From contig NZ_CP059901.1 in the NCBI RefSeq assembly GCF_014127285.1, positions 3,534,001 through 3,598,000 on the forward strand: a DNA stretch of 64,000 nucleotides. Direction: 5' to 3'. Positions 1-64,000 of the stretch are shown here, one piece after another. Both the position numbers and the translations under genes were made by a program. Positions within the stretch are counted from its first letter, which is position 1; every line of letters begins with the position of its first letter. The notes beneath the pieces were generated by a model that did not search any database, was not told where the DNA came from, and was given only the letters and a program-made list of their open reading frames with translations. The stretch comes from Mumia sp. ZJ1417. Its GTDB lineage: Bacteria; Actinomycetota; Actinomycetes; Propionibacteriales; Nocardioidaceae.

Positions 1-2346
1 TCGACGTGGAACCAGCGCGTCACTCTCGTCCACGCGATCATCGGCTGGGTCCGCGGGACCGGGCTGATGGGGGGCAACGACCCGCTCGTGGACGCCGTCG
101 AGAAGGTTGGCGTCCGTACGTGGTCGACCGACGAGATGGCCGACGCGCTGCTCGACCACGCGACCGTCGACGCACGGGCGAGTGCCCGTACGGCGCCGGT
201 GACCGCCGACCTGACCGGCGGGTTGGGCGAGGTCGAGCTGGACCTCGCGGCCCTGGCGCGCGAGGCGGGGTCTCGACAGGCTCGACCGACGGAGGAGGCT
301 CGACCGACGGAGGCGACGATCGATGCGCTCGCGCCGTCGCCCGCACAGCTGCCGACCCGGCCCGAGGTTGCGTGGCCGAGCCTCTCGGCCCGTCCCGAAG
401 ACCTCGTCGTCATCGTCGGTGCCGGCGAGCTCGGCCCGTACGGGTCGGCGCGCACGCGCTTCGAGTACGAGGTCTCCGAGGAGCTCTCGGCTGCCGGCGT
501 GCTCGAGCTCGCCTGGTCGACCGGGCTGGTCGCCTGGGACGACAACGGCGGCTGGTACGACGTCGAGTCGGGCGAGCCCGTCACCGAGGCCGAGATCCAC
601 GAGCGCTATCACGACACCGTGGTCGAGCGGTGCGGCATCCGCCGCTACGCCGACGACGGCGCGCTGGTCGACACCTCCACGCCGCTGCTCGCCCGGGCGT
701 ACCTCGATGACGACCTCACGTTCAGCGTCGGCAACGAGGCGGCCGCGCGGGCGATGTACGACGCCGACCCCGACCGTACGGTCATCGCACCCGGTGCCGA
801 CGGCGACTGGGCCGTCACCCGCAAGGCCGGCACCGAGATCCGCGTCCCGCGGCGTCTCGCGCTGACCCGGACGATCGGCGGCCAGATCCCGACCGGATTC
901 GACCCAGGTGCGTGGGGCGTGCCGGCGGAGATGCTCGAGTCGCTGGACCGGGTCGCGGTCTGGAACCTCGTCTGCACCGTCGACGCGTTCCTGTCGTCCG
1001 GCTTCAGCCCGGCCGAGCTCATGCGCTGGGTCCACCCGGCGGCGGTCGCGAGCACGCAGGGCACCGGTATGGGCGGCATGACGTCGATGCGTTCGCTCTA
1101 CATCGACACGCTGCTCGGCGAGGCGAAGCAGAACGACATCCTGCAGGAGGCGCTGCCGAACGTCATCGCGGCGCACGTCATGCAGTCGTACGTCGGCGGC
1201 TACGGCGCGATGATCCACCCGGTCGCGGCCTGCGCGACGAGCGCGGTGTCGGTCGAGGAGGGTGCCGACAAGATCCGCCTCGGCAAGGCCGACTTCGTCG
1301 TGGCCGGCGGCTTCGACGACCTCTCGACGGAGGGCATCATCGGGTTCGCCGACATGTCCGCCACGGCCGACTCGGGGGTGATGCTCGCCAAGGGCATCGA
1401 CCCGCGCTTCGTGAGCCGGGCCAACGACCGGCGGCGCGGCGGGTTCGTCGAGTCGCAGGGCGGCGGCACGATCCTCCTCGCGCGCGGCGACGTCGCGGTG
1501 CGGATGGGCCTGCCGGTGCTCGGCGTGGTCGCGTACGCAGGGTCGTTCGCCGACGGCGTCCACACGTCGATCCCGGCGCCGGGTCTCGGCGCGCTGGCCG
1601 CGGCCCGCGGTGGCGCGCAGTCGCCGCTGGCCCGGGGGCTCGCCGCCCTCGGTCTCGGCGCGGACGACGTCGCTGTCGTGTCGAAGCACGACACGTCCAC
1701 GGCGGCCAACGACCCGAACGAGTCCGAGCTGCACGAGCGGATCGCCGCGTCGCTGGGCCGATCGGACGGCAACCCGCTGTTCGTGATCTCGCAGAAGACG
1801 CTGACGGGTCACTCCAAGGGCGGCGCGGCCGCGTTCCAGATGATCGGGCTCTGCCAGGTCCTCGGGAGCCAGGTGCTGCCGCCGAACCGTTCGCTCGACT
1901 GCGTCGACGACGTCCTCGACGAGAACCCGCACCTGGTGTGGCTGCGCGACGCGCTCACGGCGCCGGCGCCGCTGCGGGCGGGGCTGGTGACGAGCCTCGG
2001 GTTCGGCCACGTGGCCGCGCTCGTCGCGCTCGCGCACCCGGCGGCATTCCTCGCGACGCTGGGTGCCGAGGAGCGGGCCGAGTACGAACGCGCCGCACGG
2101 GCCCGCGAGGTCTCGGGCCGGCTGCGGCTCGTGCACGCGATGTACGGCGGCCCCGCCCCGTACCAGCGACCTGTCGGACGTCGTCTCGGCGACTCCGGCG
2201 TGCGGGAGCGGGAGGCAGCCATCCTCCTCGATCCGCAGGCACGCCTCGGCACGGACGGGACGTACGCGGTGGGAGTGGGGAGTGCCGCGTACGACCAGGG
2301 ATCGTCCGCGCCGGGTATCGGGGACGGCGAGCCGGGCACGCCGTGA
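1..2346 (+). CDS. fas: Type I fatty acid synthase, C-terminal part (ketoreductase end and ketoacyl synthase), 5'-truncated by window edge
   Basis: This is the 3' end of the giant multifunctional fatty acid synthase that makes acyl-CoAs in the cytoplasm. The frame is open from base 1 and the gene continues upstream of the window. The first residues (WNQRVTLVHAIIGWVRGTGL) match the end of the ketoreductase region. After an acidic linker comes the ketoacyl synthase, with the nucleophilic Cys in PVAACATSAVSVEEG (near base 1230) and the two catalytic His in SKHDTSTAANDP and LTGHSKGGAAAFQ. The TGA stop overlaps the GTG of acpS by four bases, so the carrier domain and its activating enzyme are translationally coupled. 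The linker holds a short repeat (269-314) in frame. Identity is seen from motifs and supported by the acpS neighbour; confidence is high. Confidence 0.95.
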   Translation, partial: STWNQRVTLVHAIIGWVRGTGLMGGNDPLVDAVEKVGVRTWSTDEMADALLDHATVDARASARTAPVTADLTGGLGEVELDLAALAREAGSRQARPTEEARPTEATIDALAPSPAQLPTRPEVAWPSLSARPEDLVVIVGAGELGPYGSARTRFEYEVSEELSAAGVLELAWSTGLVAWDDNGGWYDVESGEPVTEAEIHERYHDTVVERCGIRRYADDGALVDTSTPLLARAYLDDDLTFSVGNEAAARAMYDADPDRTVIAPGADGDWAVTRKAGTEIRVPRRLALTRTIGGQIPTGFDPGAWGVPAEMLESLDRVAVWNLVCTVDAFLSSGFSPAELMRWVHPAAVASTQGTGMGGMTSMRSLYIDTLLGEAKQNDILQEALPNVIAAHVMQSYVGGYGAMIHPVAACATSAVSVEEGADKIRLGKADFVVAGGFDDLSTEGIIGFADMSATADSGVMLAKGIDPRFVSRANDRRRGGFVESQGGGTILLARGDVAVRMGLPVLGVVAYAGSFADGVHTSIPAPGLGALAAARGGAQSPLARGLAALGLGADDVAVVSKHDTSTAANDPNESELHERIAASLGRSDGNPLFVISQKTLTGHSKGGAAAFQMIGLCQVLGSQVLPPNRSLDCVDDVLDENPHLVWLRDALTAPAPLRAGLVTSLGFGHVAALVALAHPAAFLATLGAEERAEYERAARAREVSGRLRLVHAMYGGPAPYQRPVGRRLGDSGVREREAAILLDPQARLGTDGTYAVGVGSAAYDQGSSAPGIGDGEPGTP
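269..314 (+). repeat. In-frame 18-bp tandem repeat with REP-like core inside fas
   Basis: GTCTCGACAGGCTCGACC begins at 270 and is followed by two 18-bp copies of GGCTCGACCGACGGAGG plus one base (279-296 and 297-314). They encode ARPTEE and ARPTEA in the linker before the ketoacyl synthase. The core resembles short dispersed repeats that I recall from other high-GC actinobacterial genomes; that likeness is from memory. Confidence 0.6.
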
Positions 2347-2735
2347 GCGTGCTCGGGGTGGGCGTGGACCTGGTCCACGTCCCGTCGTTCGCCGAACAGC
2401 TCGCGCAGCCGGGAAGCCGGTTCGCCGAGCTGTTCACCCCCGGCGAGCGAGGTGACGCGTCGGATGGTTCCTCCGACCGTGCGCGTCACCTCGCCGCCCG
2501 GTGGGCCGCCAAGGAGGCGGTCGTGAAGGCGTGGTCGGCCTCGCTGTATGGGCAGCCGCCGGTCGTCGACGAGGCCAAGGCGCTGGCCGCGATCGAAGTC
2601 GTCAAGGACGCCTGGGGGAGGCCGGCGATCGTGCTGCACTCCCCCGTACGCGAGCACCTCGACGCCTCACGGCTGCACGTATCGCTCTCGCACGACGGCG
2701 ACTACGCGATCGCGTACGTGACCCTCACGTCCTGA
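2343..2735 (+). CDS. acpS: Holo-[acyl-carrier-protein] synthase
   Basis: AcpS moves 4'-phosphopantetheine from coenzyme A to the serine of acyl carrier domains, here most likely that of the FAS encoded just upstream. The 130-residue product opens with LGVGVDLVHVPSFAE, which carries the conserved Asp of the metal site. It continues with the ARHLAARWAAKEAVVKAW block, whose Glu and Lys bind metal and CoA, and ends with RLHVSLSHDGDYAIAYV. Length and order of motifs are normal for the family. The GTG start lies inside the fas stop (GTGA overlap), so it needs no ribosome site of its own. The pairing of fas and acpS is conserved in mycobacteria and relatives. Confidence 0.95.
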   Translation: MSVLGVGVDLVHVPSFAEQLAQPGSRFAELFTPGERGDASDGSSDRARHLAARWAAKEAVVKAWSASLYGQPPVVDEAKALAAIEVVKDAWGRPAIVLHSPVREHLDASRLHVSLSHDGDYAIAYVTLTS

Positions 2736-2782
2736 CGCCCCGGGTCCCTCTTTTCGCCTCCCGGGTCGGTTTCTGGTGCCCG

Positions 2783-2866
2783 CGGGTCAGTGTGAGTGAC
2801 CCGGCGCCGCCAGAAGGTGACCCGCGGCGGGCAGGGAGTGACCCGCGGGCAGGGAGTGACCCGCGG
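2783..2866 (+). repeat. GTGACCCGCGG direct repeats with a leading hairpin, acpS/TetR intergenic region
   Basis: Three copies of GTGACCCGCGG start at 2817, 2838 and 2856, separated by GCAGGGA-type spacers. Just before them CGGGTCA (2783-2789) and TGACCCG (2797-2803) form a perfect 7-bp hairpin with a 7-nt loop. The block sits between two convergent genes, so it may end transcription or be a dispersed repeat. No U-tract follows. Confidence 0.6.
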
Positions 2867-2874
2867 CCGGGGGG

Positions 2875-3501
2875 TTAGCCGGACTGCTCGGCGGCGAGCA
2901 GGTACGAGCCGAGCAGGCGCTTGAGCTCGATGACGGCCTCGGCGTGCTCTTGGCCGTCACGGATCGAGAAGTTGAGCATCGAGTACGCCACGTGGACGAG
3001 GACCTCGGCGATGATCTTGCGGCGGGCGCGCGGCGTCTTCGGCGTGAGCGGCGCGAGCACGTGCGCGACGTCGGCGGCGAGCTCGCGCTCGGTGACGGCG
3101 GCGGTCGCGCGTGTCGCCGGCGTGGACTGCACGGCGTGCCAGACCGCGCGCCGCGACGGGTCGGTGACCCAGAGGGCGGCGATGTGGTCCACGAGCTGGT
3201 CGAGAAGCCGCAGCCAGTCGAGCGTCGGCAGCTCGGCGGCGAGGCGCGCGAGCTCGGCCCGCACCGCGATCACGTCCTGTCGGTCGAGCTCGCAGACGAC
3301 GACGTACTTGTTCTGGAAGAACTGATAGATCGTGCCGATCGGGATGCCCGCGCGATTCGCGACCTCCTCGAGCGTGAACGACTCGAACCCGGCCTCGAGC
3401 AGCAGGTCGCGCGAGGTCTGCAGAATCAGGTCGAACTTCTTCTGACTCCGCTCCTGCGTCGGCCTCCGCCGCGGCTCGAGGATCTCGACGGTCGCGTTCA
3501 C
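2875..3501 (-). CDS. TetR-family transcriptional regulator
   Basis: This is a 208-residue one-component repressor-type protein. Residues near 15-65 form the TetR helix-turn-helix: RSQKKFDLILQTSRDLLLEA, then FTLEEVANRAGIPIGTIYQF followed by FQNK. The C-terminal ligand domain is not assignable to a ligand. A longer upstream reading exists, but the GTG at 3501 is preferred because GGAGG lies beside it and a TAGGGT hexamer sits 7 nt upstream, as for a leaderless message. It faces acpS convergently and is the nearest regulator to the carboxylase operon at 5288, whose promoter carries paired palindromes. A link to those sites is a guess; the intervening gene is a protease. Confidence 0.88.
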   Translation of the reverse strand: MNATVEILEPRRRPTQERSQKKFDLILQTSRDLLLEAGFESFTLEEVANRAGIPIGTIYQFFQNKYVVVCELDRQDVIAVRAELARLAAELPTLDWLRLLDQLVDHIAALWVTDPSRRAVWHAVQSTPATRATAAVTERELAADVAHVLAPLTPKTPRARRKIIAEVLVHVAYSMLNFSIRDGQEHAEAVIELKRLLGSYLLAAEQSG

Positions 3502-3631
3502 GCCTCCAACCCTACCGATGCGTAAGTTCCGGCGCGGGGAGGCGTGGCCCGCGATGCAAACGCGAGTTGCGCAGACGCGGCGACGCGGCGCGCCCCGTAC
3601 GAGGCTGCGCCGCGCCGGACTCGTCTCTGCG

Positions 3632-5107
3632 TCAGCGGCCTGCGGCGTCGAGCGCGTCGACGAGGCCGTCACCGAAGAAGCCGTTGTACGCGTCGGTGCC
3701 GGTGCAGCGCACGTCCGTCGGGCACGGCTTGTCGTCAGCCTGGGCCCGCACCAGCGCGGCGAGCTCACCCGGCGAGGCGTCGGGGTGCGACGACTTCAGC
3801 AGCGCCAGCACACCGGCCACGTGGGGCGAGGCCATCGACGTGCCCGACTTGAGCCCGTACCCGCCACCGAGCACGGTCGACAGGATCCGGCTGCCCGGAG
3901 CCGCCACGTCGATGACGCCGTCGCCGTAGTTGGAGAACGTCGACTTCGCTCCGGCCTGATCGGTCGAGGCGACCGTCACGACACCCGGCAGCTCGGCCGG
4001 AAGGTCCTCGCAGCCCTCGTCGATCGGACGTGTGCCCGGCGTCGTGTCGTTCGGGCTGGTCGCGTCGGTCGTCTTGTTGGCGAGGTCGTAGTTGGAGTTG
4101 CCGGAGGCGGCAGCGCTCACGACTCCCTTGCGCTCGGAGTACGAGACGGCGCGGCGCACGGCCTCCTTGGCAGCCGCCTGGTCGGGATCGTTGCTGCACC
4201 AGAACATCCACGGATCGATGTAGTAGCTGTTGTTGGTCACGTCGACCCCGTGCTCGGCCGCCCAGACGAACCCGCAGATCGCGTACTCGGGATAGATGTA
4301 GCCGTCGTCGTCGACCACCTTGATCGAGGTCATCAGGGAGTTCGGCGCGACGCCGACGATCCCGACGCCGTTCTTGGCGGCGCCGATCGTGCCGGCGACG
4401 TGCGTGCCGTGGTCGCTGGTCGTCGGGATCCACGCGGATCGGCTGGTGTCCGGCACGCCGTACGCGGTGCAACCGACCGAGTTCTTCGCGTCGAGGTTGG
4501 GCGCGAGATCGGGGTGCGTGTCGTCGATGCCGCTGTCGAGGACGCCGACGGTGACGTCGCGGCTGCCGTCGCCTGCCACGTCGGCCTTGATCTGGGTCAT
4601 GTCCCACTGCTGCGCCTCGAGCGGGTCGGTGGCGACCAGCTCGGTCGCAGAGACGCCCTGGCGGACCTCGAAGGCCGAGCGGGTCTCGGTGCTCCGCGTG
4701 AGCGTGCGTGCCTGCGGCGCATCGGCGGGTGTCTTGACGGCGGCGGTACGCGTGGCGCCGACCGACTGGACCGCGTGGCCCTTGGCGGCGTCCACGACGT
4801 CCTCGCGGAACGAACCGCTCGTCGAGTGGGCGACCACGACGCCGATCTGAGGCCAGGACTGGACGACCGTACCGCCGGCGTCGCGCACGGCGCGCTCGGC
4901 GAGACGGGTCTGGCCCGGGTTCGGCTTGCTGTTGACGACGTAGCTCGTCAGCTCGCCGTCAGCGGCCTGCGTGGCGTCTGCAGACGCCGGAGCGGCGTTC
5001 AGGGCGGCAGCGACAAGGCCGAAGCCGCAGAGTGCGGCTGCGGCAGCGAAGGGGCGTCGAGAGCGGTGGTACGGGCGGGTCGGGGGTGGGGTTGCCGAAC
5101 TGACCAT
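3632..5107 (-). CDS. Secreted subtilisin-like serine protease (peptidase S8)
   Basis: This 491-residue exported protease has a Sec-type signal (RRPFAAAAALCGFGLVAAAL, then an ASA cleavage region). An inhibitor-like propeptide follows, with YVVNSKPNPGQ near the mature N-terminus. The full catalytic triad is visible: Asp in VGVLDSGIDDTHPDL, His in DHGTHVAGTIG and Ser in SGTSMASPHVAGV; the oxyanion Asn is in ASGNSNYD. ATG at 5107 is chosen over the farther in-frame start because GGAGGA lies about 9 nt upstream and the signal peptide then has normal length. No sorting signal or extra C-terminal domain is seen, so it is probably released. It is divergent from the carboxylase operon. Confidence 0.93.
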   Translation of the reverse strand: MVSSATPPPTRPYHRSRRPFAAAAALCGFGLVAAALNAAPASADATQAADGELTSYVVNSKPNPGQTRLAERAVRDAGGTVVQSWPQIGVVVAHSTSGSFREDVVDAAKGHAVQSVGATRTAAVKTPADAPQARTLTRSTETRSAFEVRQGVSATELVATDPLEAQQWDMTQIKADVAGDGSRDVTVGVLDSGIDDTHPDLAPNLDAKNSVGCTAYGVPDTSRSAWIPTTSDHGTHVAGTIGAAKNGVGIVGVAPNSLMTSIKVVDDDGYIYPEYAICGFVWAAEHGVDVTNNSYYIDPWMFWCSNDPDQAAAKEAVRRAVSYSERKGVVSAAASGNSNYDLANKTTDATSPNDTTPGTRPIDEGCEDLPAELPGVVTVASTDQAGAKSTFSNYGDGVIDVAAPGSRILSTVLGGGYGLKSGTSMASPHVAGVLALLKSSHPDASPGELAALVRAQADDKPCPTDVRCTGTDAYNGFFGDGLVDALDAAGR

Positions 5108-5213
5108 GGGGGCATCGTCCTCCGGTTGCAGTCTCGTTGTGTGCGGCAACCGTAGACCGACTCGGAGCCACCCGCCGATCAGCTGCTGAGACGGGGACAC
5201 GCCGCGCTGCGGG

Positions 5214-5280
5214 TTGACAAGAACATGAGGTACCCCTCATCTTTGTAAGCAGTCCTGAGGCTTCCCTCATGTTTTAGGAG
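5214..5280 (+). promoter_or_regulatory. Promoter with paired ATGAGG-N4-CCTCAT operators and ribosome site before the carboxylase operon
   Basis: A consensus -35 TTGACA lies at 5214-5219, with a weak -10 such as CATCTT (5238-5243). A perfect palindrome ATGAGG-TACC-CCTCAT covers 5225-5240, between the two boxes. A second site, TGAGG-CTTC-CCTCA, covers 5256-5269. Their centres are 30 bp apart, three helical turns. The outer arms AACATGAGG (5222-5230) and CCTCATGTT (5265-5273) also form a perfect 9-bp inverted repeat. AGGAG at 5276-5280 is the ribosome site. The layout suggests cooperative repression. Confidence 0.72.
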
Positions 5281-5287
5281 ACCGAAG

Positions 5288-6793
5288 TTGACCACGATCA
5301 ACACAGAGCCCGCAACCTCCGACCACCGCGCCCGGTTGGCCCGTCGTCGCCAGGAGCGGTTCCGTCACGTCGAGCCGCGCGGACGCCGCGAGTACACCGC
5401 TCGCGAGCGTGCCGAGATGCTCGTCGACGCCGGGTCGTTCGTCGAGATGAGCCCGATGCGCATCGACGGTGACGGCAAGGGCGCCGGCGTCGTCATCGGC
5501 TGGGGCCGGGTGGACGGGCGCGGTGTCGTCGTCGCGAGCCACGACGCCGCGGTGGCCTCCGGAGCGATCGGCGCCGTGATGGCCGAGACGATCCAGAAGG
5601 CCCAGCGCTTCGCGATCGACAAGGGCTACCCGATCGTCTACATCAACGACTCCGGCGGCGCCCGGATCCATGACGGGATCCTCGCTCTGCACGGCTGCGG
5701 CGAGATGTTCGCGCTCAACGTCAAGGCCCAGAAGCGCATCCCCCAGATCTCGCTGATCCTGGGTCCGTGCGCGGGAGCCGCGGCGTACTCCCCCGCCCTG
5801 ACCGACTGGACGATCATGGTCCGCGAGCAGGGCCAGATGTTCCTCACCGGTCCCGACATCGTCAAGGCGACCACCGGCGAGGACGCGAGCGCCGAGGACA
5901 TCGGCGGGTCGCAGATGCACACCGAGACCAGCGGTGTCGCGCACCTCGAGGTGACGAACGAGGGCGAGGCGTTCCATGCGACACGCCTCCTGCTCTCGTA
6001 CCTGCCGTCCCACGTCGGCGCCCCGATGCCGCTCGTCGCCTCGCGCCGGCCTGACGCGGTGGCGGCCGAGCGCCTCCCGTACGTGGTCCCGGACCGGGCC
6101 AGCGTCGTCTTCGACATGCGCGAGGTGATCGATGGCGTGCTCGACGCCGGCCCGCGCCTGGAGCTGATGCCCGCCCACGCGCCCAGCATCCTGACCCTGT
6201 TCGGCCACCTCGACGGCCGGCCCGTCGGCGTGCTCGCCAACCAGCCCGCCTCGCGCGGCGGCGTCCTCGACGCCAAGTCGTCGGTGAAGGCCGCTCGCTT
6301 CATCGAGTTCTGCGGCCGGTTCGGGCTGCCGGTGGTGACGTTCGTGGACGTCCCCGGCTTCCTTCCCGGCACCGTCGAGGAGGGACGCGGCGTCATCACG
6401 CACGGCGCCAAGCTTCTCAAGGCGTACGTCGAGACCGAGTCCCCGCTGCTGACCGTCGTCGTCCGCAAGGCGTACGGCGGCGCCTACATCGCCATGGGGT
6501 CGCGCTCGCTCGGCGCGGACTACTCCTGGGCATGGTCCGGTGCGGAGATCGCCGTGATGGGCCCCGGCGGCGCCGTGGCGCTGCTGCACCGCCGTACGCT
6601 GCGCGACGCCGAGAACCCCCAGGCCGTACGGGACGAGCTCGCCGCGGAGTACCGAGAGAACGTCGCTCGGCCCTACGTCGCCGCCGAGGCGGGGATCATC
6701 GACGACGTGATCCTGCCCGAGGAGACGCGCGATCGTCTCGTCGACGCGATGGCGACCCTCGGCCACGAGGGCGGTGCCGATGTACGCCGCTAA
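5288..6793 (+). CDS. Acyl-CoA carboxylase beta subunit (carboxyltransferase)
   Basis: This 501-residue crotonase-fold subunit transfers CO2 from carboxybiotin to an acyl-CoA in the cytoplasm. Both carboxyltransferase halves are present. The N-terminal half has YINDSGGARIHDG and the LGPCAGAAAYSPA oxyanion region; the C-terminal half has FVDVPGFLPGTVEEGRGVI and RKAYGGAYIAMGSR. The start is TTG, supported by AGGAG seven bases upstream; no ATG fits. A small biotin carrier gene overlaps its end. No biotin carboxylase is in the window, so the alpha function must be encoded elsewhere. Substrate (acetyl-, propionyl-, methylcrotonyl- or another acyl-CoA) cannot be fixed by eye. Expression is probably governed by the two palindromes upstream. 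Confidence 0.93.
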   Translation: MTTINTEPATSDHRARLARRRQERFRHVEPRGRREYTARERAEMLVDAGSFVEMSPMRIDGDGKGAGVVIGWGRVDGRGVVVASHDAAVASGAIGAVMAETIQKAQRFAIDKGYPIVYINDSGGARIHDGILALHGCGEMFALNVKAQKRIPQISLILGPCAGAAAYSPALTDWTIMVREQGQMFLTGPDIVKATTGEDASAEDIGGSQMHTETSGVAHLEVTNEGEAFHATRLLLSYLPSHVGAPMPLVASRRPDAVAAERLPYVVPDRASVVFDMREVIDGVLDAGPRLELMPAHAPSILTLFGHLDGRPVGVLANQPASRGGVLDAKSSVKAARFIEFCGRFGLPVVTFVDVPGFLPGTVEEGRGVITHGAKLLKAYVETESPLLTVVVRKAYGGAYIAMGSRSLGADYSWAWSGAEIAVMGPGGAVALLHRRTLRDAENPQAVRDELAAEYRENVARPYVAAEAGIIDDVILPEETRDRLVDAMATLGHEGGADVRR

Positions 6794-6989
6794 GGCCGAG
6801 ATCGTCGGGAACGTGTGGCGGGTCGTGGCCCGTGAGGGCGACCGGGTCGCGGCCGGGGACCTCGTCGCGGTCCTCGAGACGATGAAGATGGAGATCCCCG
6901 TGCACGCCGGCGCCGCGGGCACCGTACGACTCAAGGTCGCGGAGGGCCAGATCGTCCAGGAGGGCGACGTCATCGCCGAGATCGGCTGA
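6780..6989 (+). CDS. Stand-alone biotin carboxyl carrier protein
   Basis: This 69-residue biotinyl domain shuttles carboxybiotin between a biotin carboxylase and the carboxyltransferase encoded just upstream. The biotin-accepting Lys lies in the classic ETMKMEIPV turn, at about the middle of the protein. The flanking beta strands of the hammerhead fold are complete: KAEIVGNVWRVVAREGDRV before and EGQIVQEGDVIAEIG after. ATG at 6780 has GAGG nine bases upstream; GTG at 6774 is the alternative. It overlaps the carboxyltransferase gene, so the two are coupled. A single-domain carrier without an attached biotin carboxylase is small but functional in other actinobacterial acyl-CoA carboxylases. Confidence 0.92.
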   Translation: MYAAKAEIVGNVWRVVAREGDRVAAGDLVAVLETMKMEIPVHAGAAGTVRLKVAEGQIVQEGDVIAEIG

Positions 6990-7089
6990 CACCGCCACGC
7001 TCCCCTCCCGGGGCCGCGACGTGCGTGATAGGACGTGAGCAGGGTCACTTCGCGTGACCGCGCCCGCCGCCGACCGTACGAGGTGCTCG

Positions 7090-8649
7090 ATGTTCTTCCC
7101 GCTGACCGTCCGCGACTTCCTCGACCGCGCCGTCACCGTCTATCCCGACCGGATCGCGGTCGTCGACGAGCCCGACCAGCCCGCGCCGTCGTGGGGCGAG
7201 ATCACGTACGCCGAGCTCGGGCGGCGCGCCCGCTCGCAGGCGGCATACCTCGACGACCTCGGCGTCCCGCGGGGCGGGCGCGTCGCGATCGTCTCGCAGA
7301 ACTCGGCGCGACTGCTGACGTCGTTCTTCGGCGTCTCCGGCTGGGGCCGGGTGCTGGTCCCGGTCAACTTCCGCCTCGCGCCCGCCGAGGTGAAGTACAT
7401 CGTCGAGCACAGCGGCGCCGAGGTGTTGATCGTCGATCCGGAGGTCCGTTCGCTCCTCGACACGGTCACCGCGAAGCACGTGATCGTGATCGGCGAGGGC
7501 GACGAGCCCATGTGGGCGACGCACGGCGACCCGCAGCCGTGGGAGAACCCTGACCCTTCGACAGGCTCGGGACAAGGCGAGAACGCCACGGCGACGATCA
7601 ACTACACGTCGGGGACGACGGCGCGACCCAAGGGCGTCCAACTGACCCATCGCAACCTGTGGACCAACGCGAGCATCTTCGGCTGGCAGGCCTCGGTGAA
7701 CGACCGTGACGTCTATCTGCACACGCTGCCGATGTTCCACGCGAACGGATGGGGCATGCCGTACGCGGCCACCGGCATGGGCGCGAAGCACGTGGTGATC
7801 CGCAAGATCGACGGCGCCGAGATCCTGCGCCGCGTGGAGCGCCACGGTGTGACCTTCATGTGCGCGGCGCCGGCCGTCGTCGCCGCCGTGCTCGACGCGG
7901 CGAAGACGTGGGACGGCGAGATCCCCGGCCGCGACAGGGTGCGCATCATCGTCGCCGGCGCCCCGCCGCCGACCCGCACGATCGAGCGCGTACGCAGCGA
8001 CCTCGGCTGGGAGTTCATCCAGATCTACGGGCTCACCGAGACCTCGCCGCTGCTCACGATGAGCCGGATGCGCGCAGAGTGGGACGACCTCGAGCCGCTG
8101 GAGCAAGCACGGCTGCTCGGACGCGCGGGGGCCCCTGCGGTGGGCGTACGGATCATGATCGACGACACGGGCGAGGTGCTCGCGCAGTCCAACCACAACC
8201 TCGACGCTTACTGGGAGAACCCCGACGCCACCGCCGTCTCCCTCGAGGGCGGGTGGTTCCACACCGGCGACGGCGGCACGTTCGAGGACGGCCACCTCAC
8301 GATCGCCGACCGCAAGAAGGACGTCATCATCTCCGGCGGCGAGAACGTCACGTCCATCGAGGTCGAGGACGCGCTGATGCTGCACCCGGCCGTCCGCGAG
8401 GTGGCGGTCATCGGGATCCCCGACGAGAAGTGGGGCGAGCTCGTGACGGCGCTGGTGGTGGTCGACCCCGACGCCGAGGCCGTGACCGCCGAGGTGCTCA
8501 TCGCGCACACGCGCCAGCACCTGGCCGGCTACAAGTGCCCCAAACGCATCGAGTTCCGTGACGAGCTCGCCCGTACGGCGACCGGCAAGCTGCAGAAGTT
8601 CAAGCTGCGCGCCCCGTACTGGGAGGGCCAGCAGCGCCAGGTCAACTAG
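7090..8649 (+). CDS. Long- or medium-chain acyl-CoA synthetase (AMP-binding, FadD type)
   Basis: The product is a 519-residue adenylate-forming enzyme that activates a carboxylic acid to its acyl-CoA through an acyl-AMP. The phosphate loop YTSGTTARPKGVQLTHRN, the IYGLTETSP motif, the GWFHTGDGG hinge region and the C-terminal catalytic Lys in RTATGKLQKF are all present. ATG at 7090 is preferred (GAGGTG at 7080-7085, and the protein then begins MFFPLTVRDFL); a GTG at 7054 would add 12 residues. It follows the carboxylase pair by about 100 bases and may share its promoter. A 24-bp dispersed-repeat-like insert encodes PSTGSGQG just before the phosphate loop. The TAG stop overlaps the stop of the convergent fprB-type gene. 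Confidence 0.92.
   Translation: MFFPLTVRDFLDRAVTVYPDRIAVVDEPDQPAPSWGEITYAELGRRARSQAAYLDDLGVPRGGRVAIVSQNSARLLTSFFGVSGWGRVLVPVNFRLAPAEVKYIVEHSGAEVLIVDPEVRSLLDTVTAKHVIVIGEGDEPMWATHGDPQPWENPDPSTGSGQGENATATINYTSGTTARPKGVQLTHRNLWTNASIFGWQASVNDRDVYLHTLPMFHANGWGMPYAATGMGAKHVVIRKIDGAEILRRVERHGVTFMCAAPAVVAAVLDAAKTWDGEIPGRDRVRIIVAGAPPPTRTIERVRSDLGWEFIQIYGLTETSPLLTMSRMRAEWDDLEPLEQARLLGRAGAPAVGVRIMIDDTGEVLAQSNHNLDAYWENPDATAVSLEGGWFHTGDGGTFEDGHLTIADRKKDVIISGGENVTSIEVEDALMLHPAVREVAVIGIPDEKWGELVTALVVVDPDAEAVTAEVLIAHTRQHLAGYKCPKRIEFRDELARTATGKLQKFKLRAPYWEGQQRQVN
7554..7577 (+). repeat. REP-like 24-bp element inserted in frame in the acyl-CoA synthetase gene
   Basis: CCCTTCGACAGGCTC followed by GGGACAAGG encodes PSTGSGQG between WENPD and ENATATINYTSG. 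The sequence resembles a palindromic REP family widespread in GC-rich bacteria, which I recognise from memory. It adds eight residues in a surface loop without breaking the frame. Confidence 0.6.
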
Positions 8650-10256
8650 CGCCGCCACCGCCCAGGGACGGCGACCGCAAGCAGCTCGGGCACTGTCGCG
8701 AGCTTGCGTCGCGGCCGACCCTGCGAGGCGCCGGCGAGCCGCTCGGCACGATCGATCGCGCGCATCCGACGCAGCCCGACGACGTCCTTGCGGCGCCAGC
8801 GCAGGAGTGCGGCGAAGTCGCCCGCCGTGCCGGACGGCGCCGGGAGCAGGCCCGCCGACGCATCCTCGACCAGCGCCTCGACCGTCTCCTGGGCGCAGGC
8901 ACGGTTGGCGCCGATGCCGCCACGCGAGCCGCGCTTGATCCAGCCGACGACGTACGTGCCGGGGATCGGCCGACCCTCGGCGTCGAGGACACGCCCGCGT
9001 TCGTTGGGCACCGTTGACGTGGTCTCGTCGAACGGGAGCCCGGGCACGGGTGTGCCGCGATAGCCGATCGACCGTACGACGAGGCCGGTGGCGAGGACGC
9101 GCTCGGCCGTCCGGACGCCGGTCACCGCGCCCTCACCCTCGAGGGCCACCGGCGCGCTCCAGAACGCCAGCACCACGCGCTTGCCGGCGGCGGGCGCCTC
9201 GGAGTCGTCGAGCCTCACGCGTGGCAGGTCGCGCAGCATCGCCGCCTTGGAGCCGACGGGCGCAGCCTCGACCGTACGAGGGTGGTCCTCGACGACGAGG
9301 TCGACGCCGGGGATCGTGCGCATGCCGACGAGCTCGGAACGCGAGTACGAGGCGTCCTCGGGGCCACGGCGGCCGAGCACGACGACCTCGCGCACCGCGC
9401 TGCGACGCAGGACGTCCAGCGCATGGTCGGCGATGTCCGTACGGGCGAGCACGTCGGGCTCGGTGAGCAGCACCCGCGCGACGTCGAGCGCGACGTTGCC
9501 GTTGCCGATGACGACGACCCGCTCGGAGGAGAGGTCGACGTCGCCGTGCGCGCGGTCGGGCTGCGCGTTGTACCAAGCGACGAGAGCCGTCGCCGACACG
9601 CTCCCGGCCAGGCCCTCGCCGGGGATGCCGAGCACCTTGTCCTCCGCGGCCCCGACGGCGTACACGACCGCGTCGTGGTGCTCGAGCAGCTCCGCGTGCG
9701 TGACGTCGGTGCCGACCTCGACGTTGAGCTGGACGGAGACCCGCAGGTGGTCGTACGTCCAGGCGAACGCGTCCTCGATGCGCTTGGTGTCCGGGTGGTC
9801 CGGGGCAACGCCGGAGCGCAGCAGCCCTCCGGCGACAGGGAGACGGTCGATCATCGTGACGTGCGCGGGCGAGGTCGTGAGGAGCGCCCGCGCGGCGTAC
9901 GCGGCCGAGGGGCCGGTGCCGACGACGGCGACCCGCAGCGCGCCGAAGCCCTGCGGGACGGTCGTCGGGAAGGTCCGTGCGTCCCACGTGGCCGACTCGG
10001 GGTGGGCCTCGTAGTACTCGCGGTTGAGGTCGGCGAAGACGGTGTCGGGTCCACGGAGGAGGTCGACCGGCACGATCGCGCCGGTCGGGCAGGCGTCGGC
10101 GCACGCCCCGCAGTCGATGCACGTGTCGGGATCGATGAACACCATCTCGACCGCACCAGCCTCGCGCTCCTGCGGTGTCGGATGGATGCAGTTGACGGGG
10201 CAGACGGAGACACAGGTGGCGTCGTTGCAACAGCTCTGCGTGACGGCGTAGGCCAT
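8646..10256 (-). CDS. fprB: Ferredoxin / ferredoxin-NADP+ reductase fusion (FprB-like)
   Basis: This 536-residue electron-transfer flavoprotein moves electrons between NADPH and an iron-sulfur domain fused at its N-terminus. Residues 1-60 are a 7Fe/8Fe-type ferredoxin with two cysteine sets, CNDATCVSVCPVNC and CIDCGACADACP. Next come the FAD-binding GxGxxA motif (VAVVGTGPSAAYAA) and the NADPH site (VVVIGNGNVALDVAR). The architecture matches mycobacterial FprB. ATG at 10256 starts exactly at the ferredoxin (MAYAVTQSCC). The gene lies 11 bases after the diiron protein gene in the same operon, so it is a natural reductant for that enzyme. Its TAG stop overlaps the convergent fadD stop in a shared CTAG. 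Confidence 0.93.
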   Translation of the reverse strand: MAYAVTQSCCNDATCVSVCPVNCIHPTPQEREAGAVEMVFIDPDTCIDCGACADACPTGAIVPVDLLRGPDTVFADLNREYYEAHPESATWDARTFPTTVPQGFGALRVAVVGTGPSAAYAARALLTTSPAHVTMIDRLPVAGGLLRSGVAPDHPDTKRIEDAFAWTYDHLRVSVQLNVEVGTDVTHAELLEHHDAVVYAVGAAEDKVLGIPGEGLAGSVSATALVAWYNAQPDRAHGDVDLSSERVVVIGNGNVALDVARVLLTEPDVLARTDIADHALDVLRRSAVREVVVLGRRGPEDASYSRSELVGMRTIPGVDLVVEDHPRTVEAAPVGSKAAMLRDLPRVRLDDSEAPAAGKRVVLAFWSAPVALEGEGAVTGVRTAERVLATGLVVRSIGYRGTPVPGLPFDETTSTVPNERGRVLDAEGRPIPGTYVVGWIKRGSRGGIGANRACAQETVEALVEDASAGLLPAPSGTAGDFAALLRWRRKDVVGLRRMRAIDRAERLAGASQGRPRRKLATVPELLAVAVPGRWRR

Positions 10257-10267
10257 GGGGTCCGGCC

Positions 10268-11176
10268 TCAGATCATGTCGACGGACTGATAGATCGGCAT
10301 CACGCGCTTGGTGAGCAGACCGCAGTCGGCGAGGAAGTCCATGAGGTGCACGCACGAGAGGCGCATCATGGCCTTGCGGTGCTGGTTGGTCGTGACCTCC
10401 TCGACGGCACGCTGCTTGTCGAGGCCGACGTTGGCGTACACCTCGGGGCTGACCATCGCGCGCGCGATGAAGTACGCCGCTCCTGCGAACAGGTGCGCGG
10501 ACATCTCGCGGCGGAACCTGCCGGCGTGCTTGAGGCTGTGCTTGATCTCGGCCCGCGCGAACTTCATGTGGCGCGACTCCTCAACCACGTGGATCTTGCT
10601 CGTGCTCCGGACGATGTGGACGACGTTCTCACCGCGCATCCAGTCGCGCTGCATGACGTCGAGGATCTCCTCAGCGATGAGGATCGGCCCGTACGCCTGC
10701 TCGGCGCGGCCGGTCGTCTTGAGGACGCGTGCGAGCTCGACGGTCGCGCGCGGCGGAAGGTACTGCGGGATGTCGAGGACCTCGCAGGTCCGGGCGAACA
10801 TCAGCGAGTGACGGCACTCGTCGGCGATCTCGGTGAGGGCGAACCGGAACTCGTTGTTGGCCGGGTTCTTGGCGTACTGGTCGCGCAGGATGAGCTGCTG
10901 CAGCATCATCTCGAACCAGATGCCGGTCTGCATGATCGAGCCGACCTCGTGGCGGGTGAGCAGGACGCGCTGCTCCTCGCTCATCTCGTCCCATAGGCGC
11001 GTGCCGTACAGCGTGCTCCACTCCGGGTTGAGCCCGTAGTGGTCGTCGGGGATCGGCTCGTCCCACCTCACCTCGACGTTCGGGTCGTACGACAGCGCGG
11101 CCGACGACTCCAGCAGACGTGCGGTGACGTCGTCGATCGTGGCGGTCTCGCGGAACGCGACAGCGGCGACGGTCAT
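10268..11176 (-). CDS. AurF-like non-heme diiron oxygenase
   Basis: This 302-residue all-helical protein resembles AurF-type diiron N-oxygenases. Iron ligands are visible as Glu/His pairs: RHEVGSIMQTGIWFE, EIADECRHSLMF, IAEEILDVMQRDWM and HVVEESRHMKFAR. The substrate is unknown; AurF oxidises an aromatic amine, but homologues are common outside antibiotic clusters. ATG at 11176 has GGAGG close upstream. It is the first gene of an operon with an FprB-type ferredoxin reductase, which suggests a complete oxygenase and reductase pair. Its promoter overlaps the end of menD and contains a perfect 15-bp palindrome. Mycobacterial fprB also has an uncharacterised neighbour, and I think it is of this family; that should be checked. 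Confidence 0.85.
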   Translation of the reverse strand: MTVAAVAFRETATIDDVTARLLESSAALSYDPNVEVRWDEPIPDDHYGLNPEWSTLYGTRLWDEMSEEQRVLLTRHEVGSIMQTGIWFEMMLQQLILRDQYAKNPANNEFRFALTEIADECRHSLMFARTCEVLDIPQYLPPRATVELARVLKTTGRAEQAYGPILIAEEILDVMQRDWMRGENVVHIVRSTSKIHVVEESRHMKFARAEIKHSLKHAGRFRREMSAHLFAGAAYFIARAMVSPEVYANVGLDKQRAVEEVTTNQHRKAMMRLSCVHLMDFLADCGLLTKRVMPIYQSVDMI

Positions 11177-11211
11177 AACCCCTCCAAGCCTCCAGTGACG
11201 TGACTCGGGTT

Positions 11212-11239
11212 ATGTTACATCGTCGATGTATTAATGCAA
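11212..11239 (-). promoter_or_regulatory. Promoter and palindromic operator of the diiron/fprB operon
   Basis: On the minus strand TTGCAT (11234-11239) and TAACAT (11212-11217) are spaced by 16 bases, a good -35/-10 pair. Between them, partly over the -10, lies the perfect palindrome TACATCG-T-CGATGTA (11216-11230). Such a site would block RNA polymerase when bound, as TetR-type repressors do. The menD stop (11231-11233) lies inside this promoter. Confidence 0.72.
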
Positions 11240-12892
11240 CCGTGCAGCGGCCACGATCTTGAGATCGGCCTCTCGCCGGTCCGCACGGCCGATCCGCGCC
11301 TCGACGACCCGGATCCCCCTGGCGGTGTCAGCGAGGACCGCGTCGAGCGCGTCCACGGACTCGACGACGACGTGGGCCACGCCCATCGCCGCACAGAGCT
11401 GCCCGAGATCGACCCGGGTCGGCGTCGCGAAGACGCGCTCGAAGGCCTCCGCGTACGAGGTGTCCCCCTGCTCCAGCGTCGAGAAGATGCTCCCGCCGTC
11501 GTCGGAGGCGACCACGAACGTGAGGTCGGGGCGCGGCTCGTCGGGCCCGATGACGAGCCCGTTGCTGTCGTGGAGGAACGTGAGGTCGCCCAGGTACGCC
11601 AGCGCCGCCGACCGCGGACGCGCCAGCGCCGCGCCGATCGCGGTGGAGACCACGCCGTCGATGCCGGCCAGACCACGGTTGGACATCACCATGCGCCGCT
11701 CGCCGACCGGGTACGGGACCGCCATCAGGTCGAGGTCGCGCACCGGGTTGGACGAGCCGACCACGAGCAGCCCATACGGTCCGACCGCACGCGACACCGA
11801 CCGAGCCACCTGCCACGGGTTGAGCGGCGCCCGTTCCAGCACCAGCTCCTCGAGGGCCGCCAGCGTCGCCGCGTCGGCGCGTCGCCACTCCTCGAGCCAG
11901 CCGAGGCCGTCGCTGCCCTCGACCCGCACCGCCGGGTACGCGGCCGCGAGGCGGTTGCCCGGATCGGTGTACGGGGCCGAGCCGACCGCGACGACCTCCA
12001 CGTCGTCACGCGACAGCAGTCGCGAGATCGGCCGCGACAACGTCGGGTGGCCGAAGACGACGACGCGCTCGATCCGGTCCGCGAGCTCGGGCAACCCGAG
12101 CAGCAACCGGTACGTGGCGATCGGGTGCGTCCCGTTGCGCGCTCCCGACGACGGCTCGGCGAGCAGCGGCCAGTCGGCCTCCTGTGCCAGGATCCGCGCC
12201 GCGGGTCCGGAGTCGTCGCCGGCGACGACGACCGTGCGCGGGCCGAGCGGCAGGACCGTCGGGAGCAGCGGGGTCTCAGGGGCGGGCGCACGCCACGGAG
12301 CGCCGACAGGGCGTCCCGCCAGCGCGTCGGGAAGCGGCGCAGCGACGTCCTCCGGCGACGGCACCAGTGGTTCGCGGAACGTCACGTTCAGCTGCACGGG
12401 CCCCCCAGTACGCGCAGCATCGACCACGCGCGCGACCGCCGCACGCCACGCGGCACTCGAGGCTGGGACCACCTCCGGCGCGGCGATCTCGACGTACGCG
12501 CGCACCGCCGCGCCGTACAGCTTCACCTGGTCGGTCGTCTGGTTCGCCTCGGTCCCCCGCAGCTCGGACGGCCGGTCGGCGGTGAGCGCGATCAGCGGCA
12601 CGCGCGCGTGTGAGGCCTCCAGGACGGCGGGGTACAGGTTCGCCGCGGCCGTCCCCGAGGTCGTCACCACCACGACCGGATGGTGCGAGCCCTTCGCGAG
12701 CCCTAGCGCGAGGAATCCGGCGCTGCGCTCGTCGATGCGCACGTGCAGCCGCAGGTCGCCGCGGGCGTCGCCGGCATGCAGCGCGAGCGCGAGCGCCGCG
12801 GAGCGTGAGCCGGGAGAGAGCACGACGTCGCGCACGCCGCTGCGGACGAGCTCGTCGACGAGCACGCGCCCGAGCGCGGTCGAGGGGTTCAC
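11231..12892 (-). CDS. menD: 2-succinyl-5-enolpyruvyl-6-hydroxy-3-cyclohexene-1-carboxylate synthase
   Basis: MenD is the thiamine-diphosphate enzyme that joins isochorismate and 2-oxoglutarate in menaquinone synthesis. The 553-residue product opens with NPSTALGRVLVDELVRSGV and the SPGSRSAALALAL motif. It has the cofactor Glu region LHVRIDERSAGFLALGLAKG and TSGTAAANLYPAVLEAS. The ThDP-binding C-terminal part follows: NRGLAGIDGVVSTAIGAAL, then LGDLTFLHDSNG. The GTG at 12892 overlaps the stop of menC (GTGA), so the two are coupled, and a longer upstream reading is rejected. No isochorismate synthase (menF) is seen nearby. Confidence 0.95.
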   Translation of the reverse strand: MNPSTALGRVLVDELVRSGVRDVVLSPGSRSAALALALHAGDARGDLRLHVRIDERSAGFLALGLAKGSHHPVVVVTTSGTAAANLYPAVLEASHARVPLIALTADRPSELRGTEANQTTDQVKLYGAAVRAYVEIAAPEVVPASSAAWRAAVARVVDAARTGGPVQLNVTFREPLVPSPEDVAAPLPDALAGRPVGAPWRAPAPETPLLPTVLPLGPRTVVVAGDDSGPAARILAQEADWPLLAEPSSGARNGTHPIATYRLLLGLPELADRIERVVVFGHPTLSRPISRLLSRDDVEVVAVGSAPYTDPGNRLAAAYPAVRVEGSDGLGWLEEWRRADAATLAALEELVLERAPLNPWQVARSVSRAVGPYGLLVVGSSNPVRDLDLMAVPYPVGERRMVMSNRGLAGIDGVVSTAIGAALARPRSAALAYLGDLTFLHDSNGLVIGPDEPRPDLTFVVASDDGGSIFSTLEQGDTSYAEAFERVFATPTRVDLGQLCAAMGVAHVVVESVDALDAVLADTARGIRVVEARIGRADRREADLKIVAAARLH

Positions 12893-13848
12893 AGGGCCAC
12901 CGCCCGGACCTCGGAGAGCCGCGACGACCACCGTACGGAGAGGTCCGGCGGCGGCTCCTGCGCGAGGAACGCGGCGGACGGTTCGGGACGGATCACGGGC
13001 AGCACCCCGTCCCGTGGGACGAGCGGCGAGGCGACGACGTCCTGCTCGAGCAGCGTCACCGTGCCCAGCCCGCACGCGTACGGAAGCTCCGGCAGCGCCG
13101 CGGCGAGCGCGACACCCGCCGCGATGCCGATCGACGACTCCAGCGCGCTCGACACGACGACGGGCAGCCCGATGCGCTCGGCGATCTCGAGGCACGCGGC
13201 GACGCCGCCGAGCGGCTGGACCTTGAGGACGGCGATGTCGGCGGCCTCGAGGGCGGCCACACGGTACGGGTCGTCGGCACGCCGGATCGACTCGTCCGCG
13301 GCGACGGGGACTTGGGTCGCGCGACGGACCTCCGCGAGCTCCTCGACGGTGCGGCACGGCTGCTCGACGTACTCCAGGCCACCCGCGGCACGGTCGAGCA
13401 CGCGCAGCGCGTCGATCGCGTCGGAGACCGACCACGCGCCGTTGGCGTCGATGCGCACGGTCCCCCCCGGACCGAGGGCGTCGCGGACCGCGGCGACCCG
13501 CTCCTCGTCGTCGGCCAGGGTCTGGCCGGGCTCGGCAACCTTCACCTTCGCGGTACGGCAGCCGTGCCCGGCGGTCGCGATCTGGACGGCCGTCTCCGGC
13601 CCGACGGCGGGCACCGTGCAGTTCACCGCCACCACGTCGCGTACGGGCTCAGGCCATGCGAGGGTCGCGCTCACGAACGCCGCGTCGTACCAGGGACGGG
13701 ACTCACGCGCGTCGTAGTCCCAGAACGGGCTGAACTCCGCCCACCCTTGCGGGCCGCGCAGCAGCAGCCCCTCTCGCACGGTGATCCCCCGGAATCGGGT
13801 CCGCATCGGCGTCGTGTACGGGATCCAGGTCAGGTCGGGGTCGCTCAC
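12889..13848 (-). CDS. menC: o-Succinylbenzoate synthase
   Basis: MenC is an enolase-superfamily dehydratase acting after MenD. The 319-residue product shows the barrel catalytic pattern: TAKVKVAEPG (Lys base), VRIDANGAWS (Asp), YVEQPCR (Glu), ADESIR (Asp) and LKVQPLGG (Lys). The chosen GTG at 13848 lies 7 nt after a TACCGT hexamer (13856-13861), the pattern of a leaderless start. The next GTG upstream (13857) would overlap that -10. The stop overlaps the menD start. The first enzyme residues SDPDLTWIPYTTPMRTRFRG match the usual N-terminus of actinobacterial MenC. Confidence 0.93.
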   Translation of the reverse strand: MSDPDLTWIPYTTPMRTRFRGITVREGLLLRGPQGWAEFSPFWDYDARESRPWYDAAFVSATLAWPEPVRDVVAVNCTVPAVGPETAVQIATAGHGCRTAKVKVAEPGQTLADDEERVAAVRDALGPGGTVRIDANGAWSVSDAIDALRVLDRAAGGLEYVEQPCRTVEELAEVRRATQVPVAADESIRRADDPYRVAALEAADIAVLKVQPLGGVAACLEIAERIGLPVVVSSALESSIGIAAGVALAAALPELPYACGLGTVTLLEQDVVASPLVPRDGVLPVIRPEPSAAFLAQEPPPDLSVRWSSRLSEVRAVAL

Positions 13849-13869
13849 GACGGCCACGGTAATCGCGCC

Positions 13870-15234
13870 TCAGACCCCCCGCTCGACCGGGATGCGCCCC
13901 GCGTCGGCGGCCGCCTCCAGCGCGGCATGGTCACGCTCGACCTGGTCGGCGTACGCGACGGCCCAACGGGCAATCGCCTCGTCGAACGACTCCGAGCTGC
14001 CGAGGTAGCCGGCCACGAACGCCGCCGTCGGACTCTGCGCGTGTGCGCGGGCGAGCTGCGAGGCGCACAGCCGGCCGTAGTTCACCAGTTCGCTCGCGGT
14101 CAGCGCCGCCAGGTCGATCGAGCCCTTCATGTCACGCAGCTGCCGAACGTAGAACGAGCGCCGCGGCCCGGCGAACCAGCCGAGGAATGGGTCGGAGACG
14201 GCCTGCAGGATGCGTTGCGCACCGACCACGCGCGCTCCCTCCCCGGCGTCGGCGGGCAGCTGGGTCCCGGCCGGTGGCACGGCCGGGATACCTCCGTACG
14301 AGGCGAGCACAGACTCCGACGCCTCCTTGACCTGCAGGAACAGGGGTGGTCCGCCGGGCCCTTCGAGCAGCGCGATGTACGCCTGCGTGCCGACGCTTCC
14401 GACCCCCACGACCCGCATCGCCACGTCGACGAGGGCGAACTGCCCGACAAGCATCGCGATGTCGGACCGCAGCACCTTCGCGTACTCGGCCAGGACGTCC
14501 TCGGCGAGCGCGGCGGCCTCGACCGGGGGGTGCCGGACGAGCGGCGGGTCGTCGACGATCCGGGTGCGGCCGCTCTCGTCGGTGGTGGTGAGCGAGTGGA
14601 GCACGTGCTCGGACGTCCGGCGACGCGCCTTCTTGAGCGTCTTGCGGAGCAACCCGCGACCGTGGTCGGCCATGTGCTCGTCCAGCCACGTCGTGTCGAT
14701 CGAGGCGTAGTAGCGCTCGAGTGCGGACCGCGCGAAGAGCTCGGCGAGGCGGCTTCGGTACTCCGCGGCAACCCCCGTCGCCGCCCGCGTGGTCGTCGCA
14801 TCGTCGAAACCGAGGTCGCGTCCCGCGACGACCACGCTCGCGGCGAGGCGCTTGACGTCCCACTCCCACGGAGCGTTGCTGGCCTCGTCGAAATCGTTGA
14901 GGTCGAACACGATCCGGCGTTCCGGGGACGCGTAGAGCCCGAAGTTGGCCAGGTGCGCGTCACCGCACGCGACCACCTGCATGCCGGTCGACGGACCGGT
15001 CGCGAGGTCGGCGGCCATCAGCGCCGCGCTCCCCCGATAGAACGCGAACGGCGACTGCAGCATCCGCCCCCACCGCACCGGCACAAGGTCGGCGATGCGG
15101 TGAGCGTTCTGGCTGTCGAGCAGCGCGACCGGATCCCGGTCGTACGACGAGATCTCGCCGTGGGTTCGCCTCGGCATCACCTTGCGCGCCGCGCGCCCGG
15201 CATCGCGCTCGTCGGCGATGAGTCGTCGGACCAT
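13870..15234 (-). CDS. DUF2252 family protein
   Basis: The family of this 454-residue cytoplasmic protein is uncharacterised. It has kinase-like phosphotransferase features: CGDAHLANFGLYAS resembles the catalytic loop of aminoglycoside phosphotransferases, and VFDLNDFDEASNAPWEWDVK resembles the metal-binding segment. A helix-rich C-terminus includes FYVRQLRDMKGS. No substrate is known and no function is claimed. It lies between menE and menC in the same orientation, but a TAGCCT hexamer 6 nt before its ATG suggests its own leaderless transcript. So its presence in the menaquinone group may be accidental. Confidence 0.85.
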   Translation of the reverse strand: MVRRLIADERDAGRAARKVMPRRTHGEISSYDRDPVALLDSQNAHRIADLVPVRWGRMLQSPFAFYRGSAALMAADLATGPSTGMQVVACGDAHLANFGLYASPERRIVFDLNDFDEASNAPWEWDVKRLAASVVVAGRDLGFDDATTTRAATGVAAEYRSRLAELFARSALERYYASIDTTWLDEHMADHGRGLLRKTLKKARRRTSEHVLHSLTTTDESGRTRIVDDPPLVRHPPVEAAALAEDVLAEYAKVLRSDIAMLVGQFALVDVAMRVVGVGSVGTQAYIALLEGPGGPPLFLQVKEASESVLASYGGIPAVPPAGTQLPADAGEGARVVGAQRILQAVSDPFLGWFAGPRRSFYVRQLRDMKGSIDLAALTASELVNYGRLCASQLARAHAQSPTAAFVAGYLGSSESFDEAIARWAVAYADQVERDHAALEAAADAGRIPVERGV

Positions 15235-15253
15235 CTGCCCAGGCTAGGGGCGC

Positions 15254-16306
15254 TCAGGCATTCTCGGCGAGCGCTTGTACGGCCCGGCGGTCGACCTTGC
15301 CGTGCTCCAGCAGCGGGACGGCGTCGACGAAGACGGCGCGGCGCGGCGCCCACGTACGAGGAAGGTCCGCGGCCTCGACCCCGTCGCGCAGCGCATCGAG
15401 AGAGGCGTCTCCGGCGACGACGGCGACCACCCGTTGGCCCCACTCGGGGTCGGGCACACCGACGGCGACGGCATCGGTGACACCGTCGACCCGGCGCAGC
15501 GCCTCCGCGACGCGCGGGAGGGCGATGTTGACGCCCCCGGAGATCACGACGTCGTCGGTACGCCCGAGGATCCGCAGGCGCCCGTCGGCGTCGAGCTCGC
15601 CCAGGTCGGACGTACGGAGCCAGCCGTCGTGCAGCGCCTCGGCGGTGGCTTCGGGGTCGCCGTCGTACCCGTCGAAGAGCACCGGTCCGGCGAGCCACAC
15701 CCGGCGCTCGACGTCGATCCGCAGGGCGACGCCGTCGAGCGGCACCCCGTCGTAGACGCAACCGCCCGCGGTCTCGCTCATCCCGTACGTGCGCACGACC
15801 CGCACCCCGGCCTCGGCTGCGCGGGCGCGGAGCGCGGGGTCGAGCGCTGCCCCGCCGACGAGCAGGGCGTCGAGCGAGGCGAGCGCGCCGAGCTGCCCGG
15901 CCTCCGCGAGGCGGTGGAGCTGGGTGGGGACGAGCGAGGCATACCGGCGGGGACCGTCCATGGCCGCGATCGCGTGGACGAGGCTCGCGTGCTCCCCGAC
16001 GACGACGGGCCGCTCTCCGGCGAGGGTCGAGCGGGCGATCACCTGCACGCCCGCGACGTACTGGGCGGGTAGGTCGAGCAGCCACTGGCCCGGTCCGCCG
16101 AGGCGCGCGTGGGTTGCGTGCGCCGACGCCGTGACCGCGCGGCGCGAGAGCAGTACGTCCTTGGGTTTGCCGGTGGAGCCCGAGGTGCGGATGATCAGCG
16201 ACTCTGGCTCGGCCTGCGCGAAGAGCCACTCGCGCAGTGCCGCCTCGACCTCGCGAGGGGTCCCGCTCACTGGGCGCAGCGTGCCACCGGACTCGTCGTC
16301 TGCCAC
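15254..16306 (-). CDS. menE: o-Succinylbenzoate-CoA ligase
   Basis: MenE activates o-succinylbenzoate to its CoA ester in menaquinone synthesis. The 350-residue product is short for the adenylate-forming family but typical of actinobacterial MenE. The phosphate loop IIRTSGSTGKPKDVLLSRRA is near the N-terminus, followed by RTYGMSETAGGCVYDGVPL, the hinge LRTSDLGELDADGRLRILGR and the C-terminal Lys in LLEHGKVDRRA. GTG at 16306 is preferred: a TAGCGT hexamer (16314-16319) ends 7 nt before it, while the next GTG at 16315 would overlap that -10. It is divergent from menA. Confidence 0.92.
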   Translation of the reverse strand: MADDESGGTLRPVSGTPREVEAALREWLFAQAEPESLIIRTSGSTGKPKDVLLSRRAVTASAHATHARLGGPGQWLLDLPAQYVAGVQVIARSTLAGERPVVVGEHASLVHAIAAMDGPRRYASLVPTQLHRLAEAGQLGALASLDALLVGGAALDPALRARAAEAGVRVVRTYGMSETAGGCVYDGVPLDGVALRIDVERRVWLAGPVLFDGYDGDPEATAEALHDGWLRTSDLGELDADGRLRILGRTDDVVISGGVNIALPRVAEALRRVDGVTDAVAVGVPDPEWGQRVVAVVAGDASLDALRDGVEAADLPRTWAPRRAVFVDAVPLLEHGKVDRRAVQALAENA

Positions 16307-16441
16307 GGCCTCCACGCTAGCGGGCAGCGTGGAGGGTGACGCCGAGCAGTCGCTTGCCGACGGTCACTGACACCCTCAAAGCGACGTGCAGGCAAGGTCC
16401 GCCGTCGGCGGGTGATCGGTCGGGTGCAAGGATTGACGGTC

Positions 16442-17314
16442 GTGGCAACAGCATCGCAGTGGATCGCAGGCGCCCGGCCCCGTACGCTCCCGGCCGCGGT
16501 CGCTCCCGTGGTCGCCGGCACCGGCGCCGCGCTCTACGCCGACGGCGCCGTCTGGTGGAAGGCGGTCGTCTGCCTCCTCCTCTCGCTCGCCCTCCAGGTC
16601 GGGGTGAACTACGCCAACGACTACTCCGACGGCGTCAAGGGCACCGACGACGACCGTGTGGGCCCGATGCGGCTGGTGGGGTCGGGCGCGGCGAGCGCGA
16701 GCACGGTCAAGCATGCGGCCTTCGCGTGCTTCGGCGTCGGCGGAGCACTCGGGCTGGTGCTCGCCGCGACGTCCGGCTGGTGGCTCCTGCTCGTCGGCGT
16801 CGCTGCGATCGCCGCCGCTTGGTTCTACACCGGGGGCTCGCGCCCGTACGGCTACCACGCGCTCGGCGAGGTCAGCGTCTTCCTGTTCTTCGGGCTGGTC
16901 GCCGTGCTCGGCACGACCTACGTCCAGCTCGGCGAGTTCACCGGCCCGAGCCTCGCGGCGTCGATCGGCATCGGCGCGCTCGCGTGCGCGATCCTCGTCG
17001 CCAACAACATCCGCGACATCCCGACCGACACCGTCAGCGGCAAGCAGACGCTCGCCGTGGTGCTCGGCGACCGCGGCTCCCGGGTCTTCTTCGTGATCCT
17101 GCTCGTCGTCGCGCTCGTCACCGTCTGGTGGCTCGCCTCGTACACGCCCGCCGCGCTGTTCGGTCTGCTCGCGTTCCCGTGGGCACTGCGAGCGGCGACG
17201 CCGATCGCACGCGGCGAGCGCGGCCTCGGTCTCCTGCCGACGCTGCGCGACACCGGCATCGCCGAGCTCGTGTACGCGATCGGGATCGCCGTCGGGCTCA
17301 CGCTCGGCGCCTGA
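16442..17314 (+). CDS. menA: 1,4-Dihydroxy-2-naphthoate polyprenyltransferase
   Basis: MenA is a membrane UbiA-family enzyme that joins a polyprenyl chain to dihydroxynaphthoate, making demethylmenaquinone. The 290-residue product has eight or nine predicted membrane helices. The first Asp-rich motif NYANDYSDGVKGTDDDRVGP binds the prenyl diphosphate through magnesium; the second is in NNIRDIPTDTVSGKQTLAV. GTG at 16442 begins ATASQWIAGARPRTLPAAV, like mycobacterial MenA, with AAGGA nine bases upstream; the GTG at 16412 is less likely. It is divergent from menE and convergent with the hemerythrin gene, 24 bases away. Confidence 0.95.
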   Translation: MATASQWIAGARPRTLPAAVAPVVAGTGAALYADGAVWWKAVVCLLLSLALQVGVNYANDYSDGVKGTDDDRVGPMRLVGSGAASASTVKHAAFACFGVGGALGLVLAATSGWWLLLVGVAAIAAAWFYTGGSRPYGYHALGEVSVFLFFGLVAVLGTTYVQLGEFTGPSLAASIGIGALACAILVANNIRDIPTDTVSGKQTLAVVLGDRGSRVFFVILLVVALVTVWWLASYTPAALFGLLAFPWALRAATPIARGERGLGLLPTLRDTGIAELVYAIGIAVGLTLGA

Positions 17315-17338
17315 CCGCGCAGCCGCGTCGGCCGGGTC

Positions 17339-17890
17339 TCACTCCTCGTCGTCGAGGAGCCCCTTCTGCTTGTCGCGCGCGACGATCGCGCGGACGTTCT
17401 CGAGCCGCCCGCAGTCGGAGTCGACCTGCGCGTTCCGCTCGCGGGCGAACGCCTCACCGAGCGACTGCCGAGTGCGCTCCGCGACGCCTTCGCGTGCCGG
17501 GTTGAGGATCGTCAGCTCCTCCTCGGTCAGGTGGTGGTTCACCACCCGCGCCAGCTCCTCGACGGCGTCGTCGAAGGCCTGGGTGTCCGTCCCCTTCAGC
17601 TCCAGCACGGCCAGCAGGGCCTGGTTGCCCTCGGCATGCTCCTCCTCACCGTGCTCCTCCTCGTGCGCGTCGATGGCGTCACGACGTCGAAGCGTCGGAT
17701 AGACCTCCTTCTCCTCGGCCTCCGCGTGGGCGACGTGCAGCGCGGCGAAGGCGCGTCGTACGGCGTCGCGGTCGGCGCTGGCGTCGCGCAGCTGGCGCAG
17801 GAGGTCCTCGAAGCGCCGGTGGTCGTCGAGGATCAGGTCGATGACGTCGCCTGAAACGGGGCGTCCGAGGTCGATGGCGGAGGAAGACAT
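17339..17890 (-). CDS. Hemerythrin HHE cation-binding domain protein
   Basis: The product is a 183-residue helical protein with spaced His and Glu residues expected to bind a diiron or other metal centre: ILDDHRRFEDLL, LHVAHAEAEEKEVYP, EEHGEEEHAEGN and ARVVNHHLTEEELTILN. HHE proteins sense or store oxygen, nitric oxide or metals; the role here is unknown. The C-terminal tail is charged and has no domain. ATG at 17890 is 6 nt after TACGTT (17897-17902), a leaderless layout. That -10 is one arm of a perfect 27-bp palindrome shared with divergent phoD, so the two genes may be co-regulated. Confidence 0.85.
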   Translation of the reverse strand: MSSSAIDLGRPVSGDVIDLILDDHRRFEDLLRQLRDASADRDAVRRAFAALHVAHAEAEEKEVYPTLRRRDAIDAHEEEHGEEEHAEGNQALLAVLELKGTDTQAFDDAVEELARVVNHHLTEEELTILNPAREGVAERTRQSLGEAFARERNAQVDSDCGRLENVRAIVARDKQKGLLDDEE

Positions 17891-17896
17891 AGCGCC

Positions 17897-17923
17897 AACG
17901 TACGCCATCGCCCGGCGTACGTT
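17897..17923. promoter_or_regulatory. Perfect palindrome with back-to-back -10 elements between HHE and phoD genes
   Basis: AACGTACGCC (17897-17906) and GGCGTACGTT (17914-17923) are exact inverted repeats around a 7-base spacer. Each arm carries a TACGTT hexamer reading outward: one lies 6 nt before the hemerythrin ATG, the other points to phoD. GCGC steps flank both arms. A protein bound here could control both genes at once. Confidence 0.65.
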
Positions 17924-17996
17924 CAGCGCGAGGACGACGCCCGATCCTCACCCGCACGTCACCCCACGTTCGCCCGGACGCGGAACCGTCTGAGCC

Positions 17997-19592
17997 ATGA
18001 CTCGCACTCAGCCCGAACCTGCCCTCGGCCGCCGTGCGCTGCTGCGCGGTGCGGCCGCCGTCGGGGCCGGCGCCGTCGTCCTCGGCTCCGGCGCCGCTTC
18101 TGCCACCGCCCGTACGACCTCCCGCTCCGCGCCCGCGCTCGTCCGGGCCGGCCGCCCTTCGCTCACCCACGGCGTCCAGGCCGGCGACGTGCTCACCCGG
18201 CAGGCCACGCTCTGGTCACGCGCGGACCGTCCCGCGCGGCTCGTCGCTGAGATTGCCCGCGACAGCTCGTTCCGCAAGGCCGTCACGCTCCGCGGTCCTG
18301 TCGTCACGCCCGAGTCCGACCTCACCGGTCGCTTCACCGTCCGGGGCCTTCCGGCGGGCGCCGACCTCCACTACCGCATCCGCGCCGTCGACCTTCGGGA
18401 CCCGCGTCGCTCGAGCGCCCCCGAGGTCGGCCACCTCCGTACGGCTTCGGCCCGGGGCGAGGACGTGCGCTTCCTCTGGTCCGGCGACATCGCGGGGCAG
18501 GGCTGGGGGGTGAACCCTTCGTACGGAGGTTTCCGCATCGTCGACGCGATGGCGCGTCGTCAGGCCGACTTCTTCCTGTGCAGCGGCGACAACGTCTACG
18601 CGGACGGGCCTCTCACCGAGACCGTGACCCTGCCCGACGGCTCGCTCTGGCGCAACGTGGTCATCGACGAGAAGACGAAGGTCGCGGAGACTCTCGACGA
18701 GTTCCGCGGGCAGTTCAAATACAACCTCATGGCCGACAACTGGCGGCAATTCCTCGCCGACACCCCGCAGGTCACGCAGTGGGACGACCACGAGGTCACC
18801 AACAATTGGTATCCCGGTGAGATCCTCACCGACGCCCGCTACACCGAGAAACGCGTCGACGTGCTCGCCGAGCGCGGGCGGCGCGCCTTTCACGAGTACA
18901 TGCCCGTCGCACCGCTCTCACCGGACCCCGACGGACGCCTCTACCGTGTCCTGCACCTCGGTCCCATGCTCGACCTGTTCGTCCTCGACATGCGTACCCA
19001 CAAGGATCCGAACACGCCCGGCGCCGAGGCCGAGCGCGACGGCGGCGTTCTCGGGCCCACGCAGACCCGCTGGCTGATCCGTGAGCTCGAGCGCTCGCGG
19101 GCGACGTGGAAGGTGATCGCCGCGGACCTGCCCATCGGCCTCGTCGTCCCAGACGGCACCGCTCAGGAGGGCATCGGCCAGGGGGATCCTGGCGCTCCGC
19201 GCGGGCGCGAGCTCGACCTCGCCCCCGTGCTCACCGCGCTGCAGCGGCTCGGCATCCGCAACCACGTATGGCTCACCGCGGACGTCCACTACACCGCGGC
19301 CCACCACTACTCCCCCGACCGTGCCGCGTACCAGGACTTCGACCCGTTCTGGGAGTTCGTCTCCGGCCCGCTCAACGCCGGGGCGTTCGGCCCCAACGCG
19401 CTCGACGCGACCTTCGGCCCCCGCACGGAGTTTGTGGCGGCGCCCCCGCGAGCGAACACCTCGCCGGCGGAGGGCTGGCAGTTCTTCGGCGAGGTCGAGA
19501 TCGACGGGCGTACGGAGGAGCTGACCGTCACCCTGCGCGACATCGAGGGTGCGGCGCTGTTCCAGAGGACCCTGTCACCCCACCGCCGCTAG
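17997..19592 (+). CDS. phoD: Tat-exported alkaline phosphatase, PhoD family
   Basis: The product is a 531-residue phosphodiesterase/phosphomonoesterase acting outside the membrane. The N-terminus has a twin-arginine signal (GRRALLRGAAAVGAGAVVLG), as PhoD needs to be folded with its metals before export. A fibronectin-like N-terminal part with HGVQAGDVLTRQATLWSRAD precedes the metallophosphatase domain. Metal ligands are visible in CSGDNVYADGP, TQWDDHEVTNNW and LTADVHYTAAHHYSPD. Family members degrade nucleotide or teichoic acid phosphates under phosphate limitation; I see no clear Pho box. The leader may begin at the + strand TACGTT inside the palindrome at 17897-17923. Confidence 0.92.
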   Translation: MTRTQPEPALGRRALLRGAAAVGAGAVVLGSGAASATARTTSRSAPALVRAGRPSLTHGVQAGDVLTRQATLWSRADRPARLVAEIARDSSFRKAVTLRGPVVTPESDLTGRFTVRGLPAGADLHYRIRAVDLRDPRRSSAPEVGHLRTASARGEDVRFLWSGDIAGQGWGVNPSYGGFRIVDAMARRQADFFLCSGDNVYADGPLTETVTLPDGSLWRNVVIDEKTKVAETLDEFRGQFKYNLMADNWRQFLADTPQVTQWDDHEVTNNWYPGEILTDARYTEKRVDVLAERGRRAFHEYMPVAPLSPDPDGRLYRVLHLGPMLDLFVLDMRTHKDPNTPGAEAERDGGVLGPTQTRWLIRELERSRATWKVIAADLPIGLVVPDGTAQEGIGQGDPGAPRGRELDLAPVLTALQRLGIRNHVWLTADVHYTAAHHYSPDRAAYQDFDPFWEFVSGPLNAGAFGPNALDATFGPRTEFVAAPPRANTSPAEGWQFFGEVEIDGRTEELTVTLRDIEGAALFQRTLSPHRR

Positions 19593-19607
19593 CCGTACCG
19601 TGTCGGC

Positions 19608-20330
19608 ATGCCTGACATCGACCTGAGCCGCACCGCAGTCCCTGACGCGTCCCGTCACCTGCGCGGCTACCTCGCCGAACCCACTAGTCCCGGCCCCTGG
19701 CCGGGGGTGGTTCTCATCCACGAGGCGTTCGGGCTCGACGACAACATGCGCCGTCACGCCGACCGGTTGGCGGAGATGGGGTACGCGACGCTGGCGGTCG
19801 ACCTCTACAGCGACGGCGGCGCGCGGCGGTGCCTCGTCGCGACCTGCCGCGCGTTCCTCAGCGGCAAGGGGCGCGCCTTCTCCGACATCGACGCGGCCCG
19901 CCAGTGGCTGGTGGACCGCAAGATCACGACCGGCAAGGTCGGCGTGATCGGGTTCTGCCTCGGCGGCGGCTTCGCGCTGCTCGTCGCGGGCCGGGGCGGC
20001 TACGACGCGGCCAGCGTGAACTACGGCCTCATCCCCAAGGACCTCGACGACGTCGTGGCAGCCTCGTGCCCGGTCGTGGCGTCGTACGGCACGAAGGACC
20101 GCACGGTCCGCAACGGCGCGGCGCAACTCGAGACCGCGCTCACCGCGGCAGGCGTCCCGCACGAGATCAGCGAGTACGACGGCGCGGGGCACGCCTTCCT
20201 CAACGACGCGCAGGGTGGGCCGCGCGTGCTCCAGCCCGTGCTGCGCGTCGCCGGGATCGGCCCCGACCCCGAGGCCGCACCGCAGGCGTGGAGGCGGATC
20301 GGCGCGTTCTTCGCCGAGCACCTGCGCTGA
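19608..20330 (+). CDS. Dienelactone hydrolase family protein
   Basis: The product is a 240-residue alpha/beta hydrolase. The triad of the family is intact: nucleophile Cys in VGVIGFCLGGGFALL, Asp in SYGTKDRTVRNG and His in YDGAGHAFLND. The N-terminus (LIHEAFGLDDNMRRHADRLA) is also typical. True dienelactone hydrolases act on chlorocatechol-derived lactones, but no aromatic pathway is here, so the substrate is unknown. A TACCGT hexamer (19596-19601) lies 6 nt before the ATG, giving a leaderless start only 15 bases after phoD. The stop lies three bases from that of a convergent channel gene. Confidence 0.9.
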   Translation: MPDIDLSRTAVPDASRHLRGYLAEPTSPGPWPGVVLIHEAFGLDDNMRRHADRLAEMGYATLAVDLYSDGGARRCLVATCRAFLSGKGRAFSDIDAARQWLVDRKITTGKVGVIGFCLGGGFALLVAGRGGYDAASVNYGLIPKDLDDVVAASCPVVASYGTKDRTVRNGAAQLETALTAAGVPHEISEYDGAGHAFLNDAQGGPRVLQPVLRVAGIGPDPEAAPQAWRRIGAFFAEHLR

Positions 20331-20333
20331 GCG

Positions 20334-20951
20334 TCATGCGGTGCCGCGCCGGCGCCACGCCGCGCTCAGATGCTCGAGCGGGCCCGTGAGGAACAGCAGG
20401 AACAGCGCATAGATCCCGATCGAGGGCACGGCGATCGTGACGCCGAGCGCGACCACGAGCAGCGCGACGGTCGCGACGCCCGACGGCTCCGCCACCCATC
20501 TCGCGGTGTCCTCGTCGTCACGCAGCAGCGTCGGGCGCCACCGACCCCACCATCCCAGCGCCACGAGCGCCGCGATCGCGACCAGCAGCGTCCCGACGTA
20601 GGTCGGTGCCGCGCCAGCGATCCCGTCCGAGGCGTCGAGCAGCTGGGTGGTGAACGGCAGCAGCACGATCGTCAGCAGCCACACGAAGTGCAGCGCGACG
20701 ACCCCGCCGTCGTACGACCTGAAGTGCTCCATCATCGCGTGGTGGTTGCCCCACAGCACCCAGATGACGAGGAAGCTGATCGCGAAGCTCACGAACGCGT
20801 CGCCCTCGTCCGACACCAGGTCGAGCACGCTGTCGGCACCGTTCGCCCGGGAGACGACGTCGACCAGCGGGAGGACGAGCAACGTCAGCGCGATCGCGAC
20901 GACGGCGTCGCTGAAGGCGAGGAGCCGGTCGAGGCCGCGTTCGGACCGCAT
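20334..20951 (-). CDS. TMEM175-like potassium channel / DUF1211 membrane protein
   Basis: This 205-residue membrane protein has about six helices. The N-terminal LLAFSDAVVAIALTLLVLPL carries the FSD signature of bacterial TMEM175 channels, which conduct potassium without the usual selectivity filter. Further helices are at FVSFAISFLVIWVLWGNHH and FVWLLTIVLLPFTTQLLDA. ATG at 20951 is chosen because the protein then begins a few residues before FSD, as in relatives; a longer reading adds an unlikely basic tail. It lies downstream of the lipid kinase gene in the same orientation, 11 bases away, so it is probably the last gene of that operon. Confidence 0.85.
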   Translation of the reverse strand: MRSERGLDRLLAFSDAVVAIALTLLVLPLVDVVSRANGADSVLDLVSDEGDAFVSFAISFLVIWVLWGNHHAMMEHFRSYDGGVVALHFVWLLTIVLLPFTTQLLDASDGIAGAAPTYVGTLLVAIAALVALGWWGRWRPTLLRDDEDTARWVAEPSGVATVALLVVALGVTIAVPSIGIYALFLLFLTGPLEHLSAAWRRRGTA

Positions 20952-20962
20952 GTGCCGCAGCC

Positions 20963-21862
20963 CTACCCCGGCACGACCAGCCGCAGCGCGCCCGCACGGA
21001 GCCGTACGGTCACCGGCAGCGTGCCGATCTCGTCGCCGTCCATGCACAAAGGCACCGCGGCGTCGGCGCTGATGGTGAGCACCGTCGTCCGGTGCACGTC
21101 GACGGCGTCGCGCTCGACGTGGCGCCCCGTCCGCGCCTCAGACATGTAGGAGGCCATGTTGCGCCGGCCGAGCCCGTCGGTGCGCGCCACCATCACGTCG
21201 ATCAGCCCGTCGTCCACCTCGGCCGACGGCACGATCTTCAGCCCGTGGCCGTACCAGCCGGAGTTCGCCGCGATCACGCTGTGCGCCCGCACCTCGCGCG
21301 TGCCGTCGTCGGTCGTGAGCGTGAACGTCGGAGCCCGCCAGGTGATCATCGCCAGCGGCCCGCCCGCCCGGTACGCCACGATCGCCGGCACCCGACGAAG
21401 GCGGTTGATGATCCGGGTCGCCCGCGAGTCCACACCGACGTACAGGTTGCCCGGGACGACGACGCCGTCCGCCTCCATCACGTCGACCTCGCGCACGCGG
21501 CCGCCGAGCAGCATCTCGGCCAGCCCCGCCGCATCGTCCGGAACCCCGAGCTTGTGCGCGAAATCGTTGCCCCGCCCGCCCGGCACGATCGCCATCGTCC
21601 CGGAGGCGGCGACGACACCGCCGGCCACGTCGCGCACCATGCCGTCACCACCGACGGCGACGGCGACCCGCCCCTCGCGCGCGGCGACGGCAGAGGCCTC
21701 AGCGGCATGCACCGCGCTCTCGGTCACCACCGTCACGACGTCCTCGCCCGCCTCACGCAGCAGCGCCGCCACCGGCTCCCACGCGTCCTGCGCCGCGCGC
21801 TTGCCGGAGATCGGGTTCACCAGCGCGGTGAACCCACGGGCCTCCGTACGACCGGTGCTCAT
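20963..21862 (-). CDS. Diacylglycerol kinase-like lipid kinase
   Basis: This 299-residue lipid kinase of the DagK/YegS fold phosphorylates diacylglycerol or a related lipid with ATP at the membrane surface. Motifs are TALVNPISGKRAAQDAW (N-terminal), AVGGDGMVRDVAGGV (nucleotide loop), PGGRGNDFAHKLG, and a C-terminal MDGDEIGTLPVTVRL. It overlaps the flavoenzyme gene upstream by ATGA, so the two are coupled. The order kinase, flavoprotein, divergent TetR and glpD matches mycobacterial Rv2252-Rv2249c, where the kinase was linked to phosphatidylinositol mannoside metabolism. That role is taken from memory and not shown here. Confidence 0.9.
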   Translation of the reverse strand: MSTGRTEARGFTALVNPISGKRAAQDAWEPVAALLREAGEDVVTVVTESAVHAAEASAVAAREGRVAVAVGGDGMVRDVAGGVVAASGTMAIVPGGRGNDFAHKLGVPDDAAGLAEMLLGGRVREVDVMEADGVVVPGNLYVGVDSRATRIINRLRRVPAIVAYRAGGPLAMITWRAPTFTLTTDDGTREVRAHSVIAANSGWYGHGLKIVPSAEVDDGLIDVMVARTDGLGRRNMASYMSEARTGRHVERDAVDVHRTTVLTISADAAVPLCMDGDEIGTLPVTVRLRAGALRLVVPG

Positions 21863-23460
21863 CGCGACACCAGGACGCCGGGGTTGAGGATCCCGGCCGG
21901 GTCGAGCGTGGCCTTCACGGCGCGCAGCACGTCGACGCCGAGCGGGCCGATCTCCTCGGCGTACGTGTCGCGGTGGTCGCGCCCGACCCCGTGGTGGTGC
22001 GTGATCGCGGCACCGACGCCGCGGATCGCCGCGTTCGCGGCGGCCTTCGCGCTCCCCCACTGCGCGAGCGCGTCCTCCGACTGAGGGCACGCGACGGTGA
22101 AGTAGAGCGACGCCCCCGTCTCGTACACGTGCGAGAGGTGGCACATCACCAGCGACGGCAGCTCGTACACCAGCAGCGCGCCCTGGACGGCCTCGGTCAC
22201 TGCCTGCTTGAGACGCGGGACGTTCGACCAGAACGTCACTGTCTCGAGCGTCTCGACGAGGGCGCCGGCATCGAGCAGGGGGTCGCGCAGGTACGGCCCG
22301 TGGAACCGGCCCGTACGCCACTTCTCCCCCGCCTCCTCGCCCAGCAGCTCGCCACCGAGCTCGAGAAGCACAGAGGTCGCGGCGGCGCGGCGCGCGGCGA
22401 CCTCGTCTGGCGCACCCTCGTACCCGGTGATGGCGAGGCACCCCGAAGAGCCGCTGCCGGCCGACGCCGGATCGGCGAGGTTGAGCGCCGTCTCGACCTC
22501 GTCGGACAGCCGCAGCACGGTCGGCAGTGGTCCGTCCTGCGCGAGCCGGCGCACCGCCTCGGCCCCCGCCTCGAACGACGCGAAGCGCCACCCCTCGAAC
22601 ACGCGCACCGTCGGCACCGGGCGCACCCGCACCGTCACCGACGTGATCACGCCGAGCGTCCCCTCCGAGCCCAGGACGAGCTGGCGCAGGTCCGGTCCGG
22701 CGGCCGACTTCGGCGCCGTGCCGAGCTCCAGCGTGCCGCGGGGTGTCGCGAGGACCAGCCCGACGACCATGTCGTCGAAGCGCCCGTACCCCGCCGAGGA
22801 CTGACCCGCCGAGCGCGCAGCCGCGTACCCGCCGATCGACGCTCCCTCGTACGACTGCGGGAAGTGCCCGAGCGTGAAGCCGTCGGCCTGCAGCAGCTCC
22901 TCGGCGCGAGGGCCTCGCGTCCCCGCCCGCAGGGTCGCCGTCCGCGACACGGCATCGAGCGAGGTCAGCCCCTCCAGGCGCCCCAGGTCGAGCGCGACCA
23001 CACCGTGGAAGCCCTCGTGGTCGGGTGTGAGGCCACCGACGACGGACGTGCCGCCGGAGTACGGCACGACGGCGACCGCAGCGTCGCTGCAGATCCGCAG
23101 GACCTCGACGACCTCGTCGTGGCCGCCCGGGCGCAGCACGAGGTCGGGGGCATCGGACGCGTCGCCGGCACGCATCTTGAGGATGTCGGGAGTCGACCAG
23201 CCCCGGGTGTGCCGGAGGCGGTCGACGGCTTCGTCGCTCACGTACGGCGCGCCGAGCGCCTCGACCAGCGCCGTACGGGTCGCGGCCGGCACCGCCGACG
23301 CCCCGAGCGCGACGTCCTCGGGGGCGACCGGCGCGGCGAGCGGGTGGATGCCGAGCGCGTCGAGCGTGGCTTGGAGGCTCTCGGGGAGCGTGATCGCGTG
23401 CTCCGGGTTGCCCCAGCGATCGGGGGCGAAGTCCACCACAGGAAGGTCCAGCTCCGACAT
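21859..23460 (-). CDS. FAD-linked oxidase, alkyldihydroxyacetonephosphate synthase-like
   Basis: This 533-residue flavoprotein has a VAO-type FAD domain, VVPYSGGTSVVGGLTPDHEG, and a second FAD segment FPQSYEGASIGGYAAARSAG. The C-terminal ITHHHGVGRDHRDTYAEEIG is the His-rich signature of AGPS, the enzyme that makes ether lipid precursors by swapping the acyl chain of acyl-DHAP for a fatty alcohol. Bacterial relatives may instead oxidise other substrates. It is the first gene of an operon with the lipid kinase and is divergent from TetR-glpD. GlpD makes DHAP, which would fit ether-lipid or glycerolipid chemistry. ATG at 23460 has GGAG about 11 bases upstream. Confidence 0.88.
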   Translation of the reverse strand: MSELDLPVVDFAPDRWGNPEHAITLPESLQATLDALGIHPLAAPVAPEDVALGASAVPAATRTALVEALGAPYVSDEAVDRLRHTRGWSTPDILKMRAGDASDAPDLVLRPGGHDEVVEVLRICSDAAVAVVPYSGGTSVVGGLTPDHEGFHGVVALDLGRLEGLTSLDAVSRTATLRAGTRGPRAEELLQADGFTLGHFPQSYEGASIGGYAAARSAGQSSAGYGRFDDMVVGLVLATPRGTLELGTAPKSAAGPDLRQLVLGSEGTLGVITSVTVRVRPVPTVRVFEGWRFASFEAGAEAVRRLAQDGPLPTVLRLSDEVETALNLADPASAGSGSSGCLAITGYEGAPDEVAARRAAATSVLLELGGELLGEEAGEKWRTGRFHGPYLRDPLLDAGALVETLETVTFWSNVPRLKQAVTEAVQGALLVYELPSLVMCHLSHVYETGASLYFTVACPQSEDALAQWGSAKAAANAAIRGVGAAITHHHGVGRDHRDTYAEEIGPLGVDVLRAVKATLDPAGILNPGVLVSR

Positions 23461-23519
23461 ACGACGTGCTCCGATCTCGACGCGTCCGCACCCTCAGGCG
23501 GTGCTAAGTTGAACACATC

Positions 23520-24200
23520 ATGCCAGAACGTTTAAATGTACGGCCGAATCTTGGCCGGTCGAATCTTGAGCGGGCCCGCTCCCAGCCGGCCGCGTCAGGC
23601 AAGGCGATCCCCGAGGACCGCATCCTCGACGCGGCCGCCGACGCCGTCCTCGAGGTCGGCCTGGACAGGCTCACGATGGCCGACCTGGCCGTACGGGCGG
23701 GCGTCGCGCGCGGCACGCTCTATCGGCGCTGGGAGAACGTCCGCGCCGTCGTCGCCGCGCTGCTGACCCGCGAGTGGGCACGCGTCGTGGCCGAGTCCGT
23801 CCCCCAAGACCTGCCCACCGCGCGCGAACGGCTTGTCACCGGGGCCGTCCGCACGATCGCGACGATCCGCGCCCACCCGATCCACCGGGCGATCGTCGAG
23901 TCCGACCCCGAGCTCCTCGTCCCGTACGTCTTCCAGCGCCTCGGTCGCACGCCCGCGCACATGCTCAGCACGCTCGAGGACGGGCTGCGCACCGGCCATG
24001 AGGACGGCTCCGTACGGGTTCTCGACCCTGTCCTGCAGGCCCGTACCGTCCTCCTGCTGGCGTGGTCCTTCGTGGTCACCGCGCCCGTCGTCGTCGGATC
24101 GACCACCGGAGCCGGTCCGGAGCTGGACGCCCTCGACGCCCAGCTCGCCACCGCCCTCGACCAGTACCTCTCCCCCGACCCCGAGGACGGCCGCACATGA
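23520..24200 (+). CDS. TetR-family transcriptional regulator
   Basis: This 226-residue repressor-type protein has a helix-turn-helix at roughly residues 35-75: IPEDRILDAAADAVLEVGLD, then LTMADLAVRAGVARGTLYRR. The rest is a helical ligand domain. ATG at 23520 follows TAAGTT (23505-23510) by nine bases, so its message may have almost no leader. It overlaps glpD by ATGA and faces the AGPS-like/lipid kinase operon across 59 bases, so it probably controls both directions. In mycobacteria the same position is held by Rv2250c. No clear palindrome was found in the 59-base gap, although ACGTTTAAATGT lies just inside the coding start. Confidence 0.9.
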   Translation: MPERLNVRPNLGRSNLERARSQPAASGKAIPEDRILDAAADAVLEVGLDRLTMADLAVRAGVARGTLYRRWENVRAVVAALLTREWARVVAESVPQDLPTARERLVTGAVRTIATIRAHPIHRAIVESDPELLVPYVFQRLGRTPAHMLSTLEDGLRTGHEDGSVRVLDPVLQARTVLLLAWSFVVTAPVVVGSTTGAGPELDALDAQLATALDQYLSPDPEDGRT

Positions 24201-25753
24201 GCCCCTCCCCCACGAGCTCCCTCGACCGCACGCGGCGCGCCCGCGACCTCGCCGACCTCGCCGCGCAGCGCGAGCCGGTCGACCTCCTGGTCGTCGGCGG
24301 CGGCGTCACGGGAGCAGGCGTCGCCCTCGACGCGGCCTCCCGCGGCCTGTCGGTGATCCTCGTCGAGAAGCACGACCTCGCCTTCGGCACGAGCCGCTGG
24401 AGCTCCAAGCTCGTGCACGGCGGCCTGCGCTACCTCGGGACCGGCGACGTCGGCGTCGCGTACGAGAGCGCCGTCGAGCGTGGCATCCTCATCGAGCGCA
24501 CCGCGCCGCACCTCGTCCGCGCGCTGCCCAACGTCTTCCCTCTCCTCGACTCGGTCGACACGCTGACCGCCTCGATGGTTCGCGCCGGATACCTCGCGGG
24601 CGACGCGCTGCGCCGTGCCGCCGGCACCTCGGGCCGTACGCTGCCGCGCTCGCGCCGCCTGTCCGCGCTCGAGGTCCAGCGTGTCGCGCCGACCGTCCGC
24701 GCCGCGGGTCTGCGCGGCGGCTTCGCCTTCTGGGACGGGCAGCTCGCCGACGACGCACGCCTGGTCGTCGGCCTCGCTCGTACGGCCGCGGCGCTCGGCG
24801 CCCGCGTCCTTACCCGTACCGCGGCCGTGGAGGTGACGGGCAGCGGGGCCGTGCTGCGTGACACGCTCACAGGCGAGTCGCTCACCGTCCACGCGCGCAC
24901 CGTCGTCAACGCAACCGGAGTGTGGGCCGACACTCTCGCCCCCGGCATCACGATGCGTCCCAGCCGCGGCACACACCTCGTCGTACGGGCCGAGACCTTC
25001 GGCGGGCTCACGTCGGCGCTCATGGCGCCGGTCCCGGGGCACCGTACGCGGTTCGTCTTCGCGCTGCCGACCGACGACGACCGGGTCTACGTCGGGCTCA
25101 CCGACGAGGAGGTCCGCGGCGCGGTCCCGGACGTCCCGACGGCGAGCGAGGCCGAGATCGACTTCCTGCTCGCCACGATCTCGCGCGCTCTGCAGCGGCC
25201 ACTGACCCGCGCTGACGTCATCGGGACCTTCTCTGGCCTGCGACCGCTGCTCGACACCGGTGACGACCAGACGTCCGACCTGTCACGCAAGCACGTGGTG
25301 CTCACCGGCGACGACGGCCTGGTCAGCGTCGTCGGCGGCAAGCTCACGACGTACCGGCGGATGGCCGAGGACGCCGTCGACGCCGCCCTCGCGACACCGG
25401 GGTGGGCCGCTGCGCGCCGGACGGCAGGCCCTTCTCGCACGACACGCCTCCCGCTCGTCGGAGCCGCCGACCGTACGACGCTGGCGGCGATCGACGCCCC
25501 ACCGCGCCTGGTCGCCCGGTACGGCACGGAGGCGCTCACGGTAGTCGCCGAAGCCGGTGGCGACCAGGACGTCCTCGCACCGATCGCCCCGCACATCCCG
25601 ACCACGCCGGCGGAGCTCGCCTTCGCCGTACGGCACGAGGGTGCCCTCGACGTCGACGACCTGCTGGGGCGACGGACTCGTGTCGGTCTCGTCGAGGCCG
25701 ACCGGGCGCTCGCGCTCCCCTTCGCCGAGGCGGCGCTGTCGCTCGGGCGGTGA
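24197..25753 (+). CDS. glpD: Glycerol-3-phosphate dehydrogenase (FAD-dependent)
   Basis: GlpD oxidises sn-glycerol-3-phosphate to dihydroxyacetone phosphate and passes electrons to the quinone pool at the inner face of the membrane. The 518-residue product has the FAD-binding LLVVGGGVTGAGVALDAASR and FGTSRWSSKLVHGGLRYL. The FSGLRPLL segment and VVGGKLTTYRRMAEDAVDAA follow, then the C-terminal GlpD cap with FAVRHEGALDVDDLLGRRTR. ATG at 24197 overlaps the TetR stop (ATGA), so a longer reading starting inside TetR is rejected. It converges on the Cds1-like gene with a 7-base gap. Confidence 0.95.
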   Translation: MSPSPTSSLDRTRRARDLADLAAQREPVDLLVVGGGVTGAGVALDAASRGLSVILVEKHDLAFGTSRWSSKLVHGGLRYLGTGDVGVAYESAVERGILIERTAPHLVRALPNVFPLLDSVDTLTASMVRAGYLAGDALRRAAGTSGRTLPRSRRLSALEVQRVAPTVRAAGLRGGFAFWDGQLADDARLVVGLARTAAALGARVLTRTAAVEVTGSGAVLRDTLTGESLTVHARTVVNATGVWADTLAPGITMRPSRGTHLVVRAETFGGLTSALMAPVPGHRTRFVFALPTDDDRVYVGLTDEEVRGAVPDVPTASEAEIDFLLATISRALQRPLTRADVIGTFSGLRPLLDTGDDQTSDLSRKHVVLTGDDGLVSVVGGKLTTYRRMAEDAVDAALATPGWAAARRTAGPSRTTRLPLVGAADRTTLAAIDAPPRLVARYGTEALTVVAEAGGDQDVLAPIAPHIPTTPAELAFAVRHEGALDVDDLLGRRTRVGLVEADRALALPFAEAALSLGR

Positions 25754-25760
25754 CCCGCGC

Positions 25761-26843
25761 TCAGCCCTCGAAGACGCCGGTCTCCTCGTACGAGGCCAGC
25801 GTCGCCTCGTACGGAGCGATGTCCAAGCCGTGGAGCGTCAGCCACTCGTCGTCGTAGTACGTCGCGGCGTAGCGGTCGCCCGAGTCGCACAGCAGCGTCA
25901 CGACGCTCCCGCTCTCACCGCCCTGGCGCATCCGCTCGATCACGGTCAGCGCACCCCAGAGGTTCGTCCCGGTCGACGCACCGACGCTGCGCCCCAGGCG
26001 GCGCGTGCACCACCGCATGGCTGCGACCGACGCCGCATCAGGGACTCTCAGCATGTCGTCGATGACACCGCCGACGAACGACGGCTCGATGCGCGGACGC
26101 CCGATGCCCTCGATCCGCGAGGGGCTGCCGGTCGTGTAGTCCGACGTGTCCAGGTCCCACCCGTCGAGGAAGGCCGAGTTCTCTGGATCTGCGACCATCA
26201 CCTGCGTCGCGTGGCGCTGGTAGCGCACGTAGCGCCCGATCGTCGCCGACGTCCCTCCCGTACCGGCACTGACCACGATCCAGCGCGGGACGGGGTGGCG
26301 CTCGTGCGCCATCTGGACGAACACCGACTCCGCGATGTTGTTGTTGCCCCGCCAGTCGGTCGCCCGCTCGGCGAACGTGAACTGGTCCATGTAGTGCCCA
26401 CCGCACTCGGCCGCGAGCCTCGCGGCCTCGGCGTACATGTCGGGCGGCCTGTCCACGAAGTGGCAACGGCCTCCGTACCACTCGATCAGCCTGATCTTTG
26501 CCGAGCTCGTGCTGCGCGGCATCACCGCCACGAAGGGGACGCCGATGAGACGGGCGAAGTAGGCCTCGCTGACCGCGGTCGACCCGCTGGACGCCTCCAC
26601 GATCGTCGTGTCGGGGCCGACCCAGCCGTTACACAGGGCGTAGAGGAACAACGAACGGGCGAGCCGGTGCTTCAGCGAGCCCGTGGGGTGGACAGACTCG
26701 TCCTTGAGATAGAGCTCGATCCCCGGTGGGCCGGGCAGCGGGAAGACGTGCAGATGCGTGTCGGCACTGCGGTTGGCGTCGGCGTCGACCCGGCGTACGG
26801 CCTCGTCGACCCAGGCCCGACGGGCGGGCGACGAGCGCGGCAA
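25761..26843 (-). CDS. cds1: PLP-dependent cysteine synthase-family enzyme (Cds1-like cysteine desulfhydrase)
   Basis: This 360-residue fold-type II PLP enzyme has its cofactor Lys in [16 protein letters not shown], a substrate loop [16 protein letters not shown] and a phosphate loop [19 protein letters not shown]. The N-terminus [20 protein letters not shown] and the tail resemble mycobacterial Cds1, which degrades L-cysteine to sulfide, ammonia and pyruvate. Cystathionine synthase-like activity cannot be excluded. The start is TTG at 26843, four bases after the stop of the small membrane protein, with no strong ribosome site, so translation is probably coupled. The exact start is uncertain. 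Confidence 0.85.
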
Positions 26844-26848
26844 CGGGA

Positions 26849-27115
26849 TCAGTCCACGTCTTCGGCGCTGCGTGCTGCCTCGAACCGGTCGTGCATCTTG
26901 TCGGCCCGCACCTTGAGGGCGAGAGCGACCTGGTCACGCATGCCGCGCAGGAGGACCAGGGAGGCGACGGCGGAGATGACCAGCGCGATCAGCGCCACCC
27001 ACAGGCCCGTCACGGAGTTCCACTCGAGCCAGATCGAGGCGACGAGGCCGACGACGACGAAGGCCACGACGAAGAAGCCGAGGCGGGCGAGGGTGTAACG
27101 GGCGAAAGCACTCAC
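26849..27115 (-). CDS. Small two-helix membrane protein (DUF4229-like)
   Basis: This 88-residue protein has two hydrophobic helices, [20 protein letters not shown] and [19 protein letters not shown], joined by a short loop. A charged C-terminal tail contains [17 protein letters not shown]. It resembles the DUF4229 family of actinobacteria, whose role is unknown. The GTG at 27115 follows TACGCT (27122-27127) by 6 nt, a leaderless arrangement. A much longer reading upstream is an artefact of GC-rich frames. It is the probable first gene of a two-gene unit with the Cds1-like enzyme. Confidence 0.8.
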
Positions 27116-27149
27116 GCTGCGAGCGTACCTGCGACCCCCTCGTGCCACC

Positions 27150-28742
27150 TCAACCGGTGCGAGGAGGGGTGTTCTCGGGTCCCGGCGTCGGCAGCGCCTC
27201 ACCGTCGTCGTTCGGCGTCGGCTCCTCCGGGGAGGGCGCGGTCGTGGTGGGCGGCGCGGTCGTGGAGGGCGGCGGCGTCGTCGTCGGAGGGGGCGTCGTC
27301 GTCGGAGGCGCGGTCGTCGTCGGGGTGGTCTGCGTCGGCGTCGTCGGTGGCGGGGTGGTCGTCCGCGTCGCCGTCGGGGTCGGCGTCGTGGGTGCCGTGG
27401 TCGAGGTCGACGGTGGTGTCGTCGGCGTCTGGGAGGTCGTCGTCGGAGTCGTCGGATCGGTCGTCGGGTCGGTCGGCGACTCCGGGTCGCGATCACCCGA
27501 GGCGAGCGCCCACCAGACGGCCGCGACCGCCGCGACCACGACGAGCGCGACGACGATCCACGGGACGCGTCGCGCCCACGCTCCATCCGCCCCGTCCGCG
27601 TCGGTGGGGCCGGTCTGCACCGGAGTCGGGGTCGGGGTCGGGGTCGGCGCTGGGGTCGACTCTTCGACCGCCGGCTGGGAAGCCGTGTCGGCCGCGGTGT
27701 CGGCCTCTGCGCCCTCGTCGGGCACCGTATCGGCGGCAGCCTCTGCTGCCGCCGCGGCTGCGGCTCCCGCAAGAACCGCCGTCGCTCCCACGGCGGTCGC
27801 CGCGCGCTCTGTGGGGTCATCGTCCACCGGCTCGCCCCCTACGACCGTCTCCTCGCCCGTCGGGTCACCGATCACGACCCCGGCCGCCGTGAGCGCGGCT
27901 GCGACGTCGCCCCCGGACGCGAGGGCGCGCAGCGCCGACGCCGCACCACGCGCGTCGGGCCGGTCCTCGGGCTCACGGCGTGTCATCGCGCCGAGGACGA
28001 GCGCCCAGTCCGCGCCCAGCTCGGCCGGGATCCGCGGCGGACGGTGCAGTCGCGCCGACAGCGTCTCGACGCGCGACCCTGGGAAGGCTTCCTCGCCGGT
28101 GAGCGCCTCGAGCAGCACGAGCCCGAGCGCGTACACGTCGGCGCGCGGGCCTACGTCGTCGAGCACCGCCTGCTCGGGGCTGAGGTAGCGCGCCGTCCCG
28201 ACCAGGAGGTCAGGCGAGGTCAGCCGCGTCCCCTCGAGGTAGCGGGAGACCCCGAAGTCGGTGAGCTTCACCTGGTACGACCCACCGGTCCGCTCCACGA
28301 GCATCACGTTGGAGGGCTTGACGTCGCGGTGGATCACGCCGGCATCGTGGATAGCGCCGAGCGCCTCGCCGAGCTGGGCGCCGATGTCGGCGACGGCCTC
28401 CGACGGGAGCGGACCGCCGAGCAACGCCCGGCTCAGGGTCTGGCCCGGGACGAACTCCATGACGAGGTACGGGTGGTCGCCCTCGGGCTGCACGTCGAAG
28501 ACGATGACGACCCCTGGGTGCGAGACGCCGGCGCCGATCCGCGCCTCCATCTCGTGCCGCCGCAGCGCGTCCTCGGCCTCGATCCCGGCCTCCGCGCGCA
28601 TCACCTTGACGGCGACCACCCGCCCGAGCAGCTCGTCGCGCGCTCGATAGACGTCGGCCATCCCGCCACGCCCCACGAGCGCCAACAGACGGTAGCGCCC
28701 GTCGATGAGCTCACCGACCCGGTCGTTCGCCGGCTCCGACAT
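27150..28742 (-). CDS. Membrane Ser/Thr protein kinase with Thr/Pro-rich extracytoplasmic tail
   Basis: This is a 530-residue Hanks-type kinase. The cytoplasmic domain has the glycine loop VGRGGMADVY, the ATP Lys in VAVKVM, the catalytic loop VIHRDVKPSNVML, KLTDFGVSRYL and the LVGTARYLSPEQ activation segment. An Ala-rich, acidic linker follows, then one membrane helix (VPWIVVALVVVAAVAAVWWA). The last 125 or so residues are almost only Thr and Pro, with no PASTA or other sensor domain, so they may span the cell wall or be glycosylated. ATG at 28742 has AAAGGTGG upstream. The gene follows an ABC exporter on the same strand across a 106-base gap with a large inverted repeat. Confidence 0.92.
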   Translation of the reverse strand: MSEPANDRVGELIDGRYRLLALVGRGGMADVYRARDELLGRVVAVKVMRAEAGIEAEDALRRHEMEARIGAGVSHPGVVIVFDVQPEGDHPYLVMEFVPGQTLSRALLGGPLPSEAVADIGAQLGEALGAIHDAGVIHRDVKPSNVMLVERTGGSYQVKLTDFGVSRYLEGTRLTSPDLLVGTARYLSPEQAVLDDVGPRADVYALGLVLLEALTGEEAFPGSRVETLSARLHRPPRIPAELGADWALVLGAMTRREPEDRPDARGAASALRALASGGDVAAALTAAGVVIGDPTGEETVVGGEPVDDDPTERAATAVGATAVLAGAAAAAAAEAAADTVPDEGAEADTAADTASQPAVEESTPAPTPTPTPTPVQTGPTDADGADGAWARRVPWIVVALVVVAAVAAVWWALASGDRDPESPTDPTTDPTTPTTTSQTPTTPPSTSTTAPTTPTPTATRTTTPPPTTPTQTTPTTTAPPTTTPPPTTTPPPSTTAPPTTTAPSPEEPTPNDDGEALPTPGPENTPPRTG

Positions 28743-28766
28743 CGACGACGGCCCCACCTTTCTCGT

Positions 28767-28830
28767 CCTGGCTCGCCGTACCCCGCGGCGGCGATCGCCC
28801 GCCTCCATTGTGAGGGGTCGGCGAGCCAGG
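28767..28830. promoter_or_regulatory. 12-bp perfect inverted repeat upstream of the Ser/Thr kinase gene
   Basis: CCTGGCTCGCCG (28767-28778) and CGGCGAGCCAGG (28819-28830) are exact complements 40 bases apart. Inside the spacer lies a further perfect palindrome, GGCGATCGCC (28790-28799). The element fills the gap between the exporter permease and the kinase. It may be a regulatory site or a leader hairpin. Confidence 0.5.
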
Positions 28831-28848
28831 CCGAAACCGACGAGCCGG

Positions 28849-31284
28849 TCAGAGCGCCGCGATGCCTTCCGCGGGTGCGATGCGAGCGGCTCGGCGGGAA
28901 GGCAGGACGGACGCCGCCAGGCCGAGCAGGAGCACCGCCGCGAGGACGAGCGCGACCTGCCCCCACGGAACCGAGAGCCCGACGTCGTCCATCAGTCCGG
29001 CCGTGGTGGCCCGCACGCCCAGCCATCCGTACGCCGTCCCGAGAACGGTGCCGAGGACCGCGCCCACCCCTGCCATCAGCAGCGCCTCCGCGCCGAGCGT
29101 GAACCGCAGGCCCCTCCGGCTCAGCCCGAGCGCGCGCAGGAGGGCGTTCTCTCGCGTGCGTTCGAGCACCGACAGGCTCAGTGCACCCGCCATCCCGACT
29201 GCGGCGATGAGCACGGCGACGGCGAGCAGGCCCACGGTCACGGCGAGCACCACGTCGAGCTGCAGCACCACCCACCCGCGCTGCTCCAGGCCACCGACCA
29301 GCTGCCCGCCCGCGGGCGCGAGTGTCGCCACGTCGGCCATCACCTGCTCCGCGGGTGCGCCGTCGGCTCCGCGGGCCCACAGCGCGCGGGGCTTCTCGGA
29401 GACACCGAGTCCTGCGAGGGTGCCTGGCGCCACCAGCACGACCTCACCCACCGCGCCGCCGCCGCGCGGGCGCATCGTCACGAGGTCCGCACCCCCTCGT
29501 ACGGCCGCTGTCTCCCCGTACGACAGGTCGAGCGCGGACGCGAGCTCTTCTCCGATGACGATCTCGCCCGGACCGGGGACGGCGTGATCACCTCTCATCA
29601 CCGCCTGCGCCGCGTCATCGACCTCGAGCGCGAGGACGCGGTGCCCGTCCATCTCGATGCGGGCACCGTCCACGACCGCGACGGACTCGACACCGTCGAG
29701 CGCGGCGACCTGACGCTCGACGTCCGCCGGCAGCGCTCCCTCGGTCGCGACCAGACCGACGTCGAGCGCGTACGACTCGTCCAGGTCGCGGTCCACCGTC
29801 GTGCGCAGCGACGCCGATCCGACCACGACCGTCGTGATCAGCGTGACGCCGACGAGTAGTGCCGTGGACGACGACGCCGTACGACGGGGGTTGCGCACGA
29901 CGTTGCCCGCCGCGAGGCGACCCGCCACGCCGGTACGACCGACCAGCGGACCGACCAGACGCAGCGCGGCCGGGACCATCAGCGGTGCCAGCACGACGAC
30001 GCCGAGGAACGACAGCATGCCTCCGACGAGCCCGACAGGAAGGCGGTCGCCTGTCCCGACGGCCAGCCCGGCGGCCCCGGCACCGAACAGCAGCACCCCC
30101 GCGCCGATCCGCAGCCGTCCTGCGCGCCCGTCGAGACCGGTGGTCTCGTGCGGGCGAAGCGCCTCCAGCGGTGCGAGCCGTGCCACACGGCGCGCCGGCA
30201 GCACCGTCGCGCCGACGACCGTGAGGACACCGAGCACGAAGGGCACGACCACGCCCATGACAGTCAGCGAGGCCGACCCGAGGGTGAGGCCGGGGGTCCA
30301 CGCCCGCATCGCCGCCACGGCCGTCAGCCCCAGCCCCCAGCCGACGACGACGCCGAGCGCCGACGCGGCGAGACCGAGCACCAGTGACTCCGTACGAAGC
30401 GAGCGGACGATCTGCTTGCGGGTCGCGCCGACGCAGCGCAGCAGCGCCAGCTCCCTGCGGCGCTGAGCCAGGACGATCGTGATCGTGTTGGCGATGACGA
30501 GCGCCCCGACGAAAGCGGCGACCGCCGCGAACACCAGGACGAGGCGCTGGATGATGTCGATGTCGCGGCTCGCGCTGACGATCTGGTCGTCGACCCAGGC
30601 GTCGCCCGTCATCACGACGTGCCCGTCGACGGCCGCCGAGCCGTCCAGCACGGCATGCACCGCATCGGCCTCCCCCTCGGCCGCGCGCACCGACACGTCG
30701 ACCGAGGACACGACGTCGCCCAGCGTCGTCATCGTGTGCTCGTCGACGTAGAGAGAGGACCCGAGTGCGCCTGCCGCACCCTCCACGAGTCCGGTGACGA
30801 CGACCTCCGGCGACGTACCGTCACCCTCGACCGCGAGGACGTCACCCACCGCCACCTCGTACCTCTCGGCGGTCGACCTCGAGACCAGAGCCTCGCCGCG
30901 GCCCTCGGGTGCCCGGCCCTCGACGACGTCCTGCCACCGCAGGCCGTCGTCCGCGCTGACGGTTCCGATGCTCATCAGGTGGCGCGACGGGCCCGCGACG
31001 ACGTTGACGAAGGACCTGCGGTTGGCGACGACCGCCTCGACACCGTCGACGTCGGAGACCGCCGCGGCGACCCGCGCCGCGGTTGCCGCATCGGCGTCCA
31101 TGACATCGACGACCGCGTCCGCGCCGGCGTACTGCGCCACGATCTCGGCACGAGCCCCGTCGCGGGCCGCACCGCTGAGCGCGTTGACCGCGACCATGAA
31201 CGCGACCGCCATGACGATCGCGGCCCCCGCCGCGACGTACCGGCGTGCGTGGCCGCGCAGCGACCCCCACAGCACCGTGCGCAC
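28849..31284 (-). CDS. ABC transporter permease, MacB/FtsX type (duplicated)
   Basis: This 811-residue permease of a mechanotransmission-type exporter consists of two repeated units. Each has a membrane helix, a periplasm-side domain and three clustered helices with an FtsX core: VFAAVAAFVGALVIANTITI then ELALLRCVGATRKQIVR, and later AVTVGLLAVAVLIAAVGMAG then RENALLRALGLSRRGLR. Such systems export or sense antibiotics and peptides. GTG at 31284 begins one base after the ATPase stop, so the pair is coupled. A two-component pair lies directly upstream, as often seen for inducible resistance exporters. Confidence 0.9.
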   Translation of the reverse strand: MRTVLWGSLRGHARRYVAAGAAIVMAVAFMVAVNALSGAARDGARAEIVAQYAGADAVVDVMDADAATAARVAAAVSDVDGVEAVVANRRSFVNVVAGPSRHLMSIGTVSADDGLRWQDVVEGRAPEGRGEALVSRSTAERYEVAVGDVLAVEGDGTSPEVVVTGLVEGAAGALGSSLYVDEHTMTTLGDVVSSVDVSVRAAEGEADAVHAVLDGSAAVDGHVVMTGDAWVDDQIVSASRDIDIIQRLVLVFAAVAAFVGALVIANTITIVLAQRRRELALLRCVGATRKQIVRSLRTESLVLGLAASALGVVVGWGLGLTAVAAMRAWTPGLTLGSASLTVMGVVVPFVLGVLTVVGATVLPARRVARLAPLEALRPHETTGLDGRAGRLRIGAGVLLFGAGAAGLAVGTGDRLPVGLVGGMLSFLGVVVLAPLMVPAALRLVGPLVGRTGVAGRLAAGNVVRNPRRTASSSTALLVGVTLITTVVVGSASLRTTVDRDLDESYALDVGLVATEGALPADVERQVAALDGVESVAVVDGARIEMDGHRVLALEVDDAAQAVMRGDHAVPGPGEIVIGEELASALDLSYGETAAVRGGADLVTMRPRGGGAVGEVVLVAPGTLAGLGVSEKPRALWARGADGAPAEQVMADVATLAPAGGQLVGGLEQRGWVVLQLDVVLAVTVGLLAVAVLIAAVGMAGALSLSVLERTRENALLRALGLSRRGLRFTLGAEALLMAGVGAVLGTVLGTAYGWLGVRATTAGLMDDVGLSVPWGQVALVLAAVLLLGLAASVLPSRRAARIAPAEGIAAL

Positions 31285-31285
31285 G

Positions 31286-32074
31286 TCAGCCCGCCAGCCC
31301 GGCGATGGCGGCCACGACGTCGTCGGCGCTCGGACGCACCAGCGTCCCCGCGAGCTGCCCGTCGCGCAGCAGCACCACACGGTCGGCGTACGAGGCAGCG
31401 GTCGGCTCGTGCGTCACCATCACGACCGTCTGGCCGAGCTCGTCGACCGAACGGCGCAGGAATCCGAGCACCTCGGCGCTCGAGCGGCTGTCCAGGTTGC
31501 CGGTGGGCTCGTCCGCGAACACCACGTCCGGCGACGACAGCAGCGCACGAGCGATCGCGACGCGCTGCTGCTGCCCGCCCGACAGCTCCGGCGGCCGGTG
31601 GGTGAGCCGGTCGGCCAGGCCGAGCACCTCGACGAGCTGGTCGAGGCGCCGCCAGTCCGGCTCACGGTTGGCGAGCTCGAGCGGCAAGAGGATGTTCTGG
31701 CGAGCGGTGAGGGTCGGGATCAGGTTGAACGCCTGGAAGACGAAGCCGACGTGCTCACGGCGGAACCGTGTGAGGGCGTTGTCGTCCAGGCTGCCGAGCG
31801 AGATACCGGCCACGGACACCTCTCCCGACGTCGGTGTGTCGAGCCCGGCGAGGCAGTGCATCAGGGTCGACTTGCCGGAGCCGGACGCGCCCATGATCGC
31901 GGTCAGGCGGGCCTTCTCGATGTCGAGGTCGACACCGTCGAGAGCGCGCACCTGCGCATCGCCGCGGCCATAACTCTTGACGAGCGCGCGGGTGCGAACG
32001 GCGATCGCGTCGAGCGGTGCTCCCTCCGGCTCGAGGGTGGTTCCGGGAGTACGAGGACGAGAAGAAGAGGTCAT
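31286..32074 (-). CDS. ABC transporter ATP-binding protein, MacB/LolD type
   Basis: This 262-residue ATPase powers the adjacent permease. It has Walker A GASGSGKST, Q-loop in FVFQAFNLIPTLTARQN, the signature LSGGQQQRVAIARAL and Walker B VVFADEPTGNLD. The ADEPTGNLD wording is typical of MacB, LolD and FtsE subfamilies. TAGCGT (32081-32086) is 6 nt before the ATG, so the exporter operon probably starts here with a leaderless message, separate from the response regulator gene 87 bases upstream. Regulation by that regulator is likely but no binding site could be named. Confidence 0.93.
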   Translation of the reverse strand: MTSSSRPRTPGTTLEPEGAPLDAIAVRTRALVKSYGRGDAQVRALDGVDLDIEKARLTAIMGASGSGKSTLMHCLAGLDTPTSGEVSVAGISLGSLDDNALTRFRREHVGFVFQAFNLIPTLTARQNILLPLELANREPDWRRLDQLVEVLGLADRLTHRPPELSGGQQQRVAIARALLSSPDVVFADEPTGNLDSRSSAEVLGFLRRSVDELGQTVVMVTHEPTAASYADRVVLLRDGQLAGTLVRPSADDVVAAIAGLAG

Positions 32075-32161
32075 GCCGTCACGCTAGGTTCGGGCACCCC
32101 CGCGAAGCGTCGGCCTGAGGGTCGGTCCCGGCGCGACCCCGTCATACCGTGGTCGTACGGA

Positions 32162-32854
32162 TCAGGGTGTGGGCCGCACCAGGCCGGCGTCGTACGCGAG
32201 GACCACGAGCTGGACCCGGTCGCGGCTCCCGGTCTTGGACAGCAGCCGGCCGATGTGTGTCTTCACGGTCGGCTCCGCGACGAAGAGGCTGCTGGCGATC
32301 TCGGTGTTGCTCAGGCCCTGGGCGATGAGCAGCAGGACCTCGCGCTCGCGGTCGGTCAACGCCTCCAGACGCGGGTCGGGTGGCTGCTCGTCGTCAGGAA
32401 GCTGGTCGGCGAACCGGTCGAGCATCCGGCGCGTGGCACTCGGCGCGACCACGGCGTCGCCACGGTGCACGTCACGGATCGCGCTGAGCAGCACCTCGGG
32501 AGGAGCGTCCTTCAGCAGGAACGCCGAGGCTCCCGCACGCAGCCCGGCGTACACGTACTCGTCGAGGTCGAAGGTCGTCAGCACCACGACCCGTGCCGTG
32601 ACACCTCGCTCGGTCAGGGCACGGGTCGCGGCGACGCCGTCCATGCGGGGCATTCGCACGTCCATGAGGACCACGTCCGCGCCGGTGACCGACAGGCGCT
32701 CGACAGCGTCCAGGCCGTCGGCCGCCTCGCCCACGACCTCCATGTCGGGCTGCGACTCGACGAGCATCCGGAAGCCCGCCCGGACGAGCTGCTGGTCGTC
32801 GACGAGGAAGACCCGCAGAGGCCGGTCCGCCGGACCACCTGACGACGTGCTCAC
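32162..32854 (-). CDS. LuxR/NarL-type response regulator
   Basis: This 230-residue two-domain regulator has a receiver domain with phosphoacceptor Asp in VVLMDVRMPRMDG, acidic pocket VFLVDDQQLVRAG, Thr in VVVLTTFDLDEYV and Lys in FLLKDAPPE. The C-terminal LuxR helix-turn-helix is LTDREREVLLLIAQGLSNTE, then LFVAEPTVKTHIGRLLSK. The GTG start overlaps the sensor kinase stop (GTGA). Together with the kinase it forms a DesKR/LiaRS-like pair, and the ABC exporter downstream is the likely target. Confidence 0.93.
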   Translation of the reverse strand: MSTSSGGPADRPLRVFLVDDQQLVRAGFRMLVESQPDMEVVGEAADGLDAVERLSVTGADVVLMDVRMPRMDGVAATRALTERGVTARVVVLTTFDLDEYVYAGLRAGASAFLLKDAPPEVLLSAIRDVHRGDAVVAPSATRRMLDRFADQLPDDEQPPDPRLEALTDREREVLLLIAQGLSNTEIASSLFVAEPTVKTHIGRLLSKTGSRDRVQLVVLAYDAGLVRPTP

Positions 32855-34053
32855 GTGCCCTCCTTGTCGTACGGGATCCTCGCCTCGACCCGGAACCCGC
32901 CCCCGAGCAGCGGGCCCGCCTCGACGGTTCCGTCGTGGAGGGCGATCCGTTCTCTGATCCCGAGGATCCCGTGCCCACCTCCGGCCGACGGCACCGGACC
33001 CACGTCCGCGGCATCCGGCAGCCGGCCCGCCGGAGCGGCAGCCCCACCATCGTCCTCCACGCGGACGAGAACGTGGTCCCCCGCGATCGCGACCTGCACC
33101 CGCGCCCGCACGTCCGGAGCCGCATGCTTCAACGTGTTGGTCAGTGCCTCCTGCACCACCCGGTAGACCGTGAGGCCGGCGGCCGGATCGATCTCCCGGG
33201 GGTCGCCGACGAGCTCGGTACGGACATCGAGCCCGCTGCGCCGCACCTGCTCGACCAGGCCACCGATGTCGGCCGCCGTCGGCATCGGCGTCCGCTCGGC
33301 CTGGGTCGCGTCCTCGTCCCCCCGCAGCAGCCCGAGCAGCCTTCGCATCTCGGCCAGCGACGCGCGCGAAGTGCGCGAGATGGTCTGCAGCGTCTCCACC
33401 GCCACCTCCGGGCGGGTCCGCGACGCGTACAGGGCGCCGTCGGCCTGGACGACGATCACCGACAGGCTGTGCGCGACGACGTCGTGCATCTCCCGCGCGA
33501 TCCGAGCCCGTTCCGCGGCGGCGGCGATCGTCGCCTGCTGCGCGGCGTCGCGCTCGAGCTGCCGTGCTCGGTCCTCGAGCCCGGCGATGTACTCGCGCCG
33601 CGTCCGCATGTAGGCCCCCATCGCCCATGGTGCGAGCACGACGAGGCTCATCATCACGACGGTCGCGACCGTGCTCGTGCCCGGGGAGTCGCGGTACCAG
33701 TCGGCCGTGGACAGGACCGCGCCCAGGAACCCGACGCCGAGACCCGCCCGCCGAGCCCACAAAGGCCCGTACGCGGCGATCGCGTACAGCGACAGCAGCA
33801 GCGAGAGGTCGGCGTAGTACGGCACGTCGGTCACGAGCAGCTGTCCGGCCAGGAGGGCAGATACGGCGGCGAACGAAGCCACCGGCGCCGAACGCCGCCA
33901 GGCCAGCGGCAGGAAGATCAGGATCTGGTACGCCGCGTCGATACTGGCGGACATGCCGAGGGCGAACGGGATCAGCGGGACGATCAACATCCCCGTCAGT
34001 GCAGCGTCGACCCAGCCCGGGTGCGCCCGAATCCGCCCGACCATCGCTCTCAC
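32851..34053 (-). CDS. Sensor histidine kinase (HisKA_3 family)
   Basis: This 400-residue membrane sensor has four or five N-terminal helices (for example TGMLIVPLIPFALGMSASID and LSLLLSLYAIAAYGPLWA) with very short outside loops. It therefore probably senses the membrane itself or an intramembrane partner. A coiled segment leads to the phosphoacceptor His in REMHDVVAHSLSVIVVQADG, and the ATPase domain has VVQEALTNTLKHA and GHGILGIRERIALHDG. GTG at 34053 follows TACCCT (34060-34065) by 6 nt. It is the first gene of the kinase, regulator and exporter group. Confidence 0.93.
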   Translation of the reverse strand: MRAMVGRIRAHPGWVDAALTGMLIVPLIPFALGMSASIDAAYQILIFLPLAWRRSAPVASFAAVSALLAGQLLVTDVPYYADLSLLLSLYAIAAYGPLWARRAGLGVGFLGAVLSTADWYRDSPGTSTVATVVMMSLVVLAPWAMGAYMRTRREYIAGLEDRARQLERDAAQQATIAAAAERARIAREMHDVVAHSLSVIVVQADGALYASRTRPEVAVETLQTISRTSRASLAEMRRLLGLLRGDEDATQAERTPMPTAADIGGLVEQVRRSGLDVRTELVGDPREIDPAAGLTVYRVVQEALTNTLKHAAPDVRARVQVAIAGDHVLVRVEDDGGAAAPAGRLPDAADVGPVPSAGGGHGILGIRERIALHDGTVEAGPLLGGGFRVEARIPYDKEGT

Positions 34054-34113
34054 TACGTCAGGGTAGGCGCCCTCGGCGGGCCACCCATCAGACCACGGTC
34101 TGATCTCGCGGGA

Positions 34114-35079
34114 TCACCCCAGCAGCCGCGCGAGCGTCTCCGGCGGCACGTTGCCCCCAGAGGCGACCGCCACCGTCGTCCCGGCCACCGGGCCGACCCT
34201 CCCCGCCAGGACTGCTGCGGCGGCGACCGCGCCGCTCGGCTCGACCACCAGCCGGGAACCTCGTACGACCGTGCCGACGGCGGCGAGGATCTCGTCCTCG
34301 CTCACCGTGACGACGTCGTCGACGAACGCCTGCACGTGTGCCCAGTTGAGGACTCCGACCGAGTCCGTCCGCAGCCCGTCGGCGACGGTGCGGGACGTGT
34401 CGGCGACCGACCACACGCGGCGCTCCCCGGCGGCCCACCCCTCTGCGAGGTCACCCGCAAGCTCCGGCTCGACCGCGATCACGCGCACGTCGGGGCGCAG
34501 CGCCTTGACGGCAGCCGCGATGCCGCTGACCAGCCCTCCCCCGCTGACCGGGACGAGCACCGTGCCGAGATCGGCGACCTGCTCGACGATCTCGAGCCCG
34601 ACCGTTCCCTGGCCCGCGATCACGTCCGGGTCGTCGTACGGGGGGATCAGGACGGCGCCGGTCTCGGCGGCGATCTGCTCGGCGCGGGCGAGCCGCTCCG
34701 AGGGCGGCACGATCACGATCTCCGCACCCCAGCGGCGGGTCGCCTCAACCTTCAGCGACGGCGCGTTGTCGGGGATGACGATGGTGGCACGTACGCCGGC
34801 GGCCCTCGCCGCGTACGCGACCGCCTGCGCGTGGTTGCCCGACGAGTGCGTCACGACGCCCCTCTGGCGTTGTGCCGTGTCGAGCACCGCCACCGCGTTG
34901 GTCGCGCCGCGGAGCTTGAACGCCCCGGTCGGCTGAAGGGACTCCGCCTTCAGCCACAACGGCACGTCACCGTCGGGTTGCACCAGCGGGACGACCGGCG
35001 TCCGCAGGCACGTCGAGGCGATCCGCTCGGAGGCGTGCTCGATGTCGGAGAGGGTCACCAGCCGGGGGGATGCGCTCAT
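34114..35079 (-). CDS. Threonine/serine dehydratase-like PLP enzyme
   Basis: This 321-residue fold-type II PLP enzyme has its cofactor Lys in LQPTGAFKLRGATNAV, the SSGNHAQAVAYAA substrate loop and a glycine-rich phosphate loop VPVSGGGLVSGIAAAV. It lacks the C-terminal ACT-type regulatory domain of biosynthetic IlvA, so it is either a catabolic dehydratase or a serine racemase-type protein. TAGGCT (35086-35091) lies 6 nt before the ATG, and GGAGG also fits between them. It is divergent from the small PLD-N-type membrane protein gene. Confidence 0.88.
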   Translation of the reverse strand: MSASPRLVTLSDIEHASERIASTCLRTPVVPLVQPDGDVPLWLKAESLQPTGAFKLRGATNAVAVLDTAQRQRGVVTHSSGNHAQAVAYAARAAGVRATIVIPDNAPSLKVEATRRWGAEIVIVPPSERLARAEQIAAETGAVLIPPYDDPDVIAGQGTVGLEIVEQVADLGTVLVPVSGGGLVSGIAAAVKALRPDVRVIAVEPELAGDLAEGWAAGERRVWSVADTSRTVADGLRTDSVGVLNWAHVQAFVDDVVTVSEDEILAAVGTVVRGSRLVVEPSGAVAAAAVLAGRVGPVAGTTVAVASGGNVPPETLARLLG

Positions 35080-35126
35080 ACCTCCAGCCTAGGCAGAGTC
35101 CTCGCCCGCACGAGTAGGCTGGGCGC

Positions 35127-35384
35127 ATGGCAAAGGCGATCCCGATCATCATCGTCGTCGCACTCGCGGTCTACACGCTGTTCGACGTGATCGCCACGCC
35201 GCGCGAGCGCATCCGGGCACTGCCCAAGCCCGTGTGGGTGCTGCTCGCGCTCGTCCCCGCGCTCGGGGTGCTGCTGTGGCTCACGGTCGGCAAGTCGCGG
35301 ACGAAGCCGTCCGGCCCGCCGCGTCCGCAGCGACCGATCACCCGCGGGCCCGACGACGACCCCGACTTCCTCCGCGGCCTCTGA
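35127..35384 (+). CDS. Small membrane protein with PLD nuclease N-terminal-type domain
   Basis: This 85-residue protein has two helices, IPIIIVVALAVYTLFDVIAT and PVWVLLALVPALGVLLWLTV, followed by a basic, Pro-rich tail ending DDDPDFLRGL. The helix pair with LPKPVWVL between matches the PLDc_N family found as a stand-alone protein in many actinobacteria; its role is unknown. TAGGCT (35115-35120) is 6 nt before the ATG, a leaderless start. The gene converges on ccsB with 17 bases between the stops. Confidence 0.82.
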   Translation: MAKAIPIIIVVALAVYTLFDVIATPRERIRALPKPVWVLLALVPALGVLLWLTVGKSRTKPSGPPRPQRPITRGPDDDPDFLRGL

Positions 35385-35401
35385 CCGGCGGCGCGGCGCG
35401 G

Positions 35402-36373
35402 CTACTTCGCGTACGAGTGCAGGCCGGGGAAGAACAGGTTGACCCCGACGAAGCTGAACATGAACGTCGTGAACGCGACCAGCGCGAGGATCGCGGCGGC
35501 CTTGCCCTTCCAGCCCGCGGTCGCGCGTGCGTGGAGATAGCCGGCGTACGCGACCCACGTGATGAACGCCCAGACCTCCTTGGGGTCCCATCCCCAGGGC
35601 CGTCCCCACGCGTGCTCGGCCCAGATCGGGCCCGAGATCAGCGCGGCGAACGTCCAGACCGGGAACGAGAACGCCGTCACGCGATAGGCGAGCTGGTCCA
35701 TCGAGGCCGCGCTCGGCAGCCGCGAGAGATAACCCTTCGCGCCGCCCTTCGCCTCGGCTCGTGACTTCACCAGGTAGAGGATCGACGCGCCCGCACCGAT
35801 GAGGAACCCGGCACCCGCGACGATCGCGGAGGCGACGTGGATGACGAGCCAGTACGAGTCGAGCGCCGGCACCAGCGGGCCGGCCGGGACGTACACCGTC
35901 ATCGACAGGCCGAGCATCACCACGGAGAAGCCGAGCACCAGTGGCGCGAGCCAGTCGATCTTCATCCAGACGACCATCGCGAGGTAGCCGACGAGCACAA
36001 CGGAGATGCCCGTCATCGCGAACTCGTACATGTTGCCCCACGGCACCCGCTCGGCGGCGAGTCCGCGCGTGACGACCCCGGCCAGCAGGACCGCCAGGCC
36101 CAGGACGGTCAGCGAGAGCGAGATGCGTCCGGCGAGGTCGCTGCGCTCCTCGGCGACGACTGCGTCACCGCCGTCGGCGGTCGCGCCGTCGACGGTGCTC
36201 GCGGCACCGGCACCAACGAGCGCGGGCTCCGCGACCGGCACGGAGCGCTGCGCGCGGACGGCCTTCGAGCCGAACGCCCACTGCGCGACGGACGCGAGCC
36301 AGGCGAGCGCGAGCACCGCCGTCGCCGACGCGATCGCGTAGTTCGAGAAGTTCGCGTAGTCCTCGAGAGTCAT
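35402..36373 (-). CDS. ccsB: Cytochrome c biogenesis protein CcsB (ResC), heme handling
   Basis: This 323-residue membrane protein with about eight helices carries heme to the outside and, with ResB, attaches it to apocytochrome c. The tryptophan-rich heme-handling segment is seen in HAWGRPWGWDPKEVWAFITW. His residues for heme ligation occur in WLVIHVASAIVAG and LFFPGLHSYAK. An Ala-rich cytoplasmic loop near residues 45-75 is of no known function. The ATG at 36373 overlaps the resB stop (ATGA). It is the last gene of the hemL-to-ccsB operon. Confidence 0.95.
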   Translation of the reverse strand: MTLEDYANFSNYAIASATAVLALAWLASVAQWAFGSKAVRAQRSVPVAEPALVGAGAASTVDGATADGGDAVVAEERSDLAGRISLSLTVLGLAVLLAGVVTRGLAAERVPWGNMYEFAMTGISVVLVGYLAMVVWMKIDWLAPLVLGFSVVMLGLSMTVYVPAGPLVPALDSYWLVIHVASAIVAGAGFLIGAGASILYLVKSRAEAKGGAKGYLSRLPSAASMDQLAYRVTAFSFPVWTFAALISGPIWAEHAWGRPWGWDPKEVWAFITWVAYAGYLHARATAGWKGKAAAILALVAFTTFMFSFVGVNLFFPGLHSYAK

Positions 36374-38049
36374 GCTTCGTCCCTTGTCGTGGCGGCCTTC
36401 GTCGGTGCAGCACTCGTCGGCGCAGCCTCTGACTCCGACACCGTGTCGTAGCTCGATCCAGTATGCCCCGTGCGTTCCTTGAGACGCCCCGTGAGGTCGT
36501 CGACGCTCTGCTCGACGTCGCTGCGCGGGACGCGGTCGAGCGCGGCGACCTCGACGAGCGTCGTGCCGTCCTCGCGGCGCCGGGCACGCACCCACGTACG
36601 ACGCGGACGGATCATCAGCGACAGCACGAGACCGATCGCGCCGATCGACACTCCCCACAGCGGCACCATGACGCCGGGCTGCGCGCTGAACTGGAACCGC
36701 GCGAACTGGCGCAGCTCGACGAACTCGACCGTGCCCTTGCCGTCGGGAAGCGACACCGACTCACCGGGCGTGAGGATGATGCGCAGCGGCTTGTCGTCGT
36801 CACCCATGAACTGCGTCAGCTCGTCCTTGTCGAGCACGTAGACCGACTGCGCCTCACCGTCGTCCAGCCCGAGGTCTCCGTAGTAGGCGAACAGCCCGAG
36901 CACCGGGTTCGCGGCCGCCGGGTGCGCCGACATCGGGATCTCCTCGTCCCCGGTCGACACGCCGGTCGGCAGGAAGAACCCCTGGAAGCCGAGCTGCGTG
37001 GGACGTGCGTCCGGCACCTTCACGACACCGTTGGAGGTGTACGTCGGGTCCGACGGCAGGAACGGCACCGCGTCCTCGAACACCACACGCCCCTTGCCGT
37101 CCTTCACCCGGACCACCGGCGCGTAGCCCTGCCCGACGAGATAGACCGACGCGCCGTCGACGCGCAGCGGGTGGTTGACCTTGAGCTCGTACGGGCGCGG
37201 CTCCTCGCCAGGCTTGTCAGTCACCGTGCCGTACGCGATGAAACTGCGCGGCGCCCCGCGCTGCGGCCCCTCGAGTTCGAAGCGCGAGTCGAACTCGTCG
37301 AGCGTCATCGAGAACGGCGGCAGGTCGTCGGTGTCGAACAGCCCACCCGCGGTGAACTCGTCGAACTGCGTGAGCGTGTTGGAGTAGCCGCCGCCCTCGG
37401 CGACGATCGCGTTGCCGCGGTAGCCGAGCAGGCTCATCGATGCGACGCCGACGAGCACGACGACGAGGCTGACGTGGAAGACCAGGTTGCCGAACTCGCG
37501 CAGGTAGCCCTTCTCGGCACGCACCTCGCCCGCGACGACCGTCCCGGACTCGTCAGTCTCGGTGACGGTGTCCTTGCGGGCGAGGCCGAGGCTCTTGGCG
37601 GCGTCGTCGAGGACCTTCTCCACGTCCGCCGTCGTCTCGTACGTGGCCGACGCGGGCAGGCGCGAGAAGTTGCGGGGCGCCTTCGGTGGGCGGGCCCGCA
37701 GCGCACGGGCGTACACACCGACGCGCGGCACGATGCAGCCGATCAGCGACACCATGAGCAGGAGGTAGATCGCGCTGAACCACACCGACGTGTAGACGTG
37801 GAACGCCCCGAGCTTGTCGAGCACCGGGGCGAGGTCCGGGTGCCGCTCGACGTATGCCGCGACGGCACGCGGGTCGACACCGCGCTGCGGCACGATCGAC
37901 CCCGGCACCGCGGCGAGCGCGAGCAGCAGCAGCAGGAACAGCGCCGTCTTCATCGACGTGAGCTGGCGCCACGCCCATCGCAGGGTCTCGAGGAGCGAGA
38001 GCGCGGGCGCGGTGGCCCTGCCCTTCGGTCCGCGACTCTTCTCGGACAT
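36370..38049 (-). CDS. resB: Cytochrome c biogenesis protein ResB (Ccs1)
   Basis: ResB is the partner of CcsB in the system II cytochrome c synthase. The 559-residue product has helices near the N-terminus (SMKTALFLLLLLALAAVPGS), in HVYTSVWFSAIYLLLMVSLI, in GNLVFHVSLVVVLVGVASMS and at PLWGVSIGAIGLVLSLMI. A large extracytoplasmic domain separates the last two. The conserved SIVPQRGVDP and TALFLLLLLA segments are typical. The C-terminal tail is acidic and Ala/Thr-rich. ATG at 38049 shares one base with the ccdA stop. A longer reading into ccdA is rejected. Confidence 0.95.
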   Translation of the reverse strand: MSEKSRGPKGRATAPALSLLETLRWAWRQLTSMKTALFLLLLLALAAVPGSIVPQRGVDPRAVAAYVERHPDLAPVLDKLGAFHVYTSVWFSAIYLLLMVSLIGCIVPRVGVYARALRARPPKAPRNFSRLPASATYETTADVEKVLDDAAKSLGLARKDTVTETDESGTVVAGEVRAEKGYLREFGNLVFHVSLVVVLVGVASMSLLGYRGNAIVAEGGGYSNTLTQFDEFTAGGLFDTDDLPPFSMTLDEFDSRFELEGPQRGAPRSFIAYGTVTDKPGEEPRPYELKVNHPLRVDGASVYLVGQGYAPVVRVKDGKGRVVFEDAVPFLPSDPTYTSNGVVKVPDARPTQLGFQGFFLPTGVSTGDEEIPMSAHPAAANPVLGLFAYYGDLGLDDGEAQSVYVLDKDELTQFMGDDDKPLRIILTPGESVSLPDGKGTVEFVELRQFARFQFSAQPGVMVPLWGVSIGAIGLVLSLMIRPRRTWVRARRREDGTTLVEVAALDRVPRSDVEQSVDDLTGRLKERTGHTGSSYDTVSESEAAPTSAAPTKAATTRDEA

Positions 38050-38810
38050 CACACCACCGGTTCGAAGCTGCCGACCCAGGAGGTCAGCTCGGTCATCAGC
38101 TGCCCCCACAGCCCGGTCACAAGGAGCACGCCGACGACGACCAGCAGGCCGCCTCCGACGAGCGAGATCGCCCGCTGGTGACGACGCACCCACGCCGTCG
38201 CCCGCGCGAAGCGGCTGAACGCGAACGCCGCCAGCAGGAACGGCACGCCGAGGCCCAGGCAGTAGACGGCGGTGAGGAACGCGCCGCGCCCTGCCGTGCC
38301 CTCGTTGTACGCGAGGCCGAGCACCGCGCCAAGCGCAGGACCGATGCAGGGCGTCCACCCGATCGCGAACAGCACGCCGAGCAACGGCGCCACCGCGAGG
38401 CCGACCGACGGCACCGCGTGGACGCGGACGTCACGCTGCAGCCACGGGACGAACCCCATGAAGGCCAGTCCGAGCAAGATCACGATGATGCCCATGACGA
38501 TCGAGATCGGACGCTCGTACTCGCGCAGCTGCATCCCGACCGACCCGAACAGCACCCCGTACGAGACGAAGACGGCGCTGAAACCGAGCACGAACAGCCC
38601 CGCGCCGAGCACCAGGCGTCCGCGCTGACGGGCGGACTTGCCGTCCGCCGCGACCTCGGCCGCGGTCATGCCGGAGACGTACGAGAGGTAGCCGGGCAGC
38701 AGCGGGACCACGCACGGAGAGAAGAACGACACGAGACCCGCGAGCAGCGCGACGCCTGTCGCGAGCAGCAGCGAGCCCGAGAGCACGGTGTCGTACGCCC
38801 AGTCACCCAT
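38049..38810 (-). CDS. ccdA: Thiol:disulfide transport protein CcdA
   Basis: This 253-residue membrane protein with six helices carries reducing equivalents from cytoplasmic thioredoxin to ResA outside. The two redox-active Cys lie in symmetric helices: SFFSPCVVPLLPGYLSYVSG and AIGWTPCIGPALGAVLGL. The gene overlaps resA by eight bases upstream and resB by one base downstream. Together they form a complete reductive branch for apocytochrome c. The C-terminal helix LVGGGLLVVVGVLLVTGLWG completes the family length. Confidence 0.95.
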   Translation of the reverse strand: MGDWAYDTVLSGSLLLATGVALLAGLVSFFSPCVVPLLPGYLSYVSGMTAAEVAADGKSARQRGRLVLGAGLFVLGFSAVFVSYGVLFGSVGMQLREYERPISIVMGIIVILLGLAFMGFVPWLQRDVRVHAVPSVGLAVAPLLGVLFAIGWTPCIGPALGAVLGLAYNEGTAGRGAFLTAVYCLGLGVPFLLAAFAFSRFARATAWVRRHQRAISLVGGGLLVVVGVLLVTGLWGQLMTELTSWVGSFEPVV

Positions 38811-39375
38811 CGCTGGCCTTCGCGTCGTCGATCAGCCCGCGCAGCGTCGACTCGGACACGGACCCGAGCATGCGCGCGGCGACGGTGCCGTCCGAGGCGA
38901 TCACCCACGTCGTCGGCACCGCCATCGAGGGCAGGCTGTCGCGGAAGCCGAGCACGGTCTTGCCCGACGGGTCGTAGAGCGACGGATAGGTGATGCCGAA
39001 GTTCTCGTCGTACGCCTTCGCCGCCGCGCGCGAGTCGCGGATGTTGATGCCGAGGAACTGGACGTCGTCGCCCGTCTCGGCGTCGACCGCCGCGAACGCC
39101 GGCGCCTCGACACGGCACTCCGCGCACCACGAGCCCCACACGTTCACCACGACCGTCTTGCCGGCGAAGTCCTCTAGGGCGATCGGATCGCCGTCGAGCG
39201 ACTCCCCCTCGAGCGCGGGAGCGGGCTTGCGCTCGCCCACCTCCGGGGCCGTGATCGAGCCGTCGCCGGCGACGAAACCACCCGTGGTCTCGTCGGCCTG
39301 CGTGGACGACGAGCAGCCGGCGAGCAGCGCCACGGCAGCGGCGGTGACGACGAGGCGGGCGAGGCGCACGGTCAC
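38803..39375 (-). CDS. resA: Thiol-disulfide reductase lipoprotein ResA/TlpA-like
   Basis: This 190-residue extracytoplasmic thioredoxin-fold protein keeps apocytochrome c cysteines reduced before heme attachment. The N-terminus is a lipoprotein signal with lipobox LLAGCSSS, so it is anchored to the outer face of the membrane. The redox motif is WGSWCAECRVEAPAF, and the cis-Pro loop is MAVPTTWVI. GTG at 39375 overlaps the histidine phosphatase stop (GTGA); a longer reading into that gene is rejected. It is followed by ccdA, its electron donor. Confidence 0.94.
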   Translation of the reverse strand: MTVRLARLVVTAAAVALLAGCSSSTQADETTGGFVAGDGSITAPEVGERKPAPALEGESLDGDPIALEDFAGKTVVVNVWGSWCAECRVEAPAFAAVDAETGDDVQFLGINIRDSRAAAKAYDENFGITYPSLYDPSGKTVLGFRDSLPSMAVPTTWVIASDGTVAARMLGSVSESTLRGLIDDAKASDG

Positions 39376-40028
39376 GCGCCTCCGACGAACTTCTTGCGGA
39401 GCTTGGCCGGGATCAGGTCGCCGGCCGGCTCGTTGTAGGCGACCGCGACGGGCACGTCGCCCTCGTACGTGACCGACGTGACGCTGGCCAGCGAGCACTG
39501 GCGCTTGCGCGGGTCGTGCAGGTAGCGGCGGCGCTCGACGGTCAGCCGAGCCACCCAGATCGGGAGCTGGTGCGAGACGATGACGGCCTCGTGCCCGCGC
39601 GCGGCGTCGCGCGCGTCGGCCATCGCCTCGAGCATGCGCGCGGCGATCTGCTTGTACGGCTCGCCCCACGACGGCGTGCTCGGGTTGCGCAGCATCCACC
39701 AGACGCTCGGGTGCTTCAGCGAGCCGTCGCCCACGCCGAAGGTCCTGCCCTCGAACTGGTTGCCTGCCTCGATGACCCGCGGATCGGTCGTCACGTCGAG
39801 ACCGAGCGTCTTGGCGATCGGCTCCATCGTCTCCTGCGCCCGCTCGAGCGGGGAGGCGACGAGGTGGGTGATGTCCTCACCGTCGAAGTACTCGGCCCCA
39901 CGCTCGGCCATCTGACGGCCCAGGTCGGACAGGTGGTAGTCGGGAAGGCGGCCGTAAAGGACGCCTGCGGGGTTGTGCACCTCGCCGTGCCGCATCAGGT
40001 GCACGGTCGTACGGTCGCTGCTGCTCAT
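39372..40028 (-). CDS. Histidine phosphatase family protein (phosphoglycerate mutase-like)
   Basis: The product is a 218-residue enzyme with the phosphohistidine motif [12 protein letters not shown], a second active-site Arg in [12 protein letters not shown] and the C-terminal His in [15 protein letters not shown]. The substrate is not evident. In mycobacteria the same position between hemL and resA is held by a phosphoglycerate mutase-like protein (Rv0525), so the linkage is old. Overlaps of four bases with both hemL and resA show full translational coupling. A role in heme or cytochrome synthesis has not been shown as far as I know. Confidence 0.9.
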
Positions 40029-41338
40029 GGGGCCATTGTCGCCGCAGCGGCACGTGCAGCGGGCTCCAGGGCTCGCTCGATGTCCTCGAGCGCGTCGGCA
40101 TCCAGAGCGTCGGAGACGAACCACGCCTCGAACGCGCTGGGAGGTAGGTAGACCCCGTGGTCGAGCATCGCGTGGAAGAACGCCTTGTACGCCGGCTGGC
40201 TCTGGGCCTGGGCGTCGGCGAAGTCGACGACCGGCTCCGTACGACCGAGGAAGACGCTGAACAGGTTGCCCGCGGCCTGCACGACGTGCGGGACGCCGGC
40301 AGCGTCGAGCGCCTTGGCCGCCAGGCCCTGGATCGTGCCCGAAACCTCGTCGAGGTGGGCGTAGACCGCGTCGGTGGCCAGACGCAGCGTCGTCAGCCCG
40401 GCGGTCGTCGCGACAGGGTTCCCGGAGAGGGTGCCCGCCTGGTAGACCGGCCCCTCCGGCGCGAGCTGGCGCATGATCTCCTCGCGGCCGCCGAACGCCG
40501 CCGCGGGGAAGCCGCCGCCCATCACCTTGCCGAAGGTCATGAGGTCGGGCGCCCAACCCTCGTGAGCGCCGTCGAGACCCCAGTGGCCGCTGCGGCTGAC
40601 CCGGAACCCGGTCATGACCTCGTCGGAGACGAAGAGCGCACCGTGCGTGCGGCAGGTCTCGGCGAGGAATGCGTTGAACCCCGGCAGCGGCGGGACCGCG
40701 CCCATGTTGCCCGGCGCCGCCTCGGTGATGACGCAGGCGATCTGGGCGCCGTGCTCGGCGAACGCGGCAGCGACGGCCTCGCGGTCGTTGTACGGCAGCA
40801 CCAGCGTCTGCGCGGTCGAGGCGGAGGGGATGCCCGGCGTCCCCGGAAGCCCGAACGTCACGACGCCCGAGCCGGCCTCGACGAGCAGCGCGTCCACGTG
40901 CCCGTGGTAGCAGCCGGCGAACTTCACGATCAGGTCGCGGCCGGTCCAGCCGCGCGCCAGCCGGATCGCCGACATGGTCGCCTCGGTCCCCGAGGAGACC
41001 ATGCGCACGAGGTCGACCGGTGTCCGAGCGACGATCTCCTCCGCGAGTGCGACCTCGGGCTCGCTGGGCGTGCCGAAGGAGGTGCCTCGTACCGCCGCCT
41101 CGCGCACAGCCTCGATGACCTCGGGGTGCGCATGGCCCAGCAGCATCGGGCCCCACGACGCGACAAGGTCGACGTACGAGTTGCCGTCGACGTCGGTGAG
41201 TCGGGCGCCCTTGCCCTCGCGCATGAAGCGGGGCGTCCCACCCACGGCGCGGAAGGCGCGGACGGGCGAGTTCACTCCGCCCGGCGAGACGGCGCGGGCG
41301 CGGTCGAACAAGGTCTGCGAGATCTCGGAGCCAGGCAC
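40025..41338 (-). CDS. hemL: Glutamate-1-semialdehyde 2,1-aminomutase
   Basis: HemL converts glutamate-1-semialdehyde to 5-aminolevulinate, completing the C5 route begun by HemA (46646-47962). The 437-residue product opens with [20 protein letters not shown]. It has the family signatures [20 protein letters not shown] and [12 protein letters not shown], and the PLP Lys in [16 protein letters not shown] at 41338 gives the usual N-terminus; an ATG at 41368 would add ten residues. The stop overlaps the phosphatase start. Placing hemL at the head of the cytochrome c maturation operon ties heme supply to its use. Confidence 0.95.
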
Positions 41339-41490
41339 CCGGCCATTGTCCCCGACCGGGACAAGCATCCAGATCGGGTGGTCATTTCGGCCCTTCCCTC
41401 GCCAGCAGCCCCGAGATGTGATGCGATGGTGACCGGACGTGGGAACGACGGCCGGTAGCGACCCGAGGTCCCGTCTAGTGTGGAGGCTGA

Positions 41491-41580
41491 GGAAGTGCTG
41501 AATTTTGAGGTGACTGTTAGCCAGATCACCTGCACTTCCCTAAGGTGGGCTCCGAACACGTGGTGGCAACACGTGTCCGG
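41491..41580 (+). promoter_or_regulatory. Structured 5' region of the transglycosylase gene: two hairpins, possible promoter
   Basis: GGAAGTGC (41491-41498) pairs with GCACTTCC (41532-41539). Inside it AGGTGA (41508-41513) pairs with TCACCT (41526-41531). A second hairpin pairs CCGAACACGTG (41552-41562) with CACGTGTCCGG (41570-41580), one mismatch. CACCT (41527-41531) can instead pair with AGGTG (41543-41547), so the first hairpin has an alternative. TAAGGT (41541-41546) also looks like a -10, with TTAGCC 18 bases upstream. RNA switch and protein operator are both possible. Confidence 0.5.
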
Positions 41581-41619
41581 GACATCGCGAGATCGGGCTC
41601 ACGAGGAGTGATGAGGCGA

Positions 41620-43002
41620 ATGGCGGAACGCGACGAGCGCACCGAGCGCGGCGACAAGAGCAGCAGCTGGTGGCAGACGACCGCAGCGCTGCTCCCCTGC
41701 GCGCTCATCGCCGGCGCCTGGGGCGCCGCCGTCGCGATGCCGGGCCAGGGCGGTCCGGTCGACGCCGCCGCCTACACCGCGTACGACGAGGGGTCCCCCG
41801 AGGTCCCCGTGAGCGGCCCCAACCTCCAGGTCACGCCCGGTCAGGACCCGGTCCAGCAGCAGTCACTGAGCCAGGTCGCGGGTCCGCCCGTGGTCTCGGC
41901 CCCCTCGGACATCCCCGCGCCCGCCCTCGCCGCCTACCAGCGGGCCGCCAGCGTCATGGCCGCGACCAAGCCCGAGTGCAAGCTCTCGTGGGAGCTGCTC
42001 GCCGCGATCGGCCGCGTCGAGTCCAACCACGGCCAGTTCGGTGGCGCCACCGTCATGAGCACCGGCGCGACGACGCGCGCCATCATCGGGATCCCCCTCA
42101 ACGGCACCAACAACACCGCACGCATCCCCGACACCGACAAGGGCGCCTGGGATGGCGACGCGGTCTGGGACCGCGCGGTCGGCCCGATGCAGTTCATCCC
42201 GTCCACGTGGACCTCCGTCGGGGTCGACGCCGACGGTGACGGCAAGGCCAACCCCAACAACATCAACGACGCGGCGCTCGGCGCAGCGGTCTACCTCTGT
42301 GTCGGCGGCCACGACCTGAGCACCGACACAGGCGCCCGCGCGGCGCTGATGTCGTACAACCGCTCCACCACGTACGCCGACCAGGTCCTGACGATCGCGC
42401 GCGGCTACGGCTCCGCCAACCCGATCGGTCTGCTCCCGAACGCCCCGTTCCCCGGCTCGCCCTCCCTGCCGCTGGGCCCCCTGGGTCCCACGCCACTCTC
42501 CCCGCTCCCGGGTGGCCCGGGCGCCGGCAACTCACAGCCGACCCCGACGATCGTGAAGCTCACCGTCAAGCCGCCCAAGCCCGTCAAGCCCCCCAAGGGC
42601 AGCCTGACGGTCCAGCCCGGCAAGCCGACACCTCCGCCGACGAAACCGACGGACCCGCCGACCAAGCCGACCGATCCCACGGACCCGACCACGCCGACGG
42701 ACCCGACCGATCCGACCGATCCGACGACGCCGACGGATCCCACCGATCCCACGACGCCGACAGACCCGACGACGCCCACCGATCCGACGCCGACCGAGCC
42801 CAGCACTCCGACGGAGCCGGACCCGACCGACCCGCCGACGACGCAGCCCGACCCCGAGCCCACGGCGACCGAGCTCGCCCAGGTGTTCTGCGCGACGCTC
42901 GGGGTCAGCGGCGAGACGCTCCAGAAGTGCGTCGACGCCTACGTCACGGCGTACGCGAACGGCAAGGAAGCCGCCGAGGCTGCCGCGTCGGCCGCTGTCT
43001 GA
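41620..43002 (+). CDS. Exported lytic transglycosylase with Pro/Thr/Asp-repeat wall-spanning region
   Basis: This 460-residue cell-wall enzyme is expected to cleave glycan strands to anhydromuropeptides. An N-terminal membrane anchor or signal (ALLPCALIAGAWGAAVAM) precedes an MltB-like domain. That domain has the catalytic Glu in LLAAIGRVESNHGQFGG, then AVGPMQFIPSTWTSVGVDAD, ALMSYNRSTTYADQVLTIA and a calcium-type DADGDGKANP loop. After it comes a long Pro/Thr/Asp repeat that could cross the peptidoglycan. The C-terminus ends in a small helix pair with two Cys (VFCATLGVSGETLQKC). ATG at 41620 has GAGGAG 11 bases upstream; ATG at 41611 is too close to it. Confidence 0.9.
   Translation: MAERDERTERGDKSSSWWQTTAALLPCALIAGAWGAAVAMPGQGGPVDAAAYTAYDEGSPEVPVSGPNLQVTPGQDPVQQQSLSQVAGPPVVSAPSDIPAPALAAYQRAASVMAATKPECKLSWELLAAIGRVESNHGQFGGATVMSTGATTRAIIGIPLNGTNNTARIPDTDKGAWDGDAVWDRAVGPMQFIPSTWTSVGVDADGDGKANPNNINDAALGAAVYLCVGGHDLSTDTGARAALMSYNRSTTYADQVLTIARGYGSANPIGLLPNAPFPGSPSLPLGPLGPTPLSPLPGGPGAGNSQPTPTIVKLTVKPPKPVKPPKGSLTVQPGKPTPPPTKPTDPPTKPTDPTDPTTPTDPTDPTDPTTPTDPTDPTTPTDPTTPTDPTPTEPSTPTEPDPTDPPTTQPDPEPTATELAQVFCATLGVSGETLQKCVDAYVTAYANGKEAAEAAASAAV
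42641..42860 (+). repeat. Degenerate repeat encoding PTDPT units
   Basis: Six- to nine-base units such as CCGACGGACCCGACC recur here and encode a run of PTDPT and PTTPTDP within the transglycosylase. The composition is low-complexity. The antisense reading (Gly/Ser/Val-rich) is a shadow. Confidence 0.8.
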
Positions 43003-43005
43003 GCC

Positions 43006-44001
43006 TCAGCGCGCGAGGCGGGCGGCGTACTCGCTCGCCCAGTAGGTCAGCACGATGTCGGCGCCCGCGCGCCGGATCGAGAGCAGGGTCTCGGCGATCG
43101 CGGCATCCCGGTCGATCCAGCCCTTGGCGGCGGCGGCCTCGACCATCGCGTACTCGCCCGAGATGTTGTAGGCCGCCACGGGCACGTCGACCGCGGCGCG
43201 GACCGAGGCCACCACGTCGAGGAAGCCCATCGCCGGCTTCACCATGACGATGTCGGCGCCCTCGGCGATGTCGAGCGCCACCTCTCGCAACGCCTCGCGG
43301 CCGTTGGCCGGATCCTGCTGGTACGTCCGGCGATCACCCTCCAGCGACGACGACACCGCCTCGCGGAAGGGGCCGTAGAACGCCGACGCGTACTTGGCCG
43401 CGTACGCCAGCACCCCCGTGTCGGTGAGGCCCGCCTGGTCCAGCGCCCGGCGGATGACACCGACCTGGCCGTCCATCATGCCGCTGGGGCCCAGCAGGTG
43501 AGCCCCTGCACGCGCCTGGGCGAGCGCCATCTCGGCGTAGATCGCGAGCGTCGCATCGTTGTCCACCCGTCCGTCGGCGGTCAGGACGCCGCAGTGGCCA
43601 TGATCCGTGAACTCGTCGAGGCACAGGTCCGACATCACGACCAGCGCGTCGCCGACCTCCTCGCGGACGTCACGGATCGCGACGTTGAGGATGCCGTCGT
43701 CGGCGACTGCGCCGGAGCCGGTCGCGTCCTTGCGCTCCGGCACCCCGAAGAGCATGACGCCCCCGAGACCGAGCTCGGCCGCCTCGACGACGGCCTTGCG
43801 CGCCGAGTCACGCGTGTGCTGGACGACGCCCGGCATGCTCGAGATCTCGCGCGGCTGCGCGAGCCCCTCGGCGACGAACATCGGCAGCACGAGCTGGCGC
43901 GGCTCCACCGACGTCTCCGACACCATCCGGCGCATGGCCGCAGTGGTGCGGAGACGTCGGGGCCGGACGTCGGGGAAGGCACCGTCGCGCGAGACCATCA
44001 T
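43006..44001 (-). CDS. hemB: Delta-aminolevulinic acid dehydratase (porphobilinogen synthase)
   Basis: HemB condenses two 5-aminolevulinate molecules to porphobilinogen. The 331-residue product has the zinc or magnesium site region [16 protein letters not shown], one Schiff-base Lys in [13 protein letters not shown] and the other in [14 protein letters not shown]. The N-terminal arm [19 protein letters not shown] and [10 protein letters not shown] are typical. The product starts at one of two adjacent ATG codons (44001 or 43998) that overlap the hemD stop, so it is coupled to hemD. It is the last gene of the rex-hem operon and converges on the transglycosylase gene, three bases away. Confidence 0.96.
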
Positions 44002-45674
44002 CAGCTCCGGCGGCGCGAGCCCTTGGTGCGCTGCGACGGCTTGGTGACCGGGTCACCCGCGTCGATCATCGTCCGACGACGCTTCGCGCCGAAGTCCGCG
44101 AGCGCGTCGGCGAGGACCTCCGCGGACGGCGACGGCGCGACCACGTCGACCCGCAGGCCGTGCTCCTCGGCGGTCTGCGCGGTCGCCGGGCCGATGCAGG
44201 CGATCACGGTCGTGGCGTGCGGCTTGCCGGCGATGCCCACGAGGTTGCGGACCGTCGAGCTCGAGGTGAAGACCACCGCGTCGAACTTGCCGGACTTGAT
44301 CGCCTCGCGGGTCGGCGCCGGCGGCGGCGCGGCGCGCACGGTGCGGTAAGCCGTCACGTCGTCGACCTCCCAGCCGAGCTCGACCAGACCGGCGACGAGC
44401 GCCTCCGTCGCGATGTCGGCACGCGGGAGGAAGACCCGGTTGATCGGGTCGAGCAGCGCGTCGTACGGCGGCCAGTCCTCGAGCAGACCCCGCGCCGACT
44501 GCTCCCCGCTGGGGACCAGGTCCGGGCGGATGCCCCAGGCGGCAATCGCCTCGGCGGTCTTCTCACCGACCGCGGCGACCTTGAGGCCGGAGAACGCGCG
44601 CGCGTCCAGACCGTACTCGTCGAACTTCTCGCGGACGGCCTTGACGGCGTTCACGCTGGTGAACGCGACCCACTCGTACCGGCCCTCGACGAGGCCGCGC
44701 ACGGCCTTGTCCATCTGCTGCGGGTTGCGCGGGGGCTCGACGGAGATCGTGGGGACCTCCTCGGAGACCGCGCCATAGCTGCGCAGACGGTTGGCGAGGG
44801 TCGCGGCCTGCTCCTTGGTGCGGGGCACCAGGACGCGCCAGCCGAACAGCGGCTTGGTCTCGAACCACGACAGCGTGTCGCGCAGGTTGACGACGTCGCC
44901 GACCACCGTGACCGCAGGAGGCGCCATCTTGGCGGCCTTGGCGTCGGCAGCGACCTTCTCGAGCGTCGAGACCAGCGTCGACTGCTCGGTGGTCGTCCCG
45001 ACCCGCGTCATCGCGACGGGGGTCTCGGGGGCACGACCGGCCTCCATGAGGCCGTTCGCGACGTCCTTGATCGTGTTGACGGCGCTGAGGATGACGACGG
45101 TCTGGTCACCGGCGTACGGGGCCCAGTCGATCTTGGTCTCGCCCATGCGGACGATGGCGACCTCGCGGTGCGAGCGGCTCGTCAGCGGGACACCGGCGTA
45201 CGCCGGGACGGCCGACGCCGACGAGACGCCGGGAACGATCTCGAAGGAGATGTTCGCCTTGTTGCAGGCCTGGGCCTCTTCGGGGCCCGTCGCAAAGGTG
45301 AACGGGTCGCCCACGAGGAGCCGTACGACGTTCTTGCCACCCTTGGCGTGCTTCACGACCAGACGGCCGCGTGCCGACGGGGTCAGCACCCCGCCGTCCT
45401 CGCCGTGACCGCCGTCGACGACCTCTGCGCCCTCGGGCACGAGTGCCGCCTGCTCCGGGGACTCGATGATCACGACATCGGCGGCGTCGATCAGCTCCTT
45501 CGCGCGGAGCGTGAGGAGGTCGGCGTCACCCGGTCCTGCCCCGACGAAGCTCACGTGGCCGACGGGACGCGTCACGGCGTCCGGGGCCGTCGCGTCGTCG
45601 GCAGCACTGCCAGCAGGCGCGGCCTGCTCGGGCTCGCTCGCCTTGCGCTTACGGGTGGCGGTGGAGGTGCTCAC
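44001..45674 (-). CDS. hemD: Fused uroporphyrinogen-III C-methyltransferase / uroporphyrinogen-III synthase
   Basis: This 557-residue bifunctional protein has two halves. The first (residues about 40-280) is a tetrapyrrole methylase: [34 protein letters not shown] and [20 protein letters not shown]. It makes precorrin-2 for siroheme or cobalamin. The second half (about 290-540) is HemD, which closes the hydroxymethylbilane ring with inversion ([33 protein letters not shown]). The fusion is common in actinobacteria. GTG at 45674 has GAGGA nine bases upstream; the ATG at 45683 directly abuts that site and is less likely. N- and C-terminal tails are basic. Confidence 0.94.
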
Positions 45675-45725
45675 GGTTCTCATTCCTCGTCTGCCTCAGG
45701 GGGACTGACTCACGGGGGTGTGTCT

Positions 45726-46649
45726 TCATGGGGCCACGGCTCGCATCAGCGAGTCGGCGCCCTCGGCGAGCATCTCGGCAGCGAGACGTTCGCCGATCCC
45801 GACCGGGTCCTGGACGGATCCGGTCGCGGACAGTCGGATGGACGGTGCGCCGGAGGGATCTCCGACGAAGGCGCGGAGCCACAGCTGGGGGGTGCCGTCG
45901 TCGTCGACGACCTCGGCCCACGCCCCCACGGGGGCCGAGCATCCCGCCTCCAAGGAGGCGAGCAGGCTGCGCTCTGCGGTGACGGCGGCGCGGGTCGCGT
46001 CGTCGTCGAGGTGGGCGAGCAGGGCGACGACCTCGCTGTCGTCGGCACGGCACTCGCACGCCAGTGCACCCTGCCCGGGTGCGGGGAGAACTTGCAGCGG
46101 GTCGAGGAGCTCGGTCGCCTCCTCGATCCTGCCAAGGCGACGCAAACCGGCGGCGGCCAGCACGACCGCGTCCAGCTCGCCGTTGCGGACCTTGCCGATC
46201 CGCGTGTCGACGTTGCCGCGAAGGCCGACCACCTCGACGCCGAGGCCCAGCGCGTTGAGCTGGGCGGCGCGCCGCGGGGAGCCGGTCCCGATCCGGGAAC
46301 CGGGCGGGAGCTCGCCGAGCGTCAGACCGTCACGCGCCACGACGGCGTCGCGGGGATCGACCCGCGGCGGCACCGCAGCCAGCGCGATGCCCTCGGCGGG
46401 TGCGGTCGGAAGGTCCTTCAGGGAGTGGACGGCGACGTCGACCTCGCCGGCGAGCAACGCATCGCGCAGCGCCGACACGAACACGCCCTGACCGCCGAAG
46501 TCGGTCAGCGGCCTGCTGTTGCGGTCGCCCTCTGTCGAGATCGTCACCAGCGTGGTCTCGACGCCGGTGAGCTCGCTGAGGCGCTCGGCGACCTGCGCCG
46601 ACTGCGTCGTCGCCAGTGCGCTCGCCCTCGTACCGACACGGAGGGTCAT
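45726..46649 (-). CDS. hemC: Hydroxymethylbilane synthase (porphobilinogen deaminase)
   Basis: HemC polymerises four porphobilinogen units onto its own dipyrromethane cofactor. The 307-residue product has RVGTRASALATTQSAQVAE, VAVHSLKDLPTAP, RIGTGSPRRAAQL and RGNVDTRIGKVRNGELDAVV. The cofactor-binding Cys is in LEAGCSAPVGAWAE. All are in the expected order and length. The ATG overlaps the hemA stop (ATGA), and hemD follows after about 50 bases. Both neighbours act in the same pathway. Confidence 0.96.
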   Translation of the reverse strand: MTLRVGTRASALATTQSAQVAERLSELTGVETTLVTISTEGDRNSRPLTDFGGQGVFVSALRDALLAGEVDVAVHSLKDLPTAPAEGIALAAVPPRVDPRDAVVARDGLTLGELPPGSRIGTGSPRRAAQLNALGLGVEVVGLRGNVDTRIGKVRNGELDAVVLAAAGLRRLGRIEEATELLDPLQVLPAPGQGALACECRADDSEVVALLAHLDDDATRAAVTAERSLLASLEAGCSAPVGAWAEVVDDDGTPQLWLRAFVGDPSGAPSIRLSATGSVQDPVGIGERLAAEMLAEGADSLMRAVAP

Positions 46650-47962
46650 GCCTGACCACCTCCGCTCGAGAGCGGCTTGTCGACCGAGCTGACGGCCTCG
46701 ATCGACGCGGGGTCGAGCGCGAAGAGGTCGGCAAGGGCGTTCGCGTAGGTCAGGGCGTCCGGACGGCCGGCCATCTCCTTGATCCGTACGGTCGGCTGGT
46801 GGAGCAGCTTGTCGGCGACGCGGCGCACGGTCTGACGCAGCTCGGCGACCACCTCGGGATCGACGTCGCGCAGACGTCCTTCGAGCCGCGCGAGCTCGGA
46901 CTCCACGACACCGGTCGCCATCGACCGCAGTGCCACCACGGTCGGGGTCACCTTGGCCGCGTGCCGCGCCGAAAGGAACGCCGCCACCTCGCTCGAGACG
47001 ATGTCGCGGACGGCATCGATGTCGGCGGTGCCCTTCTCGTCGGCGAGCATCTCCTGCAGCGCCGCGAGACCGAGCACCATGACACCGGGCAGGCCGGCGA
47101 CGTCGTCGTCGAGGTCACGCGGGAGCGCGAGATCGATCATCACGTACGGGGCTGCACGGCCCGTGGTCGCGCGGCGCACCTGGTCGGCGCCGATCACCGT
47201 GCCGGTCGCGCCGGTGCATGAGATCACGAGGTCGGCGACGCCCAGCGCGTCGTCGAGCTCCGTCCACGGCACCGCGGTGGCGCCGATGCTGAGCGCGAGC
47301 CGTTCGGCGCTCGCGTGGGTCCGGTTGGCGATGCTCACACTCGCCACGCCACGTCGTGCCGCAGTGGCCGCAGCGAGGGACGCCATCGCACCGGCGCCGA
47401 CGACGAGGACACGCATGTCCTCCAGGCGGTGGCCGGCCTTGGCGACCAGCTCGAGGGACGCGGCCACGAGCGACGGCCCTGCGCGGTCGATCTCGGTCTC
47501 GGCGTGGCCGCGCTTGGCGATGCGCAGCGCCTGCTGGAAGAGCACGTTGAGCGCGGGACCGACGGTCGCGTCGTCCTGGCCCCGCTGGAGCGCCGTACGG
47601 ACCTGGCCGAGGATCTGGCTCTCGCCGACGACCATCGAGTCGAGCCCGGCGGCGACGGAGAACAGATGGGCGACGGCAGCGTCGTCGTAGTGGACGTAGA
47701 TGTGGCGGAGCAGGTCGTTGCGGGTCAGCCCCGAGCGCTCGACGAGCAGGTCGGAGATGTCCTCGACGGACCCGTGGAAGCGCTCGGCCTCGACGTAGAT
47801 CTCGACGCGGTTGCAGGTGGATACGACCAGCGACTCGCTGACGTGGCTCGCCTCGAGCGCGTCCTGGGCGACCTTGGCGATCTCTTCACCATCGAGAGCC
47901 ACCTGCTCCAGCACGGAGACCGGCGCGCTACGGTGCGAGACGCCGACGACGAGGACGCTCAT
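46646..47962 (-). CDS. hemA: Glutamyl-tRNA reductase
   Basis: HemA reduces glutamyl-tRNA to glutamate-1-semialdehyde, the committed step of heme synthesis by the C5 route. The 438-residue product has VVGVSHRSAPVSVLEQVAL, the catalytic Cys in VVSTCNRVEIYVEAERF, the NADPH site VLVVGAGAMASLAAATAARR and a C-terminal dimerisation helix region (MATGVVESELARLEGRLRD). It overlaps rex upstream and hemC downstream by four bases each. It is thus cotranscribed with the redox repressor, which suggests that heme synthesis responds to the NADH/NAD+ state. Confidence 0.96.
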   Translation of the reverse strand: MSVLVVGVSHRSAPVSVLEQVALDGEEIAKVAQDALEASHVSESLVVSTCNRVEIYVEAERFHGSVEDISDLLVERSGLTRNDLLRHIYVHYDDAAVAHLFSVAAGLDSMVVGESQILGQVRTALQRGQDDATVGPALNVLFQQALRIAKRGHAETEIDRAGPSLVAASLELVAKAGHRLEDMRVLVVGAGAMASLAAATAARRGVASVSIANRTHASAERLALSIGATAVPWTELDDALGVADLVISCTGATGTVIGADQVRRATTGRAAPYVMIDLALPRDLDDDVAGLPGVMVLGLAALQEMLADEKGTADIDAVRDIVSSEVAAFLSARHAAKVTPTVVALRSMATGVVESELARLEGRLRDVDPEVVAELRQTVRRVADKLLHQPTVRIKEMAGRPDALTYANALADLFALDPASIEAVSSVDKPLSSGGGQA

Positions 47963-48642
47963 GCCTCGACCTCCACACCGGGGGCCCGCTTGCGCTGCTC
48001 GTGGTACGCGAGGATCTGGAGCTCGATCGACAGGTCGACCTTGCGGACGTCGACACCCTCGGGGACGGCGAGGACCGCCGGGGCGAAGTTGAGGATGCTC
48101 GTCACACCTGCGGCGACGAGACGGTCGGCGACCTCTTGCGCGGCGTCACCCGGGGTCGCGATCACGCCGATCGAGCATGCGTGCTCGGTGACGAGACGGT
48201 CGAGCTCGTCGGTGTGCTGGATCGGGAGGTCGCCGTGGACCTCACCGACGCGGCTGCGGTCGCCGTCGACCAGCGCGACGATGCGGAAGCCGCGTGAGCG
48301 GAACCCGCCGTAGTTGGACAGCGCCTGACCCAGGTTGCCGATGCCGATGATGACGACGGCCCAGTCCTGGTTGACGCCGATCTCGCGCGCGATCTGGTAG
48401 CGGAGGTACTCCACGTCATAGCCGACACCGCGGGTGCCATAAGATCCCAGATAAGACAAGTCCTTGCGGAGCTTGGCCGAGTTGACTCCCGCTGCCGCGG
48501 CCAGCTGTTCGGACGACACCGTCCGGAGTCCGGTCTCACCAAGACCGGTGAGTGCGCGCAGATAGACCGGGAGCCGCGCGACCGTCGCCTCAGGGATTCC
48601 CGAGACGGGCCGGCCGTTGGCCTGCGCTCGCAGCTGGTTCAC
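47959..48642 (-). CDS. rex: Redox-sensing transcriptional repressor Rex
   Basis: Rex binds DNA when NAD+ is high and leaves it when NADH rises. The 227-residue product has a winged helix (IPEATVARLPVYLRALTGLG, then AAAGVNSAKLRKDLSYLGSY) and a Rossmann domain with VVIIGIGNLGQALSNYGGFR. The C-terminal swapped helix is VDLSIELQILAYHEQRKR. GTG at 48642 has AGGAG four bases upstream; the farther ATG at 48744 would begin inside the operator and promoter. Rex heads the hemACDB operon. A near-consensus Rex site overlaps the promoter at 48716-48744, indicating autoregulation. Confidence 0.95.
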   Translation of the reverse strand: MNQLRAQANGRPVSGIPEATVARLPVYLRALTGLGETGLRTVSSEQLAAAAGVNSAKLRKDLSYLGSYGTRGVGYDVEYLRYQIAREIGVNQDWAVVIIGIGNLGQALSNYGGFRSRGFRIVALVDGDRSRVGEVHGDLPIQHTDELDRLVTEHACSIGVIATPGDAAQEVADRLVAAGVTSILNFAPAVLAVPEGVDVRKVDLSIELQILAYHEQRKRAPGVEVEA

Positions 48643-48715
48643 ATCGCTCCTGGCACCGCGGGAGGGGGTCCGGAATGTTGCCGGCGGGTTAACACCGGTG
48701 AACACCGGCTGCTCC

Positions 48716-48744
48716 ACTGTAAGAGCTTGTGAACGTGAGAACAA
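48716..48744 (-). promoter_or_regulatory. Promoter of the rex-hem operon with probable Rex operator
   Basis: On the minus strand TTGTTC (48739-48744) and TACAGT (48716-48721) are 17 bases apart, a sound -35/-10 pair. TTGTGAAC-GTGAGAACAA (48727-48744) overlaps the -35. Its left half equals the Rex consensus TGTGAAC, its right half matches only partly. AACACCGG repeats downstream (48691-48708), inside the leader, may add secondary structure. Confidence 0.68.
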
Positions 48745-48793
48745 AATCGAGGACGGGCTCCAGACACCGTGAGACGGGTCACGTCCTCGCTGC

Positions 48794-49066
48794 TCAGGCG
48801 GTGAGGGCCGTGCGCAGGCGCGTCGGGTCGACCCGCCAGAAGTCGTGCTGACGTCCGTCGACGAACGTCACTGGGATCTGCTCGCCATAGACGTGCATCA
48901 GCTCGGCGTCGCCGCTGATGTCGACCTCGCGCCACGTGACCCCGAGGTCGGCGCACACCTGGCCGACCAGCGCGACCGCGTCCTCGCACAGGTGACAGCC
49001 CGGCTTGGAGTAGACGACCACTCGTGCCGTGTCGGTTGACCGGCTCTCTGTCGGGTCCGTGCTCAC
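48794..49066 (-). CDS. Glutaredoxin-like protein
   Basis: This 90-residue thioredoxin-fold protein has the redox pair in VVVYSKPGCHLCEDAVALVG and a cis-Pro loop in IPVTFVDGRQHDFWRVD. It belongs to the short DUF836/glutaredoxin-like group found beside hemA in actinobacteria. The partner thiol in these organisms is likely mycothiol or thioredoxin, but that is not shown by the sequence. GTG at 49066 overlaps the stop of the acyl ligase gene upstream (GTGA). About 150 bases with the rex promoter separate it from rex downstream. Confidence 0.88.
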   Translation of the reverse strand: MSTDPTESRSTDTARVVVYSKPGCHLCEDAVALVGQVCADLGVTWREVDISGDAELMHVYGEQIPVTFVDGRQHDFWRVDPTRLRTALTA

Positions 49067-50610
49067 TGCAGCCCCAGCACTCCTCGTCGCGCCTCGGCCG
49101 CCCGAAGGCGGCTCTTGGAGATCTCGCCGGTCGTCGTGTGCGGCAGCGAGTCCACGACCACGATCTCACGAGGAACCTTGAACCGGGCCAGGCGGCCCTG
49201 GGCGTGCTCGAGCGCAGAAGCGGCGAGCTCGTCGGCGTCGGCGTCGGGGTGCGAGGCGACCACGTACGCCCGTACGGCCTCGCCGGTTTCACGGTCCTCG
49301 ACACCCACGACGGCCACCTCCGCCACGCCGGGCGCGTCGGCGAGGACCTCCTCCACCTCCCGCGGGAAGACGTTGAAGCCGGACACGATGACGAGATCGC
49401 GGAGGCGGTCGACGAGCATCAGATCGCCGTCGGCATCGAGGATGCCGACGTCGCCGGTGGCGAACCAGCCGTCGTCCTGCGGCCCTCCCGACCCGTCGGG
49501 CCAGAACCCGCTGAGCAGGTTGGGGCCACGCAACCAGATCTCCCCCGGGTCACCGAGCTCGGCATCGGCGCCGTCCTTGTCGACCAGGCGGAGCTCGAGA
49601 CCCGCGACCGGAGCACCGACCGACGTGGGCTTGTCGCGCGGCCGCCCGAGCGTGGTCGTGACGACCGGCGCCGCTTCGGTGAGGCCGTACCCCTGCTGGA
49701 GCGGATGGCCCGAGGTCACGCCGAACTCCTCGACGAGATCGGCCTCGATCGGCGCCGCGCCGCTGAGCAGGAGCCGGACGCCGGCGAGCGCCGCCTGGAC
49801 GCCCGGCCGGCCGCACCAGGCGGCGACGACCGGAGGGGCGAGGGGCACCACGGTCACCCCGTGGCGTACGACCACCTCGAGGGTCCCCTCGACGTGGAAC
49901 CGGTCGACGAGCACGCTGCAGGCACCCTGACGCACGGCCTGCCCGAGCACGGCGTTGAGCGCGAAGACGTGGAAGAGCGGAAGCATGATCACGACGACGT
50001 CGTCGGGCCGCACGGGTGCGGGCTCGATGGCCGCGACCTGCTCCATGTTGGCCAGCAGGGCGCGATGGCTGAGGATCACGACGCGCTGGTCGGTCGAGGT
50101 GCCCGAGGTCGCCATCAGCAGCGCTGTGGTCTCGGGATCCGGCGGCGCCGGCGGGAGTCCGTTGGGGCCGGGCGTGACCTGGAGGAGCTCGGAGAACGGT
50201 CGTACGGGAGCCTGCGGGGCCTCGTGGCCTGTGACGACGGTCGGCAGCCCGGCCCGGGCGAACGCGTCAGCCCACTCGGCTTCGCAGACGACGAGCCGGA
50301 CACCCGTGGTGGCGCACAGCGCGGTGACCTCGTCGCGAGGCGCACGAGGGTTCGCCGGGACCACGATCAGGCCGAGGCGGAGCGCAGCAAAGTACGTGAC
50401 GGGCAGCTCGAGGCGGTTGCCGAGCACGAGCGCGACACGCTGCCCGGCAACGAGCCCCTGCCCGGAGAACCAGGCCGCGACGCGCGAGACCTGGTCGTCG
50501 AAGGCCGCCCAGGTCAGGGCGCGCTCCGCGCCGTACCCCTCCACGAATGCTGTGCCGTGAGGGTCGGCCATCGCCTGCCGGCCCGCGAGCTCCGCGACGT
50601 TCACCGTCAT
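49063..50610 (-). CDS. Acyl-CoA/fatty-acyl ligase, AMP-binding family
   Basis: This 515-residue adenylate-forming enzyme has the phosphate loop LMATSGTSTDQRVVILSHRA, in which the usual Pro-Lys is replaced by Gln-Arg. It also has QQGYGLTEAAPVVTTT, GWFATGDVGILDADGDLML and the C-terminal Lys in TTTGEISKSRLRAAE. The altered phosphate loop keeps a basic residue and is probably active. Substrate is unknown; long-chain fatty acid is likely from overall form. ATG at 50610 is placed because the protein then begins MTVNVAELAGRQAMADPHG. It overlaps the glutaredoxin-like gene, with no obvious link in function. Confidence 0.88.
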   Translation of the reverse strand: MTVNVAELAGRQAMADPHGTAFVEGYGAERALTWAAFDDQVSRVAAWFSGQGLVAGQRVALVLGNRLELPVTYFAALRLGLIVVPANPRAPRDEVTALCATTGVRLVVCEAEWADAFARAGLPTVVTGHEAPQAPVRPFSELLQVTPGPNGLPPAPPDPETTALLMATSGTSTDQRVVILSHRALLANMEQVAAIEPAPVRPDDVVVIMLPLFHVFALNAVLGQAVRQGACSVLVDRFHVEGTLEVVVRHGVTVVPLAPPVVAAWCGRPGVQAALAGVRLLLSGAAPIEADLVEEFGVTSGHPLQQGYGLTEAAPVVTTTLGRPRDKPTSVGAPVAGLELRLVDKDGADAELGDPGEIWLRGPNLLSGFWPDGSGGPQDDGWFATGDVGILDADGDLMLVDRLRDLVIVSGFNVFPREVEEVLADAPGVAEVAVVGVEDRETGEAVRAYVVASHPDADADELAASALEHAQGRLARFKVPREIVVVDSLPHTTTGEISKSRLRAAEARRGVLGLQ

Positions 50611-50672
50611 GGCGACGAGTCTGACACAGCCACGATCGCCTGCCGCGGTCACGCGATCGGTAGGCTCTTGCC

Positions 50673-51548
50673 GTGGACGCGAACGGGTACCGACCGCCTC
50701 GCAACCTGCGAGCCCGCTCGATGCTCGCCGGCGAGGCGGCTGCGGCTGCGGCCGAGGTCGAGTCGACGCTGGCCGTGCCCCCCGATCTCGAGGCAGCCGC
50801 GTTCTTCGACGTGGACAACACGATCATGCAGGGCGCGTCGCTGTTCCACCTCGCCCGCGGGCTCTACAAGCGTCGGTTCTTCACGACCCGCGAGATCGCC
50901 AGCGCCGCCTGGAAACAGGCATACTTCCGCTACGCGGGTGTCGAGGACCCTGAGCATGTCGATTCCGCGCGCGCGTCGGCGCTGGCGTTCATCGCCGGCC
51001 ACCGCGTCAGCGAGCTCGAGGAGGTCGGCGACGAGATCTTCGACGAGACGATGGCGAGCCGGATCTGGCCGGGGACGCGCGCGCTCGCGCAGCGGCATCT
51101 CGACGACGGGCAGCGCGTCTGGCTGGTCACCGCGGCGCCGGTCGAGATCGCCCGCATCATCGCGCGCCGCCTCGGGCTGACCGGCGCGCTCGGCACGGTG
51201 GCGGAGTCCGTCGACGGCGTCTACACCGGTCGGCTGGTCGGCGACATGCTTCACGGCCCCGCCAAGGCGGACGCGATCCTCGCGCTCACCCGCGACGAAG
51301 GCCTCGACCTCGATCGCTGCTCGGCATACTCCGACTCCTTCAACGACCTGCCCATGCTCTCGCTCGTCGGCCACCCCTGCGCCGTCAATCCCGACGCGCA
51401 CCTGCGCGACCACGCGAGGCGCGAGGGCTGGATGATCCGCGACTTCCGCACGGGGCGTCGCGCGGCGAAGGCCGGGCTCGTCGGCGCCGCGATCGCGGGG
51501 GCCGTCACCGGCGCCGCCCTCGGAGCGGCCCGCGCCCGCCGCCACTAA
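50673..51548 (+). CDS. HAD-superfamily phosphatase, subfamily IB (SerB-like)
   Basis: This 291-residue phosphatase has the nucleophile Asp in AAFFDVDNTIMQGASLF, motif II in VWLVTAAPVEIARIIA, and Lys/Asp motifs in GPAKADAILAL and AYSDSFNDLPMLSLVGHP. The cap and tail resemble SerB1-type proteins of mycobacteria (Rv0505c), which sit in the same neighbourhood. The C-terminal Ala/Gly helix (GLVGAAIAGAVTGAALGAA) may touch the membrane. Phosphoserine or a lysophospholipid may be the substrate. TAGGCT (50661-50666) ends 6 nt before the GTG, so the message is probably leaderless. It converges on the PlsC gene, six bases away. Confidence 0.9.
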   Translation: MDANGYRPPRNLRARSMLAGEAAAAAAEVESTLAVPPDLEAAAFFDVDNTIMQGASLFHLARGLYKRRFFTTREIASAAWKQAYFRYAGVEDPEHVDSARASALAFIAGHRVSELEEVGDEIFDETMASRIWPGTRALAQRHLDDGQRVWLVTAAPVEIARIIARRLGLTGALGTVAESVDGVYTGRLVGDMLHGPAKADAILALTRDEGLDLDRCSAYSDSFNDLPMLSLVGHPCAVNPDAHLRDHARREGWMIRDFRTGRRAAKAGLVGAAIAGAVTGAALGAARARRH

Positions 51549-51554
51549 CCCGCG

Positions 51555-52871
51555 TCAGATGAAGGGGTGGCCGCGGTCGACGAGGAGGGCGTACAGCGTC
51601 TGCTGGATCGTCTCGCGCACCTGGTCGGTCACGTTGAAGACAAGCATCGGGTCGTCGGCCGCCTCAGGCGGATAGGCGTCGGTACGGATCGGGTCCCCGA
51701 ACTCGATGATCCACTTGCTCGGCAGCGGGATCATCCCGAGCGGGCCGAGCCACGGGAAGAACGGCGTGATCGGCATGTACGGCAGCCCGAGCAGCCGCGC
51801 CAGCGACGGCACGTTGCCGACGAGCGGATAGATCTCCTCGGCCCCGACGATCGAGACCGGGACGATCGGCACACCCGCACGCATCGCGGCCGACACGAAG
51901 CCGCCGCGGCCGAAGCGCTGCAGCTTGTAGCGCTCGCTGTAAGGCTTGCCGACGCCCTTGAACCCCTCGGGCCACACCGCGACGATGTGCCCCTCGGCGA
52001 GGAGCCGCTCAGCGTCCTCGCTGCAGGCCAGGGTGGCTCCCATCTTGCGTGCGAGCTCACCGACGAACGGGAGGGTGAAGACGAGGTCGGCCCCGAGCAG
52101 CCGCAACGTACGGTGCGCGTGGTCGTTCACGACGAGCGTGGTCATCGCGGCGTCGACCGGGATCGTGCCGGAGTGGTTGGCGACGACGAGGGCACCGCCG
52201 TCGGACGGTATGCGCTCCGCGCCGCGCACCTCGATCCGGAACCACTTCTCGGCGATCGGACGGAGTGCGGCCATCCCGATCGCGTGCAGCTGCGGGTCGA
52301 GACCGAAGCTGTCGATCTCGTAGTCGCCGGTCAGGCGTCGGCGCAGCTGCGCGAGGAGCTGCGCTGCCTTGGACTCCCAGTCCTCGCCGAGAACGCTCTG
52401 CGCCCCTTCTGTCAGCGCGCTCACCCAGTCGGAGAGCGGGATGCCGGTAGGGGGGGTCGACGCGTCCGCGTCGTCGTCCTCGCCGTCGTTGCGGATCAGC
52501 TCGAGGCGTGGCGCGACCGGCTCCGGCTCGGGCGGCTCCGGGGACTCGGGCGGCGACGGCATCTCCTGCGGCGTCACCGAGATGAGCTCGACCGGGCTCC
52601 CGATCGGCGGCACATCGACCTTCGGCGCGATCTGGACGGCGGACGTTTCGGGTTCGACCGGGGAACCGGCGGCCTCGGTGGTCTTCTTCGCCGGCTTCGC
52701 GGCGGCGGTCTTCTTCGCGGCGGTCTTCTTCGCGGCCGTCTTCTTGGCGGCCGTCTTCTTCGCGGGGCCAGCCAGCGACCGGGCGGCCGAGGACGGGGTC
52801 GCCTTGCCCGTCCCTCGCCCTGGGCGTCCACGCGTCCCGAGGGGGGCGTCGTCCTTCGGCACGTCAGCCAC
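51555..52871 (-). CDS. PlsC-like acyltransferase with histone H1-like Lys/Ala N-terminal tail
   Basis: This 438-residue protein has two parts. Residues about 35-65 carry AAKKT repeats like those of histone H1 or mycobacterial HupB tails, followed by a Pro/Glu/Asp-rich linker to about residue 140. The rest is a lysophospholipid acyltransferase domain. Its motifs are the active-site block VVANHSGTIPVDAAMT (wider His-Asp spacing than the usual H-X4-D), GATLACSEDAERLLAEG, VAVWPEGFKGVGKPYSERYK and VPIVPVSIVGAEEIYP. GTG at 52871 has GGGAGG six bases upstream; GTG at 52862 is the alternative. It overlaps the SDR gene upstream. Confidence 0.88.
   Translation of the reverse strand: MADVPKDDAPLGTRGRPGRGTGKATPSSAARSLAGPAKKTAAKKTAAKKTAAKKTAAAKPAKKTTEAAGSPVEPETSAVQIAPKVDVPPIGSPVELISVTPQEMPSPPESPEPPEPEPVAPRLELIRNDGEDDDADASTPPTGIPLSDWVSALTEGAQSVLGEDWESKAAQLLAQLRRRLTGDYEIDSFGLDPQLHAIGMAALRPIAEKWFRIEVRGAERIPSDGGALVVANHSGTIPVDAAMTTLVVNDHAHRTLRLLGADLVFTLPFVGELARKMGATLACSEDAERLLAEGHIVAVWPEGFKGVGKPYSERYKLQRFGRGGFVSAAMRAGVPIVPVSIVGAEEIYPLVGNVPSLARLLGLPYMPITPFFPWLGPLGMIPLPSKWIIEFGDPIRTDAYPPEAADDPMLVFNVTDQVRETIQQTLYALLVDRGHPFI
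52699..52770 (-). repeat. 15-bp tandem repeat encoding AAKKT units
   Basis: About four 15-bp units (plus-strand GGCGGTCTTCTTCGC and variants) encode the Lys/Ala tail of the acyltransferase. Period and frame are exact, so copy number could vary by slippage between strains. Confidence 0.8.
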
Positions 52872-53847
52872 GCGCGCCTCCCAGCGCCGAGAAGAGCCCC
52901 GGATCGATCGCCTCGGCGAACGCGTCCAGGGTCTGCGGAGTGGAGTAGAGGACCTCGTACTGGAGCTCACGCTCCAGCTTGCTGCCGTCGACCACCCGGC
53001 CGTACATGAACAACCTCGTCAGCTCGGGCGTGAAGTCGGAGCTCATCAGCCGCACCACGCGCTCGGTGACGCCGTTGAAGCCGACCGACGGCAGTCGCAG
53101 CAGCGGGCGCCCGAGTCTGCGGGCCATCTGGCTCAGCGTGAGCACCCCCGGCCCGACGACGTTGTAGCTGCCCGTGACGTCACCGGTCGCCGCGAGGGCC
53201 AGCACGTTGAGCGCGTCGTACGGATGGAGGAACTGCAGACGCGGGTCGTACCCCAGCATCGCCGGGAGGACCGGCAGCTTGAGGTACTCGCCGAACGGCG
53301 ACAAGACGTCGGCCGCGAGCACGTTGCTCAGCCGAAAGGTCGACACGGCCACGTCGGGGCGGCGCCGCCCGAAACCCCGGACGTACGCCTCGACGTCGAC
53401 CGCATCCTTCGGGAAACCGACGGCGATGCCGGAGCGCGCCGCCATCTGCTCGGTGAACATCGCCGGGTTGCGCGCCGACGTGCCGTACACAGCCGTCGAC
53501 GACTGCACGACGAGCCGCTCGACGGTCCGCGAGTTCTGGCACGCGGCGAGCAGCTGCATCGTGCCGATGACGTTGATCTCCTTGACCGCACTGCGCGAGC
53601 CGAGCTGGCGCTGCGGAGGAGCGACGTTCATGTGCACCACGGTGTCGACGTCCTCGACGGCAAGGACCTTGCCGACGACGGGCGTGCGGATGTCGGCGCG
53701 CACGTATTTGATCCCGTGCATGTCGCCGCTCGGCGGCGAGACGTCCAGCCCGACCACCTTGTCCACGCCGGGCGTGACGACGAGGCGGCGCGCGAGCCTC
53801 GAGCCGAGATCGCGCGCGACGCCGGTCACCAGGACGACGCGGCCCAT
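52864..53847 (-). CDS. NAD-dependent epimerase/SDR-type protein
   Basis: This 327-residue extended SDR has a Rossmann start VVLVTGVARDLGSRLARRLV, an acidic adenosine-binding Asp in VVGLDVSPP and VQSSTAVYGTSARNPAMF. A clear YxxxK pair is not visible: where Tyr and Lys would be expected I read GFPKDAVDVEAYV, with Phe in place of Tyr. So it may be inactive or use another base. The mycobacterial counterpart (Rv0501) is called galE2 and also precedes the acyltransferase gene. It lies 16 bases after the ribosomal mini-protein gene and overlaps PlsC. A role in envelope lipid or sugar modification is inference. Confidence 0.85.
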   Translation of the reverse strand: MGRVVLVTGVARDLGSRLARRLVVTPGVDKVVGLDVSPPSGDMHGIKYVRADIRTPVVGKVLAVEDVDTVVHMNVAPPQRQLGSRSAVKEINVIGTMQLLAACQNSRTVERLVVQSSTAVYGTSARNPAMFTEQMAARSGIAVGFPKDAVDVEAYVRGFGRRRPDVAVSTFRLSNVLAADVLSPFGEYLKLPVLPAMLGYDPRLQFLHPYDALNVLALAATGDVTGSYNVVGPGVLTLSQMARRLGRPLLRLPSVGFNGVTERVVRLMSSDFTPELTRLFMYGRVVDGSKLERELQYEVLYSTPQTLDAFAEAIDPGLFSALGGARG

Positions 53848-53863
53848 CGCGGTGCGCCGAGGG

Positions 53864-53965
53864 CTACTTGCCGAGCTTGCGACGCTGGACGCGCGTGCGC
53901 TTGAGAAGCTTGCGGTGCTTCTTCTTGGACATCCGCTTGCGGCGCTTCTTGATGACAGAACCCAC
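53864..53965 (-). CDS. Ribosome-associated mini-protein bTHX / AURKAIP1-COX24 type
   Basis: This 33-residue, extremely basic protein ([20 protein letters not shown], then [10 protein letters not shown]) matches the short COX24/AURKAIP1-like peptide annotated as 30S protein bTHX in actinobacteria. It is expected to bind the small ribosomal subunit. It is easily missed because of its size. GTG at 53965 has AAGGTG about six bases upstream. The gene is the first of a unit with the SDR and PlsC genes, an order also seen in mycobacteria (Rv0500B-Rv0501-Rv0502). Confidence 0.9.
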
Positions 53966-54030
53966 GGTTCACCTTCTCTGTATCTGACGCATGCCCCGGG
54001 CGTGGGGCAGACCAGCCAAGGGTACGGGCA

Positions 54031-54065
54031 CTGCGGGCAGGAGCGCCAAACGCCCCTGCCTGCAG
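54031..54065 (-). terminator. Strong hairpin between acuC and the mini-protein gene
   Basis: Arms of 15 bases (54031-54045, CTGCGGGCAGGAGCG; 54051-54065, CGCCCCTGCCTGCAG) pair with one wobble and one mismatch around a 5-base loop. It begins nine bases before the acuC stop as numbered on the plus strand, that is just downstream of the gene. No U-tract follows, so it may be a U-less terminator of the actinobacterial kind. Confidence 0.55.
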
Positions 54066-54073
54066 AGAGAAGA

Positions 54074-55264
54074 TCAGGGCATCGGGTCGAGGCCCCAGAA
54101 CGGAAATACCTCGTTGCGGGTGGCGAGGATCTGCCGGTCGAGCCAGCTCGCGGGGTCGTAGCCCGAAGACCAGTCCCGGTACGACGTCGAGCGCCCGTCG
54201 GTCATCCGCAGAGGCGCGCTGCCGCCGCCCTTGATCTCCACGACGCGGCGCCGCCACGCCTCCGGCGTGAGGGTCTCAGGGTCGATCGGGCGCCCCGCGA
54301 CGATTGCCATGAGGTGCGCCCAGGCCCGCGGCACGACGTCGAGGACGACGTAGCCGCCCCCTCCGTACGCCACCCAGCGCCCTTCGCAGACCTCCTGGGC
54401 GAGGTCGTGCAGCGCGAGGTACGACGCGCGCTGGCCGTCGACGCTGAGCATGAGGTTGGTGAGCGGGTCGTCCATGTGGGAGTCGCAGCCTTGCTGGGTG
54501 ACGAGCACGTCGGGCTTGAACTCGCGGACGACCTGGGGGACGACGGCGTGAAAGGCCCGCAGCCAGCCGGCGTCGGAGGTGCCCGGCGGCAGGGCGACGT
54601 TGACCGAGGTGCCCTCGGCGTCGCCGGCCCCGATCTCGGAGGCCAGGCCCGTCCCCGGGAACAAGGTCTGCGGTGTCTCGTGCAGGGAGACCGTGAGGAC
54701 CCGGGGGTCGTCGTAGAAGACCGCCTGGACGCCGTCGCCGTGATGGGCGTCGACGTCGACGTATGCGACCCGCTGCGCACCGTGGTCGAGCAGCCAGCGG
54801 ATCGCGACCGCGACGTCGTTGTAGATGCAGAATCCGCTCGCCCGGTCGGGCATCGCGTGGTGCAAGCCCCCGCAGACGTTGAGTGCGTGCAGGCTGTCGC
54901 CGGTCCACACCCGCCGCGCGGCCTCGACGGACGCGCCGACGATCAACGCGCTGGCGGCATGCATGTCGGCGAAGGCCGGGTTGTCGTCCGTCCCGATGCC
55001 GACCGAAGGGTCGGGGCGCGAGGGGTCGGCGCTCACCGCACGGACCGCCTCGATGTAGCGCGGCGTGTGCACGGTCGCCAGCAGCTCGTCGGAGGCGGCT
55101 TCGGCGCCCACCTTCTGCAGGCCGTCGCCGATCACGCCGAGCTCGGTGGCCAGATCCATCGCGAGGTCGACCCGGATCGGCGCCATCGGGTGCGTGGGCC
55201 CGAAGTTGTAGCCGGTCAGGCGATCGTCACAGACGACGCAGGCGCTCCCGGGTCCCTGATCCAT
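54074..55264 (-). CDS. acuC: Acetoin utilization protein AcuC / class I histone deacetylase-like
   Basis: This 396-residue zinc deacetylase has the HDAC active-site series GGLHHAMPDRASGFCIYNDV, VAYVDVDAHHGDGVQAVF, GCDSHMDDPLTNLML and the Tyr in VAYGGGGYVVLD. AcuC removes acetyl groups from lysines of acetyl-CoA synthetase and other proteins. No acetoin or acs genes are near. TACGCT (55272-55277) ends 7 nt before the ATG, a leaderless start. A hairpin follows the gene. It stands between proC and the mini-protein gene, where mycobacteria have a small helix-turn-helix gene instead. Confidence 0.92.
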   Translation of the reverse strand: MDQGPGSACVVCDDRLTGYNFGPTHPMAPIRVDLAMDLATELGVIGDGLQKVGAEAASDELLATVHTPRYIEAVRAVSADPSRPDPSVGIGTDDNPAFADMHAASALIVGASVEAARRVWTGDSLHALNVCGGLHHAMPDRASGFCIYNDVAVAIRWLLDHGAQRVAYVDVDAHHGDGVQAVFYDDPRVLTVSLHETPQTLFPGTGLASEIGAGDAEGTSVNVALPPGTSDAGWLRAFHAVVPQVVREFKPDVLVTQQGCDSHMDDPLTNLMLSVDGQRASYLALHDLAQEVCEGRWVAYGGGGYVVLDVVPRAWAHLMAIVAGRPIDPETLTPEAWRRRVVEIKGGGSAPLRMTDGRSTSYRDWSSGYDPASWLDRQILATRNEVFPFWGLDPMP

Positions 55265-55330
55265 GCCACCCAGCGTAGCCCTGGCGTGTGAGACAGGTCT
55301 CTCCGTGTCGGTGTCCCCCGACGGCCGCCG

Positions 55331-56128
55331 TCAGCCGCCGATCTCGGCCGACCGGTCGCGAGCGGCCCTCGTGGCGGCGAGGAAGGCAGCCCGGATCCCG
55401 CGGGCCTCGAGCTCGCCGAGCGCCGCCGCGGTCGTCCCCCCAGGAGAGGTGACGCACTCGCGCAGCACGGCGGGGTGCTCACCGGTCTCGGCAGCCAGTC
55501 GCGACGCACCGACGAACGTCTGCATGGCGAGCTGCGTCGAGGTCGTACGAGGCAGCCCCAGGTGGACGCCGGCCTCGATCAGCGCCTCGATCGCCAAGAA
55601 GACGTACGCCGGACCGGACCCGGAGACCGCTCCTGCAGCGTCCTGGAGCTGCTCGGGCACCCGGACCACGGTGCCGACGGCGCTCATGATGTCGTCGACG
55701 ACGCCCAGCTGCGCGTCGTCGCAGGACGCGCCCGCCGAGATGACGGAGACTCCGGCGCCGATCTGCGACGGCGTGTTGGGCATGACCCGGGCGACCGACG
55801 TCCCCTCAGGCAGGGCGGACTCCAGATGCGCCGTCGTGAGTCCGACGGCGAGCGAGACGACCAGTGCATCGGGCCGCAGGCGGGGCCCGATCTGCATGAG
55901 GACCCCGTGCACGTCGTACGGCTTGACGCCGACGAGCACCACGTCGGCCTTCGCTGCCGCTGTGACGGCATCGGTCACCTCGACGCCGTACGACTCCCGC
56001 AGCGCCTCGGCGTGCTCCGGCCGTCGCACCGCCAGCACGAGATCGGCGGGCTGCCACCCCCGCGCGAGCATCCCGGCGACGATCGCCTCTCCCATCGCAC
56101 CGGCACCGACCACTGCAACTGTGCTCAT
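55331..56128 (-). CDS. proC: Pyrroline-5-carboxylate reductase
   Basis: ProC makes proline from pyrroline-5-carboxylate using NAD(P)H. The 265-residue product has VAVVGAGAMGEAIVAGMLAR, LVVSLAVGLTTAHLE, RVMPNTPSQIGAGVSVIS and the substrate region AAGAVSGSGPAYVFLAIEAL, then VTSPGGTTAAALGELE. TATCCT (56135-56140) lies 6 nt before the ATG, giving a leaderless start; a long reading into the ABC genes is rejected. The other proline genes are not in the window. Confidence 0.95.
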   Translation of the reverse strand: MSTVAVVGAGAMGEAIVAGMLARGWQPADLVLAVRRPEHAEALRESYGVEVTDAVTAAAKADVVLVGVKPYDVHGVLMQIGPRLRPDALVVSLAVGLTTAHLESALPEGTSVARVMPNTPSQIGAGVSVISAGASCDDAQLGVVDDIMSAVGTVVRVPEQLQDAAGAVSGSGPAYVFLAIEALIEAGVHLGLPRTTSTQLAMQTFVGASRLAAETGEHPAVLRECVTSPGGTTAAALGELEARGIRAAFLAATRAARDRSAEIGG

Positions 56129-56169
56129 GATCCGAGGATAGAGGGACGGCCGCCTGTGCCGGTCGGGCG

Positions 56170-56907
56170 TCAGGGCGTACGACGGCGCAGCGTCGCCGAG
56201 CCGAGCAGCAGTGCGGCAACCACGAATCCGACCAGCACGAGCACGTCGACGGTGAGGTCGCTCGTCCAGTCGGCGTGCGCCGCGACCTGCGACGCCGCAT
56301 CCACCGCGTACGTCAGCGGGGTCACGTACGAGACCCACTCCAGCACGTCGGGGAGCTGGTCGGTCGGCACCAGCAGCCCGCACACCAGCAGCTGCGGTAG
56401 CACGAACGCGGGCATGAACTGCACGGCCTGGAACTCCGTCGCTGCGAACGCCGAGACGGCCAGGCCCAGTGCCGTCCCCAGCAGGCCGGAGAGCACCGCG
56501 ACCCCGACCAGCCGCCCCATGCCTCCGGCGACGTCGAGCCCGAGCAGCCACACCGAGAGCCCGGCGACCAGCGCGCCCTGCACCAGGGCGACCACCGCGA
56601 ACGCCAAGGCGTACCCGACGAGGAAGTCGAGCTTGGCCATCGGCAGCGTGAACAGGCGCTCCAACGTGCCCGAGGTCCGCTCCCCCAGCGTCGTCACCGA
56701 GGTCACGAGGAACATCACGACGAAACCGAAGATCCCGAGCAGCTGCGGGCCGATCCCGTCGAACAGCGCCCCGGCGTCGGAGTAGACCCACCACAGCAGC
56801 GTCATGAGGACGCACGGAACCACCAGCATCAGCGCCATCGTGCGGCGGTCGTGGCGGAGCTGGGTGAGCACCCGCACGGTGACGGCAGCCGTGACGCGGC
56901 CGTTCAT
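56170..56907 (-). CDS. ABC-2 type transporter permease
   Basis: This 245-residue membrane protein has six helices (for example MALMLVVPCVLMTLLWWV, LGIFGFVVMFLVTSVTTLGE, LAFAVVALVQGALVAGLSVW and VLVLVGFVVAALLLGSATL). The ERTSGTLERLFTLPMAK motif after helix 2 is characteristic of ABC-2 drug and lipid exporters. It pairs with the ATPase encoded six bases upstream, both under the TetR gene. The substrate is unknown. GC-rich codon use is like that of the neighbours, so there is no sign of recent transfer. Confidence 0.9.
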   Translation of the reverse strand: MNGRVTAAVTVRVLTQLRHDRRTMALMLVVPCVLMTLLWWVYSDAGALFDGIGPQLLGIFGFVVMFLVTSVTTLGERTSGTLERLFTLPMAKLDFLVGYALAFAVVALVQGALVAGLSVWLLGLDVAGGMGRLVGVAVLSGLLGTALGLAVSAFAATEFQAVQFMPAFVLPQLLVCGLLVPTDQLPDVLEWVSYVTPLTYAVDAASQVAAHADWTSDLTVDVLVLVGFVVAALLLGSATLRRRTP

Positions 56908-56913
56908 CGCGCC

Positions 56914-57651
56914 TCACCCCGCTTTCTCGGCGACGAGGGCGAGGAACGCCGCCTCGACGTCGGACGTGCCGGTACGCCGCAGCAGACCGGCCGGAGTGCC
57001 CTGGGCGAGCAAGGCCCCGTCGCGGAGCAGGAGCAGGCCGTCGCAGCGCTGCGCCTCGTCCATCACGTGGCTGGAGACGAGCAACGAGATGCCGTCGGCG
57101 GCGAGGCGCGCGAACAGGTCCCACAACCGCACGCGCAGCACGGGGTCGAGGCCCACCGTCGGCTCGTCGAGCACGAGCAGCCGCGGCGATCCGAGCAGTG
57201 CGGCCGCGAGCGAGACGCGACTGCGCTCGCCGCCGGACAGCCGGTCGACACGCGTGCTGGCGTACCGGGTCAGGTCGACTAGGTCGAGCACGCGGTCGAC
57301 CTCGCCCGTACGGGCCCCCAGGACCCGCGCGAAGAAGCGCAGGTTGTCGGCGACCGTGATGCCTCCGTACACGCTCGGGCTCTGCGTCATGTAGCCGACG
57401 CGGTCGCGCAACGACGGGGACCCTGCAGGCTCGCCCAAGACGCGGACCTCGCCGCCGTCGACCGTCTGCACCCCCACCACGGATCGCATGAGTGTGGACT
57501 TGCCCGAGCCCGACGGCCCCAGCAGCCCCGTCACCGTCCCCACCGGCACCGTGCACGAAAGGTCAGCGAGGACCTCGCGACCCTGGCGGACGACGCGGAG
57601 GCCGTCGACCGTCACGGCGTCGTTCCGTCCGGCCGGCGACCGGTCCGTCAT
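56914..57651 (-). CDS. ABC transporter ATP-binding protein (drug-exporter type)
   Basis: This 245-residue ATPase has Walker A LLGPSGSGKSTLMRSVVG, Q-loop VGYMTQSPSVYGGITVADNL, signature DRLSGGERSRVSLAAALL, Walker B LLVLDEPTVGLDPVLR and switch His in LLVSSHVMDEAQRCDG. It belongs to the group that includes daunorubicin-type exporters. The ATG overlaps the TetR stop (ATGA), and the permease follows six bases later, forming a three-gene self-regulated exporter unit. Confidence 0.93.
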   Translation of the reverse strand: MTDRSPAGRNDAVTVDGLRVVRQGREVLADLSCTVPVGTVTGLLGPSGSGKSTLMRSVVGVQTVDGGEVRVLGEPAGSPSLRDRVGYMTQSPSVYGGITVADNLRFFARVLGARTGEVDRVLDLVDLTRYASTRVDRLSGGERSRVSLAAALLGSPRLLVLDEPTVGLDPVLRVRLWDLFARLAADGISLLVSSHVMDEAQRCDGLLLLRDGALLAQGTPAGLLRRTGTSDVEAAFLALVAEKAG

Positions 57652-58247
57652 GTGGCGGCGGCCCCTTCGGACGAGCGCAGCGCCAGGTAGCCCTGCACTG
57701 TCGGTGCGACCACCTCGACGATCTCCTCGACCGGCATCGAGGCCAGCGGCTCGACCGCCAGCAGGTAGCGTGCCGTCAGCAGGCCCACCATCTGCGACAC
57801 CAGCAGCGCGGACGTCAGCGGCGGGGCCTCCGGGCAGTGGCGCTCGACCAAGGCGGCGATCTGCCCCTTCAGGACGAAGTCACGGGTGAGTTCGCCCTGC
57901 TCCGCGCTGCCCAGGCCGCTGCGGGCGGCAGCAACCACGGCCTCCCGGTTGACGGGGTCGTCCCACGAGGTCAGCAGGACACGAACGAAGGTGCGGCCGA
58001 CCTCCTCGTACGGGGCCTCGAGCACCGGCTCCATCGCCTCGCTCATGGCGTGCGGGAGCTGGAGCGCCGCAGCGACGAGCCGCTGCTTGTCCTTGAAGTA
58101 GTGGTGGACGAGAGCCGGGTCGACACGGGCCCGGCGAGCCACGGCGCGGATCGACGTACCGTCGTACCCGCGCTGCGCGAGCTCTGCTCGCGCTGCGGCG
58201 ACGATCTCGCCGCGAGTGTCCGGTGTGCCCGGCCGCCTTCCCGCCAT
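57648..58247 (-). CDS. TetR-family regulator of the adjacent ABC exporter
   Basis: This 199-residue repressor has an N-terminal helix-turn-helix (TRGEIVAAARAELAQRGYDG, then IRAVARRARVDPALVHHYF) and a C-terminal domain like those of drug-responsive TetR proteins (VAPTVQGYLALRSSEG). ATG at 58247 is preferred over an upstream ATG at 58301 because TACGCT (58254-58259) ends 6 nt before it. It is cotranscribed with the ATPase and permease, so it most likely represses its own operon and is released by the exported compound. No clear palindrome lies in the 50 bases upstream. Confidence 0.92.
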   Translation of the reverse strand: MAGRRPGTPDTRGEIVAAARAELAQRGYDGTSIRAVARRARVDPALVHHYFKDKQRLVAAALQLPHAMSEAMEPVLEAPYEEVGRTFVRVLLTSWDDPVNREAVVAAARSGLGSAEQGELTRDFVLKGQIAALVERHCPEAPPLTSALLVSQMVGLLTARYLLAVEPLASMPVEEIVEVVAPTVQGYLALRSSEGAAAT

Positions 58248-58297
58248 GGGCGAAGCGTACGACCGGAACTGGTCCGCGACGGGCCGAAATGCATCGA

Positions 58298-59128
58298 TCA
58301 AAGATCGTGCGAGGCGACCGCAGAGGCCAGATGGAGCCTCGTGAAAGCAAGCGCCTCCGCGAGATCGGCCTCGCGCTCGAGGCGGTCGGCGGCCTTGCGG
58401 GTGGTCACCTCGACGGCGACGTCGCCGGCGTACTCGTGCTCGGCGAGCAGGCCGAGCAGCTCGCCGACGGGCTGGTGCCCACGTCCGGGGACCAAGTGCT
58501 CGTCGCGGGCCGAGCCGGTCCCGTCACCGAGGTGGACGTGCGCCAACCGACGTCCGAGGTCGGAGGCCATCTCGAGCGGGTCGGTGCCCGACGTCGCACA
58601 GTGGGAGACGTCGAGCGTCACGTGCTCGTAGCCGAGCACCACCGGGTCCCAGCCCGGGGCGTACGCCTGGAACTCCCGCTTGCCGGTGCGCCAGGGGTAC
58701 ATGTTCTCGACGGCGAAGACGACGCCCGTGCTGTCCTCCAGCTTGGCCACACCCTCCTCGAACGCGCGCGCGTAGTCGCGCTGCCAGCGGAAGGGTGGGT
58801 GGACGACGACGAGCCCGGCTCCGCAGGCACGTGCCATCTCCGCGCTCTTCTCGAGCTTGACCCAGTGGTCGGTCCCCCAGACGCGCTGCGTGATGAGCAG
58901 GCACGGCGCGTGGACGGAGAGGACGGGGATCTCGTGGTACTCCTGCAACCCGACGATCGCGTCGATGTCGGCGCTCGTCGCGTCCGTCCCGACCATCACC
59001 TCGACCCCGTCGTAGCCGAGCCGCTTGGCGATCTCGAAGCCGACCTCCGTCGACTCGGGATAGACCGACGAGGTCGAGAGCGTCACCCGTGCGGACGGCA
59101 CGGAGACAGGCGGCACAGGGTCTGTCAC
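58298..59128 (-). CDS. Sugar phosphate isomerase/epimerase-like TIM-barrel protein
   Basis: This 276-residue xylose isomerase-like barrel has metal or substrate residues in [54 protein letters not shown] and [12 protein letters not shown]. The reaction is not known. In mycobacteria the equivalent gene (Rv0498) lies between ppx1 and proC, and this order is kept here apart from the inserted exporter. GTG at 59128 follows TAACCT (59135-59140) by 6 nt with GGAG in between. It lies 21 bases after ppx. Confidence 0.88.
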
Positions 59129-59149
59129 TGCTCCAGGTTACGCGGTGTC

Positions 59150-60073
59150 TCACATGTGGTCGTGGCGCTCGAGCAGGACGCCCTCGCGCAGCGCCCACGG
59201 ACACATCTCGAGCTCGGGGAGCTCGAACAGGTCCATCACCGCGTCGGCGACGATCGCACCGGCCACCATCTGGTGGGCACGGTTCGGCGAGACCCCCGGC
59301 TGCTCGGCGATCTCGGTCACCGACATGGTGCGCAGCTCCTCGAGGTGCGCGACGACGAGGTCGTGGCGCAGCGACCTCTTGACGTACGGCCCGGCCTCCG
59401 ACGGCGCGGCACCGGACAGCCGTGCCAGCGACCGGAAGGTCTTGCTGGTCGCGACCACGTGGTCGAACCCGCCACCCCTGCGCAGTGCCCCGACCGAGTC
59501 GGCGATCTGCTGGCGGACGAACAGCCGCAGGGCGTCGTACTGGGCGTCGCTGGGGACCCCGTCAGGGAACCACTCGCGCGTCAGCCGCCCCGCGCCCAGA
59601 GGCAGCGAGGTGCAGACGTCGGGAGTCTCGTCGCGCCCGGTCGCGATCTCGAGCGAGCCGCCGCCGATGTCGAAGACGCCCAGGCGACCCGACGACCAGC
59701 CGAACCAGCGCCGTACAGCCAGGAACGTCAGCCGCGCCTCCTCGTCTCCGGGCAGCACGTCGAGGCGCACCCCGGTCTGGGACTCGACCTTCGCGAGCAC
59801 CGCGTCGGCGTTGACCGCGTCACGCAGCGCCGACGTCGCGAACGCGATGACCTCCGAGCACCCCTTCTCGGAGGCGACGGCACGCGCCTCGTCCACGAAC
59901 CGCACCAGCGCCTTGACCCCGCGCGGGTCGACAGCGCCGTCGTCGTCGAGGTGCTCCGCGAGCCGCAGCGGCTCCTTGTAGGTGAACGCGGGCAACGGCG
60001 GAGCGCCACGATAGGCGTCGACCACGAGCAGGTGACCCGTGTTCGAGCCGATGTCGAGCACTCCGATGCGCAT
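59150..60073 (-). CDS. ppx: Exopolyphosphatase / Ppx-GppA family
   Basis: This 307-residue actin-fold phosphohydrolase is expected to act on polyphosphate chains or pppGpp. It has [20 protein letters not shown] (phosphate loop 1), the catalytic Glu in [20 protein letters not shown] and [19 protein letters not shown] (phosphate loop 2). The C-terminal HD domain of long Ppx proteins is absent, as in mycobacterial Ppx1. ATG at 60073 lies 7 nt after TACGCT (60081-60086); the in-frame GTG upstream is unlikely. It is divergent from a cysteine-rich protein gene, with the palindrome CCACATGTGG (60091-60100) between them. Confidence 0.93.
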
Positions 60074-60122
60074 GACATCGAGCGTACCGACCACATGTGG
60101 CGATCCGTTCTATGGTGGAGGC

Positions 60123-60869
60123 GTGCCCGAGGTGATGCTCGACTTCCCCCGTACGTGGGCAGAGTTCCCGGACCCCGCCGACGACGACCAGGTGTTCCGC
60201 TGCGATCTCACCTGGCTCACGTCCCGCTGGGCCTGCATCTTCGGCAACGGGTGCCGCGGGATCTACGCCTCCGCGCCCGACGTCGGCTGCTGCACGCTCG
60301 GTGCGCACTTCGCCGACGAGGCGGACTACGAGCGGGTCGCCCCGTACGTCGAGAAGCTCGGCCCCGAGGACTGGCAGCACCGCAAGGAGGGGCGCAAGCA
60401 CGGCTGGACCGAGCGCGACGAGGACGGCGAGCTCAAGACCCGCGCTTACGAGGGCGCATGCATCTTCCACAACCGTGAGGGCTTCGCCGGCGGCGTCGGG
60501 TGCGCCCTGCACAAGTGGGCCCTCGACCACGGCGAGTCGCCGGTCGCGGTCAAGCCGGACGTGTGCTGGCAGCTGCCGATCCGCCGCCAGTTCCGCGAGG
60601 TCGAGCGCGGCGACGGCACCTCGTACACAGAGGTCGCGATCGGCGAGTACACCCGGGCCGGCTGGGGGCCGGGCGGTCACGACCTCGACTGGTACTGCTC
60701 GTCCAACACCGAGGCGCATGTCGGCCTCGAGCCCGTCTACGTGAGCAACGCCGACGAGCTCACTGCTCTGATGGGCCCAAAGGGCTACAAGCAGCTCGTC
60801 AAGCTCTGCGAGGAGCACCTTGCCGGCGAGCACCGTCGTACGCGACACCGCGCCGACCCCGGGGCCTGA
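60123..60869 (+). CDS. Conserved cysteine-rich protein of unknown function, ppx neighbour
   Basis: This 248-residue soluble protein carries Cys at about positions 27, 38, 44, 56, 57, 113, 127 and 148. Segments include [35 protein letters not shown] and [12 protein letters not shown]. The pattern suggests an iron-sulfur or zinc site. I recall an uncharacterised protein (Rv0495c) at the same place beside ppx1 in mycobacteria. No reaction can be assigned. GTG at 60123 follows TATGGT (60111-60116) by 6 nt, so the message is probably leaderless; an ATG at 60135 is possible. Confidence 0.83.
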
Positions 60870-60904
60870 CCCCACCCTCGAGGCGGTATGTGTCGCGGGT
60901 CACA

Positions 60905-61552
60905 ATGACGCACATGCGACTGGACCATCTCTCGTTCGCCGCCGGGCCAGACGGCCTCGCCGCGACCACCGACCGGCTCGGCACGCTTCTCGGCGCGGAT
61001 TTCCTGGACGGCGGCAACCACCCCCGCTTCGGCACCCGCAACATGATCCTGCCGTTGGTGGGCGACCAGTACGTCGAGGTCGTGGCCGCACTCGACCACC
61101 CCGCGTCGGACAAGGCTCCGTTCGGACAGGCCGTGCGCGCACGGACCGAGCTCGGTGGCGGCTGGCTCGGATGGGTCGTCCGCGTCGACGACATGACGCC
61201 GGTCGAGCACCGGATGGGCCGGCACGCGGTGCCCGGCAACCGCAGGCGCCCCGACGGCTTCAACCTCGAGTGGAAGCAGATCGGCGTACGAGGAACGCAG
61301 GCGGACCCTCAGCTGCCGTTCGTCGTCCAGTGGGAGGTCCCCGACGAGCAGCACCCGTCACGCTCGGGCCCCGCGGCACTGTCGCTCGGCTCGCTCGAGA
61401 TCGCCGGCGACCCCGCGCGCGTGACGCAGTACCTCGGGGAGTCGGTCCTCGACGCGCTGACCGACGTCGAGGTGCGATGGGTCGCCCCGAACGGCACGCC
61501 GGGAATCGTCGCGGCCACCTTCGTCACTCCGGAAGGCACCGTCCGGATCTGA
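60905..61552 (+). CDS. VOC-family (glyoxalase-like) protein
   Basis: This 215-residue protein of the vicinal oxygen chelate fold begins MRLDHLSFAAGPDGL after a three-residue lead. It continues with GTRNMILPLVGDQYVEVVAA, the paired beta-alpha-beta module that usually provides metal ligands (His in LDHLSF, Glu in YVEVVA). The second half includes FNLEWKQIGVRGT. Such proteins include glyoxalases, dioxygenases and resistance proteins; here the substrate is unknown. ATG at 60905 is used, but ATG at 60914 is equally plausible. Nothing in the neighbours hints at its job. Confidence 0.85.
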   Translation: MTHMRLDHLSFAAGPDGLAATTDRLGTLLGADFLDGGNHPRFGTRNMILPLVGDQYVEVVAALDHPASDKAPFGQAVRARTELGGGWLGWVVRVDDMTPVEHRMGRHAVPGNRRRPDGFNLEWKQIGVRGTQADPQLPFVVQWEVPDEQHPSRSGPAALSLGSLEIAGDPARVTQYLGESVLDALTDVEVRWVAPNGTPGIVAATFVTPEGTVRI

Positions 61553-61559
61553 GGTGGTC

Positions 61560-61592
61560 GAACTGATTGAGATCCGAACTGGTTGAACTGAG
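61560..61592 (+). repeat. GAACTG(A/G)TTGA repeats in an AT-richer gap
   Basis: GAACTGATTGA (61560-61570), GAACTGGTTGA (61576-61586) and GAACTGAG (61585-61592) lie in the 88-base gap before the small membrane protein gene. The gap is AT-richer than its surroundings. The 16-base spacing could suit a regulator; no promoter could be fixed. Confidence 0.4.
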
Positions 61593-61640
61593 TACTACAA
61601 CGGATGGTCTGAGGCTCAGGCTCGCCACACCCTGGAGAGC

Positions 61641-62087
61641 ATGAGCAGTGTCCTCGGAATCACCGGCCACCTGGGCGCAGTCGCAACCGTCGTGGTGTCG
61701 ATGGCCGCCACGGTATTGCTGGGGGTCGTGGGGATCAACCTGCTGGTCACGCAGAGCGCCGGAGCGGCGGGCTACGACGCGGCGGCGGTCATGGCCGCGG
61801 TCGTGGCGCTGTGCTGCTTCGCCGGATCACTGGCGCTGATGCGCCAGACGGGCAAGCTGCGTCCCGCGCTGTGGGGCTATCTCCCCGGGCTGATCGCGGT
61901 GCTCACCGCCGGGCTGCTCGTCAGCGAGGGCGGCACCCACGCGGCCGCCGACGCCGTGCCACCGCTGATCGGCGCGGTGCTGTTGCTCGTCCCGTCGACG
62001 TGGCTGCCGATCTACGCCGCCGTCCGCGCCCACCTCGAGACGCGCCGCGAAGACGTCAGCGCGCGGTCCTGGCGCGGCCGGCTCTGA
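61641..62087 (+). CDS. Small integral membrane protein, unknown function
   Basis: This 148-residue protein has four hydrophobic helices: AVATVVVSMAATVLLGVVGI, AAVMAAVVALCCFAGSLALM, LWGYLPGLIAVLTAGLLV and PLIGAVLLLVPSTWLPIYAA. The last is followed by a basic cytoplasmic tail. No family is recognised. ATG at 61641 has GGAG five bases upstream. It lies between the VOC gene and radA on the same strand, but radA has its own leaderless-type promoter, so cotranscription is not required. Confidence 0.78.
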   Translation: MSSVLGITGHLGAVATVVVSMAATVLLGVVGINLLVTQSAGAAGYDAAAVMAAVVALCCFAGSLALMRQTGKLRPALWGYLPGLIAVLTAGLLVSEGGTHAAADAVPPLIGAVLLLVPSTWLPIYAAVRAHLETRREDVSARSWRGRL

Positions 62088-62145
62088 TCCACAGGTCGGG
62101 CGAGCCGCTGCCGACCTGTCACCCCTCTCGCCTAGCGTGTCCGTC

Positions 62146-63546
62146 ATGGCGAGAAGCGCGACGACGTTCCGGTGCAGCGAGTGCGGGTGGACGAGCACGA
62201 AGTGGGTCGGCCGATGTGGCGAGTGCCAGACGTGGGGCACGGTCGACGAGACCGGAGGCCCTGCCACCGCGCGCACCACGCCGACGTCCGTCACCCGAGC
62301 CGCGCGCCCGATCGGGCAGATCGACGTCGAGTCGTCGCGCTCGCGTCCCAGCGGCATCGCCGAGCTCGACCGCGTCCTCGGGGGCGGCTTCGTCCCGGGG
62401 GCGGTGGTGCTGCTCGCGGGTGAGCCCGGCGTCGGCAAGTCGACGCTCCTCCTCGAGGTGGCCGCGCGCTGGGCCCGTGGGCTTGCGACCACTCTCTATA
62501 TCTCCGGCGAGGAGTCGACCGCTCAGATCCGCCTGCGCGCCGACCGTACGCGGGCCGTCCACGACAGCCTCTACCTCGCCAGCGAGACCGATCTCGGCGC
62601 CGTCCTCGCCCACATCGACGAGGTGAAGCCCTCGCTGCTGGTTCTCGACTCCGTCCAGACCATCGGCTCGAGCAGCATCGACGGTGTGCCTGGCGGTGTC
62701 ACCCAGGTCCGCGAGGTCGCCTCGACACTCATCCAGGTCGCCAAGTCCCGCAACATCCCGACCGTCCTCGTCGGCCACGTCACCAAGGACGGCTCGATCG
62801 CCGGTCCCCGCGTGCTCGAGCACCTCGTCGACGTGGTCCTCCAGTTCGAGGGCGACCGCAACACCCGGCTCCGGCTGCTCCGTGCCGTCAAGAACCGCTT
62901 CGGCCCGGTCGACGAGATCGGCTGCTTCGACCTGTCCGAGGAAGGCATCGTCGAGGTCCCCGACCCGACGGGCCTGTTCGTCTCGCGCCACCACCAGCCG
63001 GTTTCCGGCACCTGCATCACGGTGACGATGGAGGGCAGGCGCCCCCTGCTCGCCGAGGTCCAGTCGCTCGTGTCCGCCACCGAGCTCCCCCAGCCTCGCC
63101 GCGCGACGAGCGGGCTCGACAGCTCGCGGATGGCGATGATCCTCGCGGTGCTGTCGCGTCGCTGCGGCCTCGTCCTCGGGCGCAGCGACGTCTATGCGGC
63201 GACGGTGGGCGGGGCACGGCTCAGCGAACCCTCCGCTGACCTCGCGACCGCCATCGCCGTCGCCTCGGCGGCCACCGACACGATCGTCCCCAGCGATCTC
63301 GTCGCGCTCGGCGAGGTCGGGCTGGCCGGCGAGGTCCGGCGGGTGACCCACCTGGGGCATCGCCTGCGCGAGGCCGCCCGCCTCGGGTTCCGGCGCGCGA
63401 TCGTGCCGCGCGACGGCGCCGACGCGACGCCCGACGCACGCAAGGTCCCTGGGTTGTCCGTCGTCGCGGTCGACGACCTCGCAGGCGCGCTCCGCGAGCT
63501 CGGCGTCGGTGCGGGGACCAGCCACTACACTGATCGCAGTCATTGA
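62146..63546 (+). CDS. radA: DNA repair protein RadA (Sms)
   Basis: RadA is a RecA-like ATPase that drives branch migration of recombination intermediates. The 466-residue product has a four-Cys zinc finger ([20 protein letters not shown]), Walker A in [18 protein letters not shown], Walker B in [15 protein letters not shown] and the RadA-specific [20 protein letters not shown] Lon-like C-terminal domain completes it ([20 protein letters not shown]). ATG at 62146 follows TAGCGT (62133-62138) by 7 nt; three earlier codons are rejected. It is followed after 20 bases by disA, an order kept in many Gram-positive bacteria. Confidence 0.96.
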
Positions 63547-63566
63547 ACCAATCTCGCGGGGGAACT

Positions 63567-64000
63567 GTGTCGATCAACGATCGAGCGGGCGGCACGCCGC
63601 CGATCCTGCGGGCGACGCTCGCCTCGGTGGCCCCAGGAACGGCACTGCGCGAAGGCCTCGAGCGCATCCTTCGAGGACGCACCGGCGCACTGATCGTCTT
63701 CGGCCAGGACAAGGACATCGACGCCCTGTCGACGGGCGGCTTCGTGCTCGACGTGCCGTTCACGCCGACCGCTCTGCGGGAGCTCGCCAAGATGGACGGC
63801 GCGATCATCCTCGACAAGGGCGCGACCCGGATCCTCCAGGCGGGGGTCCACCTCATGCCCGACCCGTCGATCCCCACGCACGAGACCGGCACCCGGCACC
63901 GCACGGCCGACCGGGTGGCGAGGCAGACCAACGTCCCCGTCATCTCGGTGTCGGCGTCGATGCACATCATCGCGCTGTACGTCGAAGGCAACCGCCGCGT
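63567..64000 (+). CDS. disA: DNA integrity scanning diadenylate cyclase, 3'-truncated by window edge
   Basis: DisA makes cyclic di-AMP from two ATP and links this signal to DNA state. The window holds 144 codons of its N-terminal cyclase domain. The frame runs open to the window end. Signature segments are seen: [40 protein letters not shown] and [20 protein letters not shown]. They include the DGA and RHR motifs that bind ATP. GTG at 63567 has GGGGGA about five bases upstream, and TACACT (63527-63532) may be its -10. The DNA-binding C-terminal domain lies outside the window. Confidence 0.95.

Follow-up and report, generated by a model that had tools for sequence, protein, structure and literature searches.

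The region upstream of a lytic transglycosylase gene in Mumia, initially annotated as a candidate RNA switch, is most likely a promoter with a palindrome that was misread as a switch. We propose, at a probability of about 0.7, that it holds a lineage-specific sigma-A-type promoter of the transglycosylase gene in place of the sigma-BldN-type promoter of the relatives. This promoter (P2) would consist of TAGCCA at 41518-41523, a 17-bp spacer and TAAGGT at 41541-41546, with a transcription start at about 41552-41555. Its hexamers are conserved in the genus and the arms of the palindrome are not, and both the sigma-BldN-type motif at this locus and the corresponding sigma factor are absent from Mumia. 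We infer that P2 is active and that, within the Mumia lineage, it replaced the sigma-BldN-type promoter in a genus now without a sigma-BldN-type factor.

Locus and palindrome

The window is a 64-kb stretch (3534001-3598000) of the 4.19-Mb single-contig genome of a Mumia strain (Nocardioidaceae), and positions are given in window coordinates. The gene downstream of the stems encodes an SLT_2 lytic transglycosylase (41620-43002, plus strand; start ATG 41620 chosen by conservation), which agrees with the wall transglycosylase assigned to it at first. Its divergent neighbour is hemL (40025-41368, minus strand), and hemB is located past the transglycosylase gene. In our synteny sample of 110 loci, a few of which were second copies from the same genome, hemL was divergent in 100. 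A distance of 22 kb to disA had also been noted, and the start of disA does lie about 22 kb from the region, after radA (62137-63546). We identified disA from its own sequence and not with a profile; in 62137-64000, radA is followed by the start of disA, which is interrupted by the window end. The upstream regions of the orthologues were aligned for six Mumia genomes (the window's own and G001-G005), a small sample (n = 6) from which all counts of conservation and covariation among Mumia were taken. A conserved block, TCGGGCTCACGAGGAG (41592-41609, plus strand), includes the ribosome-binding site; 5 of its 18 positions are invariant, with a mean majority of 0.80.

Stem 1 is exactly the perfect two-tier stem of 8 + 6 bp that had been described. 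On the plus strand, the outer arms GGAAGTGC (41491-41498) and GCACTTCC (41532-41539) form 8 bp, and the inner arms AGGTGA (41508-41513) and TCACCT (41526-41531) form 6 bp. The right outer arm is retained only in the sister species G003. A second stem follows at 41552-41580 (plus strand; arms 41552-41562 and 41570-41580), but the perfect pairing claimed for its 11 bp did not hold, as 10 of the 11 positions pair and 41555/41577 is an A.C mismatch.

Conservation of the putative promoter P2

The -10-like element of the inferred main promoter P2, TAAGGT (41541-41546, plus strand; TAGGGT in relatives), has 5 of 6 bases invariant among the six Mumia. The -35-like element TAGCCA (41518-41523, plus strand) lies within the loop and inner stem of stem 1; its G, C and A are invariant in the same genomes. 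The two are 17 bp apart as aligned here, although the register may be 17 or 18 bp, and the -35 matches at only 4 of 6 positions. Invariant positions amounted to 5/6 in TA.GGT and 3/6 in TAGCCA, against 1/16 in the outer arms and 1/12 in the inner arms. The hexamers therefore have 8/12 invariant positions and the arms of stem 1 have 2/28 (Fisher p = 2e-4, six Mumia). A sigma-A-type promoter is expected to have a TANNNT -10, a -35 placed 16-18 bp from it, and conservation of both in orthologues, and this arrangement was found here. The initial annotation had offered, as the alternative to a switch, a first stem acting as operator around a TAAGGT promoter, and hexamer conservation supports the promoter part. 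No promoter was recovered at the locus by a scan with an E. coli-type consensus at 9/12 matches. In high-G+C actinobacteria, poor matches to the E. coli consensus are common, and the consensus is not defining.

The same layout was found in another genus, g9. Its species G035 and G013 retain CTCTTAACACA...CCGATCCTGACATAGGGTGG in the arrangement TTAACA-N18-TAGGGT, and ATAGGGT is present in both. A stem is possible in G035 and broken in G013, and the hexamers of the two species are identical. Because the hexamers are kept while the stem is lost, the region behaves as a promoter and not as an RNA fold. Overall, the locus is like a sigma-A-type actinobacterial promoter (TANNNT -10) in that TAAGGT or TAGGGT follows a -35-like element by 17-18 bp in six species and a second genus. 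It differs from the type in its weak -35 and in the palindrome straddling that -35, and its promoter function is predicted.

The position of P2 bears directly on what the stems could be. Since stem 1 straddles the -35 of P2, it would act mainly as DNA and not as leader RNA. The conserved -10 directly follows stem 1, which argues against the presence of stem 1 in the transcript. The P2 transcript would be expected to start at about 41552-41555, past the end of stem 1 and where stem 2 begins. By the initial annotation's own criterion, a start downstream of the first stem speaks against the RNA-switch reading, and this is where the best-conserved promoter would place it. Stem 2 lies at the inferred 5' end of this transcript and would be at most a hairpin at the 5' end of the mRNA.

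Possible operator or incidental palindrome

If P2 is the promoter, two readings of stem 1 are left: it may serve a dimeric regulator as operator, with about one chance in three, or it may be an incidental quasi-palindrome. A regulator bound over the -35 of P2 could repress or activate the gene, and the symmetry of the site is what makes such an operator possible. An inverted repeat occurs at the -35 or spacer of P2 in 5 of the 6 Mumia: the nested stem (GGAAGTGC or GGTGA) in the window's own genome and G003, and GGTGGC-N8-GCCACC in G004, G005 and G002. The palindrome is also unusual for this intergenic region, because a nested perfect 8 + 6 palindrome arose in only 4 of 2000 dinucleotide shuffles of it. 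However, the two Mumia groups differ in their half-sites and in how these are placed relative to the -10, and the region occurs just once in the window's genome. GGTGGC-N8-GCCACC occurs in 1-4 copies per Mumia genome, and exactly once in G002; such few copies give no sign of a regulon. A dimeric operator would be recognised by conserved half-sites and register together with further genomic copies, and this combination was not found in Mumia. On this evidence we regard an operator as less likely than not.

That the palindrome has no function has a considerable likelihood, which we place somewhat short of even. It would then have arisen by chance or as a template-switch quasi-palindrome in a fast-evolving promoter. 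Equally good nested palindromes were found at ten separate places within the 64-kb window, and 17 palindrome hits were observed in the window compared with 2-21 across ten shuffled windows. As the window-wide counts match those of the shuffled windows, the 8 + 6 palindrome is not rare at the scale of the window. The arms also turn over rapidly between species. Against a functionless palindrome stand its rarity in the shuffles of the intergenic region and the recurrence of some inverted repeat at the same site in five species.

Search for a conserved RNA structure

The comparison of orthologous upstream regions that the initial annotation had suggested gave no covariation for the stems in the six Mumia. 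All eight outer pairs of stem 1 are formed in the window's own genome and in G003, and 2-3 of the 8 in G004, G005, G002 and G001. The six inner pairs number 6 in the own genome, 5 in G003, 1 in G004, 4 in G005, 3 in G002 and 2 in G001; for the ten pairs of stem 2, the counts in the same order are 10, 7, 4, 2, 3 and 6. G004 has an almost intact left outer arm but has lost the partner arm, so pairing is not the reason why that left arm is kept. In the annotated structure, 6 pairs were changed on both sides versus 5.6 in shuffles, so no covariation signal was seen. The RNAalifold consensus fold of the six upstream regions recovered neither stem 1 nor stem 2. Its energy was not significant against column shuffles (z -1.6, six sequences), and neither were the energies of the subsets (z -0.28, -0.03 and +0.65) or of the P2 leader (z -0.51). 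The whole leader folded no better than its shuffles (z -1.4).

The proposed switching was based on pairing of CACCT (41527-41531) with AGGTG (41543-41547) in exchange for stem 1. This pairing can form, but it is not a mutually exclusive competitor: the fold containing it reaches -6.1 kcal/mol, or -9.2 kcal/mol after refolding all else, versus -21.9 kcal/mol for stem 1. The alternative is far too weak to be a real competitor. No Rfam family was matched, either in the whole window or in the region by itself, and no terminator was found at the region. Stems 1 and 2 leave the ribosome-binding site uncovered. A riboswitch would show a conserved aptamer and covarying stems in orthologous leaders, and the six Mumia leaders showed neither. 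The absence of covariation, consensus fold, Rfam family and terminator, together with the weak alternative pairing, leaves an RNA switch unsupported. The same holds for a new switch class, which had been considered. The comparative test thus removes a false lead.

A transcript from further upstream would change the picture. A possible second -10, TAGTGT (P1; 41476-41481, plus strand), is present in the block TCTAG-GTGGAGG, with no convincing -35. The block holding P1, GTCTAG(GC)TGGAG(GCT), is common to 5 of the 6 Mumia upstreams. If P1 were active, stem 1 would be within RNA, and the balance between stem 1 and another pairing could control the transglycosylase mRNA. The conservation of the P1 box upstream of stem 1 in five Mumia favours such a switch, and so does an alternative helix returned by RNAalifold, AGCCAGATC (41519-41527) with GATCGGGCT (41591-41599), which was paired in 87.5% of the cells of the six-Mumia alignment and had three pairs changed on both sides. 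The 42 paired cells of this helix were equalled by 1 of 80 shuffled alignments, and 41 cells were reached in at least 9 of 80. Since shuffled alignments reach or nearly reach its score, we judged the helix marginal; it is the sole hint of RNA pairing at the locus. Stems 1 and 2 are both unconserved, the long-range helix is near shuffle level with overall fold energies that are not significant, and the CACCT/AGGTG pairing falls short of stem 1 by about 13-16 kcal/mol. With these points and the lack of an Rfam match and of a terminator, a switch in a P1 transcript is very improbable. The segment 41591-41599 adjoins the ribosome-binding site, and so the marginal helix ends nearby. A Mumia-specific RNA in which 41519-41527 alternated between stem 1 and a helix with 41591-41599, and so switched translation of the transglycosylase from a P1 transcript, would be at least as improbable. 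As a separate observation, the complementarity of the two segments is complete in 4 of 6 Mumia, with one compensatory change, and its support is marginal.

Cyclic di-AMP riboswitches in the host genome

Cyclic di-AMP switches are located upstream of wall hydrolase genes in actinobacteria (PMC10117811). This general statement, also made in the initial annotation, is true in the host genome, where we found three RF00379 riboswitches, before other genes than the one studied here. They lie at G000:C1:1572198-1572347 (plus strand), 3099659-3099814 (minus strand) and 2259935-2260097 (minus strand), and precede two NlpC/P60 genes and one Rpf-type transglycosylase gene. The locus resembles this system (ydaO-yuaA, RF00379) in preceding an actinobacterial wall hydrolase gene. 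It differs from it in having no sequence or structure match, no terminator and no conserved fold. When the region was scanned directly, RF00379 gave no match even at E 10, and the genome-wide matches were all elsewhere. The occurrence of such switches before wall hydrolases, including the three in this genome, is all that favours a ydaO-type riboswitch in the stem region. The empty scan refutes it, barring an unrecognised divergent form, and we give this reading a negligible chance.

A sigma-BldN-type promoter motif in the relatives

We then return to the preferred reading, a sigma-A-type promoter that took the place of another one. Among 95 hemL-divergent upstream regions, 72 contained GTAAC-N16/17-CGTT[AG], compared with 0.03 expected, and the motif is thus found before this gene in most Nocardioidaceae and Kribbella. 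A weight matrix found a variant of the motif in most of the remaining upstreams, and all Mumia upstreams scored at or below shuffle level. This motif is identical to the consensus stated for sigma-BldN promoters, CGTAACN16CGTTGA (PMC2375139). CGTAAC-N16/17-CGTTG had zero copies in all six Mumia genomes and 4-13 copies in each of ten relatives. The sigma-BldN-type motif was seen before orthologues such as L027, L031, L038 and L043, in genomes within G013-G230.

In the relatives examined, another copy of the motif precedes a DUF5667 gene, which lies directly behind an ECF sigma gene, and this pair is located about 10-15 kb from the transglycosylase gene. The closest NCBIfam family of the ECF sigma is BldN, with a score below the family cut-off. 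The factor was found in 13 of 13 relatives at 51-100% identity, a count that includes the genome from which the query was taken. The same factor was absent from the six Mumia, in which the best match had about 33% identity. The BldN-family model TIGR02952 had matches at E <= 1e-20 in 6/6 relatives versus 0/6 Mumia. Mumia is thus without both the cis motif and the trans factor. In most relatives, the orthologous gene in the same synteny has the motif of a sigma-BldN promoter (CGTAAC-N16-CGTTGA, with an ECF sigma and its DUF5667 partner), whereas the Mumia locus has no motif and Mumia no such factor. Genus g9 has the sigma factor but no motif at the transglycosylase gene, which indicates that the promoter can change first. 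The sister genus of Mumia, with g9 among the candidates, was not resolved in a HemL tree.

Other readers of the GTAAC boxes were considered. MtrA was rejected, as the published M. tuberculosis motifs differ. Corynebacterium SigD has the -35 GTAAC in common, but its -10 is GAT, which makes BldN the better fit.

The locus therefore appears to be a natural case of regulatory rewiring, in which a syntenic wall hydrolase gene is without its sigma-BldN-type promoter in a genus without the sigma factor. In Mumia, the transglycosylase gene appears to have shifted to a housekeeping-type promoter. It can now be tested whether sigma-BldN, which belongs to Streptomyces development, has a wider role in wall maintenance in non-sporulating Propionibacteriales.

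At the Aeromicrobium loci L035, L040, L041, L087 and L098, and also at L025 and L026, the orthologous transglycosylase gene has another short inverted element, GTAACATC(T/G)GGTTAC or GTAACATCGGTTTAC, close to its ribosome-binding site.
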